Shown: positions 1 through 36,775 of the stretch, piece after piece
How positions within the stretch are numbered: position 1 is the stretch's first letter
Layout: each line of letters begins with the position of its first letter
NCBI GenBank assembly: GCA_028282325.1
Contig: JANQID010000030.1
Coordinates: forward strand, 1-36,775
Origin: Chloroflexaceae bacterium
GTDB lineage: Bacteria; Chloroflexota; Chloroflexia; Chloroflexales; Chloroflexaceae
Reading direction: 5' to 3'
DNA: 36,775 nt
The notes under the pieces: model-generated
Databases searched by the model: none
What the model was told of the DNA's origin: nothing
What the model saw: only the letters and a program-made list of their open reading frames with translations
Translations under genes and position numbers: made by a program

Positions 1-403
1 AGCGCAGCGGAACGAAGGGTCACAGCCATCCATTTGGCTGCCACTGTCCACGCCTGAGATTATTCACTCCGCTACGCTGCGTTCAGAATGACACAGCGAT
101 TTGTCACCCTGAGTGCAGCGCAGCGAAACGAAGGGTCACAGCCATCCATTTGGCTGCCACTGTCCACGCCTGAGATTCTTCACTCCGCTACGCTGCGTTC
201 AGAATGACAGCGAACGCCGTTGTCACCCTGAGTGGAGCGCAGCGGAACGAAGGGTCACAGCCATCCATTTGGCAGCCACCGTCCACGCCTGAGATTCTTC
301 ACTCCGCTACGCTGCGTTCAGAATGACACAGCGATTTGTCACCCTGAGTGGAGCGCAGCGGAACGAAGGGTCACAGCCATCCATTTGGCTGCCACTCTGC
401 AAC
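1..403. repeat. Tandem array of a ~117-bp dispersed intergenic repeat
   Basis: Four direct copies begin at about 1, 117, 236 and 352, so the period is 116-119 bp; the last copy is cut off near 403 and the first is cut by the window edge. Each unit holds an imperfect palindrome (CACCCTGAGTGG...GAAGGGT), the phrase CATCCATTTGGCTGCCAC, and a second part reading CACTCCGCTACGCTGCGTTC followed by AGAATGAC. The same family recurs at 3640-3872. I see no convincing gene in this 425-bp stretch: the open frames across it are accidents of the repeat and change between copies. The spacing and identical interiors rule out a CRISPR array. Confidence 0.9.
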
Positions 404-425
404 CTACCATCTCAGATCCCCAACC

Positions 426-3269
426 CTACCCCCCGGCTGGCAAATAGACATACACGCCCAGCACATCCGGCGGCGTTTGTGGCTCGATCCGGTAGCTCAC
501 CCCGCGAGTGCGTGAGGCGGTACGGACGCGCCGGTGCGCGTCGAGTAGCCGCTCGCCGCGAGCCTGAGCCACATCGTTCAGGTGCGGCCAGAGTGGCTCG
601 AAGTCGTCGAGTACCCTGCGCAGGAAGTGGACGGCCTGGTCGGGATTGGTGTTGGCTGCGACGGCGACCTGCAACAACGGTTCGGCGACCTCTGCGTCGA
701 GCCACTCGGCCCGCTGCGGAGCGCCGGCGAACGCCAGCAACGCGCACTCTTCGGCCAGCAGTGCCGTTTCGCTGCCCGCACGGCGGGTGATGATATGGTA
801 GCGGAAGCGCAGCAGCAGCAACGTCGTTTGCTTTGCCACCGCCCGGGTACGGATCACCCCACAACGGCGGGCCACACTCGTATCGATCACATCGAGCGCA
901 CTATCCATCACGAAGGTGGCCAACCCCTCGGCAAACGGGTGTGTGCGGCTCAGGTAGATCTCGCCGTCACTGACCGGCAGATCGAAGCGCACCGTGATCG
1001 ATCCGGCAATCCCGGTCGTGTCCTTCAGTGCCCGGGGTGCCTCGCTCAAGTCGATCTTGAGCACGCCGTTCGCCGATACCTGCGCCCCGAGCGCCCGGGT
1101 AGCCTGCTCGACAAATGTTGCCAGATCCACTCCTGAGCCGATCGCGTTGCGTACCTCGGCCAGTTCGCGGGCCACTTCTTCGACCTTGATACTCTCCTGG
1201 GCAAACATCGTCCGCGAGCGTTTCTCCCGCTCGGCAACCGTGTCCCAGTCGCGGAACAACTCCTCGCGCTGAGGAATGACCGCCTCTTCAAAGCCCGGCA
1301 GCATCGTCTGCTCGCTGCTCCTGACGGCACTCGCCCCGCGCAACAGCAATCCCTCGAAGATCGCCTCAACCACGCTATCGGCATTCACCGGCACCGGCAC
1401 CGACACTCCCAGCGAGCTACGGATCGTGCGGTGCTTACGAATGAGCACGTCGAGCACAATCCCGTCGATCTGGTTGTCGGCGCCGTAGTAGGTGATTACT
1501 TTCACCGTCGGGCGCGGCTGGCCATAGCGATCCACGCGACCCTCGCGCTGCTCGTGGCGGGTCGGGTTCCACGAGAGGTCATAGTGCAGCACCGCACTGA
1601 AGTGGTTCTGCAAGTTAATTCCCTCGCTGAGACAGTCGGTCGCGACGAGCACCCGCTGCGGTTTGTCGGCCAGCCCCAGCACGCGTTCTTCGCGCTCGTC
1701 GTGGGGCAGCAGCCCGGTCACCGCCTCGACCGCCACGTCGCGCGGCAGCTTCGTTTTCAGCGCCTCCGCGACATATTCGGCAGTCTGGATGAAGCGGCAG
1801 AAGACAATCGGCTGATAACCATCGGCGAGCAACTCGCGCACAAAGCCGATCGCTTGCTGGAGCTTCGTGTCCCCGCTACCCTTCAGCTTCTCAGCCTCGC
1901 GCGCCAGATCGAGCAAGCGGCGCCGGTGGGGCGATTCGTCGTCGGATTGCTCGCCGATGTCGCTTCCCGGCGTGACATCCATCCCCTCGGCGCTCTCGTC
2001 GTCGATCTGGTCGAGTACGGTGCGCCGTCCAATGCTGTCGGCCTCTTCTGCGCTGGAGGTATCGGCGGTTGCCGCCCGAGTGCGCAACGTCGCCGCCGCC
2101 GCCGCCGGACTCGATGCCAACGCCCGCAGCAACGCCAGCGCCGACCACCAGCGCACCCGCTGGCGATGCTGGTTGCCCCCGGCTGGATCAGTCACCGTCT
2201 CACGAGCGTAACGCAGCACCCGCTCAAATAGCTTGCGGTAGCCCTCGCTCAGTTTGTAGCTAGCCTCGCGATCGTCTCGTTCAGGGAAGGGCGTCTCGGC
2301 CTGCATGTAGTGGCGGATGTCACCGCGCCGGCGCTGCACCAGGTGCGCTGCCAGGCGGCGGCGGTACTGCTCATTGTGCGGGCCGGTCAGGTCATCGGGC
2401 AGATCGGCGAACTGCGGGTCGAGCAGGGCCAGCAACGAACGGAAGGCCGCCTCATCCCCGCTATGGGGCGTTGCCGTCACCAGAATCAGGTGGCGCTGCG
2501 GATCGGCAGCCAGCCCGGAGACCATCGCGTGACGCTGGTGGCGGCTGCCCCGCCGCTCGCCGCTCGCCGCCGAGGCGTGGGCTTCATCAACAATCACCAA
2601 CTCGGGGCAGGTACGCAAAAACTCGTCGCGCCGACGCTCGGCCTTGATGAAGTCGAGTGAGACAATCACATGGTCGTAGACTTCGAATAACGACTGACCC
2701 AGGCCGCAGCGCCGTTCGAGGCGGGTAGCGGTGCTGGGCAGCACCAGTTCCGCATCGAGATGGAACTTGTCGCGCAGTTCGGCCTGCCACTGTTCGGCCA
2801 GGTGTGGCGGACAGAGCACCGCCAGGCGTTGCACCTCGCCCCGGTCGAGCAGTTCGCGTGCAACCAGCCCGGCCTCGACGGTCTTGCCGATCCCAACGTC
2901 GTCAGCAATCAGCAGGCGCACCGGGTCGAGCTTGAGCGCCATCAACAGCGGGACGAGTTGGTAGGGTCGCGGCTCGACGGCAATGCGGGCAAACGAGCGA
3001 AACGGCCCGGCACTGGAGCGAAAACCCAATCGCACCGCATCGCGCAGCAAGCGGCACGACTGAGCATCGCCGGGTCGAGTCGGGTCGGGCAGGTCGAAAC
3101 GAGCCGGCTCAACCGGCTCGAGCGGCAGGTAGACCCCGGCGATCTCGTCGTCGGTTCCGCCGAGGGGGTGCAGCACCAACATCTCGGCGTTCGACTCGGG
3201 CAAGACGACCCACTCACGCCCGCGGGCGCGTACCAGTGAGCCGACAGCAAAGGTGTTGTGTGTATCCAT
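426..3269 (-). CDS. SNF2/RapA-type DEAH helicase, DrmD-like
   Basis: This is a 947-residue superfamily 2 ATPase, probably a DNA translocase. The first RecA lobe shows Walker A DDVGIGKT (residues 123-130), DEAH (228-231) and TATPH (265-269). The second lobe has ATDCLSEGINLQ and the motif VI region NPTRHEQREGRVDRYGQ. The layout, with a short N-terminal beta-rich segment, SNF2 core and a long C-terminal part without catalytic motifs, fits RapA/HepA-like proteins and the DrmD helicase of class 1 DISARM. That second comparison is from family memory and needs a search. It starts 3 bp after the stop of the small upstream gene, so the two are almost certainly co-transcribed and coupled; the ATG lacks a strong Shine-Dalgarno sequence of its own. 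No methylase gene sits nearby, which argues against ordinary DISARM. The 3' end abuts a repeat array. Confidence 0.85.
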   Translation of the reverse strand: MDTHNTFAVGSLVRARGREWVVLPESNAEMLVLHPLGGTDDEIAGVYLPLEPVEPARFDLPDPTRPGDAQSCRLLRDAVRLGFRSSAGPFRSFARIAVEPRPYQLVPLLMALKLDPVRLLIADDVGIGKTVEAGLVARELLDRGEVQRLAVLCPPHLAEQWQAELRDKFHLDAELVLPSTATRLERRCGLGQSLFEVYDHVIVSLDFIKAERRRDEFLRTCPELVIVDEAHASAASGERRGSRHQRHAMVSGLAADPQRHLILVTATPHSGDEAAFRSLLALLDPQFADLPDDLTGPHNEQYRRRLAAHLVQRRRGDIRHYMQAETPFPERDDREASYKLSEGYRKLFERVLRYARETVTDPAGGNQHRQRVRWWSALALLRALASSPAAAAATLRTRAATADTSSAEEADSIGRRTVLDQIDDESAEGMDVTPGSDIGEQSDDESPHRRRLLDLAREAEKLKGSGDTKLQQAIGFVRELLADGYQPIVFCRFIQTAEYVAEALKTKLPRDVAVEAVTGLLPHDEREERVLGLADKPQRVLVATDCLSEGINLQNHFSAVLHYDLSWNPTRHEQREGRVDRYGQPRPTVKVITYYGADNQIDGIVLDVLIRKHRTIRSSLGVSVPVPVNADSVVEAIFEGLLLRGASAVRSSEQTMLPGFEEAVIPQREELFRDWDTVAEREKRSRTMFAQESIKVEEVARELAEVRNAIGSGVDLATFVEQATRALGAQVSANGVLKIDLSEAPRALKDTTGIAGSITVRFDLPVSDGEIYLSRTHPFAEGLATFVMDSALDVIDTSVARRCGVIRTRAVAKQTTLLLLRFRYHIITRRAGSETALLAEECALLAFAGAPQRAEWLDAEVAEPLLQVAVAANTNPDQAVHFLRRVLDDFEPLWPHLNDVAQARGERLLDAHRRVRTASRTRGVSYRIEPQTPPDVLGVYVYLPAGG

Positions 3270-3272
3270 GCT

Positions 3273-3491
3273 TCAACCACGCAGCGCATCGACGTACTGC
3301 TGTGCATCAATGCCGTGCCAGATGTCGGCACCAAGCCCTTCCATATCGAGCAGGGTCAGTTCAGCTTCAGATTCGGTTGACTCAGGAGCGCCCAGATCCT
3401 GAGCGATGCGTACAAGAAGCTGGAGTCGTGTCGCACGAGGCAACGGTTTGATCTGTTGTTCGTAGAGCTGAAGGAGATGTTCCTGGTTCAT
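3273..3491 (-). CDS. Small antitoxin-like protein, no toxin partner visible
   Basis: This is a 72-residue acidic protein beginning MNQEHLLQLYEQQIK and ending DAQQYVDALRG. From memory it resembles a family of short proteins common in Chloroflexi and cyanobacteria, with an N-terminal helix for dimerisation or DNA binding and a C-terminal tail of the LEGLGAxIWxGxDAQxYV type, usually encoded just before PIN or RelE toxins. Here the residues are LDMEGLGADIWHGIDAQQYV. No toxin follows; the next gene, 3 bp downstream, is the SNF2 helicase. The ATG at 3491 was chosen because the longer frame to 3638 runs through a repeat. It could regulate the helicase operon, or be a remnant of a toxin-antitoxin pair. 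I am fairly sure it is a gene, less sure of its role. Confidence 0.7.
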   Translation of the reverse strand: MNQEHLLQLYEQQIKPLPRATRLQLLVRIAQDLGAPESTESEAELTLLDMEGLGADIWHGIDAQQYVDALRG

Positions 3492-3540
3492 AAGCCACAC
3501 TCGTTTCGTTTGCCCGCAAGTGTACCACGCTGTCATCCAA

Positions 3541-3638
3541 CCCTCTGAAGGCAAAAGGCCAAAGGAAAAAGGCAAAAACCTTGCCCCAGCCCTCTGAAGG
3601 CAAAAGGCTAAAGGAGAAAGGCAAAAACCTTGCCCCAA
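3541..3638. repeat. Direct repeat, two 49-bp units
   Basis: Two near-identical units (3541-3589 and 3590-3638) begin CCCTCTGAAGGCAAAAGGC and end ACCTTGCCCCA. They belong to the A-rich AAAGGCAAAAGG low-complexity family also seen at 3874-3931. They sit in the 448-bp gene-free stretch 3492-3939 between the two helicase units; I see no gene in that stretch, only repeats. Confidence 0.85.
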
Positions 3639-3639
3639 T

Positions 3640-3872
3640 CACCCTGAGTGCTGCGCTCAGAATGACAGTGAACGCCCTTGTCACCCTGAGTGGAGCGCAG
3701 CGGAACGAAGGGTCTCTGCCGTTGATCTGGCTGCCACCGTCCACGCCTGAGATACTTCACTCCGCTGCGCTCCGTTCAGAATGACAGCGAACGTCATTCC
3801 ACACCCAAGATTCTTCACTCCGCTGCGCAAGCCTGCCCTGAGCCTGTCGAAGGTTTCAGAATGACATCCGAC
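3640..3872. repeat. Further copies of the window-start intergenic repeat
   Basis: A partial copy at about 3640-3668 is followed by a near-complete copy from 3680 to 3800, in the same orientation as the array at 1-403, sharing CACCCTGAGTGGAGCGCAGC and GTCCACGCCTGAGAT. The tail also contains CCTGAGCCTGTCGAAGG (3837-3853), another short dispersed element, of which a variant occurs near 10778. Together with 1-403 this puts the antitoxin-like gene and SNF2 helicase between direct repeats. Confidence 0.85.
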
Positions 3873-3873
3873 G

Positions 3874-3931
3874 AAAGGCAAAAGGTAAAAGTAGGGTTGG
3901 GGGAGGTTTTTGCCTTTTACCTTTTGCCTTT
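3874..3931 (-). terminator. Long A/T-rich hairpin after the DUF1998 helicase gene
   Basis: AAAGGCAAAAGGTAAAA at 3874-3890 pairs perfectly with its complement at 3915-3931 around a 24-bp loop. It starts about 9 bp beyond the stop codon of the large helicase on the minus strand. No clean U-run follows the stem, so it may end or stabilise the transcript rather than act as a classic intrinsic terminator. Confidence 0.45.
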
Positions 3932-3939
3932 TGCCTTAC

Positions 3940-6900
3940 TCATGAGTTCCCAAAGATATACGGAAAACGCGCCAGCGTCGTGTCCCAATCGTCGGTATGG
4001 GCGAAGCGAATGACCATGTAGCCCAGATCCTCCAGGCACAGCTGCTGTTCTGCGTCACGGGCAGCGCGATCGGGATAGGTGTGGTGCGGGCCGTCAATAT
4101 AAATCACCGCCATATCGTCAGGATAGGCGAAGTCCGGGCGCGTCCCGCACGTCTCGATCAACATCTGGGCCTGGGTCGGGAGCCGGTATCCACGCTCGTC
4201 GAGCAGGCGCAGCCATGATCGCTCCAGTTCCGAGCTGGCCTGACGCAACAGCGAATCGCGGTGTTCGCTGCGGGTCTGCGCCACTGGCGAGGCTTCGACT
4301 GTTGCCAGTGCCAGTTGCCCCAGGATCGGGCGGATGGCCTGCCGGTCGAGCAGGGCGTGGTCGCGCTGGTTCGCGTAGGTCATCAGGCAGTCATAGCAAG
4401 CCGCTTCGCAATCCTCACGCGAGCGCGGGGCGCGCCGCTCATCCGCGCCGGTGTCCGGGTTGAAGTGGCAGATGCGCAGCGCTGCGCTCGCGACGCGGGC
4501 AATCGCGTCCCGGTTGTCGAGCAGGCGACTGAGGACGCCCGCACCGCCCTCCGCCGACTCGTAGAACAGCAGCAGTCGCCGATCCGACGAACTCGGCAGC
4601 GGCTCAGCCGCCAGTTCGTTGTCCTCAAGCTGGTAGACCACCTGGATCGCATTCTTCAGCGCCGCCTGGAGCGAGGCCATCTCCTCGACGGTCAGCGGTG
4701 CTTCCGGCGCGAACAGCAGACAGTTGCGGTAGTCTTCGACATAGGGGATGACCCGCTGGGTGCGAGCCGAGAGTGGATCGGTTTCGTCTTCCGCAGCCTG
4801 GTCGTTCTTGGCCCAGTAGCCCCGTTCGACATCAAGGACAAAACCGCGCTGTTCCTTGTCCTTCCGTCGCGTCCAGCCCAGGTTCATACGCCAGAGTGTT
4901 GCGGTATGACCGTAGGTCAGGCGGGCCAGCAGGGTGCCGTCATGCACGACATTCGCGGTGCGGACGGGGCTGGCCCGTTCACCGGTTTCCTCGAAGCGCA
5001 CACCGGTGATCAGCTCGTACCCCAGGCGCATGCGCTCTTCTTCGTCCGAATTGATCTTGTCACGGCGCTTGGTTGCCACGTTTTGCAGGCGGAACAGATT
5101 GCGCAGGGTCGTGTCGAGCGGCGCACCACAACGCTCGCACAAATCCGACCCGCCTGCATCACCGACCGGGTGCATGTAGCCGCAGCGCTCGCAGCGTTTG
5201 GCCCATCGCGTCAGCGGCTCCTCCTCGCTGGATGGCGGCAGGATGACTTTGTTGATCGTATAGCGCGAACCCTCGTGATAGACGATCGCACGTGGGCCGA
5301 ACTCGGAAATCGCCAGGAAGCGCGGGCGCGAGAGGAACTCGTCGCGCTGCCGGGTGCGCCGGGCCGGGATAAAGGCCGAGAGCGGCAGGCGCGGGAAGTT
5401 GTAGCCCGGCAGGAAGCCCTCGCTGGCGAAATAGCGGTAGCTGTAGAAATCCGACTGAGCCAGGTTGTCGATCTCGGTCAGCAGCTTGAGTTGTTCCTCC
5501 GCTTCGCGGCGCAGCCGTTCGGCCTGCTTCTTGTCCTCGGCGCTGCGGGAGGCGTCGCGAATGATCCTATCCTGCGAACGGGCCTGGGCCATTGCCGCCC
5601 GGTAGAGCCCGCGCCAGCGGTCGCACGTCTTGTCGAATGCGCGCGGCGCCTGGGCCAGCGTCGTATCGATCCACTCCTCCTGGAACCAGCCGGATGCCTC
5701 AAGTTCGGATCGGATCGACGCCAGCACCCGGTCGACTCGCGCCCGCGCCCGCTGCAAGGCGCGGGAGTCGTCGATATCGGCGCGCACGTTGTCGTGCAGT
5801 GCCAGCGTCGGCGTCTCGCCCGAAAGATCGAGCACATCCCGCAGCGATGTCCCCAGGCTCAGCCCCGTTTCGGCCAGCCAGATCGCATGAATGTGGGCGC
5901 GGATCAGGTCGCGGTTGGCCAGGTCGAGGCGCGGCGGAGTCACCGCACCGGCAACCATTAACTGTGGACGCTTGAAGAAATACTGATCATGCGGGCTGCC
6001 GGTCGAGCAGTAGCTGAACACCAGCGCTGGCTGGCCGCCGCGCCCGGCCCGCCCGCTGCGCTGGGCGTAGTTCGCCGGGGTAGGCGGCACGTTGCGCATA
6101 TTCACCACATTCAACTCGGCGATGTCCACCCCCAGTTCCATCGTCGGCGAACAGTAGAGGATCGGCAGATCGGCCGTGCGGAAGGCCGCCTCGCGATCCT
6201 GGCGATCCTCCGAAGGAACCTGAGCGGTATGCTCGCGGGCCTCCAGCCCCAGAAGCGTTGACGCCGCCTCCTGGTAGAAATGGACGAAAAAGGCGTTGGT
6301 GCGCCCGCCCTCCTGCGACTCGTTCGAGGTGCGGATGGGATCACGAAAGGGGCGCGTTCCGTCGCCGCCGATCCAGCGCAACGCCGCTGCCGGCAGTTGA
6401 TAGCCGGGGACATCGGTCTCGTCTTTTGCTGGAGCCACAACCGTCACCAGTTCAGCCTGCTGCAAGCCGGTGAGCAGGTCACGGATCAGCGCGTCGCTAT
6501 CTTCCAGCCGCAGCCGCTCCGAGAAATCAGGGAAGGTCGTGCGTCGGCGCAGATACTGGCCGAACCCGCCGCGCGGGGAGAGATATACATTGCCGCCGTA
6601 GTCGTGCGGGCCGCGTGAGCGAGGATAAAGCACGGATGCATGTTCCAGACGCTCATGCTCATCAAGCGCCCAGGGAGCGCGCAGACGCTGGCTGCTCTCC
6701 TGCTGAATACGCTCCTGGTAGCGCTCGTCGAGATAATCGACCTTGATCGCCAGCTCGCGCCGCATAAAATCGAGCAGCGTCTTCGCGATGAGCATACGCG
6801 TCTCAATGGTCGCGCCGACCAGGGCTGGGTGCGCGTTCTGCCAGATATCCGCGGCGGCGCAAACCTCGTCAAGCGATTCGTACCGGATGTCGAGCAGACC

Positions 6901-9123
6901 ACACTGTTCCAGGTTGGGCGAGGTGATCCGCCAGCCGCGTCGCAAGTCGCGGTAGATCCGGTAGCCCAGCACCTCGCGCAACGCGCGCTGGGTGTCGCGC
7001 AGCGCCTGGAAGCGCACCTCTGGATTATCGGTATAGGCGACCAACGGCAAGCTGAGGGCGTCAAAAACCTTCTGGGTTAATTCATCGTGGCGCAGCCCGC
7101 TCGAACCGGCGGCGCGCACCGCATTCAACAATGCGCCACGCAGCGCCCCGATCTCCACGAAGTCATTGAAATGGCCGGCCTGCAACGCCGCATCCTGGCG
7201 GTTGTCGGTGAAACTGAGTAGCTTCTGCGCCCGCTTCGGCAGCGTCGATGCCTTGAGCGCCCGCACGGCCGAGAGGCTCAGGATCGTCGTTGCGGTACTG
7301 CGCCCCTCGGAGCTAAGCGAACTCAGCTTGGCAAAATCGGAACTCTGGCGTGCGCCGCCGTAGGCTACTCCACAGCAGAGGCAGAAGCGGAACGGCGCTG
7401 GCACAACATAAGCAGTCAGTCCACCCGCACCGACGACTCCATCCGGGGCGACCCGTACCGCCTCGGGCAGATCCTTACGCCGATTCGAGCGCACCCGCAA
7501 CTTCCCCCGATGCTCTTCCAGCCAGTCATCGGGGAGCCTATCGACCAGTTTGTCCCAATCATCGGGCCAGGGATTGGTCGTGCTGAGGTAGAGATAGCCC
7601 GCGTTATCCCCTTCAGCGTCGGGCGTATCGCCCGGCAGGCGCGGCGCAAGCCAGGACTGACCGGTCTGGCCGTCGCGGGTGCGTTGAACACTGTAGTACT
7701 CCTGGCCGCATTCGCGGCAGAACATCAGCGGGAACAACACCTTGCCGCGATCGCCGGGAACAAACTGCTGGCCGTGGAGCGTCAGGTAGCGCTGGTCTTC
7801 CGGTTCAAGCGAGGCATAGACCGTATCACCACGACTGATAAACTGATGCAGCCGGAAAGCGAACGGAGCGAACCCGGTCTCCGGGTCGGGTTCGCAGGCA
7901 TAGCCACCGAGGAGTCCGGCCTGAATCGCCGTTGCGCAGTCAGCTTCGGCGACGCCGGTGAAGACGTGGAGCGTCTGCGCCGCACCTTCCCGGCCCGTGA
8001 TGCTTTGCGGCTCCGAGCGAATGAGGCGAGCGCCGCCCGGCTCGGTGGTAATCCCAAAGGCGCTCTCGATCCAGCTTGAGAGCGGATCGGCCACGAAATC
8101 GTCATAGGTCACGGGTGGCGCCTGCTGTGGATCGCGCAACCGCTCGATCAATGCCGCTCGGAAGTCGGCGACGGCGGCGCGGCGTTCTGGCGTAATCCGT
8201 CGCAGCGTCTCGCCGACGACGTGCTCCGGCGCCACGGGCGCGCCGAAGAGCTGCGCGGCGACGGCGGCGACCTCCGCCTGCTGCTCCGCGAACGACCCGC
8301 CGCTGGAGAGCGTCGCCGAGGTGCCGACCACCTGAAGCCGATCAGCCGCGAGCCGGTCCCGCACGCGCCGCACCAGCAGCGCCACATCGGCGCCCTGGCG
8401 ACCGCGGTAGGTATGCAATTCATCAAGCGCCAGGAAACGCAACCCCTGAGCTGAGTCAATCAACGGTCGTTCCGCGTGCCGGGTCAGGATCAGTTCAAGC
8501 ATTACGTAGTTGGTCAGGAGAATATCGGGCGGATTGGCGATAATCGCCTGCCGAGTCGTTGAATCTTCCTGACCGGTATAGCGTGCGAACGAAACCGGGG
8601 GCCGGCCTTCCGGGTAACCCAGTTCGAGGAACTTCTTGAGTTCGCCTTCCTGGCTGTTGGCCAGCGCATTCATCGGGTAGACGATGATCGCCTGTATTCC
8701 CCGCCCCGATCCGCGGCGCAGCACGTGATCGACGATCGGTACGATATACGACAGACTCTTGCCCGATCCGGTGCCGGTCGTGAGCACGTAGTTATGGCCC
8801 TGGCGCGCGATCCGGGCCGCATCTTCCTGGTGGCGGTGTAAGCGCAAGGGCCGGCCCATCCCGTGATGCTCAGGCCGATCCTTATCCTTGCGAAAGATGC
8901 GCTGACACTCCTCGTGCAAGATCCTCTCGGCGACCAGGTCATCGATCCAGGCGCCGGGCGCAAAAGCCGGGTTCAACTGGATAAGCGCATCGGGCCAGAG
9001 CAAACCGGCCTGGATGGACTCCTCCACTTTGGCGCGAATGGCGGTATCGCGGATCTGGAAGAAGCTGCTGATATAGGCGTTGTAGTCCTCGATCAAACGG
9101 TCGCGTAGTTCGAAGATATCCAT
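3940..9123 (-). CDS. Giant DUF1998-type DEAD/DEAH helicase with C-terminal nuclease-like domain
   Basis: This 1727-residue protein has an N-terminal lobe with RHQ (97-99), Walker A GTGSGKS (117-123), DELH (234-237) and GTSAT (267-271). A large insertion carries CxxC at 469-472 and CLCC at 581-584. The second lobe has SFTDNRQDAALQAGHFNDF (about 637-655) and QRSGRAGRGG (about residue 1021). A zinc ribbon with two CxxC pairs lies near 1309-1335. The DUF1998/MZB signature FYESAEGGAGVLSRLL is near 1514, followed by clustered cysteines (CEAACYDC, about 1570). The last 80 residues look like a Vsr/DUF559-type PD-(D/E)XK fold, with RPDFAYPDD, then VIYIDGPHH, then VIRF. DUF1998 helicases occur in DISARM (DrmA/DrmB) and Druantia (DruE) and in the repair helicase MrfA; the domain set here looks like DrmA, DrmB and a nuclease in one chain. 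It probably acts on DNA in defence or repair; the substrate is unknown. Confidence 0.85.
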   Translation of the reverse strand: MDIFELRDRLIEDYNAYISSFFQIRDTAIRAKVEESIQAGLLWPDALIQLNPAFAPGAWIDDLVAERILHEECQRIFRKDKDRPEHHGMGRPLRLHRHQEDAARIARQGHNYVLTTGTGSGKSLSYIVPIVDHVLRRGSGRGIQAIIVYPMNALANSQEGELKKFLELGYPEGRPPVSFARYTGQEDSTTRQAIIANPPDILLTNYVMLELILTRHAERPLIDSAQGLRFLALDELHTYRGRQGADVALLVRRVRDRLAADRLQVVGTSATLSSGGSFAEQQAEVAAVAAQLFGAPVAPEHVVGETLRRITPERRAAVADFRAALIERLRDPQQAPPVTYDDFVADPLSSWIESAFGITTEPGGARLIRSEPQSITGREGAAQTLHVFTGVAEADCATAIQAGLLGGYACEPDPETGFAPFAFRLHQFISRGDTVYASLEPEDQRYLTLHGQQFVPGDRGKVLFPLMFCRECGQEYYSVQRTRDGQTGQSWLAPRLPGDTPDAEGDNAGYLYLSTTNPWPDDWDKLVDRLPDDWLEEHRGKLRVRSNRRKDLPEAVRVAPDGVVGAGGLTAYVVPAPFRFCLCCGVAYGGARQSSDFAKLSSLSSEGRSTATTILSLSAVRALKASTLPKRAQKLLSFTDNRQDAALQAGHFNDFVEIGALRGALLNAVRAAGSSGLRHDELTQKVFDALSLPLVAYTDNPEVRFQALRDTQRALREVLGYRIYRDLRRGWRITSPNLEQCGLLDIRYESLDEVCAAADIWQNAHPALVGATIETRMLIAKTLLDFMRRELAIKVDYLDERYQERIQQESSQRLRAPWALDEHERLEHASVLYPRSRGPHDYGGNVYLSPRGGFGQYLRRRTTFPDFSERLRLEDSDALIRDLLTGLQQAELVTVVAPAKDETDVPGYQLPAAALRWIGGDGTRPFRDPIRTSNESQEGGRTNAFFVHFYQEAASTLLGLEAREHTAQVPSEDRQDREAAFRTADLPILYCSPTMELGVDIAELNVVNMRNVPPTPANYAQRSGRAGRGGQPALVFSYCSTGSPHDQYFFKRPQLMVAGAVTPPRLDLANRDLIRAHIHAIWLAETGLSLGTSLRDVLDLSGETPTLALHDNVRADIDDSRALQRARARVDRVLASIRSELEASGWFQEEWIDTTLAQAPRAFDKTCDRWRGLYRAAMAQARSQDRIIRDASRSAEDKKQAERLRREAEEQLKLLTEIDNLAQSDFYSYRYFASEGFLPGYNFPRLPLSAFIPARRTRQRDEFLSRPRFLAISEFGPRAIVYHEGSRYTINKVILPPSSEEEPLTRWAKRCERCGYMHPVGDAGGSDLCERCGAPLDTTLRNLFRLQNVATKRRDKINSDEEERMRLGYELITGVRFEETGERASPVRTANVVHDGTLLARLTYGHTATLWRMNLGWTRRKDKEQRGFVLDVERGYWAKNDQAAEDETDPLSARTQRVIPYVEDYRNCLLFAPEAPLTVEEMASLQAALKNAIQVVYQLEDNELAAEPLPSSSDRRLLLFYESAEGGAGVLSRLLDNRDAIARVASAALRICHFNPDTGADERRAPRSREDCEAACYDCLMTYANQRDHALLDRQAIRPILGQLALATVEASPVAQTRSEHRDSLLRQASSELERSWLRLLDERGYRLPTQAQMLIETCGTRPDFAYPDDMAVIYIDGPHHTYPDRAARDAEQQLCLEDLGYMVIRFAHTDDWDTTLARFPYIFGNS

Positions 9124-9399
9124 AGTTCAACAACCTGTACAAGCATCAAACCGGGTCTATGCAGTCACGTTCGAGTGATGTCGCGGGACGATCCGGTCTG
9201 CATCAGAAAACGAGGAGAAGGACAGCTATGAGTATACCACGTGGCAGGCGGATTTGCATAGCACGCAGCCCAAGCCTTCAAAATTATCATCTCCGACTGC
9301 CATACGTAAAGCCGCCAACGCGCGGAAAAACGCCGCGAGCAGCGCATCGAAGCGATGCTCTACGCCCGGCGCATCGCTATCGCACCCTGACGCCGCAAT
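9124..9399. other. Intergenic, presumed promoter region of the large helicase
   Basis: These 276 bp lie upstream of the minus-strand helicase. On the minus strand a TATACT box occurs at 9236-9231, but I find no matching -35 box. A plus-strand ATG at 9228 follows a good AGGAGAAGG, yet its frame runs into the antisense of the next gene with a biased, arginine-rich composition, so I do not call it. Confidence 0.35.
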
Positions 9400-10146
9400 C
9401 TACAATGGCGGTGTTTCCGGCTCTTCGACCCGCAGGCCCAGGCGCTCGTAGACGGCGCGGGCTAACGGCCAACCCCGCGGCGCGATCAGCCAGCCGCCGG
9501 TGGTCAACTCGCCCAGCCGTTGCAGCAACTCGCGGTGCGGTTCGGGCGCCTCGACGGCGGGCAGCAGATAGCCGCGCTCGTCCGCTGTCGCGCGAATGAT
9601 CGTCGCCTGGGGATTCTGCGCTGCCTGGGCGTACCCCGCCAGCAACGCCTCCGTCGCCGAAAGCGGGCGCAGTTCAATGCCGGCCTCGGAGCGGACGGCC
9701 TGGTGATACGAGGGGCTGCCGCGCCCGTGGCGGCGGCGCACCACCCAGCCGGCGCGCAGCGACACAACCGTTTGATCGCCGCTTTGCCGCGCCGGGATCG
9801 CCCGCCACGCCCCAATCGGCGGATCGAACACGCTGTAGCGATCGGCGCGGCGCGCCTGCATCTCCGCCGGTTCGCCGATCGGCGCGGGCGGCGGCAACTC
9901 TGGCAGCGCGAGCAGGCGATCGTCGAGCGTGCGCACCGTGAAGCCTTTGCTGCGCAGCCGGGCCAGCAAGCCCTCGCGCCGCCAGTCGGCCAACTCAAAG
10001 AGCCGGCCCGTGATCGCGCCGGACTTGCTGAGCACGATTGTTACACGCGGGTTGAAGATGAGAAAACGCCAGGGAGCGATCTCGTCGAGATCGACGTTCG
10101 GCGGCGCGGGGTGCGGAGAAGACGAGCGGCGCGAGCGGGGCGGCAT
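9400..10146 (-). CDS. Unknown protein encoded downstream of ruvC
   Basis: This is a 248-residue protein I do not recognise. The first 15 residues are Ser/Arg/Pro-rich and probably disordered. After that come a hydrophobic beta-rich stretch (RFLIFNPRVTIVLSKSGAI), a helix containing LFELADWRREGLLARLRSKG, and a basic middle segment. There is no signal peptide, membrane segment or clear catalytic motif. It starts 4 bp after the ruvC stop, preceded by GGGGTGA, so it is very likely translated from the same message. Position alone would suggest a link to DNA handling, but that is only context. The start is supported by spacing to ruvC. Confidence 0.7.
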   Translation of the reverse strand: MPPRSRRSSSPHPAPPNVDLDEIAPWRFLIFNPRVTIVLSKSGAITGRLFELADWRREGLLARLRSKGFTVRTLDDRLLALPELPPPAPIGEPAEMQARRADRYSVFDPPIGAWRAIPARQSGDQTVVSLRAGWVVRRRHGRGSPSYHQAVRSEAGIELRPLSATEALLAGYAQAAQNPQATIIRATADERGYLLPAVEAPEPHRELLQRLGELTTGGWLIAPRGWPLARAVYERLGLRVEEPETPPL

Positions 10147-10150
10147 AGCT

Positions 10151-10645
10151 TCACCCCTCGGCGATGCGTCGCAACATCGGCGCGGCGTAGGCGTGGCACA
10201 TCGCGATAGCCAGAGCGTCGGCGGCGTCGTCGGGTCGGGGAATGGCGGCGAGCCCCAGCGTCATCCGCACCATCTCCTGCATCTGGCGCTTGTCCGCCCC
10301 GCCATAGCCCGCCACCGCCTGCTTGACCTCGCGCGGCTTGTACTCGTACACCGGAATGCCGGCCTGGGCCAGCGTCAGCAACACCACGCCGCGCGCCTGG
10401 CCAACGGCAAGGGCGGTGGTGACATTGCGCGAGAAAAACAACTCCTCGACGGCGGCGGCGTCCGGCTGATACCGGCGAATCAACTCCGCCAACCCGTCGT
10501 GGAGCAGCAACAGTCGGCGGGCCGGTTCACTCTTCGCGGGCGTGGTCAGCGCGCCATATTCAACCGGCCGCAACACGCCGCCGCGTTCATCGACGACGCC
10601 CCAGCCGAGCGTCGCCGTTCCGGGATCAATGCCAAGCGTTCGCAT
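10151..10645 (-). CDS. ruvC: Holliday junction endonuclease RuvC
   Basis: At 164 residues it matches the usual RuvC length. RuvC cuts four-way junctions symmetrically after branch migration by RuvAB, in the cytoplasm. The acidic catalytic set is visible: D7 in GIDPGT, E67 in EELFF, and D140 and D143 in DDAADALAIA, equivalent to D7, E66, D138 and D141 of the E. coli enzyme. The dimer/DNA-binding region KQAVAGYGGADKRQMQEMV is also present. yebC lies upstream (gap about 274 bp) and the unknown gene directly downstream, an arrangement like the common yebC-ruvC pair. ruvA and ruvB are not in this window. Confidence 0.97.
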   Translation of the reverse strand: MRTLGIDPGTATLGWGVVDERGGVLRPVEYGALTTPAKSEPARRLLLLHDGLAELIRRYQPDAAAVEELFFSRNVTTALAVGQARGVVLLTLAQAGIPVYEYKPREVKQAVAGYGGADKRQMQEMVRMTLGLAAIPRPDDAADALAIAMCHAYAAPMLRRIAEG

Positions 10646-10919
10646 AGCGCGCTTCCCCGCCGCTCCGCCAACATTCAGAGTCGGATCGCAAACTCGTTCG
10701 CGGTTTCCAAATTTCCCGGCGGAACGCCGCAGACGCTTGCGCCGGCCTCCCTCGCCCGTGTGCGGAAGGGGCCGGCCCTGAGCATCGTCGAAGGGAGCCG
10801 GGGGTGAGGGCCTTCCGCGTCACATCGTCGCTCGTGGGGGGCGCAAGATGTTTCGCCCCTACCGCACGCCGCCGCCCGATACGCAGCAATCTGCAATCTC
10901 AAATTCCAAAGCGAGTCGC
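10646..10919. other. Spacer between yebC and ruvC with short repeats
   Basis: The 274 bp hold GGCCGGCC-containing sequence and the short dispersed element CCTGAGCATCGTCGAAGGG (10778-10796), which resembles the one near 3837. Open frames here on either strand have no recognisable protein character. A ruvC promoter may lie here, but no clear -10/-35 pair was found. Confidence 0.4.
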
Positions 10920-11678
10920 CTACTCCAGCTTGCCGGCCAACTCCTCGGTGATATCGAGATTGCTATAGACCCGCTGCACATCATCCAGATCCTCTAGCTT
11001 CTCCATCAAGCGCATCACCTGGAGCGCGTCCTTCTCGTCGGCGGGCTGGATAAGCGTTTTCGGGCGCATCGTCTTCTCCGCCGAGGTGATCGGGATATTC
11101 TGATCGGACAGCGTCTGGCGAACGTTATTCAGATTCGTCCACTCGGTGTAGACTTCCAGCGCTGTATCGGATGCTTCGACATCCTCGGCGCCGGCATCGA
11201 TCGCCTGGAGCATCACCTCGTCGGCGTCCAGATTGGCGCCTTCCAGTTCGACGATGATCAGTCCCTTCTGCTCAAACATCCAGGCGACCGAACCCGGCTC
11301 GCCCGGGCTGCCGCCGCCTTTGGTCATTGTCGAGCGCACTTCCGAGCTGGTGCGGTTGCGATTATCGGTGGCGGCTTCGATCAGCAACGCCACGCCGCCG
11401 GATGCGTACCCCTCGTAGTACAGCTCTTCCAGGTTGGCCTCGGCGCCTTTGCCGAGCCCGCGATCAATCGCGCGCTGAATGCTGTCCGAGGGCATATTGT
11501 TGCTTTTGGCTTTATCGACGGCCAGGCGCAGGCGGAAATTCATGTCAGGATCACCGCCGCCGCCTTCACGCACCGCCAGGGTGATGTCGCGCGCCAGTTT
11601 GGTGAACAGTTGTCCCCGGCGCTGATCTTGCACGCCTTTCGAGCGCCGTATCGTATGCCATTTTGAGTGGCCTGACAT
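10920..11678 (-). CDS. yebC: YebC/PmpR family protein
   Basis: This is a 252-residue protein of normal length for the family. It opens with the family hallmark [18 protein letters not shown] and continues with [27 protein letters not shown] and [18 protein letters not shown]. The family was long annotated as transcriptional regulators; more recent work on YebC and the mitochondrial homologue TACO1 points to a translation role at proline-rich stalls. I state that from general knowledge, not from this sequence. The start has a strong AGGAGG 10 bp upstream. A hairpin-bearing mobile-type repeat (11695-11810) sits just upstream of this Shine-Dalgarno sequence and must form most of the leader or carry the promoter. 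Confidence 0.96.
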
Positions 11679-11694
11679 AGTGCTTGCCTCCTGG

Positions 11695-11810
11695 TATAGC
11701 AGCCCTACCGCAGTCGTAAAGATTGCGTAGTGCCGCCTTCAGGCGGTTCCCTTCGCCGCCTGAAGGCGGCACTACAGTGACTTCACAACCTGAGCTAGGA
11801 TTGCTATAGC
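11695..11810 (+). mobile_element. MITE-like repeat, copy A
   Basis: A 116-bp element with imperfect terminal inverted repeats (TATAGCAGCCCTAC at the left, complement of TATAGCAATCCTAG at the right) and a perfect 20-bp central stem (11727-11746 with 11756-11775, loop TTCCCTTCG). Copy C at 25722-25836 carries nearly the same sequence with the flanks in the opposite orientation. It carries no gene. It ends 17 bp before the yebC start. Confidence 0.8.
11782..11810 (+). promoter_or_regulatory. Promoter-like right end of repeat copy A
   Basis: TTCACA (11782-11787), a 17-bp spacer, then TGC-TATAGC (11802-11810). The same arrangement is kept in copies B and C. In this copy it faces away from yebC, toward the 3' end of the minus-strand dehydrogenase gene, so any transcript would be antisense to it. 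Confidence 0.3.
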
Positions 11811-11891
11811 GCAAAGTGTAGACTGCCTGCCATTATAGCATATCGCTATCTGATGCAGCCCGCGCATAGGATTCAGGGCTGTAGTAGATAG

Positions 11892-12782
11892 CTATGTCCC
11901 GCCGCCGGTTGTTTCGCGTACCATCGCGATGTAGTAACTCACGAGATGCGCCAGATCCTGATGGCCCCACTCTGTCGCGGAAGCCGCGGCGTAGGTGAGC
12001 AGCGCCGCGCTGGCGGCGGGCGTCGGAGTTCCCAACAACTGACCGGTTGCCGTCATCGCCAGCAAATCCTTGCGCACGCCGGTGACATCGAAGCCGATCT
12101 CATCGTTCTGGCCCAGGATTGCCGGGATCTTCGCCCGCAACGCCCCGATCGCCGCCGGGCTATCGGCGATCAGATCGAGCATCTGGGCGAGATCAAGCCC
12201 GGACTGCACCCCCATCGTGAGCGCCTCGGCCAGCGCCTGCCAATACACCGCCATCGGCATATTGAGCGCCAGCTTCATCGTTGTGCCGCTGCTGCTCGGC
12301 CCGACATGCGCGATGCGGCGACAGAACGTCTCGAACACCGGCCGCGCCCGTTCAACATCCTCCGCCGCGCCGCCGACCAGCGCCAGGAGCTTTCCCTCGC
12401 GCGCGGGGCCGACCGTGCCCGACACCGGCGCGTCGAGCAATGCCGCGCGGCGATCCATAATCAACGCGGCGATCCGCTTGATCGTATCCGGGCGGATCGT
12501 GCTCATCTCCACAAACAGCCGTCCGGCGACATCATCGGCCAACAAACCGTCAGCCGGGCTATACACCGCTTCGACGGCATTGTCATCGGTCAGCATCGTG
12601 AGAATAATATCCGCCGCTTGCGACAACTCGGGCAGAGACGGCGCCGATGTCGCTCCATGTTCAAGCACAGCGGCGGCTTTGGCCGGCGTGCGATTCCAGA
12701 CAACGACGGGAAAGCCGGCATCGAGCAAGCGCGGAACCAGCGCCTGACCCATACGCCCCAGACCAACAAATCCTACGCGCAT
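11892..12782 (-). CDS. NAD(P)-dependent beta-hydroxyacid dehydrogenase family
   Basis: This is a 296-residue soluble enzyme of the 3-hydroxyisobutyrate/6-phosphogluconate dehydrogenase-like superfamily. The Rossmann motif GLGRMG is at 7-12, and WNRTP (29-33) follows the second strand; Asn-Arg there usually goes with NADP preference, as in glyoxylate/succinic semialdehyde reductases. The substrate-binding DAPVSGTVGPAREGKL lies at 117-132 and the catalytic lysine is K170 in GTTMKLALN. The start at 12782 was chosen over a longer frame to 12863 because it lines up with the family N-terminus and has AGGAGAG just upstream. The exact substrate cannot be read from the sequence. An alpha/beta hydrolase gene lies 150 bp upstream on the same strand. 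Confidence 0.9.
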   Translation of the reverse strand: MRVGFVGLGRMGQALVPRLLDAGFPVVVWNRTPAKAAAVLEHGATSAPSLPELSQAADIILTMLTDDNAVEAVYSPADGLLADDVAGRLFVEMSTIRPDTIKRIAALIMDRRAALLDAPVSGTVGPAREGKLLALVGGAAEDVERARPVFETFCRRIAHVGPSSSGTTMKLALNMPMAVYWQALAEALTMGVQSGLDLAQMLDLIADSPAAIGALRAKIPAILGQNDEIGFDVTGVRKDLLAMTATGQLLGTPTPAASAALLTYAAASATEWGHQDLAHLVSYYIAMVRETTGGGT

Positions 12783-12932
12783 ATCGATACTCTCCTCAAT
12801 AGCCGCCTGTCTCGGTGAAATAGCCGGACGAACAGCGATGCAAAGCTTCGCAATACACGCCAAGTGTAAAGCGAAACCAACCAGGCGTAAAGCGCGAGAA
12901 CGGACATCGGAATTGTTTCAAAATCCAACAAG

Positions 12933-13682
12933 CTAGAGTTGATCGGTGTGCAAAAAGTGGCGCACGCGCTCGCGAAAGGCGTCCGGATGTCGCCAGGCGA
13001 CAAGATGACCGGCTTTCGCATCATACACCAGGTGCGCCTGTGGAATCGCCGAAACGATGGCATACGCCTGGTCGTTGGGAACAAACGGATCTTTTCCGCC
13101 CTGAAAGATCAAAGTTGGAACCTGGATCTTTTTCAGGCACGGCGCTACGATGGTTCCCGAAACGTGCAGCTCGGCGATAGCGCGATCAACGCCGTCGCGC
13201 AAGTGTGGCCACCATTCATCGCCGTGCTGGCTGCGCATATAGCGATCCCATGTCGATGAGATCGTCGCGCGGCTGTGGTGGTGCGCCGCAACGGTTGCCT
13301 CGCTCACCCGGCGAAAGACGCCGTCGAGGATCAGTGCTGCGATGCGGTCCGGTTGGTGGCAGATGGCATTGAGCGCGGAAATGCCGCCGGCGCTCATACC
13401 AAAGACCGGCGCAGCGTTGTCGGGAAACAACGCCGCGAGGACGTCGGCCAGCGCCTCGCCCTGCATCGCGAAATAATGCCTGGAAAACAGATTATCGGGG
13501 CGCGCCGATTGTCCATGCCCCAGAAGATCGATGCAAAACACCTCGTGCTCATCGGCAAAGCGGCGCGCCAGGCGTTCCTGCATCGCGGCGGTATAGGTGT
13601 TGCCGTGGATCAAAACCAGCGGTGCGCCTTTACCCATCGTGATGTATCCAACCTTGCCGTGACGTGTGGAGATAGCGTTCAT
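12933..13682 (-). CDS. Alpha/beta hydrolase
   Basis: This is a 249-residue alpha/beta-fold hydrolase, probably an esterase or lipase-like enzyme. The oxyanion loop VLIHGNT is at 23-29, the nucleophile elbow GMSAGG gives S97, and the other triad members are likely D198 (GGKDPF) and H226 (AGHLVAW). There is no signal peptide, so it is expected in the cytoplasm. The motif DLLGHGQSARP resembles many carboxylesterases and haloperoxidase-like members, which do not predict substrate. The message starts in an AT-rich stretch with a promoter and palindrome (see 13742-13777). It may form a unit with the downstream dehydrogenase, although 150 bp separates them. Confidence 0.9.
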   Translation of the reverse strand: MNAISTRHGKVGYITMGKGAPLVLIHGNTYTAAMQERLARRFADEHEVFCIDLLGHGQSARPDNLFSRHYFAMQGEALADVLAALFPDNAAPVFGMSAGGISALNAICHQPDRIAALILDGVFRRVSEATVAAHHHSRATISSTWDRYMRSQHGDEWWPHLRDGVDRAIAELHVSGTIVAPCLKKIQVPTLIFQGGKDPFVPNDQAYAIVSAIPQAHLVYDAKAGHLVAWRHPDAFRERVRHFLHTDQL

Positions 13683-13741
13683 ATGTGTATGTGTACAGAT
13701 CTTAACTTTTCTCGATACTTCTCTCTTGTCAATATGTCATG

Positions 13742-13777
13742 GAAATAGTATAATAGACATACTATTTCATGTCCCAA
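13742..13777 (-). promoter_or_regulatory. Promoter with overlapping palindrome before the hydrolase gene
   Basis: GAAATAGTAT (13742-13751) and ATACTATTTC (13759-13768) form a perfect 10-bp inverted repeat around a 7-bp centre. On the minus strand TTGGGA (13777-13772) and TATTAT (13755-13750) are 16 bp apart, so the palindrome covers the spacer and -10 box. This is the expected place for a repressor operator. The region is clearly AT-richer than its surroundings. Confidence 0.45.
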
Positions 13778-13982
13778 ACTTATATCTGGAATGTCTTAAT
13801 AATTGGCATAATATGCTAATGCTGTCTGGTCTCACGCTATGAGGCGTGTACCCATAAGCCTTAGTGTATCTGTAATCAGCCAACGCCTGATTTATCTGTT
13901 CGCCTGTTGGGTTTGCATATTCATCGCTAGAGAGACCGTCCGTCTGTTTCATTATACCTTCAGCCGCGTGACGATGGTGCAT
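13767..13982 (-). CDS. Possible small protein, doubtful
   Basis: A 71-codon frame from ATG at 13982 gives a polar, reasonably balanced protein (KQTDGLSSDEYANPTGEQIN...), unlike the Arg-rich shadow frames elsewhere. There is no recognisable family and no good Shine-Dalgarno sequence, and its 3' end runs into the hydrolase promoter palindrome. It may be a gene remnant. It is listed because the 607 bp between 13683 and 14289 otherwise holds only the promoter, a MITE-like copy and the hydrogenase leader. Confidence 0.2.
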   Translation of the reverse strand: MHHRHAAEGIMKQTDGLSSDEYANPTGEQINQALADYRYTKAYGYTPHSVRPDSISILCQLLRHSRYKFGT

Positions 13983-14000
13983 ACGCAGCAATTCAGGCGC

Positions 14001-14126
14001 TATAGCGATCCTCCGTGACGTGGAAACCTATCAGGTGCGACAACCCAAGACCATATCTATTCACGAAGCTTGTCACGCCGCACCTGACAAGTTTGGGATC
14101 TTCACAGATCGGGCAGGATTGCTATA
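14001..14126 (+). mobile_element. MITE-like repeat, copy B (divergent interior)
   Basis: The ends TATAGCGATCCT (14001-14012) and AGGATTGCTATA (14115-14126) match the termini of copies A and C. The interior differs, but also contains inverted repeats: TCAGGTGCG near 14031 with CGCACCTGA near 14081, and CTTGTCA/TGACAAG around the latter. It is probably a related non-coding element or an old derivative. It lies 160 bp upstream of the hydrogenase small-subunit gene. Confidence 0.5.
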
Positions 14127-14128
14127 TT
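14101..14128 (+). promoter_or_regulatory. Likely hydrogenase operon promoter at repeat end
   Basis: TTCACA (14101-14106; five of six bases match the sigma-70 -35 consensus), a 16-bp spacer, and an extended -10 TGC-TATATT (14120-14128). Predicted start of RNA is near 14135, giving a leader of about 155 nt before the small-subunit gene. It is the best promoter match I found upstream of this operon, and its -10 is the terminal repeat of element copy B. Confidence 0.5.
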
Positions 14129-14289
14129 CCAGAGGGCTGAAAGCAACGCTGCACAGTGAAGTGCAGTACACGCTTCTTGCAGAATGCTGAGCGTACCGCA
14201 CACGCCATAATGAAAGAAGGTTCGATAAACCGACAGTTGCGTATTATGCAGGCATCACACTTGCCGGCGTCTGATCAGGAGGGGCATAT

Positions 14290-15396
14290 ATGCCATTGAA
14301 GAACGATAGTTTAGCGGAGATCCTTTCGCAACGAGGAGTGTCACGACGAGATTTTCTCAAGTTCTGTGGAGCAATGGCCGGCGTGCTCGCTTTGCCTCAA
14401 CGCTATACAACACGGATTGCCGAGGCGCTGCAAACTGCACAACGTCCGCCTCTGGTCTGGTTGGAATACCAGGATTGCGCCGGAAATACCGAGTCGTTCC
14501 TGCGCGCCAGCAAGCCAACCGCCGCCGAGATCGTGTTGGATGTATTGTCCGTTGATTACCACGAGACAATTATGTCCGCCGCCGGGCATCAAGCCGAGGA
14601 TGCGCTGGATGAGACGATCGCCGCGCACAAAGGCGAGTACCTGGTGGTTGTCGAAGGTTCAATTCCCACGAAAGACGGCGGCATCTATTGCACCGTCGGC
14701 GGATACGCGGCTGTGGATCGTTTGAAGCAAGTCGCCGGAGGCGCGGCGGCGATCATCGCCGTCGGCACCTGCGCAACCTACGGCGGGTTGCCCGCCGCCG
14801 CCCCCAACCCGACCGGAGCAGCCAGCGTTTCTGATATTGTCAAAGGCGTACCGATCATCAACCTTCCCGGTTGTCCGATGAATGTGCAAAATCTGACAGC
14901 AGTCATCGTCCATTACCTCACCTTTGGGGCCTGGCCGGCCACTGACCAGTTTGGACGACCGTTGTTCGCCTATGGCTCGCGCATCCACGACGACTGCGAA
15001 CGCCGCGCGCACTTCGATGCCGGTCAATTCGTTGAGGATTGGGGCGACGAAGCGCACCGCAAAGGCTGGTGTCTCTACAAGATGGGCTGCAAAGGCCCGG
15101 AGGCGTTCCACAACTGCCCGATTGTGCGCTGGAACGATGGCACAAGCTGGCCGATCGGCGCGGGGCACGGATGTGTCGGCTGCTCGGAGCCTTACTTCTG
15201 GGATAGTATGTCTCCCTTCTATGAGCGTTTGCCGAATGTGCAGTTGCTAGGCGTAGAGGCCGAGGTAGATAAGATTGGCGCGGGCATAGTCGGAGCGGTC
15301 GCTGGTACATTCGCGATCCACGGCGTGATCAGTGCCGCACGTGCGAAAGCCCAGCCCATTGAGCGGCATGAGGTTAGCGCGCCTGAGGAGGAGTAA
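14290..15396 (+). CDS. hyaA: [NiFe]-hydrogenase small subunit, group 1 type
   Basis: This 368-residue iron-sulfur subunit passes electrons from the nickel-iron site toward cytochrome b. It has a twin-arginine motif SRRDFLKF (18-25), so the folded dimer should be exported by Tat, and a C-terminal hydrophobic helix (about 330-350) for membrane anchoring. Medial and distal cluster ligands look normal: H233, C236, C261, C267, C276, C295 and C298. The proximal cluster has C63, C161 and C195, but the expected second Cys of the N-terminal CxxC is Asn66 (CAGN). The extra cysteines of O2-tolerant six-Cys enzymes are absent; G166 sits where one would be. An AGGAGGGG Shine-Dalgarno sequence precedes the ATG, and the large-subunit gene starts 7 bp after the stop. 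The hyaA name is by role. Confidence 0.95.
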   Translation: MPLKNDSLAEILSQRGVSRRDFLKFCGAMAGVLALPQRYTTRIAEALQTAQRPPLVWLEYQDCAGNTESFLRASKPTAAEIVLDVLSVDYHETIMSAAGHQAEDALDETIAAHKGEYLVVVEGSIPTKDGGIYCTVGGYAAVDRLKQVAGGAAAIIAVGTCATYGGLPAAAPNPTGAASVSDIVKGVPIINLPGCPMNVQNLTAVIVHYLTFGAWPATDQFGRPLFAYGSRIHDDCERRAHFDAGQFVEDWGDEAHRKGWCLYKMGCKGPEAFHNCPIVRWNDGTSWPIGAGHGCVGCSEPYFWDSMSPFYERLPNVQLLGVEAEVDKIGAGIVGAVAGTFAIHGVISAARAKAQPIERHEVSAPEEE

Positions 15397-15402
15397 GGAC
15401 AT

Positions 15403-17139
15403 ATGGCGAAAATAGCAATTGACCCGATTACCCGCATTGAGGGGCATCTCCGCATCGAAGCGCAAGTCGAAGGCGGCGCAGTCACCAACGCATGGAGTTC
15501 GTCAACCATGTGGCGTGGCATCGAGTTGATCCTCCAAAACCGCGACCCGCGCGACGCCTGGTATCTTACCCAGCGCATCTGCGGTGTTTGTACGACTGTC
15601 CACGCGCTCGCCTCGGTGCGCGCCGTCGAGAACGCCCTGGCTATTGAGATTCCCCTGAACGCCGTGCTGATGCGCAACCTGATCGAGGCGGCGCAGTATA
15701 TTCAGGATCACGTCATCCACTTTTACCACCTGCACGCTCTGGACTGGGTGGACATAGTCAGCGCCTTGGACGCCGATCCGCAAGCAACATCGCAACTGGC
15801 CGAGTCGATCTCCGACTGGCCGTTGAGCAGTGCCAGCTATTTTGCCGGTGTGCAGGCGAAGATCAAAGCGTTCGTCGAGAGCGGGCAACTCGGCCCCTTC
15901 GGCAATGCCTACTGGGGACATCCGGCCTACAAACTGCCGCCCGAAGCCAATCTGATGGCCGTGGCTCACTATCTCGAGGCGCTGGATTGGCAACGCAATT
16001 TCATCCGCATTCACGCGGTGTTGGGCAGCAAAAACCCGCACTTGCAAACGTATGTTGTCGGAGGCATGACGCTCGCCATCGACCCCAACGGCCAGTCGGT
16101 GTTGAATGCCGAGCGCATCGCGTTGCTGAAAGATCTGTTCGCCCGCGGACGGGAGTTTGTCGAGAAGGTCTACATCCCCGACTTGCTCGCAGTCGCGTCG
16201 TTTTACAAAGACTGGGCGGCGATTGGCGGCGGCGTCGGCAATTATTTGACCTACGGCGACTTCCCAATCGGCGTCGGCGATCCGAGCAGCAAGCCGGACT
16301 TGTTCTTCTTTCCGCGCGGCATCATCTTAAACAAAGATCTGAGCATGGTTCACCCGGTCGATCACGCGAAGATCACCGAATATGTCACTCACTCGTGGTA
16401 TGAATACGCCGTCGGCGATGCGGCATCATTGCATCCCTGGGAAGGCGAAACCAGCCCGAACTACACCGGCCCCACGCCGCCCTACAAGTTCCTTAACACC
16501 GGCGAGAACGACAAATATAGTTGGCTCAAAGCGCCGCGTTATGAAAACCAGCCGATGGAGGTCGGCCCGCTTTCCCGTATGCTGGTCGCCTATGCCTCGC
16601 CCGACGCACCCTCCCACGCCTCGGTGAAGGAAAAGGTCGATACGGCGCTCGGTGCGCTGGGGGTCGGGCCGGAAGCGCTCTTCTCGACGCTTGGACGCAC
16701 CGCCGCTCGCGGTATCGAGACCTGGGTTGTCGCTGAGGCGGCGATGGGCTGGCTCGATCAGTTGACCGACAACATCAAGGCCGGCGATCTGCGCATCCAT
16801 GCCAACGAGAAATGGGATCCCCAGCAGTGGCCGAGAAGCGCCCAGGGCGTCGGTATGACCGATGCGCCGCGTGGGGCGCTAGGGCATTGGGTAACGATCG
16901 AAGATGGCAAGATCCTAAACTACCAGTGCGTGGTTCCCAGCACATGGAATGGCGGCCCGCGCGATGCTGAGGCTAATAATGGCCCCTACGAGTCCGCATT
17001 GATCGGCACGCCTATCGCCGATGAAGAGAAGCCGCTGGAGATCTTGCGCACAGTCCACTCCTTCGATCCCTGCATGGCTTGCGCGGCGCATATCTTTGAC
17101 GCTGAAGGCCGCGAGGTCATCTCAGTCAAGGTGCAGTAG
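15403..17139 (+). CDS. hyaB: [NiFe]-hydrogenase large subunit, group 1 type
   Basis: This 578-residue catalytic subunit splits H2 at a Ni-Fe(CN)2CO centre. The L1 motif RICGVCTTVH gives C60 and C63, and the L2 motif DPCMACAAH gives C557 and C560. The 15 residues after H563 form the C-terminal peptide normally removed by the maturation protease once nickel is inserted; that protease is encoded two genes downstream. It has no signal peptide and would be co-exported with the Tat-tagged small subunit. GAGGAG lies upstream of the ATG. All four metal-binding cysteines are intact, so the unusual feature of this enzyme is confined to the small subunit. The finer hydrogenase subgroup needs a phylogeny. 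Confidence 0.97.
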   Translation: MAKIAIDPITRIEGHLRIEAQVEGGAVTNAWSSSTMWRGIELILQNRDPRDAWYLTQRICGVCTTVHALASVRAVENALAIEIPLNAVLMRNLIEAAQYIQDHVIHFYHLHALDWVDIVSALDADPQATSQLAESISDWPLSSASYFAGVQAKIKAFVESGQLGPFGNAYWGHPAYKLPPEANLMAVAHYLEALDWQRNFIRIHAVLGSKNPHLQTYVVGGMTLAIDPNGQSVLNAERIALLKDLFARGREFVEKVYIPDLLAVASFYKDWAAIGGGVGNYLTYGDFPIGVGDPSSKPDLFFFPRGIILNKDLSMVHPVDHAKITEYVTHSWYEYAVGDAASLHPWEGETSPNYTGPTPPYKFLNTGENDKYSWLKAPRYENQPMEVGPLSRMLVAYASPDAPSHASVKEKVDTALGALGVGPEALFSTLGRTAARGIETWVVAEAAMGWLDQLTDNIKAGDLRIHANEKWDPQQWPRSAQGVGMTDAPRGALGHWVTIEDGKILNYQCVVPSTWNGGPRDAEANNGPYESALIGTPIADEEKPLEILRTVHSFDPCMACAAHIFDAEGREVISVKVQ

Positions 17140-17152
17140 GGAGGGTACGCTT

Positions 17153-17857
17153 ATGGCAGGGCACATGCAAACCGGTGAAGCGGGTCGCATCTATGTGTGG
17201 GAGGTTCCGGTCAGGCTCACGCATTGGGTCAACGTGTTCTCAATCGTGGTTCTTTCCTTCACCGGTTATTACATCGGTAATCCTTACATTCAGGTGAGCG
17301 AGCGAGAGGTGTTCGGTTCCTACTTTATGGGGAACATGCGCTTCTTGCATATGCTCTTCGCATTTATCTTCGTCGCGAGTCTGTTGCTGCGCACGTACTG
17401 GGCGTTTTTCGGCGGTAACCAATGGGCCAGTTGGAAGGCGCTGGTGCCTTTCATCACGCCTGAAGGGCGCGGCAAGCTGAGAATGATGCTCGAATATTAC
17501 TTCTTCGTGCGTCGCGAACCGCCCACCGTGTTGGGGCATAATGCCCTGGCCGGCTTCACGTATGGGTTCATCGTTCTCTTCTACTTCATCCAGACCTTCA
17601 CCGGCTTCGCATTGTATGGGCAGGCTAATCCGGGCGGTTTCTGGTGGACGACGACAGGTTGGATCTTTCTCTTCATCAGCAATCAAATGATCCGTTTGAT
17701 CCACCATCTGCTGATGTGGCTGATCATTGCCTTCGCGCTCCATCATATCTATAGCGCATTTCTAGTAGACGCCGAAGAGGCGAACGGCTTGATGAGCAGC
17801 ATCTTCAGCGGTTGGAAGTTTGTTTGTCCCAACGACAAAAAGTCCAAGGACGAATAA
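17153..17857 (+). CDS. hyaC: Hydrogenase cytochrome b subunit
   Basis: This 234-residue membrane protein of the HyaC/HupC cytochrome b561 type takes electrons from the small subunit and gives them to quinone. Four hydrophobic helices are visible, near residues 25-45, 65-85, 135-160 and 180-205. Candidate haem ligands are H24 (LTHWVN), a His at the start of helix 2 (FLHMLF) and several in helix 4 (IHHLLMW, LHHIYSAF). The start at 17153 follows GGGAGGG and is 13 bp after the large-subunit stop; an in-frame upstream extension inside that gene is not credible. A 70-bp gap with a strong hairpin separates it from the protease gene. Confidence 0.93.
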   Translation: MAGHMQTGEAGRIYVWEVPVRLTHWVNVFSIVVLSFTGYYIGNPYIQVSEREVFGSYFMGNMRFLHMLFAFIFVASLLLRTYWAFFGGNQWASWKALVPFITPEGRGKLRMMLEYYFFVRREPPTVLGHNALAGFTYGFIVLFYFIQTFTGFALYGQANPGGFWWTTTGWIFLFISNQMIRLIHHLLMWLIIAFALHHIYSAFLVDAEEANGLMSSIFSGWKFVCPNDKKSKDE

Positions 17858-17877
17858 GCGCGCTCACTCTGAGACCG

Positions 17878-17910
17878 GGCGCGGCGGCGGATCCGCTCCG
17901 TCGTCGCGCC
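17878..17910 (+). terminator. Strong intercistronic hairpin
   Basis: GGCGCGGCGGCGG (17878-17890) can pair over all 13 positions (two G-U pairs) with CCGTCGTCGCGCC (17898-17910), with a 7-nt loop. Only TTATCAT follows, so full termination is doubtful; partial termination or protection of the upstream structural mRNA would lower expression of the maturation genes relative to the subunits. Confidence 0.55.
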
Positions 17911-17927
17911 TTATCATATAGGCAGGT

Positions 17928-18419
17928 ATGTCACGCATTTTAGTGTTGGGTATTGGCAACATCTTGCTCCAGGATGAAGGCGTCGGCGTACGCGTGGTGG
18001 AATATCTCCTGGCCCGTTACGCATTTGCCGACAATGTGCAGATGCTCGACGGTGGCACGATCGGACTGGAGTTGCTGTTTTACATCGAAGGTGTTGATAA
18101 GCTGATCGTCATCGATGCCGTAGACGCCGCGCAGCCCCCCGGCGGCATTGTGTGCCTGGTTGATGACGAAATTCCGGCTCTGCTTGGCAAGAAGCTATCG
18201 CCGCACCAGGTCGGCCTGGCGGACTTGCTGGTCGTCGCTCGTATGCGCGACATTATCCCCTCGCAGGTCGTCTTGATCGGTGTGCAGCCCGCTATGATCG
18301 ACACCGGGCTGGAGTTGTCGCCGATCATCAGTGCGAAAGTGCCGGAGATGGCGCAGATGATTCTTGACCAGATCCGCGCATGGGGATGCACTCCCGCTCA
18401 CATAGCGCTCGACGATTGA
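17928..18419 (+). CDS. hyaD: Hydrogenase maturation protease
   Basis: This 163-residue HyaD/HupD/HybD-type endopeptidase trims the large-subunit C-terminus after nickel insertion. The N-terminal strand [15 protein letters not shown] carries E17, and D64 (VIDAVDA) and H93 (SPHQVG) complete the usual nickel-sensing set. It is cytoplasmic. The length is normal. It follows the cytochrome gene in the same direction and is 4 bp before hypA, so the maturation genes form one block. Confidence 0.95.
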
Positions 18420-18423
18420 CTGC

Positions 18424-18807
18424 ATGCACGAACTCCCCGTGACCGAAAGCATTCTGAAGCTGACCCTGGAATCCGCTCGCCAGGCCGGCGAGCGCCGCGT
18501 GCTGGCGATTGATCTGGTGATTGGCGGTCTTAGCAGCATCGTGGATGATTCGGTGCAGTTCTATTTTGATATACTGAGCAAAGATACGCTGGCCGAAGGC
18601 GCGCAATTGCGCTTTCGACGCGAGCCGGGCATGGTGATCTGCTGGGATTGCGCCTGGCAATTCCAGGCGAGTGCCCCCCTGGCGGCTGTGTGTCCAGAAT
18701 GCGGAAGTGCGCGGCTGCGCGTCGTCGGCGGTATGGATTTCTACGTAGAAAGTATTGAGGTGGCCGATGAAGATTCCTGTAGTGAAACAGATTCTGAGCG
18801 CCAATGA
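18424..18807 (+). CDS. hypA: Hydrogenase nickel chaperone HypA
   Basis: This 127-residue nickel-delivery protein has the N-terminal MHE needed for nickel binding (H2) and a zinc site with two pairs: C73 and C76 (CWDC), C90 and C93 (CPEC). The tail after residue 115 is acidic and a little longer than usual because the reading frame runs 41 bp into hypB. It works with HypB to load nickel into the large-subunit precursor. The overlap implies translational coupling with hypB. Confidence 0.95.
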
Positions 18808-19417
18808 CGCTATCGCCGGCGAGAATCAAGCGCTCTTTGATGCAGCGGGCGTGACTGTCATCAACCTTATGGCCTCGCCCGGCGCCGGCAAGACGAGCCT
18901 CATTTTGGCGACGGCTGCGCACCTGCCCGCGAGCGTGCGTCCCGGTGTGATCGAAGGCGACCTGGCATCGAGCATCGATGCGGATACCATCGCCGCGCGC
19001 GGCATTCCCGTGGTGCAGATCAACACGGGCGGCAACTGCCACCTCGACGCGCCTATGGTACGCTCGGCGCTGCCGCATCTGCCCCTGGAAGGCATCGACC
19101 TGCTCTTTATCGAGAATGTGGGTAACCTGATTTGCCCGGCCAATTTCACGCTTGGCGCCCATGCAAACGCGGTGATCGCCAGCACCCCTGAAGGCCACGA
19201 CAAGCCCTACAAATATCCGGGTATGTTCGCCAGCGCCAACGCGGTTGTGCTCAACAAAGCCGACTTGATCGATGTCTTCGAGTTCGATGTGGACTACTTC
19301 CGTCGGGGAATTGCGATGGTCAACGCCGATGCGCCGCTTTTCATCGTGTCGGCGCGCACGGGAGAAGGCGTTGAAGATTGGATCGCCTGGCTCCAACAGA
19401 CGCTGGAGCGTGCATAA
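18767..19417 (+). CDS. hypB: Hydrogenase maturation GTPase HypB
   Basis: This 216-residue SIMIBI-class GTPase drives nickel insertion. The P-loop ASPGAGKT is followed by the switch region [11 protein letters not shown], the metal-binding [20 protein letters not shown] and the guanine-specificity motif NKAD. It lacks the His-rich nickel-storage stretch found after the N-terminus in some HypB proteins. The ATG at 18767 was chosen over a TTG at 18755 because it follows TTGAGGTGG at a good distance and starts [14 protein letters not shown] as in homologues. hypC, hypD, hypE and hypF are not in the window and must be elsewhere if the enzyme matures. Confidence 0.96.
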
Positions 19418-19440
19418 CCGAGTCGAGCGAGACTATCAGA

Positions 19441-19475
19441 ACACAACAACGGCGCACATCATAGCGATGCGCGCC
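19441..19475 (-). terminator. Terminator of the tRNA-Leu/tRNA-Gln unit
   Basis: On the minus strand GGCGCGCATC (19475-19466) pairs with GATGTGCGCC (19460-19451) over 10 bp (one G-U), loop of 5, followed by the T-rich GTTGTTGTGT (19450-19441). It lies 11 bp after the tRNA-Gln CCA end. There is no T-run on the plus side, so hypB transcripts need not end here. Confidence 0.7.
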
Positions 19476-19485
19476 GCAGTACATC

Positions 19486-19559
19486 TGGCTGGGGGACAGG
19501 GACTCGAACCCCAACCACCTGATCCAGAGTCAGGCGTTCTACCGTTAAACTATCCCCCA
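19486..19559 (-). tRNA. tRNA-Gln (CUG)
   Basis: Acceptor TGGGGGA (19559-19553) pairs with TCCCCCA (19496-19490), then discriminator G and an encoded CCA (19488-19486). The anticodon arm CCTGA-CTCTGGA-TCAGG gives anticodon CTG, reading CAG codons. The T-arm has GGTTCGAGTCC. It is the second gene of a two-tRNA transcript. Confidence 0.95.
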
Positions 19560-19575
19560 CTACACAACGTACGGT

Positions 19576-19662
<87 letters not shown>

Positions 19663-19700
19663 AAAGGCAAAAACAGGCCATAAATCTGGCAACGCTGGAT

Positions 19701-19729
19701 ATGATACTATGCCACGTGCGGCTTGTCAA
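19701..19729 (-). promoter_or_regulatory. Promoter of the tRNA-Leu/tRNA-Gln unit
   Basis: On the minus strand a perfect TTGACA (19729-19724), 17-bp spacer and TATCAT (19706-19701). It is placed about 38 bp upstream of tRNA-Leu and is divergent from the membrane-protein promoter at 19755. Confidence 0.75.
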
Positions 19730-19754
19730 ATACTCAGACGGGCCGGAGAGGCTA

Positions 19755-19763
19755 TGCTATAAT
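19755..19763 (+). promoter_or_regulatory. Extended -10 promoter of the DUF624-like gene
   Basis: TGC-TATAAT at 19755-19763 is a consensus extended -10; no good -35 is placed correctly, as is common for this class. The predicted RNA start is near 19770, giving a leader of about 35 nt. Confidence 0.6.
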
Positions 19764-19804
19764 GACCCATATTCCACGGTGTAAAGTTAAGGAACAGTGG
19801 GGAT

Positions 19805-20560
19805 ATGACACGCGCATTTCAGGCGCTCTGGCTGACCACGAAAGATTTGCTCGATGAGTTCCTCGTATTGATGGTCTGCAACGGGATCTGGTCGGTCATC
19901 AGTTTGCCGCTTATCTTGCTGGCGCTGTTTCTAGGAGTAAACGGCTCCATAGCCCTCGCGTTGGGAACTCTGCTGCTATCAGTGCTGCCGATGGCCCCGG
20001 CGACTGCCGGCCTCTACTATATGCTGAATCGGCTCACCGAAGGGTATGCCATTAAGATCAGCGATCTGTTCAGCGGTATGCGCCGTTATGCGATTCCGGC
20101 ATGGAAGAACTTCGGCTTCTGGATGCTCGGCTTGATCGTCATTCTGATCAACCTCCAATTTTATAACGCCGTGACGAATGTCTTCACCGCCATTCTGGTG
20201 TTGCTGTGGTTCTATGCGTTGCTGGTCTGGCTATCGCTGTTGATCTATCTCTTCCCGCTCTTGATGCTTCAGTCCAACGCCAGCTTGCGGTTAACGGCGC
20301 GCAACGTTTTCGTGATGACGCTGGGACGCCCGTTCTTCACCGTGGTTACGATGATGCTGATGTCGATTGTGGTGGCGATTAACTATGTGTTGCCGTTTCT
20401 GGCGCCGATTGTGACGGTGGTGTTCCTGGCGCTGTGGAGTATGCGTGCCACCCGTATGCTGGTCGCTGAAAGTGAAGCGCGCCGTACAGTAGAGCAACCG
20501 GCCACGCCGCCGCCGAAAGTCGAGCAGGAAGGCCGTCGCCGGCAGGCTCGTTCGAAATAG
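19805..20560 (+). CDS. DUF624/YesL-like integral membrane protein
   Basis: This 251-residue protein has five or six hydrophobic helices between residues 20 and 215 and a basic, proline-rich cytoplasmic tail. The order of segments, with a short amphipathic N-terminus, a helical hairpin and the LNRLTEGYAIKISDLFSGMRRY stretch between helices 2 and 3, recalls the YesL/DUF624 family often found beside sugar-uptake genes. Here no transporter is adjacent, so no substrate is implied. The Shine-Dalgarno sequence is weak (GTGGGGAT before the ATG). hisF follows after 42 bp and may be co-transcribed. Confidence 0.7.
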   Translation: MTRAFQALWLTTKDLLDEFLVLMVCNGIWSVISLPLILLALFLGVNGSIALALGTLLLSVLPMAPATAGLYYMLNRLTEGYAIKISDLFSGMRRYAIPAWKNFGFWMLGLIVILINLQFYNAVTNVFTAILVLLWFYALLVWLSLLIYLFPLLMLQSNASLRLTARNVFVMTLGRPFFTVVTMMLMSIVVAINYVLPFLAPIVTVVFLALWSMRATRMLVAESEARRTVEQPATPPPKVEQEGRRRQARSK

Positions 20561-20602
20561 CCGGTTGTTCGCCGCTTTTGTATGCCCATATAGATTATTG
20601 CT

Positions 20603-21631
20603 ATGTTAACTCGACGTATTATTCCTTGTCTGGATGTCAAAGCCGGTCGCGTCGTCAAGGGCGTTTCGTTCCTCAATCATCGCGATGCCGGCGATCCCGT
20701 GGCGTTGGCCGCCGCATATGACGCAGCCGGCGCCGATGAACTGGTCTTTTATGACATCACCGCCAGCAGCGACGAGCGCGCGATTATGGTCGATGTGGTG
20801 GAGCGCACCGCCGCGCAGGTTTTTATTCCGCTCACGGTCGGCGGCGGAATTCGCACCGTTGATGATATGTATCGTATGCTGCGCGCCGGGGCGGATAAAG
20901 TCTCGATCAATACCGCCGCCGTGCTCACTCCCGATCTGATCGGCGAAGGCGCGCGGCGGTTTGGCAGTCAGTGCATCGTGCTCTCGGTCGATGCCCGCTG
21001 GGCCAGCGCCGCCGATGAAACGCCGCGCTGGAGTGTGTTTACGCATACCGGGCGCGATCCGCGTCCCACCGGCCTGGATGCGATCGAGTGGATCAAGCGC
21101 GGTGTGGAGCTCGGCGCGGGCGAGATTGTGATCAACAGCATGGATGCTGACGGGCAGCAGACCGGGTATGATCTGGCGTTGCTGCGTGCGGTGAGCGCAG
21201 CGGTTGATGTGCCGGTGATTGCGTCGGGGGGAGCCGGCTCGCCCGAGGACATGTACGCCGGTCTGGCGGAAGGCCAGGCCGATGCCGTGCTGGCGGCGTC
21301 GATCTTTCACTTCGGCGCGTATACGATCACGCAGGTGAAGCAATTTCTCGCCGAGCGCGGGGTTCCGGTACGCCTGGAGCAAAGCCCGATCGCGGCTGTC
21401 TGGACCGCGGCATCTGATGCAGCGGCTCACTCCGCCAGGCGTTTCAACACAACCAGCGTGACATCGTCGAACGGCGGTTGTCCACCGGTAAACTCGGCGA
21501 CGGCGGCGGTGATCGTTTGCAGGATCTCGTCGGCGCTATCGGCGTGGTGTGCGGCGATCAGGCTGTGTAGCCGTTCAACGCCAAACTCCTCTTCGCAGTC
21601 GTCAGTCGCCTCGGTCACGCCATCGGTGTAG
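20603..21631 (+). CDS. hisF: Imidazole glycerol phosphate synthase cyclase subunit, with long C-terminal extension
   Basis: The first roughly 258 residues are a complete HisF barrel, which uses ammonia from HisH to form imidazole glycerol phosphate and AICAR in histidine synthesis. Catalytic D11 ([13 protein letters not shown]) and D130 (VLSVDARW) are present, as are phosphate-binding VGGGIRT and [11 protein letters not shown]. HisF is normally 250-260 residues, but this frame stays open for 342. The extra 84 residues are Ser/Ala-rich and read antisense through the 3' end of the phosphatase gene. A +1 frame change would stop at TGA 21415-21417, 9 bp before the convergent stop codon. The extension may be real, or a frameshift or sequencing slip may hide the stop. 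Other his genes are not nearby. Confidence 0.93.
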
Positions 21632-24438
21632 CACACCAGCAGATCGCCCGGCGCCAGGTGAATCTGAGCCTCGGTGAGCACAATCTCATCTAACACTCCT
21701 AGAGCTATGCCCGGCGCGAACAATTCCTCGATCCGCCCGCTGGCGGCGTGGTAAACGAGCGGCGGGTTGTGTCCGCCCCGCGCATAGCGCAACCGCCCGG
21801 TGTGCGTGTCCAGCAGCGCGTAGAAAATCGTGACAAACATGCCCGACTCGGAGTCACGGGCGATCCAACGATTGGCGCGGTTCAGGGCGCGGTCGGGCGC
21901 CGAGCCGTCGAGCGCGGCGGCCCGCACCAGGCTGCGTGATAGCGCCATAAACATCGCCGCGGGAACGCCCTTGTCACTCACGTCGGCGATGACCAGGCCC
22001 AGCATCGGTGTAGGCTGTTGTTCGCCTGGCATCGGCAGCACCCAGAAATCGTAGAAATCACCGCCGACCAACCGCGCCGAGCGCCAGTCCGCCGCGATGT
22101 CCCAACCGAGAATCCGAGGCGGACTGGCCGGCAACAGCGAGGTCTGGATCTCGCGGGCGACACGCAACTCTTGCTCCATCCGCGCCGCCTCGGCGGCCTC
22201 GCGTGCCAGCAACACGCTCTCTAGCGCTCCGGCAATCTGGGTTGCCATCCCGCCGTAGAGCGCCAGATGGCGATTGCTGGGCGCATACGCGGCGGCGTTA
22301 TAATCGAGCAACAGGATGCCCAACAGGTTTGCGTGCGCCAGCAGCGGCAACGCAGCCAGCGTTCCGCTCTGGCAGGCGCGAATGATCGACGGGCACTCAT
22401 CGGGCCGATTCCGGGCGTCAACCAGCACCTCGCGCCGGCGCGACGCATAGGCGCGGGTGAGCAAGGGCGCTTCAGCGCACGCGATACGCTGGCCGAGCAA
22501 GCGATCGCGCTGATCGCGGCTCAGACCATAGGCCGCCAGCAATTCAAACTGCGCATACTCGTGATCCCACTGCAAGCAGAAGCAACGGTCGCAACCAACC
22601 AGCAGCGGCGGCAGGCGCACAATCGTCGGCAATAGCTCGTCGAGGGCGGTGGCGCGCCCGGTATTCTCGGCGACCTGAAGCAGCGCATTCAGCGTCCAGG
22701 CTTCTTCTTGCTGGGCGGCGTATGAGTTTGCGCTATCGATCGCAATCGCGATCTGATCGGCCAGCGTTTGTACGACAAACAGGTCTTCGGCGTCAAACGC
22801 TTGCGGCGTATGACTCTGCACATCGAGGACGCCAATCACGTGATCGCCGATCCGCAGCGGCGCCGCCATCTCCGAGCGAGTCGCCTGCGTGTCGCGAATA
22901 TAGCGCGTATCGCTCAAAACATCGCCAACCACCACCGGCTGGCTGTTCTGAGCTGCATTGCCGACGATGCCCTCGCCGAAGCGCAAGGCGCGCGCGCGCA
23001 AAGCTTCGATCGTCGCCGCGTCGGCGGTGCTGGTCCGAAACACAATGCGCTGATCCGGTTCCACGGTGAAAATGTGGATCGGGTGATAGTGAAAATGTTC
23101 GCGAATGAGCTGCACGACCGATGGCAAAAGCTCCTCCAGGTTGAGGATCGCCGTCACCTGCTCGCTGACTTCGTGAATAGCCTGAAGTTGGATCGCTCGC
23201 TGCTGCGCGTCGTTGAAATCGCGCGCCCGCATAACCGTGACTGCGGTCTGGTCGGCGATAAGCGAGAGCAAGCGCAGGTCATTGGCGTCAAATGCGCCGG
23301 GTTGATAGCTTTGCACCGAGATGCTGCCGATCACCGCGTCGCCGACGATCAATGGCACATAGATCCCGGATCGGGGTGGGTGCTGGCTCTGATAGCGCGG
23401 CCGCGCCGGGAGGCGTTCCATTTCAACGAGAAAATCCTCGACTAGCAGTGTCCGCCCGGTCTGGCGCATCCAGCCGATAATGCCGTCGCCGACTTCCAGG
23501 TGAACGGTTAGCGGCGGGAGTCGAACGCGATCCTGGATATGCACATGGAGCGTGTAGGCGTCGCCGTCGAACAAGCCCAGGTGAAACGATGACGTATCAA
23601 CGATCTTGCTTGCCTCGCGATAGATCAGTTCACAGAGTGCTTCCACGTTGAGTTCGCTGCGAATGATCGCCCGGCTGATTTCGTTCAGCAATGCCAGCTC
23701 GCGCATCGAGCGCCGCTGGTGCTGGAGATTCAACGCGGTGCGGCGCACGCCCACACTGACGCCAACGATGCCTGCGCCCGCCAGAATGAAGTATCCCGAT
23801 CCGAGATCGGTGTAGATGCTTGCCAGCAACAGCGCCAGCGGCAGCGGTGCTACTTCAGTCCAAAGCGACATGTTCCAGGTAGCTCGCCACCAGGTCTGGA
23901 CACCGCTTACTCCGCCTTGCAGCAGTTCGCGCCCAAACCGAACGCCCTGCGTGACCAGCGTATAGCTGACGATCAAGCTTGCAAGCAAGATGGCTGTGCT
24001 GATTGGGGAACGCTGGCCGTTTAACGCAGATGGCGTGATCGTCGCATACAACCATTCGGCCAGCGCGAAGCCGCCGAGAATGCCCAGCATCCGGGCGCCG
24101 CTCCGCAAGATCGGGCGCGCCGCCAGGGTATACACACTTCGTGGACGATGATGGAGAAACGGGCGTAGAACACCGAAGAGCAATCCCTCGATTCCGGCGA
24201 TCAGCGCGGCGGCGGATGGATCGAGCGCCAGCGCTGCTGCCAGCAAGATCACGCCCGACAGGCTGGCCGGATCGGTGGGCGGCGTACGAAAGCCCAGCAG
24301 GTCGGCGATGAGGGCGAAGGAGCCAAACAAGACCAGCGTAGCGACCGATGCGCCGACGAAAGGCAGCGTGCTATACCAGAACCAGCCGCTGCCGCCAAGC
24401 AGGAAGCAATACAGAATGATCAGCCGCGCCCGTCTCAA
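21427..24438 (-). CDS. Membrane GAF-SpoIIE (PP2C-type) serine phosphatase
   Basis: This 1003-residue sensor phosphatase has an N-terminal membrane region of about seven helices (1-235), three GAF-like sensor domains (roughly 255-405, 425-575 and 590-735), a short coiled linker ([18 protein letters not shown]) and a C-terminal SpoIIE phosphatase with [38 protein letters not shown] and FDDVTLVVL. The metal-binding aspartates are in place. In partner-switching systems such an enzyme dephosphorylates a STAS anti-anti-sigma protein and so frees it to bind the kinase. The start overlaps the stop of the upstream kinase-STAS gene by 4 bp (ATGA), so the two are coupled. The signal sensed is unknown. 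The 3' end overlaps the hisF reading frame. Confidence 0.93.
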
Positions 24439-25178
24439 GTGTTTCCCCGGCCAAATGCACTCCGTGCTTCATCGACGCTCGGATGGATCGCGAACACTTG
24501 CGAGAAGCCGGTGAGGGTAAATACTTCGTATACTTGTGGTTGCAGCGCGGCCAATCGCAACTCGCCGCCCAGCGTCATCAACTCTTTGCGCATCAACAAG
24601 AGCGCCCGCAATCCGCTGCTGCTTAGAAACGTCGTATCACTGAAATCCAGTAACACATAACGTGCCCCGCCCTCGATCAAGGCGTGGATGTGCGCGCTGA
24701 GATCGGGCGCTGTATTCGCGTCAACCCGGCCCTTGACCGGCAACGTGGTAATTTCATTTGCGCCGCTGGAACCGATATACTTGACCATAGTGAGCACATT
24801 GCCTTCCTGCGGATCGAAATCAAAGCGCACTTCATCCATCAGACGCGTGATTAAATAAACGCCCAGCCCGCCAACCTGGCGTTCTTCCAACGGCGCTTCA
24901 AGATTGGGCGCGGGGATGGCATTGGGGTCAAAGCGGCGGCCATGATCGCAGAGTGTGACAATGAAACGATCGTGCTCATGCTGCCAGGAGACGATAATAT
25001 CACCCGGGTTATGCTCATCGTAGGCGTGCTGGGTAATATTCGTAGCGGCTTCGTCCACGGCAAGCTGAACTTGCCAGGTGGCGCGCGTATCCAGGTTCGC
25101 CTGTTCGGCAGCCTGGGTTATGAACGTGCTAATACGGGCCAGAGCGTTCAGATCGGCTCTTATGGCGAGGGTATGCAT
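24435..25178 (-). CDS. Fusion of RsbW-like kinase and STAS domain
   Basis: Residues 1-135 of 247 form a GHKL ATPase of the anti-sigma-factor kinase type: N-box QLAVDEAATNITQHAY (E43, N47), DHGRRFDP (78-85) and GGLGVYLITRLMDEV (103-117). Residues 140-240 form a STAS domain, with LLDFSDTTFLSSSGLRAL and phosphorylatable serines around 186-188. In Bacillus these two activities, RsbW and RsbV, sit on separate proteins that bind each other; here they share one chain. It lies between a free STAS gene (65 bp upstream) and the SpoIIE phosphatase, which it overlaps by 4 bp. No sigma factor is in the window, so the output is unknown. Confidence 0.9.
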   Translation of the reverse strand: MHTLAIRADLNALARISTFITQAAEQANLDTRATWQVQLAVDEAATNITQHAYDEHNPGDIIVSWQHEHDRFIVTLCDHGRRFDPNAIPAPNLEAPLEERQVGGLGVYLITRLMDEVRFDFDPQEGNVLTMVKYIGSSGANEITTLPVKGRVDANTAPDLSAHIHALIEGGARYVLLDFSDTTFLSSSGLRALLLMRKELMTLGGELRLAALQPQVYEVFTLTGFSQVFAIHPSVDEARSAFGRGNT

Positions 25179-25243
25179 CGTTTTTAGGGAGCGATTACGT
25201 ATAGGTGTCCAATGCCCGCGGCTGGAGAGCTGTCGATTCTCGG

Positions 25244-25594
25244 TTAGAAAGATCCGACAGCGGCGATCGTATCACTGTACATTTCAAACAGCGCCGTAAA
25301 CCCGGTCAAATCAAACACTTCTTTGATCTTGGGCGGGAGGTTGGCGATACGAATGTCGCCGCCTTCCAGGTCGGTAAATTTCCAATCGCGGGCGCGTTTG
25401 CGCGCTTCGATCAGCGCGCGCAATCCTGGACTGCTGATATGCTCCAGGCCGTCGAGATCGAGGACGATGCGATATCGCCCCTCGTTGAAGAGGCTTTCGA
25501 TCTGCTGTTTCAATTGCGGCGCCGTCGCCGCATCGACGCGCCCGCTGACTGTAAGCACGTCTACCCGGTTGAGTCGGCGGTGCTCTATCTCCAT
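25244..25594 (-). CDS. STAS-domain anti-anti-sigma factor
   Basis: This 116-residue single STAS domain of the RsbV/SpoIIAA type carries the phosphorylation site HISSPGLRAL (S54/S55). It is expected to be phosphorylated by an RsbW-like kinase and dephosphorylated by the SpoIIE phosphatase encoded two genes downstream. The start at 25594 is fixed by an excellent AGGAGGT Shine-Dalgarno sequence; a longer in-frame start at 25729 would lie upstream of the predicted promoter. It is the first gene of the three-gene partner-switching operon. Confidence 0.93.
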   Translation of the reverse strand: MEIEHRRLNRVDVLTVSGRVDAATAPQLKQQIESLFNEGRYRIVLDLDGLEHISSPGLRALIEARKRARDWKFTDLEGGDIRIANLPPKIKEVFDLTGFTALFEMYSDTIAAVGSF

Positions 25595-25687
25595 ACGACC
25601 TCCTGCTATGCCGCGGGATGCGTGATAATGAAGGCCATCAGAAAGAGAATCCTGGCTTGCTGTATCTGGCATAGATAATACAACGCT

Positions 25688-25696
25688 ATTATAGCA
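25688..25696 (-). promoter_or_regulatory. Extended -10 promoter of the partner-switching operon
   Basis: On the minus strand TGC-TATAAT occupies 25696-25688, with no good -35. Predicted leader about 87 nt to the STAS start. A second possible promoter is the end of repeat copy C at 25720-25747. Confidence 0.6.
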
Positions 25697-25719
25697 GCAT
25701 ATGCACGATCTAGCTGCGG

Positions 25720-25747
25720 CATATAGCAATCCTACTCAGGTTGTGAA
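25720..25747 (-). promoter_or_regulatory. Promoter-like end of repeat copy C
   Basis: On the minus strand TTCACA (25747-25742), 16-bp spacer, then TGC-TATATG (25728-25720). It faces the STAS operon, in the same arrangement as the ends of copies A and B. Confidence 0.35.
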
Positions 25748-25836
25748 GTCACTGTAGTGTCGCCTTCAGGCGGTTCCCTTCGCCGCCTGAAGGCGGCACT
25801 ACGCAATCTTTATGACTGCGGTAGGATTGCTATAGC
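25722..25836 (-). mobile_element. MITE-like repeat, copy C
   Basis: About 115 bp with ends TATAGCAATCCTAC and its complement, and a 20-bp central stem (25754-25773 with 25783-25802, one G-U) with loop TTCCCTTCG. The flanks match copy A in reverse orientation, while the loop reads the same way on the plus strand in both. It has no coding content. It separates the HEAT-repeat gene from the partner-switching operon. Confidence 0.8.
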
Positions 25837-25887
25837 AGCAAACAGCTCGCTTGTTCAGAAGCCTTGACGTACAGCTGCGCCTGAAGG

Positions 25888-26979
25888 TTACACGGTCAAC
25901 GGAGCAGTGGGAGATTTGGAGCGATTGAGCGGGAGCGTCGATTTGATCTTGCGCAGCCGAGTCAGAGAATCCAGCGCCGCCTCGTGGACATTTGGATCGC
26001 TGTCTTGCATAGCTCTGGTCAGAGCGTCGATAACTTCCGAGGTAGCCGCTGCCGCGCCGATGTGACCCAGCGCGCGCGCGGCGGCCTCACGCGCATACGG
26101 GTCGCTATCTTCAAGCATCGCGGCCAGATTCTCGATCAACATTGGCGTCCCGGCAAGATCGCCAAACTGGCTCAGAACCATCGCTGCGGCGGAGCGCACA
26201 AAGCTATCTTCGTTGGAAAGACACGTAGACAAGTAGTCGATGAGTTGGGGCGATGCAATCCGATCACGTAGCGAACCAAGCGCCCGTGCGGCGGCAAAGC
26301 GCGTCTCCAGATCGCAATCGAAGAGAGCCAGGCGGGTCAGGGCGTTAATCACCGGATTCGGCGGGTTTTCAGCAAACTGGCCCAACATACGCGCGGCGGC
26401 GGCGCGTACATGCGACGCGCTGTCGTTTAGCCCTTCGTGCAACAGAACAATGTCAGCCGGGGTGTAGTGGCCGGCGCGTTGGCGCAAACTGCGAATCGCC
26501 TCATAGCGCGATTGCCAGCCGGGATCCTGGAGCAAGCGCCGCAACTGGCTAAACTCATCGGGGCCAAACATTTCGATTTCGTGTATCAGCGATGCGCGCA
26601 GCCATTCATCGCGTGAGCTGTTTAAGCGCTGGCGAGCCAGGTGAATAACATTCAGCGTGATAATCAGTTGCTCAATCGCCTGGCGTAACTCTTCCGAGGT
26701 GCGCAGTTCGCGTTCGATAATGATCGCGCCCTGGTAGCGCATATTGGTCGCGCGGTGAACGATGCGATCAGCGCCCGGGCTGCGAACAATATCGGCCAGG
26801 GTCATGACCGCGGCTACAGGTTGGCTTTGGAATGCCTCGAGAAATGGTTCAAGAGTGCGTAGAGAAAGATAGGCAAGCACGGTATTTGTTCCAGCGATGT
26901 GAATATCCTGGCGAGGGTTGCGGGAGAAGCCGCTCAATCTTTCAGCAATTTGAGAGCGCCATTTATCCTGGTCAAACAT
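25888..26979 (-). CDS. HEAT-repeat protein
   Basis: This is a 363-residue protein whose last 200 residues hold about five HEAT/PBS-type repeats with the recurring pattern D-x-VRxAAAxxLG (SHVRAAAARMLGQF, LETRFAAARALGSL, SFVRSAAAMVLSQF, PYAREAAARALGHI, PNVHEAALDSLTRL). These form a helical solenoid for protein binding. The N-terminal 150 residues are helical with no known motif. The start is uncertain: ATG 26979 is chosen because a -10 box (27040-27035) overlaps the earlier ATGs at 27036 and 27033, unless translation there is leaderless. It is divergent from a PP2C phosphatase, possibly a functional partner. Confidence 0.8.
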   Translation of the reverse strand: MFDQDKWRSQIAERLSGFSRNPRQDIHIAGTNTVLAYLSLRTLEPFLEAFQSQPVAAVMTLADIVRSPGADRIVHRATNMRYQGAIIIERELRTSEELRQAIEQLIITLNVIHLARQRLNSSRDEWLRASLIHEIEMFGPDEFSQLRRLLQDPGWQSRYEAIRSLRQRAGHYTPADIVLLHEGLNDSASHVRAAAARMLGQFAENPPNPVINALTRLALFDCDLETRFAAARALGSLRDRIASPQLIDYLSTCLSNEDSFVRSAAAMVLSQFGDLAGTPMLIENLAAMLEDSDPYAREAAARALGHIGAAAATSEVIDALTRAMQDSDPNVHEAALDSLTRLRKIKSTLPLNRSKSPTAPLTV

Positions 26980-27034
26980 TGACGTACTGCCATTGGCAAA
27001 TTTCAGCCAGCGTAAAAGTGAAAAATCTGTCATC

Positions 27035-27043
27035 ATTATAGCA
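27035..27043 (-). promoter_or_regulatory. Extended -10 promoter of the HEAT-repeat gene
   Basis: On the minus strand TGC-TATAAT at 27043-27035; RNA would start near 27028. The -10 box overlaps the first in-frame ATG, which is why the downstream ATG at 26979 is preferred for the gene. Confidence 0.55.
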
Positions 27044-27093
27044 TAGTCTAGGCAATTTGAAAGGCGGCGTTTTTCTTCCAGTTTTGTGGCATG

Positions 27094-27123
27094 TAGACAA
27101 GTTTCCGAAACACGTGCTATACT
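27094..27123 (+). promoter_or_regulatory. Promoter of the PP2C gene
   Basis: TAGACA (27094-27099), an 18-bp spacer and an extended -10 TGC-TATACT (27115-27123). Predicted RNA start about 27130, leader about 34 nt. Confidence 0.65.
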
Positions 27124-27163
27124 CTTTCTCCGAAAGATCAACGGAGACGCAAAGGTTTTTGGT

Positions 27164-28318
27164 ATGAGAGTGCGCTATGGCGCCCGCTCCGACGTTGGTT
27201 TCCGACGCGAGATTAATCAAGATCGCTACGGCGTGAGCGAAGCGGATCTCGCGTCGGGCAAGGGCCGACTGCTCGTTGTGTGTGATGGTATGGGCGGTCA
27301 CGCTGCCGGCGAAGTTGCCAGCCGCATAGGCGTCGATGCTATCCTTGAATATTATACGCGGTCGGAGCTAGATTCTCCGGCGGAGATCCTGGAGTCGGCT
27401 TTTGCCGCGGCGAATGAGCAGATCTATGCTCAGGGCCGCGGGAGCATGGGTACGACCGGGGTTGCGGCGCTTATCCGCGATGGTGTTGCGTACATCGCCA
27501 ATGTCGGCGACAGCCGGGCGTATCTTGTACATAGTGGAAATATCTCGCAGATCTCGCGCGATCATTCGCTTGTCTCCGACCAGGTGAAGGCGGGGGTGAT
27601 CTCGGATGAAGAGGCTCGTCATTCCAATATCCGCAATATCATCACCCGCGCGCTGGGACATCAGTCCGAGGTGCAGGTCGATATCTTCACGGTACAGCTT
27701 CAGCCAGGGGATACGGTTGTGCTTTCGACCGACGGCTTGCATGGTCTGGTTGAAGATGCCGAAATCGCCGAGGTTGTCACGCTGTTGTCACCCGACGAAG
27801 CGGCGCAGCGTCTGGTGGATCAGGCGAATGAGCGCGGCGGCGTCGATAATATCACGGTCATCGTAGCCCACGTCGAGGATGATGGTTCGGAGGGTACGGG
27901 CGCCACGGCAGCGCAGAAGACTATCCCGTTGCCGATATCCGAGACGGCGACTGCGGACGAATCTTCGCCGGTCGCGAGCGCTGCTACGGCGGCGCCTGAA
28001 TCGCTCGCCCCGCACCGCGAATTGTCGCTCTCACGGCGCGGCTTGTTGCTGGCCGGGTTGACGCTGATTGTGTTAATCGGTCTCGGCAGCTTTGTGTTGT
28101 TGAATCCGGACTCTGTGTCTGCTCCTGGCCCGACGAGTGTTGCGCCTACCATCGCTGCTCCTGCGACAGCGACAGCCACGCTCACCACAACCGTTATCTC
28201 TGGCGTTACACCCACCGTTACGATAACGAGCGCCACCCCGATACCCCCGACGCCGCCGCGCGACGATGAACAGTCTCCGTCTGACCTCCCCTCCCGCCCC
28301 GAAGCGGACGATGAGTAG
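27164..28318 (+). CDS. PP2C-type Ser/Thr phosphatase with membrane anchor
   Basis: This is a 384-residue protein. Residues 1-240 form a bacterial PP2C (PppA/Stp/PrpC type) with NQD (18-20), CDGMGGHAAGE (40-50), GDSRAYL, STDGLHGLV and GVDNITVIV. It removes phosphate from proteins, usually opposing a Hanks-type kinase; no such kinase is in the window. One transmembrane helix (about 291-312, GLLLAGLTLIVLIGLGSFVLL) is followed by a Thr/Pro/Ala-rich tail likely outside the cell. The start at 27164 is chosen because the PP2C fold begins there and AAAGG lies upstream; the longer frame to 27086 overlaps the promoter. Confidence 0.93.
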   Translation: MRVRYGARSDVGFRREINQDRYGVSEADLASGKGRLLVVCDGMGGHAAGEVASRIGVDAILEYYTRSELDSPAEILESAFAAANEQIYAQGRGSMGTTGVAALIRDGVAYIANVGDSRAYLVHSGNISQISRDHSLVSDQVKAGVISDEEARHSNIRNIITRALGHQSEVQVDIFTVQLQPGDTVVLSTDGLHGLVEDAEIAEVVTLLSPDEAAQRLVDQANERGGVDNITVIVAHVEDDGSEGTGATAAQKTIPLPISETATADESSPVASAATAAPESLAPHRELSLSRRGLLLAGLTLIVLIGLGSFVLLNPDSVSAPGPTSVAPTIAAPATATATLTTTVISGVTPTVTITSATPIPPTPPRDDEQSPSDLPSRPEADDE

Positions 28319-28524
28319 CCGTGTTTTATAGCCGATAGCCGATACACGATAGGGCAGCGTCAACCGTCACCGTTCGCTCTCGATCTGCCAGGCGCAAGCC
28401 TAAAAATCTTTGTGTTCCTCTGCGTTCTTTGCGGCAAGATCGAGCTATCGGTTATCCTACTCCCCAACCGCTATCGTTCGTCGTGACCTGGTCGGTGGAA
28501 CCCTATCGGATTTTCGGCTATCGT
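28319..28524. repeat. Intergenic stretch with heptamer and short dispersed repeats
   Basis: Just after the PP2C stop are units of the AGCCGAT heptamer family (28328-28345). Further on are CTTTGTGTTCCTCTGCGTTC (28409-28428), which resembles a short element found dispersed in many bacterial genomes, and reverse-strand heptamer variants (CTATCGGTTATC, TCGGCTATC). No gene is seen. Confidence 0.6.
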
Positions 28525-29313
28525 CTATGCGACGGGTTTGCGGCACACGAAGAAGTAGTACGGCCCGTCTTCGCCCGGCGGGGCTGTGTAGATGCGGCGC
28601 AGAATCGGCTCCCAGAGCAAGTTCGGCGTCAGTGGCGGGAAGATGAGCCAGCGCCCGGTGAGCTTGCGCGTGATCAGCGAGGGCGCGCCGTAGTAGTGGC
28701 TGAAGTCGAAGAGTTTGAGCGCGGCGGCGCTGAAGTAGGGCCGCCAGGAGACGACCTCTAGCCCGGCGTTTGCAAAGCGTGCGCTCCACGCGTCGGCGCT
28801 GAGCGTGTTGTGGTGCTGCGAAGTGGCGTTGAACCAACGACCGTAGCGTGCGCCATCCAGGCCCAGCGTGTTGAGCAGCGTCGTGCCAAGCAAATCCTGC
28901 GGGAAGCGGTCACCAACCACCGAAGCGACGAACTGGCCGCCGGGTCGCAGCACGCGCGCAACCTCGCGCAGCGTTGCATCAAGCGGAACGACGTGCTCCA
29001 GCACGCAGTTGCTGATCGCACTGGCGAACTGGTTGTCGCCGAAGGGCAGCGCCGCGCCGCTGGCCAGACTCAGCCCGGCATAGACGCCGCGTCGCGCCGC
29101 CTCGCGGGTGTCGGCGGGAATCGGATCGATGCCGAAGACGCGCTTGCCGGGAAAGGCGATCTGCACGAACGTGCCGTCCCCGCTGCCGATGTCCACAATC
29201 GGTTCGGGCAGGTCGGGCGCGATCTCGGCGAACAGGCGCGCCTCCACCGCGCGCAGCATGGCCCGATGGATTGGCAGGCTGTAGAGATGTGGTCGCAGGT
29301 AGTCGCGGGTCAT
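28525..29313 (-). CDS. SAM-dependent methyltransferase, class I
   Basis: This is a 262-residue Methyltransf_11-type enzyme with SAM-binding motif I IVDIGSGDGTF, the acidic strand-2 residue in GIDPIPAD, and the post-motif LRPGGQFVASVVGDRF. The C-terminal third (LITRKLTGRWLIFPPLTPNL...) has no catalytic motif and may contact a membrane or lipid-linked sugar; that is a guess. The start at 29313 is preferred over 29412 because the longer form overlaps the glycosyltransferase gene by 32 bp and spans a perfect hairpin. It is the last gene of a cassette with a glycosyltransferase and sugar epimerase, so a role in modifying a glycan or glycolipid is likely. Confidence 0.85.
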   Translation of the reverse strand: MTRDYLRPHLYSLPIHRAMLRAVEARLFAEIAPDLPEPIVDIGSGDGTFVQIAFPGKRVFGIDPIPADTREAARRGVYAGLSLASGAALPFGDNQFASAISNCVLEHVVPLDATLREVARVLRPGGQFVASVVGDRFPQDLLGTTLLNTLGLDGARYGRWFNATSQHHNTLSADAWSARFANAGLEVVSWRPYFSAAALKLFDFSHYYGAPSLITRKLTGRWLIFPPLTPNLLWEPILRRIYTAPPGEDGPYYFFVCRKPVA

Positions 29314-29325
29314 AGCCGGATGCGG

Positions 29326-29364
29326 CTTGCCGAACGTCTGCGTCACCGGCGATCGTTCGGCAAG
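29326..29364 (-). other. Intercistronic hairpin between glycosyltransferase and methyltransferase genes
   Basis: CTTGCCGAACG (29326-29336) and CGTTCGGCAAG (29354-29364) are perfect complements with a 17-nt loop. It lies just after the glycosyltransferase stop and before the chosen methyltransferase start. It could attenuate or stabilise the message; no U-run follows. Confidence 0.5.
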
Positions 29365-29380
29365 GCAAGCCTCTCCTCTC

Positions 29381-30523
29381 TTAGCGCTGAAGTTCTTTAA
29401 ACAGGCGTTCATAGGCGGCGGCGGTGCGTTCGACGCTAAAGCGTGCGGTGATCTCTTCGCGCGGCCGCACGTAGCGATCGGGATAGCGCAGCACGTTGAT
29501 GATCGCCTCGGACAGCGCGGCGCTGTCGCCGATCGGCGTCACTTCGCCCATGCCGGTCTGGAGCACGGGCTGACGCACGCCGGGCAGCGCGCTGGCGATC
29601 GACGGTGTGCCGCAGAGCATCGCCTCGACCTGCACCAGACCAAACGACTCGGTTGAGTTCAGGCTGGGCACGACGATCACGTCGCAGTTCGGGAAGAACG
29701 CCGCCATCTCGCGCGCGTTCAACGTGCCCAGGAAAGTCCAGTGGTCGCGATAGCGCTCGAACAGCGGCGCCAGGCGGCGGGCGTAATCCTCCTCGCCGAG
29801 CACATTCTCGAACGGCCCGGCGTAGAGCACGCGCGCGTTCGGGAAGACCTCCAGGACGCGCGGCAACGCGTTGAGCAACACCTCGACGCCTTTCTCCGCC
29901 GCCAGCCGCGCGGCCATGCCGATGACCGGCCCCTGAATATTCCAGCGTTGCCGGAAGGCCGGAACCTCCGCCGCCGGGATTTCGGCCACCTCAACCGGCG
30001 GCGGGATGATCCGCACCTTCGAGCGGAAGCGTGTGAGATATGGCGAGTTGTCGGCGAAGTCCTGGGTGTAGGCGACGATAGCGGTGGCCAGCGCGCCCGC
30101 CGCCAGATTGCTCGCGTCGATGACCCGGTTCGCCGTGCGGTTGAGCCAGCCCGGCGGCATGTTCAGGTCGCAGTGGTAGGTCAGCGCTACCGGCTGGCGC
30201 AGCAGCCGCCCGCGCAAAGCCAGGCCGGGCGCATCGAACTGCGGCAGATGCAAACTCATCGCGTCGTGCTGGAGCGCGAGCGCGGTTGCCAGAAAGCCGA
30301 AGCTGGGCATAATCACGCCCTTGCTCACCCGCGCGAGCACGGGCGCGCGCACAACCCGCACGCCGTCCATCAACTCGCGCCGGGGCAGGCTAGGGTCGTA
30401 CTGCGAGGTCAGAATAGTGACGCTGTTACCGCGGCGGGCCAGCGCCGTCGCCAGCCGCTGCACGTAGATCGTCAATCCGCTGGTGTAGGGCCGATAGTAA
30501 GTCAGGGCGACGAGTATGCGCAT
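29381..30523 (-). CDS. Family 4 glycosyltransferase
   Basis: This 380-residue GT-B fold enzyme has an N-terminal acceptor domain starting MRILVALTYYRPYTSGLTIY (the glycine-containing loop of GT4) and a C-terminal donor domain with IGMAARLAAEKGVEVLL and the retaining-GT motif TESFGLVQVEAMLCGTP (around residues 290-305), whose two Glu bind the nucleotide sugar. It is cytoplasmic or membrane-peripheral and transfers a sugar from a nucleotide donor to a glycan or lipid; the exact sugar cannot be read. Its start is 15 bp after the stop of the epimerase gene, indicating an operon. Confidence 0.92.
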   Translation of the reverse strand: MRILVALTYYRPYTSGLTIYVQRLATALARRGNSVTILTSQYDPSLPRRELMDGVRVVRAPVLARVSKGVIMPSFGFLATALALQHDAMSLHLPQFDAPGLALRGRLLRQPVALTYHCDLNMPPGWLNRTANRVIDASNLAAGALATAIVAYTQDFADNSPYLTRFRSKVRIIPPPVEVAEIPAAEVPAFRQRWNIQGPVIGMAARLAAEKGVEVLLNALPRVLEVFPNARVLYAGPFENVLGEEDYARRLAPLFERYRDHWTFLGTLNAREMAAFFPNCDVIVVPSLNSTESFGLVQVEAMLCGTPSIASALPGVRQPVLQTGMGEVTPIGDSAALSEAIINVLRYPDRYVRPREEITARFSVERTAAAYERLFKELQR

Positions 30524-30538
30524 AGGGTTTTGCTCTTG

Positions 30539-31576
<1,038 letters not shown>

Positions 31577-31660
31577 AAGATCGTATGCTCGTTCTTCAGG
31601 AAAAGACCGCCGGGTATTATACTCGCCGCGCGGCGGTTTGACAATGCGTGGCAGGCCAAC

Positions 31661-31690
31661 ACAAAACGCTCTGCGTTGCTGGCAGAGCGT
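31661..31690 (-). terminator. Terminator of tRNA-Cys
   Basis: On the minus strand ACGCTCTG (31690-31683) pairs with CAGAGCGT (31673-31666) around a 9-nt loop and is followed by TTTGT. It begins 6 bp after the tRNA CCA end. Confidence 0.75.
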
Positions 31691-31696
31691 GAATGG

Positions 31697-31771
31697 TGGA
31701 GGCGACGGCGGGATTCGAACCCGCGGATCGCGGTTTTGCAGACCGCTGCCTTACCACTTGGCTACGTCGCC
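31697..31771 (-). tRNA. tRNA-Cys (GCA)
   Basis: Acceptor GGCGACG (31771-31765) pairs with CGTCGCC; discriminator T (31700), then encoded CCA (31699-31697). The anticodon arm GCGGT-CTGCAAA-ACCGC gives GCA. The T-arm GGGTTCGAATCCC is standard. It has its own promoter and terminator. Confidence 0.96.
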
Positions 31772-31780
31772 GTGCTGAAT

Positions 31781-31833
31781 GTGCAGTTTCCTGCACCAGC
31801 GCGCATTGTAGCACAGCGCGCGAGGGGGCGCAA
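31781..31833 (-). promoter_or_regulatory. tRNA-Cys promoter and leader hairpin
   Basis: On the minus strand TTGCGC (31833-31828), 17-bp spacer and extended -10 TGC-TACAAT (to 31805). RNA would start near 31798 and begin with GTGCAG-GAAA-CTGCAC (31796-31781), a 6-bp hairpin closed by a GNRA-type tetraloop, directly before the tRNA. Confidence 0.65.
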
Positions 31834-31840
31834 GCGGTTT

Positions 31841-31870
31841 TATAGCCGATAATCCGATAGCCGATAGCCA
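31841..31870. repeat. Heptamer repeat remnant
   Basis: Three or four degenerate units of the AGCCGAT family, between tRNA-Cys and the KefF-like gene. The 386-bp stretch 31577-31962 otherwise holds tRNA-Cys and its signals and the next promoter. Confidence 0.7.
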
Positions 31871-31909
31871 TGCACTTCTCTCGCCCAACCCCGCAACAGA
31901 CAGCGTTCC

Positions 31910-31918
31910 TGTTATAAT
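31910..31918 (+). promoter_or_regulatory. Extended -10 promoter of the kefF/kefC-like operon
   Basis: TGT-TATAAT at 31910-31918, with no clear -35. The leader would be about 38 nt and contains AGGAAGG upstream of the start at 31963. Confidence 0.6.
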
Positions 31919-31962
31919 ATTGATCCAAATCGCACATAAAATAGTAGGAAGGTATTGCGCGT

Positions 31963-32580
31963 ATGCGACACGTTCTGATCCTCTTCGCGCATCCGGCGTT
32001 CGAGCGCTCGCGCGTTCAACGGCGGTTGCTTCAGGCGGTACAGGATCTCCCCGATGTCACCATCCACGACCTCTACGAAGCCTACCCCAACTTCGATATT
32101 GATATCGATCACGAACAACGCCTGTTGAGCAAACACGACGTGATTGTGCTCCAGCATCCATTCTTCTGGTACAGCGTTCCGGCCATTCTCAAACAGTGGG
32201 AAGATCTGGCGCTCGAACATGGCTGGGCCTATGGCTCGCAGGGCAACGCGCTCAGCGGCAAGTATATGCTCACCGCGATCTCCACCGGCGGCGCGGCGGC
32301 GGCCTATCGTCGCGAAGGGCACAATCGATTCACGATTCGCGAACTGCTGGCGCCGATTGAACAAACCGCGATGCTCTGCAAGATGATCTACCTGCCGCCG
32401 TTTGTGGTCCACGGCACGCACCTGATCACCGATGCCGAGATCGCCGCCGAAGCCGCCGCCTACCGGCAGATCATTATCGGCCTGCGCGACGATCTGATCA
32501 ATCTGGAGGCCGCCCGCCGCTTCACTGCGATCAACACCGATCTGGAGGCGATCTTCGCCGGCGAGGAGGTGCGCGGATGA
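31963..32580 (+). CDS. KefF-like NAD(P)H oxidoreductase (flavodoxin fold)
   Basis: This 205-residue protein of the NQO1/KefF/MdaB family has the FMN-phosphate loop region HPAFERSRVQRRL, QHPFFWYSVPAILKQWEDLAL in the flavin-contacting part and GKYMLTAISTGG. KefF is the ancillary quinone reductase that binds and activates the KefC potassium efflux channel/antiporter in E. coli. Here the gene overlaps the antiporter gene by 4 bp (ATGA), the same pairing, which supports that role. Cytoplasmic. The gene symbol is left blank because kefF and kefG types are hard to separate by eye. Confidence 0.88.
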   Translation: MRHVLILFAHPAFERSRVQRRLLQAVQDLPDVTIHDLYEAYPNFDIDIDHEQRLLSKHDVIVLQHPFFWYSVPAILKQWEDLALEHGWAYGSQGNALSGKYMLTAISTGGAAAAYRREGHNRFTIRELLAPIEQTAMLCKMIYLPPFVVHGTHLITDAEIAAEAAAYRQIIIGLRDDLINLEAARRFTAINTDLEAIFAGEEVRG

Positions 32581-34499
32581 GCAGCGAGTCGTTTCTGTTC
32601 CAGGCATTCATCTATCTGACGGCGGCGGTTATCGCTGTGCCTATCGCCAAGCGGATGGGATTTGGCTCGGTACTGGGCTACCTGATCGCCGGTGTGATCA
32701 TCGGCCCGTTCGGGCTGAACTTCATCGGCGACGAGAGCCGTGACGTGATGCATTTCGCCGAGTTTGGCGTGGTGATGATGTTGTTCGTCGTCGGACTCGA
32801 ACTCCAGCCGGTGTTGCTCTGGCGGTTGCGTGGGCCAATCCTCGGTCTGGGCGGATTGCAGGTGCTTGTCACCAGTCTGGTCTTCGCCGCAATCGCGCTG
32901 CTTCTCGGCTTGTCCTGGCAATCGGCGCTGGCTGTCGGGATGATCCTGGCGCTTTCCTCCACGGCCATCGTCCTGCAGAGTCTCACCGAAAAGGGCTTGA
33001 TGCAAAGCTCCGGCGGGCAAAGCTCCTTTGCCATTCTGCTATTTCAAGACATTGCGGTCATTCCGATGTTGGCGATCTTTCCGCTCCTGGCTGTTCACGC
33101 CGTCGATCACGCCGCTGATGCCGGGCACGGGGCCGGCGAGCATAGCGCCGGTCTGGTGACTAGTCTGCCAGCTTGGGCGCAGACCCTGGCCGTGCTCGGC
33201 GCGGTGGCTGCGATTGTGCTGGCCGGGCGTTTCCTTGTTGCGCCGGCGTTTCGCTTTATCGCCCGCACCGGTCTGCGCGAGCTCTTCACCGCTGCGGCTT
33301 TGCTGTTGGTCATCGGTATCGCCCTGCTGATGACCGAGGTCGGCCTGAGTCCGGCGTTGGGGACTTTCCTCGCCGGCGTCGTATTGGCCAACAGCGAGTA
33401 TCGTCACGAGCTGGAGGGTGACATCGAGCCTTTCAAGGGCTTGCTACTCGGTCTGTTCTTCATCGCCGTCGGCGCCGCGATCGACTTTGCGCTGATCGCC
33501 GCCAATCCGTTGCTGATTGCCGGTCTGGTCTGCGGCCTGGTCGTGATCAAGCTCGGCATCCTGTTCGGTCTCGCGCGCCTGTTCCGGTTGGGCCTTGACC
33601 AGAGCGTGCTGGTGGCTTTCTCCCTGGCTCAGGTGGGCGAATTTGCCTTCGTGCTGCTCTCGTCGGCCGGTCAACTCGGCGTGCTGGAGCCAACCATCAG
33701 CAGCCCGCTGATCGCCGTGGTTGCGTTGTCGATGGGCCTGACCCCGTTGTTGTTGCTGCTCAACGAACGGTTCATCCGCCCGCGTTTCGGCACACGCGAA
33801 CGCAGCGACCGTGAGGCCGACGCGATCAGCGAGGAGAATGCGGTGATCATCGCCGGATTCGGCCAGTTCGGCAATATTGTCGGACGCCTGCTGAATGCCA
33901 ACGGTGTGAGTACGACCGTGCTGGACAATGACTCCGACCGGGTTGAGCTGTTGCGTAAGCTTGGGCTCAAGGTCTACTATGGCGATGCTACGCGCCTCGA
34001 TTTGCTGCATGCAGCCGGAGCCGCCCGCGCCCGATTGATTGTGCTGGCGCTGGAAGATGTCGAGGAGAACCTGAAGCTGATCGATATCGTCGCGAAGCAC
34101 TTCCCGCATCTGGAGATCCTCGCGCGCGCCGGCGATCGTTCCGGCGCCTATGCTCTGATGGAAGCCGGCGTGACGCGGGTTTATCGCGATACGCTCGATA
34201 CGTCGCTGCGCATGGGCGTCGATGCGTTGCGTACGCTGGGCTTTCGCGCCTATCAGGCTCAGCGCGCCGCCCAGACCTTCCTGCGCTACGATGAAGCTGC
34301 GCTCCACGAGTTGTACGCGGCGCACAAGGATCAGCGCACGTACATCAGCCTGGCGCGTCAGCGCATCGCCGATCTGGAAGAGGTGTTGCGCAACGATCGT
34401 GAGGAGCGCTGGCGTGAGCGCGATGCCGGATGGGACACCGAGTCGTTGCGCGACGACGTGCGGCGTATGATGGGCGGGGAAATAGCTGATAGCCGATAG
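32577..34499 (+). CDS. KefB/KefC-type potassium/proton antiporter
   Basis: This 640-residue CPA2-family transporter has about 12 membrane helices over residues 5-395 with typical phrases (GSVLGYLIAGVIIGPFGL, FGVVMMLFVVGLELQP, ALSSTAIVLQSLTEKG, ALGTFLAGVVLANSEYRHEL). A cytoplasmic TrkA-N/RCK nucleotide-binding domain follows from about 421 (VIIAGFGQFGNIVGRLL, then YYGDATRLDLLHAAG) and an acidic-basic helical tail. In the family this carries glutathione- or nucleotide-gated K+ efflux that acidifies the cytoplasm during electrophile stress. It is translationally coupled to the KefF-like gene. The last five codons and stop come from the start of a heptamer repeat tract, so the natural C-terminus has been replaced by repeat sequence. 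Confidence 0.92.
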   Translation: MSSESFLFQAFIYLTAAVIAVPIAKRMGFGSVLGYLIAGVIIGPFGLNFIGDESRDVMHFAEFGVVMMLFVVGLELQPVLLWRLRGPILGLGGLQVLVTSLVFAAIALLLGLSWQSALAVGMILALSSTAIVLQSLTEKGLMQSSGGQSSFAILLFQDIAVIPMLAIFPLLAVHAVDHAADAGHGAGEHSAGLVTSLPAWAQTLAVLGAVAAIVLAGRFLVAPAFRFIARTGLRELFTAAALLLVIGIALLMTEVGLSPALGTFLAGVVLANSEYRHELEGDIEPFKGLLLGLFFIAVGAAIDFALIAANPLLIAGLVCGLVVIKLGILFGLARLFRLGLDQSVLVAFSLAQVGEFAFVLLSSAGQLGVLEPTISSPLIAVVALSMGLTPLLLLLNERFIRPRFGTRERSDREADAISEENAVIIAGFGQFGNIVGRLLNANGVSTTVLDNDSDRVELLRKLGLKVYYGDATRLDLLHAAGAARARLIVLALEDVEENLKLIDIVAKHFPHLEILARAGDRSGAYALMEAGVTRVYRDTLDTSLRMGVDALRTLGFRAYQAQRAAQTFLRYDEAALHELYAAHKDQRTYISLARQRIADLEEVLRNDREERWRERDAGWDTESLRDDVRRMMGGEIADSR

Positions 34500-34739
34500 C
34501 CGATAGCCGATAGCCGATAGCCGATAGGCATAGCCGATAGCCGATAGCCGATAGGCATAGCCGATAGCCGATAGCCGATAGGCATAGCCGATAGCCGATA
34601 GGCATAGCCGATAGCCGATAAATGATAGCTGATAGGGCGGGGGAATAGCCGATAGCCGATAGGCATAGCCGATAGCCGATAGCCGATAAATGATAGCTGA
34701 TAGGGCGGGGGAATAGCCGATAGGCATGGCCGATAGCGG
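34484..34739. repeat. Heptamer (AGCCGAT) tandem tract
   Basis: About 255 bp built from AGCCGAT units interrupted by AGGCAT variants, with a higher-order duplication: the block AAATGATAGCTGATAGGGCG occurs at 34620-34639 and again near 34687-34706. Read on the minus strand it gives long open frames of GYRLSAI repeats, which are an artefact. The tract reaches into the 3' end of the antiporter gene. With 34740-34800 it fills a 301-bp gap with no gene. Confidence 0.92.
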
Positions 34740-34800
34740 ATGAGCTGGTGGCTTTTCACACGCGGTGGTGCGCCGGCCGGCGCAGCGTGCGCTGTTGCAG

Positions 34801-35256
34801 TTATGCCTGTACCAGCAGCAGGATCACTAACCCCGCCAGTAGCACCGAGCCCAGCCCGAAGAGGCCGCCGGCGATGCGCAACCAGCGTAGTTTGTGCTCG
34901 ATGATCGCATCCAGTTCGGCGCGCATGCGTGTGAGATTATGGCGGTAGAGCTTGTAGCTACGCGGCTGTACCGCTATAAGCGCGAACAGCAGCGCCAGCA
35001 GGTAGCCGCCCAGCGCGCCGATGCCGAGCAGCTTGATCGGGATGTTCCCGGCCAGATAGGCTGGCGGGAAATCGCCGCCAAAGGCAATCGCCGCGAAGAG
35101 AATCCCCAGCAGCGCCGTCACCAGCTCGATGATCCGTTTCGCGGCCTGATCGAGAAACTCGAGCTGCTTCGTCTCCAACTCGGCGAAGATCGCAACCAGC
35201 CGTTCCTCTATGGCGGTTGGCGAACGGCCTTCGAGAATGGGAGGTGGCTGGGTCAT
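34801..35256 (-). CDS. Small membrane protein downstream of the TIR-like gene
   Basis: This 151-residue protein has two hydrophobic hairpin regions: one helix at about 46-66, another at about 76-97, and a C-terminal pair or helix at about 128-151 ending LLLVQA. The N-terminus is cytoplasmic, Pro-rich then helical (AIEERLVAIFAELETKQLEFL). The layout, two helices, a charged helical segment and a C-terminal helix, is seen in uncharacterised proteins and in some membrane effectors of defence systems, but I recognise no family. It overlaps the upstream TIR-like gene by 4 bp (ATGA), so the two are coupled. Confidence 0.75.
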   Translation of the reverse strand: MTQPPPILEGRSPTAIEERLVAIFAELETKQLEFLDQAAKRIIELVTALLGILFAAIAFGGDFPPAYLAGNIPIKLLGIGALGGYLLALLFALIAVQPRSYKLYRHNLTRMRAELDAIIEHKLRWLRIAGGLFGLGSVLLAGLVILLLVQA

Positions 35257-35906
35257 CGGTAGCCCTCGCAATCAACTTCGACGACGGTGATCTCGTCGCA
35301 GCCGCCGGTGGTACAGCGCAGCCGTAGCTGATCAATCTGTTTGCCGTCGCGCAACACCACTGCTCGCGGTACCATACCGTCGGCACGGCAGACCACCCGT
35401 TTGTCGTAGTAGGTGACATGGCCCTGCGCACAGCGTACCCCGATGATATGCCGAGACTCATCATGGGCTGGCCCACCCCGCGTCGCCGGTTCAACGTCGC
35501 CCGGCGCCTGGCCCAGCAGATCGCTCAGCAGCGCCGCGTCGCCGGCGGGCGGCAGATGCGCCACGAGTTGGGCTACGACGCTGGCGCAATCGGGCGCGGC
35601 GGTGATTGCCGGTACCTGCGCGAGACTGTCCAGGGGATTGGTCGCGTCGAGTGCTAGTAGCACCAGCCGCTTGTGCAGCCACTGTGCCCGCTGCACCTGC
35701 GCCGCCACCCCGGCCTCCTGCGCCGCCGCCGTACTCCAGACCAGCACCACCGCCCGGCTCTCTCGCAGCGCCGCCTGCCATGCCGCCGCAGCGCCGGCTT
35801 GTTCTGCGCCGGCATTGACCACGTAGCCCTGCGCAGTCAGATCGGCGCGCAGTCGTGCGGCGCACCCCTCATCCTGCACGCTGTTGATCAGGAATAGTCG
35901 GGTCAT
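35253..35906 (-). CDS. TIR-like/Cys-rich two-domain protein
   Basis: This is a 217-residue protein. Residues 1-110 have the alternating pattern of a TIR or similar flavodoxin-like signalling domain: RLFLINSVQDEGCAARLRADL, then helix AAWQAALRESRAVVLVWSTAA and WLHKRLVLLALD. The Glu expected in catalytic NAD-cleaving TIRs is not evident (AAQVQRAQWL), so it may serve as an adaptor. A linker leads to a C-terminal part with C159, H163, C173, C198, C203 and C213, consistent with a zinc ribbon. The start has GAGGA upstream. It lies downstream of a TPR gene and upstream of a membrane protein, a set that looks like a signalling or defence cluster. The TIR call is by pattern only. Confidence 0.7.
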   Translation of the reverse strand: MTRLFLINSVQDEGCAARLRADLTAQGYVVNAGAEQAGAAAAWQAALRESRAVVLVWSTAAAQEAGVAAQVQRAQWLHKRLVLLALDATNPLDSLAQVPAITAAPDCASVVAQLVAHLPPAGDAALLSDLLGQAPGDVEPATRGGPAHDESRHIIGVRCAQGHVTYYDKRVVCRADGMVPRAVVLRDGKQIDQLRLRCTTGGCDEITVVEVDCEGYR

Positions 35907-35940
35907 GGCTCGTCCTCGTTGTTGTGCGATGGTTTGAGCG

Positions 35941-35980
35941 AACGTTAACGTTATAGATAAATCAGTTAGAGGTCGTACAA
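35941..35980 (-). promoter_or_regulatory. Promoter and 12-bp palindrome before the TIR-like gene
   Basis: AACGTTAACGTT (35941-35952) is a perfect palindrome. On the minus strand TTGTAC (35980-35975), 19-bp spacer and TATAAC (35955-35950) form a weak promoter whose -10 overlaps the palindrome, an operator-like position. Confidence 0.4.
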
Positions 35981-36010
35981 TGATGTTTCGCCCCGATCTG
36001 ATCGCCGCAC

Positions 36011-36039
36011 CCCTATCGGCTATCGGTTATCGGCTATTG
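36011..36039. repeat. Heptamer repeat at the 3' end of the TPR gene
   Basis: Three reverse-orientation units (CTATCGG/TTATCGG family) overlap the TPR stop codon (36034-36036). As with the antiporter gene, a repeat lies at the very end of a reading frame. Confidence 0.7.
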
Positions 36040-36775
36040 CCCCCCCCGCTCAATCGCCGCGATCACCTCGGCATAGGGGTGATCCGCCGGCAGATCGGCA
36101 GCCTGCCCATCAAGCATGGCCAGGATGGTCGTATACAACTCGACCTCGATCTGCCAATCCGCCCCTTGCTGCTGGGCATGCTGCAAACGCTCCGTGATTG
36201 CCGCCCGCCACTCGGCGTGCTTCTCGGGTACATCGGTGAGCACCGCCACTGTATTCGCCACCACCAGCCGGATCTGCTCGGCGGGCAGCGTCGCCGGCCC
36301 AGATGCCCCGCCACCCAGCGGCTCGCCACGCTGCATGGTTGCCAGCACCGACCGCAGCCTGTCAAGTGTTGCCCCCGACGCATCTCGATCCAGCCCGGTG
36401 CGCTCCAGCACCAAAATCGCCTGCTGGAGACTATCCACTGCCTCCGGGATCCGTTGGAGACTCTGATACAACAGCACTGCTAGATTGGTCAGCGTCGTGG
36501 CCTCGCCGGCCCGGTCGCCCACCGCGCGCATAAGCGGCAGCGCCTGCTCGTAGAGCGCCAGCGCCTGCTGCGGCTGCCCGGTGTCATGGTACACCGACGC
36601 CATGTTGTTCAGCGTCGTGGCCTCGCCGGCCCGGTCACCCACCGCGCGCATAAGCGGCAGCGCCTGCTCGTAGAGCGCCAGCGCCCGCTGCGGCTGCCCG
36701 GTGGCAGCGTACACCAGCGCCATGTTGTTCAGCGTCGTGGCCTCGCCGGCCCGGTCGCCCACCGCGCGCCTAAGC
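36034..36775 (-). CDS. TPR-repeat protein, 5'-truncated by window edge
   Basis: At least 247 residues of a tetratricopeptide protein; the frame is open to the end of the window, so the N-terminus is missing. Two 40-residue repeats (GDRAGEATTLNNMALVY..., GDRAGEATTLNNMASVY...) and a third diverged one (LTNLAVLLYQSLQRIPEAV) match the TPR_12/kinesin light chain type, which bind peptides or pack against effector domains. The last 120 residues are a non-repeat helical region (EKHAEWRAAITERLQHAQQQG). In Chloroflexia such TPRs are often the sensor part of NB-ARC/STAND or CHAT proteins; whether that applies needs the missing 5' part. A run of eight C (G on the coding strand) lies beside the stop codon. 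Confidence 0.85.
   Translation of the reverse strand, partial: LRRAVGDRAGEATTLNNMALVYAATGQPQRALALYEQALPLMRAVGDRAGEATTLNNMASVYHDTGQPQQALALYEQALPLMRAVGDRAGEATTLTNLAVLLYQSLQRIPEAVDSLQQAILVLERTGLDRDASGATLDRLRSVLATMQRGEPLGGGASGPATLPAEQIRLVVANTVAVLTDVPEKHAEWRAAITERLQHAQQQGADWQIEVELYTTILAMLDGQAADLPADHPYAEVIAAIERGGQ
36496..36775. repeat. 120-bp coding repeats in the TPR gene
   Basis: Blocks starting with CAGCGTCGTGGCCTCGCCGG at about 36490, 36610 and 36730 repeat exactly every 120 bp (40 codons) with only a few differences. Such near-identity at DNA level points to recent unit duplication or gene conversion. Confidence 0.85.

Follow-up and report, generated by a model that had tools for sequence, protein, structure and literature searches.

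In the locus described here, the small subunit of a [NiFe]-hydrogenase carries an asparagine at a position where a cysteine normally binds the proximal iron-sulfur cluster. The hydrogenase genes lie in a window of 36,775 nucleotides, the whole stretch of Chloroflexaceae DNA that was analysed, and their features are listed in Table 1 together with those of selected relatives. Ligands were assigned by aligning the small subunit of the window to C. necator HoxK and A. macleodii HynS. In the translation (WLEYQDC63-A-G-N66-TESFLR, with A64 encoded by GCC and G65 by GGA), the second Cys of the proximal CxxC motif is replaced by N66, and the proximal cluster is left with three Cys plus Asn66 as the fourth position, as the original prediction had stated. 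The distal and medial ligands are all standard for group 1, the medial set being of the [3Fe-4S] type. The protein also features a TAT signal and a hydrophobic stretch at its C-terminal end, which is likely a membrane anchor.

Table 1. Features of the hydrogenase locus in the window and in-frame TGA codons in the large subunits of relatives
Feature	Position	Strand	Basis or remark
[NiFe]-hydrogenase small subunit, 368 aa	14290..15396	+	TIGR00391 472.5 bits, TIGR01409 TAT, PF01058, PF14720
C63, first proximal-cluster ligand	14476..14478	+	TGC; alignment to HoxK/HynS
N66, at position of second proximal-cluster Cys	14485..14487	+	AAT; alignment; same position in HucS (Asn) and HofK (Asp)
C161, third proximal-cluster ligand	14770..14772	+	Alignment
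C195, fourth proximal-cluster ligand	14872..14874	+	Alignment
Distal (H233, C236, C261, C267) and medial (C276, P288, C295, C298) cluster positions	14986..15183	+	Alignment
[NiFe]-hydrogenase large subunit	15403..17139	+	PF00374 781 bits
b-type cytochrome subunit	17153..17857	+	TIGR02125 161.5 bits, PF01292
HyaD/HupD-type maturation endopeptidase	17928..18419	+	TIGR00140 169 bits
HypA nickel metallochaperone	18424..18807	+	TIGR00100 92.9 bits
HypB nickel insertion GTPase	18755..19417	+	TIGR00073 244.6 bits; true start probably within the ORF
UxxU in L1 of relatives	L002 6360-6371; L003 4676-4687; L004 7285-7296; L014 7274-7285; L160 and others		
CxxU in L1 of relatives	L008 7279-7290; L125; L148-L154		Chloroflexota and two Nitrospirota groups

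The hydrogenase operon is complete: genes for cytochrome b, the protease, HypA and HypB are all present. The large subunit contains the L1 motif RIC60GVC63 (TGC at 15580-15582 and TGT at 15589-15591) and the L2 motif SFDPC557MAC560 (codons TGC and TGC); no in-frame TGA occurs at the active-site Cys codons of L1 or L2 in the window, and the enzyme is thus not of the [NiFeSe] type. The ORF of the b-type cytochrome opens at 17021, with the start listed in Table 1 being the likely one. The operon is predicted to encode an exported, quinone-linked uptake hydrogenase. The two ORFs directly 3' of HypB (19272-19784 and 19805-20560, both on the forward strand) do not exhibit any Pfam or NCBIfam match.

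A GTDB genome search provided 80 close relatives, the majority of them members of the Chloroflexota, the Nitrospirota, or the Geobacteraceae and related bacteria, and further relatives were obtained by searching 400 Chloroflexota genomes. The window's small subunit exhibits 60-77% identity to those of the Chloroflexota, Geobacteraceae and Nitrospirota relatives, and its large subunit 65-68% identity to order-level relatives. Among 108 small subunits, the window included, position 66 is Asn in 60, Asp in 44 and Cys in four, the motifs at positions 63-66 being CAGN (56), CTGD (21), CAGD (19), CAGC (4), CCGN (4) and others (4). Close homologues are therefore nearly all Asn or Asp, with Asn in the lead. 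The Chloroflexota rows show Asn throughout, apart from one clade of four with Cys (L010, L032, L034 and L087); these are the only relatives with Cys at this position, and all four are UxxU in L1 (see below). The three residue states require eight changes on the large-subunit tree and 11 on a larger tree, which indicates that Asn and Asp swap easily, and their codons (AAC/AAT and GAC/GAT) are one transition apart. The codon argument made for the window is correct, AAT being two changes from TGT and one from GAT. Two side observations concern the motif itself. In L049, L061, L069, L078, L138 and L143 it reads C-C-G-N, with an extra Cys right after the first proximal Cys and adjoining the Asn, and this extra Cys is possibly an alternative ligand. 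A plasmid-borne small subunit with CAGN (WLELQDCAGNSEALLR) is found in the Campylobacterota (L121, Sulfurimonas paralvinellae plasmid, 1363-2598).

The window's enzyme is very probably an uptake [NiFe] hydrogenase of the group 1f type, exported by TAT and linked to cytochrome b, in which three Cys and Asn66 represent the normal state of the family. It groups with subunits from Geobacteraceae and Chloroflexota whose type the literature assigns to group 1f, contains RICGVC in L1, DPCxxC in L2 and a TAT signal in the small subunit, and has Asn in place of one proximal Cys; the group 1f label is based on the literature and on this similarity to Geobacteraceae and Chloroflexota loci. Two other assignments were tried and rejected. 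Group 1h would be expected to show TSRICGICGDNH in L1, no TAT signal and CDGD, and the window has QRICGVCTTVH, a TAT signal and CAGN. The extra Cys pair of the six-Cys [4Fe-3S] cluster of group 1d (CTCC ... SWGC) is missing, both places being occupied by Gly in the window.

Asn66 itself is an ordinary, published trait of the family and not a lesion. Replacement of a proximal Cys by Asn or Asp has been described for the group 1f hydrogenases of Roseiflexus, Geobacter and Frankia (PMC5364354, 2017). At proximal position 2, Cys is naturally replaced by Asn in N. punctiforme and by Asp in G. metalloreducens, and engineered C81N and C81D variants of the A. macleodii enzyme were active (PMC4070099, 2014). 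The trait has been published for cyanobacterial HupS as well.

The cluster held by these ligands is less easily assigned. Lacking a thiolate at this position, the proximal cluster of the window would be either [3Fe-4S], as in Huc, or [4Fe-4S] with its fourth iron on Asn or solvent, and either type would change the potential and with it the bias of the enzyme toward H2 oxidation. All three clusters of Huc are [3Fe-4S] by cryo-EM density and EPR, and [3Fe-4S] potentials generally lie about 250 mV above those of [4Fe-4S] (PMC10017518). The HucS motif A-C-S-G-N-T (CSGNT) aligns with C-A-G-N of the window, and this shared C-x-G-N motif suggests that the proximal cluster of the window may also be [3Fe-4S]. 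On this analogy a [3Fe-4S] cluster is slightly preferred, although Huc is only distantly related (group 2a) and its medial and distal clusters show ligand changes as well. The nearest structural precedent is Huc, having the same motif and a [3Fe-4S] proximal cluster, and not the Asp of group 1h.

It is tentatively possible, and to be taken seriously, that Asn66 is instead the true fourth ligand of a [4Fe-4S] cluster through its side-chain oxygen or nitrogen, in the manner of the group 1h Asp. Exchanges between Asn and Asp recur among close relatives, and their frequency suggests that both residues do the same job. The Asp at the identical position in HofK goes with a [4Fe-4S] cluster, which counts against [3Fe-4S], as does the report that an isolated small subunit, although its ligands were unusual, retained [4Fe-4S] clusters (PMC4070099). 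The Asn that group 2a enzymes also have at this position has been described as Asn coordination to 4Fe4S (PMC5364354). Against this ligation stands the occurrence of the same motif with [3Fe-4S] in Huc. In addition, Asn, being neutral, ligates Fe poorly.

It is improbable that Asn66 constitutes a distinct new ligand solution of this enzyme that gives oxygen insensitivity. The original prediction had proposed a solution related to, but different from, the Asp found in the oxygen-insensitive enzyme of group 1h, and the position is indeed shared with the C. necator protein (HofK, 5AA5, motif C-D-G-D); the solution, however, is neither new nor isolated, as more family members have Asn here than any other residue and the trait is already on record for group 1f. 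Loci of Geobacteraceae and Nitrospirota carry Asn and Asp too, which means that the residue by itself is no marker of aerobes, and O2 tolerance is not deducible from residue 66. A sequencing error or decaying gene, for which no supporting evidence was found in this analysis, can be set aside given the intact ORF, the presence of the other ligands, the complete operon and the retention of Asn in most relatives, and a miscalled Cys had rightly been thought unlikely, since the 60 homologous Asn residues are encoded by two codons (44 AAC and 16 AAT).

The comparison of large subunits brought up a second feature of the family, which, given that Asn66 is known, is the part that merits specialist attention. 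In 27 of the 80 GTDB loci, both Cys codons of the L1 motif RICGVC are in-frame TGA (RI-TGA-GV-TGA, here UxxU), as they are in L087 from the search of 400 Chloroflexota genomes. The nearest relatives of the window (L002, L004 and L003) belong to this type, the large subunit of the window being 80% identical to that of L002. The positions of the TGAs coincide exactly with the two Cys codons, and no other in-frame TGA precedes the natural stop. This holds across many assemblies obtained independently, among them the complete chromosome of L004 (CP070811.1) and a contig of 2.37 Mb (L160). L2 is DPCxxC in all UxxU loci of this family in which the C-terminus is covered. Among 246 Nitrospirota genomes, 34 have two TGAs and 16 have one TGA in this hydrogenase family; seven of these 16 were read, and all seven are CxxU, with TGA as the second of the two L1 codons. 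They form two groups, which share 67-70% and 51-54% identity with the query. UxxU and CxxU occur in two phyla, Chloroflexota and Nitrospirota. The L1 states require 10 changes on a tree of 141 rows, and the 12-row clade to which the window belongs (support 99) is composed of eight CC, three UU and one CU. A connection between residue 66 and the L1 state was considered and dropped: N and D are each found with both CC and UU, and the four Cys cases, all UU, are a single clade, which leaves the comparison without power.

These patterns make it highly probable that the window's enzyme is the Cys member of a large family that builds its Ni site with one or two selenocysteines in L1 (CxxU/UxxU) and not in L2. 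On the same reading, the second L1 position would be a bridging Ni-Fe ligand, unlike the C-terminal L2 selenocysteine of known [NiFeSe] hydrogenases. Every one of the 34 UxxU genomes in Nitrospirota contains SelA, compared with 105 of the full set of 246 (Fisher p about 7e-15, ignoring relatedness), and so do 15 of the 16 single-TGA genomes; in a separate screen for SelA and tRNA-Sec, all UxxU genomes had SelA and most had a strong tRNA-Sec. Downstream of the second TGA there is a hairpin that resembles a SECIS (CUGCUC-loop-GAGCAG, with variants). Two of its pairs show compensatory changes (UA/AU/GC and GC/CG), and it pairs in 87% of cells as opposed to at most 65% for slid controls. In that register, 10-11 of the 27 sequences break the two middle pairs, and shuffle controls for pair numbers and types were not exceeded. 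Minimum free energy z-scores against synonymous shuffles differed in one sub-window (mean z -1.12 for UU and -0.29 for CC), with longer windows giving no support. Since the z-scores and the pair test are weak, the firmer evidence is provided by TGA placement and by codon choice at the hairpin, where one Thr is ACG in 27/27 UxxU and 25/53 CxxC sequences and one Arg is AGA or CGA in 26/27 UxxU and 1/53 CxxC sequences.

Reassignment of UGA was rejected as a candidate, as several long ORFs in L002 and L014 end at TGA, as for a stop (in L004 none of six did, a number too small to judge by). The genome of the window has SelA and a strong tRNA-Sec (G000:C121:14804-16195 and G000:C21:33314-33406), yet its L1 contains Cys. 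A more distant large subunit (L156, G578:C20:39631-41358) shows RI-TGA-AV-TGA in L1 alongside a small subunit with a normal CTGC; SelA was not found in the G578 genome, and L156 may therefore reflect an incomplete assembly or a decayed gene.

A 2026 review lists selenocysteine in hydrogenase large subunits only as UxxC and [NiFeSe] enzymes only in sulfate reducers and methanogens (PMC13188914). No report of selenocysteine in L1 was found in the open-licence PMC papers to which the search extended. If the L1 TGAs are read as selenocysteine, there are natural Ni-Fe sites in which a selenolate is the bridging ligand and others that hold two selenolates, and selenocysteine Ni-Fe sites extend to Chloroflexota and Nitrospirota, beyond sulfate reducers and methanogens. 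Asn66 adds examples to a known trait that is biochemically little tested, and the natural Asn, Asp and Cys swaps between close relatives offer ready-made comparisons for the cluster type of C-x-G-N proteins.

Among known systems, the window's enzyme is closest to the group 1f hydrogenases of Roseiflexus, Geobacter and Frankia, with which it shares Asn or Asp for one proximal Cys, the TAT signal and the standard medial and distal ligands; nothing in the window's own enzyme is distinct from group 1f, the TGA codons in L1 belonging to many relatives and not to the window. No close group 1f structure is present among the PDB matches to the enzyme. The group 2a enzymes (M. smegmatis Huc, 7uur/8dqv, and cyanobacterial HupS) have Asn at the same proximal position, in Huc as C-x-G-N-[TS], but Huc lacks the distal His and the medial Pro, has another subunit make-up and is distant in sequence. 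The group 1h enzyme of C. necator (HofKG, 5AA5) also has a non-Cys residue at this position, which is Asp and not Asn, has no TAT signal and is likewise distant. The O2-tolerant group 1d enzymes (HoxK and Hyd-1) are the best PDB matches by sequence and have the same other ligands, but surround a [4Fe-3S] proximal cluster with six Cys where the window has three.
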